A DNA stretch of 5,579 bases from positions 1-5,579 of the forward strand of contig JAQUUB010000194.1 in assembly GCA_028694115.1 (NCBI GenBank), in the 5' to 3' direction. Position 1 is the first letter of the stretch; the number at the start of each line of letters is the position of its first letter. The notes under the pieces are model-generated. The model worked only from the letters and a program-made list of their open reading frames with translations. It was not told the origin of the DNA and searched no databases. The position numbers and the translations under genes are program-made. Source of the stretch: Lachnospiraceae bacterium. Its GTDB lineage: Bacteria; Bacillota_A; Clostridia; Lachnospirales; Lachnospiraceae. Positions 1 through 5,579 of this stretch are shown one piece after another.

Positions 1-582
1 TAATGCACAATAAAATGCATCATCTTTTATCAGTGTGGAATAGGATTGTTCTCTCTCCCACTCTGGTCTTGACATATTCTTAGGATCTTCACTGTATTCT
101 GCCGGCATTATCTCCAATCCATACTCCGTACATAGCTGATTTGTTATCGGTTGTAAAATATTTTTCCAGTCTCCATTATGATATTGGAACTTATATCCTT
201 CTGTCATATCAATACTGTTAAATACAATATGTGCGTGTAGATGAGCTCTATCTGTATGAACTGCTACAACCACTTCATACTTCCCCTTTAGGAAGATTTC
301 AGCAAATCTCATCCCTATATCATACATAATCTCAGGTGTTCCCTCTCCCGGTTTAAGTGAAATAATTAAGCTATATCCCTGCCTGCCACCAGTCTTTTGA
401 AACATCTCTTTGGTTGCCTTCATCTGCTCATATGCAATTTCCAACGGGCAGTTAATACCGCCCGCCAGATTGGCAATTCCAAGTTTCATAGGATTCAAAA
501 TATAATTGATACTGTTCTTCAGATGAATGTCTTTTTGTTTTTTCTTACTAGACTTCATACACCCCACCTTGGTTACCGCCAT
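1..582 (-). CDS. MOBP-type relaxase, N-terminal part (runs off left edge)
   Basis: A conjugative relaxase nicks one strand at oriT, stays covalently bound through a tyrosine and pilots that strand into the recipient. The 194 visible residues contain the relaxase/HUH domain (pfam03432-like). Residues 109-118 read HTDRAHLHAH, the family histidine motif (His109, His114, His116, His118), followed by IVFNS. An early INYILNP (residues 25-31) places Tyr27 as the likely nucleophile, and ISLKPGEG (74-81) is another family block. The ATG at 580-582 is chosen because GGAGGTG at 591-597 lies 8 nt upstream. Its first 10 bp overlap the end of mobC, so translation is probably coupled. The C-terminal half lies outside the window, so intactness cannot be judged. 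Family call is firm; exact MOBP subfamily is not assigned. Confidence 0.93.
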   Translation of the reverse strand, partial: MAVTKVGCMKSSKKKQKDIHLKNSINYILNPMKLGIANLAGGINCPLEIAYEQMKATKEMFQKTGGRQGYSLIISLKPGEGTPEIMYDIGMRFAEIFLKGKYEVVVAVHTDRAHLHAHIVFNSIDMTEGYKFQYHNGDWKNILQPITNQLCTEYGLEIMPAEYSEDPKNMSRPEWEREQSYSTLIKDDAFYCAL

Positions 583-920
583 TTCTTTACCACCTCCATC
601 ATTAGTTTTTGAATTTCTTTTAACAAATCCACTATCTGTTTTAATATATGGTCACTAACTAGCCTATTTGTATTAGCCAGTCGTGTTAATTGGTTAATAT
701 TATTTCCAACCTTTGAAATCTGATTGATCAAATCTCGACGATCGATTGCAAATGAGGTATCTATTGTGCCACCATTCAAAATTAACTCTCTGACATATTC
801 ACTGGGATTTAATCCATTTGCTTCAGCATTTTTCCTCATCTGCTCCTCTTCTAATTGTGATAGTCGAACTGTGAAATTTCTTCTAGGTTCGACGTTCTGT
901 TTTCGTCTTCCTATAAGCAC
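573..920 (-). CDS. mobC: MobC-like relaxosome accessory protein
   Basis: MobC proteins bind and melt DNA around oriT and help the relaxase load. This 115-residue protein has the usual MobC size and order: a basic N-terminus, a ribbon-helix-helix-like segment at about residues 14-50 (RRNFTVRLSQLEEEQ, then GLNPSEYVRELIL), and the pfam05713 signature at 68-84, ISKVGNNINQLTRLANT. The C-terminus is helical. It starts at GTG (918-920): an in-frame TAA lies just upstream with no ATG between, and GGGAGG sits 2 nt before the GTG, a rather short spacing. The stop overlaps the relaxase start by 10 bp in the usual mobC-relaxase arrangement. The candidate oriT lies directly upstream. Family assignment is secure; the precise start is less so. 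Confidence 0.92.
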   Translation of the reverse strand: MLIGRRKQNVEPRRNFTVRLSQLEEEQMRKNAEANGLNPSEYVRELILNGGTIDTSFAIDRRDLINQISKVGNNINQLTRLANTNRLVSDHILKQIVDLLKEIQKLMMEVVKKWR

Positions 921-960
921 CGCCTCCCTTTTCTTTTCGTTCTTTTACATCCTTTACAAA

Positions 961-1045
961 ATTACTTAAAGATAGATTTTGCCAGATACGTATAACGCAG
1001 GGCGTTAAACAAAATCTGGTTAGGGGACCGCAATCCCCTAATACC
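961..1045. other. Candidate oriT (nested palindromes upstream of mobC)
   Basis: Three inverted repeats lie just upstream of mobC, where oriT sits in many MOBP elements. An outer pair, CCAGAT (982-987) and ATCTGG (1014-1019), encloses an inner hairpin TAACGC-agg-GCGTTA (993-1007). Next to it is a third hairpin, TAGGGGA (1021-1027), loop CCGCAA, TCCCCTA (1034-1040). Read on the minus strand the inner hairpin gives AACGCCCTGCG, loosely like the GCGCCCT core of R64/pC221-type nic sites. The structure is seen directly; oriT function and any nic position are inference. Confidence 0.55.
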
Positions 1046-1065
1046 CCTGTTATATTGTAAGTACA

Positions 1066-1176
1066 GAATGTAATAATTCCATTTGTACTTATTACAATTT
1101 GTATCACTGCCACTGGGGCTGTTATTACAAATTGAGATATGAATTTGTGAATGTAATACCGTTTGTATCACTGTTT
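1066..1176. repeat. Iteron-like repeats between parR and the mob genes
   Basis: TTTGTATCACTG occurs exactly twice, at 1098-1109 and 1162-1173, 64 bp apart. TTATTACA occurs twice in direct orientation (1089-1096 and 1122-1129) and once inverted as TGTAATAA (1069-1076), with a close relative TGTAATAC at 1152-1159. On the minus strand the longer units read CAGTGATACAAA followed by a TATTA or TAATA block. No coding frame is credible in 921-1224. Clustered short repeats beside a parMR pair and a mob module suit a centromere (parC) or relaxosome-binding sites; which one is not decidable from sequence. Confidence 0.5.
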
Positions 1177-1224
1177 TCATCCACAAATCCAACTATTTAT
1201 CATAAATATAAGCGATTTCAATCA

Positions 1225-1743
1225 TTAGAAACCGTTTAAAAAACTTAGTGCTGAAGTGGGAAGTTCATTATTTCCATCCACTTCTGGGAGAACACCCATT
1301 TTCGGAACAGTCACCTCTGTCTGAACTGCTTTGTTGCTCTGCACCGCTGTTGTTGTTACTACTGGTGTTCCAACAGAACCCCCACCAGCTACCACTGCTT
1401 TTAGAACCTCTGTTACTGCTTTTGTTACTGCAAGTTCCACTGCTTTTTCAAGCATTGCCATGAGTGACTTGGATTCATTTTGAACTACCTCTATGAGTTC
1501 ATACTGAGCCGACTGTATGAACTCTTTTTTCAAAGAATCCAGTTTTCCCTTTGCTTCTTCAAAATCAAATTCATCTCTGGCATACTTCACTAAAACCCAT
1601 TTGATAAACTTACTTCTGTCTCCATAGATACTTTTCCTTGGCTCTTCGTCTATGGATAATAATAATTTCCAGACCAAAGCATCTTCGTCATGATTTAGGT
1701 TTAAGCGAAAAGGTACTGTCTGAAACATATCCTTATCACTCAT
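1225..1743 (-). CDS. parR: ParR-like partition adaptor / DNA-binding protein
   Basis: ParR proteins bind centromere repeats as ribbon-helix-helix dimers and link the DNA to growing ParM filaments. This 172-residue protein has an N-terminal segment (about 9-55) of RHH type: a strand TVPFRLNLNH, then helices through DEDALVWKLLLSID and GDRSKFIKWVLVKYA. A long amphipathic helix (about 60-118) follows, then a Gly/Thr/Val-rich low-complexity linker (119-158), then a short tail LPTSALSFLNGF at the extreme C-terminus. In plasmid R1-type systems the ParR C-terminus contacts ParM, so the tail is a plausible filament-binding motif. The start is ATG 1741-1743, with AGGTGG 4 nt upstream; a further-upstream in-frame ATG at 1794 lies deep inside parM and lacks that support. 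It overlaps the parM stop by 8 bp. The role rests on context and N-terminal style; overall similarity to named ParRs looks weak. Confidence 0.72.
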   Translation of the reverse strand: MSDKDMFQTVPFRLNLNHDEDALVWKLLLSIDEEPRKSIYGDRSKFIKWVLVKYARDEFDFEEAKGKLDSLKKEFIQSAQYELIEVVQNESKSLMAMLEKAVELAVTKAVTEVLKAVVAGGGSVGTPVVTTTAVQSNKAVQTEVTVPKMGVLPEVDGNNELPTSALSFLNGF

Positions 1744-2668
1744 GCAACCACCTGTCCGCTTTCTGTAATGCCAGATATTCATAACCAATGGCATTTGCCT
1801 TTACATCTTCCTGATAACAAATATTTGTGCCTCTAATTCTTCCAAATAATTTCATTACAGTAGCTCCTCCGCCTACATACACAATCGGCGTTAGTTCTGG
1901 ATCAAACCCATTTTCTTTCAGCTGAGCTTCTACGTTTTCAGCAAAAATGCAAAGCTGATCCTGTACAATTTCTGTAATCTCTTTTGGAAGATTGGATGTT
2001 CCTGTCATCATCACATCATGAATATCACTTTCATCCAAATAACGGTTTTTCCTCCGAAATACTGCCTTATTGACGTTAGCCATACAATTAATTAATGCTT
2101 CTGGGATGGTTATACATTCCCGCTCCACTGGAACATAGTTCTTGTTATGGATAATATCAATGGTCTTGGAACCAATGTCTACAATCAGCTGATTCGGTGC
2201 CAGCTTTCCTAAAATATTTGCTACTGCTGCATAACACTGTGGGTATAATAGAACTTCTTCAATTTCTATGAAATAGCTTTTTCCTTCATATACAAAGGTT
2301 ACAACCCCTCGTTTCAGATAGTTTCTAAAGCTAAGCTTCTCTTCCCCAAATCTGGTAAATGGAAGTCCTGCTGCAACTACGACCCTGACCCCATCTTCAC
2401 TAGACAAACCATAAAATTCTATTTCCTTTGCAATTGCCGCATATGTGAGTAAAAGATAATCTTCATCTTCTATTTTGGTGTCTTTCATGGGAAGTCTTCC
2501 TTCTCCGATTTTATAAAAAGTATCTTTGCACTCCATTGTCTTAGCTACTAACGTTGCTTCTGTACCAATTTCCTCAACACCATTATCAAAGATAAAATGT
2601 GGTGTCTTGATTGTTGAAAACCCATGGTCGATGGCACATAATAAAATGTTTTGTTCTTTAAAATACAT
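1736..2668 (-). CDS. parM: ParM/StbA-family actin-like ATPase
   Basis: ParM polymerises with ATP into filaments that push sister DNA copies apart. The 310-residue length fits the family (about 300-350). Actin-fold nucleotide motifs are in order: phosphate-1 AIDHGFSTIK (12-21, with Asp14, Gly16, Lys21), AAGLP (99-103), phosphate-2 VDIGSKTID (163-171, with Asp164, Gly166, Thr169, Asp171), adenosine loop YVGGGA (264-269) and ANAIGYE (291-297), like the ANAxGY block near the ParM C-terminus. All expected active-site features are present, so it should be functional. ATG at 2666-2668 follows AGGAGG with a 7-nt spacer. It overlaps parR by 8 bp and is probably cotranscribed. An actin-like cell-shape or Alp-type filament protein is the alternative, but adjacency to an RHH adaptor and mob genes favours DNA segregation. 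Confidence 0.9.
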   Translation of the reverse strand: MYFKEQNILLCAIDHGFSTIKTPHFIFDNGVEEIGTEATLVAKTMECKDTFYKIGEGRLPMKDTKIEDEDYLLLTYAAIAKEIEFYGLSSEDGVRVVVAAGLPFTRFGEEKLSFRNYLKRGVVTFVYEGKSYFIEIEEVLLYPQCYAAVANILGKLAPNQLIVDIGSKTIDIIHNKNYVPVERECITIPEALINCMANVNKAVFRRKNRYLDESDIHDVMMTGTSNLPKEITEIVQDQLCIFAENVEAQLKENGFDPELTPIVYVGGGATVMKLFGRIRGTNICYQEDVKANAIGYEYLALQKADRWLHE

Positions 2669-2819
2669 AAATTTTCCTCCTGCCGTTACGGCTAATACAA
2701 TGTTAATAGTTACATTCCTATGAACAAAAGTTCTGATTGTAACAGCCGGAGTCCTTTGTTATACTGTACTTGCGAGATACATAGAACAAGTTCCGGCTTG
2801 TTACTACCAAGTCCTTTCC
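2669..2819 (-). promoter_or_regulatory. parM upstream control region / candidate centromere
   Basis: This 151-bp non-coding stretch carries two imperfect direct repeats, 2722-2758 and 2784-2818, each beginning with a small palindrome (GAACAAAAGTTC or GAACAAGTTC) and ending in AGTCCTTT, about 60 bp apart. GTAACAGCCGG (2739-2749) and CCGGCTTGTTAC (2793-2804) form an inverted pair with a one-base bulge. An 11-bp palindrome GCCGTTACGGC (2682-2692) adjoins the parM ribosome binding site. A possible minus-strand -10, TATAAC (2758-2763), lies between the repeats but lacks a good -35. In plasmid R1, parC lies just upstream of parM and doubles as operator, so ParR autoregulation here is a reasonable inference. 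Confidence 0.55.
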
Positions 2820-3098
2820 CTAGTCGGTAAGGACTTTTTCTTTTGCTTCATAGTTAGCATCTTCTGCTACCATTGACTGATTTTTTTCAAGATCATCAGC
2901 CGGATTGTAGTAATCTGCATATCCATATACCTTCTGTTCAAAGTATTTTCTTGGACATCTGCCTCGGATAATTAAAAATCCTTTTGCAGCAAGTTCTGCA
3001 TTATACTTTTTGATAATGGAATATGCTTTTGTCTTACCAACTCCAAGCATCTGTTGTACTTCATCAACTTCAATAAAAGTCTCTTTCATTCCTACCAT
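2820..3098 (-). CDS. Small helix-turn-helix protein, excisionase/activator-like
   Basis: A 92-residue DNA-binding protein. Residues 11-34 (VDEVQQMLGVGKTKAYSIIKKYN) look like a MerR/excisionase-type helix-turn-helix, followed by FLIIRGRCPRKYFEQKVYG (41-59), a strand-turn-strand segment common in small HTH proteins of Firmicute mobile elements. The tail (65-92) is acidic and probably disordered. Such proteins are annotated as excisionase-like (recombination directionality factors) or as regulators of transfer genes; the sequence does not separate these. ATG 3096-3098 is chosen because AAAGGAG lies 7 nt upstream; the TTG two codons earlier is too close to it, and another ATG at 3087-3089 has poorer spacing. 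It is divergent from the XRE repressor and is read from the consensus leftward promoter, so it is probably the first gene of the leftward operon. Confidence 0.8.
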   Translation of the reverse strand: MVGMKETFIEVDEVQQMLGVGKTKAYSIIKKYNAELAAKGFLIIRGRCPRKYFEQKVYGYADYYNPADDLEKNQSMVAEDANYEAKEKVLTD

Positions 3099-3174
3099 AC
3101 GCAAGCTCCTTTCTATATAGTATTAAACATTTTGCTATATCGTTCACAAACACGCAATCTGTTTTCGTGTTTAC

Positions 3175-3203
3175 AGTATATTTCATTCATTTCGTGTTGT
3201 CAA
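3175..3203 (-). promoter_or_regulatory. Leftward sigma-A promoter for the HTH gene
   Basis: On the minus strand TTGACA (3198-3203) is followed by a 17-nt spacer and TATACT (3175-3180), a near-perfect vegetative promoter. A TTTCGTGTT element (3190-3198) sits in the spacer and touches the -35, and another (3163-3171) covers the expected transcription start, so a bound protein would block the promoter. It would drive the HTH gene and perhaps parM, parR and the mob genes. Confidence 0.85.
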
Positions 3204-3227
3204 TAGATTTTCTTCTAAAACACGAAC

Positions 3228-3256
3228 TTGACTTTCGTGTTAATCTGTTATATACT
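3228..3256 (+). promoter_or_regulatory. Rightward sigma-A promoter for the XRE repressor
   Basis: TTGACT (3228-3233), 17-nt spacer, TATACT (3251-3256) on the plus strand. The -35 lies inside an 8-bp inverted repeat, AACACGAA (3219-3226) and TTCGTGTT (3234-3241), an arrangement expected for autorepression. Transcription would begin near 3263, leaving a leader of about 55 nt before the ATG at 3319. It may also supply the integrase, since no clear separate promoter is seen before that gene. Confidence 0.85.
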
Positions 3257-3318
3257 TTTCACAAAGTTACAAATAGTACTTTTAATGTAAATATATTTCG
3301 TGTAAAGGAGTGAACACA

Positions 3319-3987
3319 ATGGCATCTCAAGCACTAAGTCCAGAACAAATTGCAGCTAATATCAAAAGAAAAAGAAAAGAAAAAAAGATTAGCCAGAAAA
3401 AGTTGGCAGAACTTATTGATAAAACAGAACGAACCGTTCAAAACTACGAATCTGGACAAACCGATTTTTCTATGTCTATCATCAAAGATATTGCTACCGC
3501 ACTAGATATTAATTTTCGTGAATTGATTTCTACGCCAGAACATCAAGATGGTATGAATGTTGGGATTGACGGAAGAAATTCCTATAGAAACAAATACATG
3601 CTAGATTCTTTTGCGGATGTAATAAATGTTTTATTTAAAATTCAAGAAACTTATGATTTTAGCATGAAGCTTGATATTGCAAAACCACCAGAAGATAAAG
3701 AATGGAAAGCTTCTATCTCCGTTGATGGAAAAGGAGCCAGCAAATATGATATGGACTTTTGCCTATTTTTAGAAAACTGGAAAGCAAAAATGGACCAGTT
3801 ATATAATGGAAAATTAAGTATTGACAGATACATGGACTGGCAAGCAGAAACCATTGCTTATTACGCATCCAGTACTTTGACTCCAATGTTTGAAAGACCA
3901 GACTTAGAAGAATACACATCAGAACTGGGCAACCAAGTTTATCGTTGGAAAAACCCATTTACAACAGAAGACAATAAGGATAAATAA
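3319..3987 (+). CDS. XRE-family transcriptional repressor with uncharacterised C-terminal domain
   Basis: A 222-residue regulator. Residues 11-70 are a Cro/C1-type helix-turn-helix: IAANIKRKRKEKKISQKKLAELI, then TERTVQNYESGQTDFSM and a closing helix IATALDINFRELI. Residues 75-222 form a second domain I do not recognise; it has aromatic helical stretches (for example FLENWKAKMDQLYNG, 150-164). It shows neither the HExxH metalloprotease motif of ImmA partners nor an evident S24 LexA-type serine protease core. ATG 3319 is chosen because AAAGGAG (3304-3310) lies 8 nt upstream; the GTG at 3310 overlaps that site. By analogy to phage and ICE switches it should repress the divergent promoters and itself through the TTTCGTGTT array. 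How repression is relieved is unknown; the C-terminal domain is the obvious candidate sensor. No terminator is evident before the integrase. Confidence 0.85.
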   Translation: MASQALSPEQIAANIKRKRKEKKISQKKLAELIDKTERTVQNYESGQTDFSMSIIKDIATALDINFRELISTPEHQDGMNVGIDGRNSYRNKYMLDSFADVINVLFKIQETYDFSMKLDIAKPPEDKEWKASISVDGKGASKYDMDFCLFLENWKAKMDQLYNGKLSIDRYMDWQAETIAYYASSTLTPMFERPDLEEYTSELGNQVYRWKNPFTTEDNKDK

Positions 3988-4184
3988 AATACAACATAAA
4001 AATAGCCCCAATGTAATTTCTTTTGCAAAAGAAATTGAACACCGGAGCTACTATGTAAGTGATTCAACCTAAACGGCTGATGTAATCACCCTAGACAAGT
4101 AGATTATATCATAGCCTTTAGATAAATGCATTGGGAACATTTATTCGTTCCAGATGACTAATTCATTATAAAGGAGATGATTTT
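3988..4184 (+). other. Integrase leader with long-range helix and 22-bp palindrome
   Basis: This 197-bp gap holds no credible ORF on either strand. CCCAATG (4007-4013) and CATTGGG (4129-4135) are perfect inverted complements about 115 nt apart and could close a multi-branched RNA. Inside are a perfect 22-bp AT-rich palindrome (4015-4036: AATTTCTTTT, GC centre, mirrored), then nested pairs CTACT/AGTAG (4048-4052 with 4098-4102) and GTGATT/AATCAC (4059-4064 with 4084-4089). A further pair GGAAC/GTTCC (4134-4138 with 4147-4151) overlaps the closing helix by 2 nt and would compete with it. AAGGAG (4171-4176) precedes the integrase ATG. The pairings are seen; an RNA role, versus DNA sites for integrase or excisionase, is unresolved. 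No good promoter is visible. Confidence 0.45.
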
Positions 4185-5369
4185 ATGCCAGCTTACAAAG
4201 ATGATAAAACTGGTAAATGGTTTGCCAAATTCTATTATACGGATTGGCAAGGTAACAACAAACAAAAGTGGAAACGAGGATTCGCCACCAAAAAGGAAGC
4301 CTTAGCATTTGAGAGAGAATTTCTAGAGAAACAGGCCTGTAATCCCGATATGACATTTCAATCACTTTATGAAACCTATATTGAGGATATGGAGGGAAGG
4401 TTAAAAGATTCTACCATCCAACATAAGCGCAATATCTACGAAACAAAGATTCTTCCATTCTTTAGCAAGATTCCAATTAATGAAATCAAGGCAACGGATA
4501 TTCGAAGATGGCAGACAAAACTTATGAAAGACGAGTACAACTACAAGCCCACTTATCTAAAATCCATCAACAATCAAATGAACTGTATTATGAATTATGC
4601 CAAACGTTTCTATGACCTTAATACCGATCCATGTGGGAAGGCCGGAAGTATGGGACGAAGTGATGCCGAGGAAATGGACTTCTGGACATTGGATGAATAT
4701 CTTGCTTTTCAGGAAGGTATTAAAGACAAAGCTGTTTCGTATCTATGCTTTGAAGTTCTTTATTGGACAGGTATGCGAGAAGGAGAATTACTTGCTCTAA
4801 CAGCAGAAGATATTAATCTAGTTGATAAGACCATCCGTATTTGTAAGTCTTATTCACGTAGTCATGGGAAAGATATTATTTCTACCCCTAAGACAAAAAA
4901 GAGCAAACGTGTTGTTCCTATTCCTGATTTTCTTTGCCAGGAACTAACAGAGTATATGAATTCTATGTATATGCCTCGTCCAAAGGATAGACTGTTTCCT
5001 TACACAAAATCCTATCTCGCACACGAGATGCAACGTGGATGCAAGACAACCGGCATTAAGAAAATACGAATTCACGATCTTCGCCACAGTCACGCCAGTT
5101 TGTTAATCAATCAAGGCTGTGACGCTCTCATGCTTGCCGACAGACTTGGACACGAGAAAGTATCCACAACACTTAATACTTACTCTCACCTATTTCCACA
5201 TAAACAGCAGGCATTGGTCCATAGTCTTGAATCACTTGTTGGTGTCACTAATCCAGTACCAGAACCACCCGTAGGTGTGCCAGGTATTCCACCAGTCATA
5301 GAACCTGAAGTTACAAAAGAAAAAGCATCAGGAAATGTTATCCAAATGCCAATTCGAAAAATTATTTAA
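4185..5369 (+). CDS. int: Tyrosine recombinase / phage-type integrase
   Basis: It catalyses site-specific integration and excision of the element between attP and attB. The 394 residues are normal for the family. Order: N-terminal arm-type DNA-binding domain (about 1-47, YKDDKTGKWFAKFYYTD, then FATKKEALAFEREFLEK), SAM-like core-binding domain (about 56-145), catalytic domain (about 165-350). The catalytic set is complete: Arg198 (TGMREGELL), Lys236 (TPKTKKS), His297 and Arg300 (HDLRHSHAS), His323 (LGHEKVS) and Tyr333 (NTYSHL). A Pro/Val-rich tail (355-377) follows the catalytic domain and is probably flexible. ATG 4185 has AAGGAG 8 nt upstream. It lies in the same direction as the XRE repressor, with a 197-bp leader between and no excisionase directly beside it; the divergent small HTH protein may take that role. 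It is more like phage-type Arm-DNA-bind integrases than Tn916/Tn1549 Int (judgement by eye). Confidence 0.95.
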   Translation: MPAYKDDKTGKWFAKFYYTDWQGNNKQKWKRGFATKKEALAFEREFLEKQACNPDMTFQSLYETYIEDMEGRLKDSTIQHKRNIYETKILPFFSKIPINEIKATDIRRWQTKLMKDEYNYKPTYLKSINNQMNCIMNYAKRFYDLNTDPCGKAGSMGRSDAEEMDFWTLDEYLAFQEGIKDKAVSYLCFEVLYWTGMREGELLALTAEDINLVDKTIRICKSYSRSHGKDIISTPKTKKSKRVVPIPDFLCQELTEYMNSMYMPRPKDRLFPYTKSYLAHEMQRGCKTTGIKKIRIHDLRHSHASLLINQGCDALMLADRLGHEKVSTTLNTYSHLFPHKQQALVHSLESLVGVTNPVPEPPVGVPGIPPVIEPEVTKEKASGNVIQMPIRKII

Positions 5370-5374
5370 CCATT

Positions 5375-5390
5375 TTGTTGACATCAACAA
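5375..5390. repeat. Inverted repeat just after int
   Basis: TTGTTGA (5375-5381) and TCAACAA (5384-5390) form 7-bp arms around a 2-bp centre, six bases after the integrase stop. The spacing is too tight for an RNA hairpin with full arms and suits a dimeric protein-binding site better. ACATCAA inside it recurs at 5401-5407. Confidence 0.45.
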
Positions 5391-5406
5391 GATGCTATTA
5401 ACATCA

Positions 5407-5431
5407 ATTTTGCAGACAGTATCTGCAAAAT
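5407..5431 (+). terminator. Perfect 10-bp hairpin after int, possible terminator
   Basis: ATTTTGCAGA (5407-5416), loop CAGTA, TCTGCAAAAT (5422-5431) make a perfect stem 38 bp after the integrase stop. The position fits a transcription end, but the stem is AT-rich and no T-run follows, so a classical intrinsic terminator is doubtful. A recombinase or accessory-protein site is the alternative. Confidence 0.4.
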
Positions 5432-5454
5432 CTCATCACAAGATAACTTGTTTT

Positions 5455-5579
5455 CTACTAATATCTAAATGAATGAAGAATATTTCTTAGTAGCAAAGTA
5501 GTAGCAGAGGCAAAAGGAAAGTCCGGGAGCGCCCTATTTATAAGGCTTCCCAGACTTGTGGATGCTATTCAAACTCGAT
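5455..5579. other. Probable element end / att region
   Basis: Beyond the integrase lies a non-coding stretch to the window edge. CTACTAA (5455-5461) and TTAGTAG (5487-5493) form an inverted repeat. TAGTAGCA occurs twice, 5488-5495 and 5499-5506. An imperfect hairpin spans 5519-5557 (AAGTC/GACTT, GGGA/TCCC, GCC/GGC). GATGCTATT at 5561-5569 repeats 5391-5399. Integrative elements normally carry int beside one att end, with arm-type repeats nearby, so an att core is expected around here. No tRNA gene or recognisable chromosomal gene is visible, and without the other element end the core cannot be defined. Confidence 0.4.

Follow-up and report, generated by a model that had tools for sequence, protein, structure and literature searches.

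Gene content and layout of the locus

The 5579-base stretch of DNA analysed here, referred to below as the window, is probably the integrase-side part of an integrative mobilizable element with its insertion site at the 3' end of guaA. In right-to-left order, its minus strand carries xis, parM, parR, mobC and a relaxase gene, and its plus strand carries an XRE-family repressor followed by a tyrosine integrase. In other words, parM and parR sit between mobC and the relaxase on one side and xis, the repressor and the integrase on the other. The features are the following.

1..582, minus strand: relaxase with a MobA/VirD2-like nuclease domain (PF03432, 1.1e-35), cut by the window end
573..920, minus strand: mobC, NikA/MobC-like mobilization accessory protein (NikA-like 2.9e-14, MobC 4.5e-9)
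982..1041, minus strand: oriT-like hairpin pair, TTAGGGGA..TCCCCTAA and CCAGAT..AACGC..GCGTT..ATCTGG, conserved in related loci
1070..1171, unstranded: candidate parC, six GTNNNAC-type heptamers in a 12 + 20 = 32-bp register
1165-1171, 1153-1159, 1122-1128, 1101-1107, 1089-1095 and 1070-1076, unstranded: the heptamers of the candidate parC, of palindromic type
1225..1743, minus strand: parR, ParR-like adaptor of 172 aa, ATG at 1743 with AGGTGG upstream
1736..2668, minus strand: parM, ParM/Alp-family actin-fold ATPase of 310 aa, ATG start with an AGGAGG Shine-Dalgarno sequence
2820..3098, minus strand: xis, ICEBs1-Xis-like excisionase (NF047858, 2.7e-14, below cut-off)
3175..3203, minus strand: sigma-A-like xis promoter, TTGACA-17-TATACT, probably reading on into parM-parR
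3164..3303, unstranded: five ACACGAA/TTCGTGT repeats, candidate repressor operators on, between and just beyond the divergent promoters
3319..3987, plus strand: XRE-family repressor (HTH_3, 1.7e-13; listed ORF from GTG 3310)
4185..5369, plus strand: tyrosine integrase (PF00589, 2.7e-25)
5565..5579, minus strand: right end of the element and presumed attachment site, ATCGAGTTTGAATAG, which equals the last guaA codons (I E F E stop)

The relaxase is represented by its first 194 codons only, xis likely starts at ATG 3098 (the listed ORF begins at TTG 3104), and the gap between parR and mobC measures 300 bases. An integrase, xis and an attachment site of the element's own are all present, with the window covering the integrase-side end only. 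Related loci, 82 in number, come from a profile scan of genome contigs, an earlier contig scan without profiles having given none. All seven genes of the window are kept in 9 of the 82 loci (tblastn), and most of the closest protein relatives of named source belong to Lachnospiraceae. Accordingly, the host is probably a member of this family, and the element probably comes from the chromosome of a gut bacterium.

The core found at the right end also closes a GMP synthase C-terminal domain (PF00958) in three relatives (L002, L009, L025); L020 has a GMP synthase ORF 3.8 kb left of parM, and elsewhere among the relatives (e.g. L003, L005, L006) a similar core is flanked by other sequence. L025 and L020 are from cultured commensals, Roseburia hominis An869 and Kineothrix alysoides respectively. 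A direct-repeat search for the far element ends returned only two chance-like repeats of 13-14 bases (L006, L009), and no second copy of the end core turned up in the range searched. Inspection by eye of the ORFs of three related loci revealed no replication gene, and none of the ORFs in the covered part of L001, L003 and L006 was recognised as a secretion gene.

Some observations concern the relatives themselves. Past the integrase end, the flanks of L006 (at 6881) and L011 (at 6934) differ from guaA, and a second fragment of an integrase gene lies near the start of the L006 locus, at 6-353; together, these features suggest elements stacked in tandem. L020 has guaA nearby, parM, parR, the array and an oriT-like element of the third kind described below, with no relaxase, MobC or integrase detected using the window's proteins; possibly, it relies on the relaxase of another element. 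Restriction-modification genes lie beyond the mob region or parR in L006 (14530-20773, type I-like by eye), L012 (15430-17935, BpuJI type) and L020 (12698-14260, HsdM), and partition-bearing elements are possible carriers of phage defence.

ParM and ParR

The structure model of the window's ParM (pLDDT 90.7) has an actin fold of the ParM/Alp type, with Dh-cParM1 and Cbc-ParM among the closest solved folds. Residues D14, G16, K21, D164, G166, D171 and G268 are invariant across 25 sequences, and presumably they have a role in nucleotide binding. Distant ParM relatives are encoded in thirteen unannotated 'Bacteriophage sp.' records from human faeces (MT835792-MT839773); some of these records may represent plasmids or integrative elements instead of phages. 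A different ParM class has a long ORF, of about 1600 codons, directly after parM or parR (L045:11720-16624, L067:11723-16543, L075:10860-15773), the product in L045 being a SpaA-repeat, LPXTG-anchored surface protein.

The parR gene overlaps parM by 8 bases. A start at 1794 was considered and rejected in favour of ATG 1743, which has a good Shine-Dalgarno sequence and is the start given for many of 50 homologues. As a family (50 proteins), ParR is far more divergent than ParM, and a ParR-like ORF follows parM in 78 of the 82 loci (judged by eye, longest ORF only), the four exceptions being L010, L031 and L035, where no ORF was listed, and L075, where the longest ORF encodes a surface protein. 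The protein has an N-terminal FRLNL...S.FIK pattern, a long helix, a linker and a conserved C-terminal helix. Its tail, ...LPTSALSFL..F, is largely conserved, with F168, L169 and F172 invariant in 25 aligned sequences and carried in the model by a short C-terminal helix; other ParR classes have comparable tails (...VMAFL.., ...ALFYL.., ...ALDYF..). In an alignment of thirteen N-termini taken from different classes, T-V-x-F-R-L-N-L precedes a first helix and G-x-S-x-F-I-K a second one, and this order, as a pattern with no fold match behind it, would be that expected of a ribbon-helix-helix protein. Namely, the family library, the PDB and fold searches (model pLDDT 58.8) gave no match to such a fold, a profile comparison of the ParR N-termini with MobC gave 2.6% probability, and the PDB profile search placed the 70-aa chain 2q2k, which we take to be pSK41 ParR, at E 1.4, below unrelated proteins and not significant.

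A preliminary description of this DNA had reported a complete ParM-like ATPase and a ParR-like adaptor inside an integrative element. The fold model and the ParM/Alp family assignment bear out the former, and the setting is upheld by the integrase and relaxase that lie alongside the pair and are conserved there in the nine loci. As for the adaptor, the adjacent, overlapping gene stands, while the ribbon-helix-helix fold proposed as its check found no match in the searches.

Both genes are under purifying selection: over 12 pairs of relatives, dN/dS is 0.04-0.14 for parM and 0.03-0.29 for parR. These values bear on the idea that parM and parR are neutral passengers or the decaying remains of an integrated plasmid, in favour of which one can argue that no replication gene was recognised by eye near them. 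Such low ratios, together with intact ORFs, their overlap, the array described below and a gene order kept in related loci, make this idea extremely improbable.

A candidate centromere downstream of parR

Downstream of parR, inside the gap before mobC, lies an array of three exact heptamers and three with one core mismatch, in which the start-to-start spacing alternates between 12 and 20. In a lag scan over 11 arrays, including that of the window, the excess self-match was 53 at lag 12 and 69 at lag 32; lags 31 and 33 gave 37 and 42, and all remaining lags gave 1-26. Because the 32/12 register was chosen after looking, the array statistics are to be taken as descriptive: the window scores 10.5, a value reached by 0 of 5000 dinucleotide shuffles (maximum 10.0), and no control window out of 29,611 reaches 10 (maximum 9.5). 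These controls were overlapping 220-bp windows from the loci, 6469 of them GC-matched, with seven loci excluded as near-duplicates, cut, or carrying untested arrays. In ten other loci, with the window not included, 32/12 is the best of 153 registers; in the window alone, six neighbouring registers tie for best, 32/12 among them. A simple count of repeated 9-mers gave no signal in the window (12 of 40 shuffles at or above), the signal appearing in the spaced register alone.

We scored 29 regions for the array, namely the window and 28 of the 82 loci, and found it after parR in 19, the window and 18 loci. None of 200 shuffles scored at or above the true sequence in 18 of these 19 regions, and one of 200 did so in L020; the scores of L004, L020 and L030 are only 8.5-9, a level matched by 35 of the 29,611 controls. 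In the ten other loci, which have a different ParR type, the array is absent, with 3 to 191 of 200 shuffles scoring no lower than the true sequence.

A parC upstream of parM was also considered and rejected, as 17 of 50 shuffles score at or above the upstream region of the window; neither the window nor any of the 18 loci with the array after parR has one upstream, where 15 to 50 of 50 shuffles equal or exceed the true score. In L063 and L082, two loci of the other class, the upstream signal is weak, being equalled or exceeded by 2 and 1 of 50 shuffles. We count the downstream position as a variant, because the precise structure of parC is reported to vary between plasmids (PMC9426499).

Taken together, parM, parR and the array very probably form a type II (actin-type) ParMRC module, and the DNA site needed by such a system seems to be present in the candidate parC. 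The preliminary description had a system of two parts, of which the pair holds and a candidate third part, the parC array, went unnoticed. In fact, most of the functional argument is drawn from features absent from it: the candidate parC, the oriT-like hairpins, the candidate repressor operators and the guaA site.

The array class follows ParR

Lying between parR and mobC and beside oriT, the array could instead be a binding site for MobC or the relaxosome, or an operator of the mob operon, unrelated to ParR; MobC/NikA-type proteins bind near oriT. It is instructive, in this regard, to compare loci in which the two proteins have diverged to different degrees. Between L001 and L005, MobC is 90% identical, sharing a predicted strand that we take to be the DNA-contact strand, and the ParR N-terminus is 33% identical; the MobC of L005 is 92% identical to those of L002 and L025. 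More generally, MobC identity is 82-92% between L001-L003/L025 and L005/L007, while the array class switches with ParR. In particular, TGTAATNA occurs in 4-5 copies in the arrays of L001, L002, L003, L021 and L025 and in none in L005, L006, L007 and L009, and GTAATACC occurs in 2-5 copies in the latter four and in none in the former five, both motifs having been picked after inspection. The window's array is intermediate, with three copies of TGTAATNA and one of GTAATACC, and a looser motif, YYGTAAT, does not separate the classes (2-3 copies in both). What is more, L012-L015, in which no MobC is detectable with that of the window, keep the array directly after parR. With an array class that changes with ParR despite such similar MobC proteins, we regard a MobC or mob operon site as very unlikely.

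The hairpins beside the arrays stay similar (91% over 57 bases between L001 and L005), and an array class that changes with ParR next to constant hairpins would have the look of a swapped parM-parR-parC cassette. In C. perfringens plasmids, ParR and parC interact within a family only, which is tied to incompatibility (PMC9426499). Several elements can share one host, since bacterium D16-36 contributes four loci (L012, L016, L041, L060) and six ParM matches, including a short one, occur in its genome.

oriT-like elements beside the array

The hairpin pair directly adjoins the array. Folded as single-stranded DNA, the window's hairpins give z -3.98 (0 of 200 shuffles), and the hairpin core is highly conserved among ten aligned sequences. 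The core pattern occurs in five of 397 family genomes, all five being among the nine of 397 with a ParR match; core and match lie within 1 kb of each other in four of the five and on different contigs in G271. A second oriT-like kind occupies the same place in L017, L018, L019, L023 and L030, and a third in L012-L015. Six examples drawn from the three kinds have z between -4.2 and -8.8 (0 of 200 shuffles each). At E 1e-3, blastn gives matches within each kind (main match 83-91%) and none between kinds; the L020 element matches the third kind, and that of L022 matches none by blastn and is a variant seen by eye. The relaxases beside the other two kinds are 45-47% and 33-36% identical to that of the window over the aligned part (the L017 contig ends before the mob genes, and no relaxase was found beside that of L020). 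Of the 19 regions with the array, 17 have one of the three elements directly beyond it; in L004, none is visible before the contig ends, about 180 bases past parR. The designation as oriT is taken from structure and position only, because plasmid searches with all three elements as queries gave no match.

The strongly folding elements just past the array in those 17 regions count in favour of a role that is first of all in transfer, with ParR on the array and ParM filaments bringing the relaxosome to the secretion channel of a helper or stimulating nicking, and with segregation secondary or absent. There are precedents: ParM and ParR of R1 interact with and stimulate the TraI relaxase and promote transfer (PMC4949242), R388 stbABC adjoins oriT and affects both stability and transfer (PMC3098194), and deletion of srpM, srpR or both cut R391 transfer about 4-14-fold, an effect its authors call slight (PMC4489591). 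However, the adjacency of array and oriT may reflect modular inheritance alone, and srpMRC stabilised an unrelated plasmid too (PMC4489591). On balance, we consider a primary role in transfer unlikely.

Control of xis, parM and parR

The xis promoter faces a divergent repressor promoter. Inspection by eye of eight relatives shows in each a TTGACA on the xis side followed, some 17 bases later, by a TATAAT-like box, a strict promoter expression matching only two of them, L003 and L011. ICEBs1-type switches share with the window a Xis relative, an XRE repressor, divergent promoters and a tyrosine integrase; ICEBs1 is a full ICE that is not known to carry ParMR, unlike the element of the window. 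In the stretch from xis to parM, the scan listed neither a promoter-like nor a terminator-like site on the parM strand, so that transcription of parM-parR probably starts at the xis promoter; as this operator-flanked promoter is the one promoter-like site that the scan gave for the strand, partition may switch on with excision. In R1, the centromere flanks the par promoter, which is repressed by ParR binding (PMC5016525). Here, unlike in R1, the array is far from the xis promoter, and control would therefore have passed to the repressor of the element.

Between xis and parM (window 2669-2822, minus strand) there is also a hairpin-forming stretch, found at L001:9917, L006:9851, L011:9743 and others as well, in which the motif GTATCTCGCAARTAC hardly varies across the window and 17 loci (16 places, L083 being a repeat of L001). 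Compensatory support is weak (4 of 20 pairs), and a comparison with Rfam gave no match at E up to 1. A leader RNA, a single-strand origin and a regulatory site are all possible.

Comparison with known systems

The preliminary description held that partition loci belong to plasmids, which is not supported in that form, given srpMRC (PMC4489591) and chromosome-borne ParMs (PMC12270681). Namely, ICEs of the SXT/R391 family carry in srpMRC an experimentally active ParM-type system, which raised the stability of a test plasmid 1.8-2.1-fold; stability required the relaxase and oriT, and deletion of srpM left R391 loss unchanged in one background and gave higher stability in another (PMC4489591). As here, this is an actin-type partition locus in an integrative element with expression tied to induction, and its centromere region, srpC, shares the 615-bp srpM-mobI intergenic region with oriT, much as the array lies beside the oriT-like site (PMC4489591). 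In contrast to the present mobilizable element of probable Lachnospiraceae origin, SXT/R391 is a gammaproteobacterial self-transmissible ICE, its srpC has four 13-bp repeats upstream of srpM rather than an array of 32-bp period downstream of parR, and its locus is activator-driven (SetCD) in an operon with int rather than, apparently, repressor-controlled with xis (PMC4489591).

The plasmid ParMRC systems (families of R1, pSK41 and C. perfringens pCW3) have the same ParM fold, adjacent ParR gene and short-repeat array, with ParR and parC types that change together, but their parC is usually upstream of parM and not, as here, downstream, at oriT and away from the likely promoter (PMC9426499, PMC5016525). 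IME_Rho_tet was considered as a description of this element and rejected, having a serine recombinase and a main text without guaA, partition or segregation (PMC12904643). Dh-cParM1 and Cb-cParM are chromosome-borne and close solved folds, with cParRs predicted to contain ribbon-helix-helix motifs, and the main text of that report does not mention integrative, mobile or integrase (PMC12270681). For the ParM studied here, on the other hand, we can name the element that carries it, along with an oriT-like site and a candidate centromere.

StbA and StbB of R388, unlike the proteins studied here, are not known to be an actin-type ParM/ParR pair. The likeness lies in a segregation locus that adjoins oriT and affects stability as well as conjugation (PMC3098194). 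Among the matches listed in the open-licence literature, we found no actin-type partition locus in a Firmicutes mobilizable element, and no centromere downstream of parR or paired with several dissimilar oriT-like elements. SXT/R391 already offers both an integrative element with actin-type partition and a centromere near oriT; new here are a Gram-positive mobilizable family, a candidate centromere that follows the par genes and the combination of this site with different putative oriTs.

Proposed role and implications

Once excised, a mobilizable element in gut Firmicutes is commonly regarded as transient. Our results suggest that the excised circle is cared for much like a plasmid, and the main job of the module is likely the segregation of excised, perhaps relaxase-copied, circles. 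The ParM fold, the conserved gene pair, the array and its change with ParR class, and the adjoining hairpins are direct results of the computation, and from them we infer ParR binding, filament action, co-transcription, circle copying and segregation, in the following manner. In the integrated state, the XRE repressor would hold the xis promoter off. Upon induction, xis, parM and parR would probably be co-transcribed, Xis and the integrase would free the circle, and nicking at oriT by the relaxase would serve transfer and, perhaps, rolling-circle copying. Dimers of ParR would then bind the array of 32-bp period beside oriT and offer their C-terminal tails to ParM, whose nucleotide-driven filaments would push or hold the circle copies apart, so that neither daughter cell would lose the element before reintegration or transfer. 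The copying of the circle is an assumption, because no replication gene was recognised by eye in the three related loci.

One can also imagine, if only tentatively, that inheritance and transfer are served by one machine, with parMR, centromere and oriT making up a single swappable module. Here, the filament would act at the transfer origin, segregating relaxase-copied circles and handing them to the mating channel; the excision repressor would switch the machine on; the module would be kept with at least three dissimilar oriT-like elements; and the ParR and array classes would diverge since elements that share a cell must avoid incompatibility. We consider this combination somewhat doubtful, and segregation of the excised circles is still the reading that we prefer.

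To our knowledge, chromosome-borne ParMs have no agreed role, and a group of them is now tied to mobilizable elements with a candidate centromere beside oriT. What is more, the question of whether partition machines act in transfer becomes directly testable by deletion of an array of about 100 bp. Finally, segregation of this kind would extend the active partition of integrative elements from gammaproteobacterial ICEs to the mobilizable elements of gut Firmicutes.
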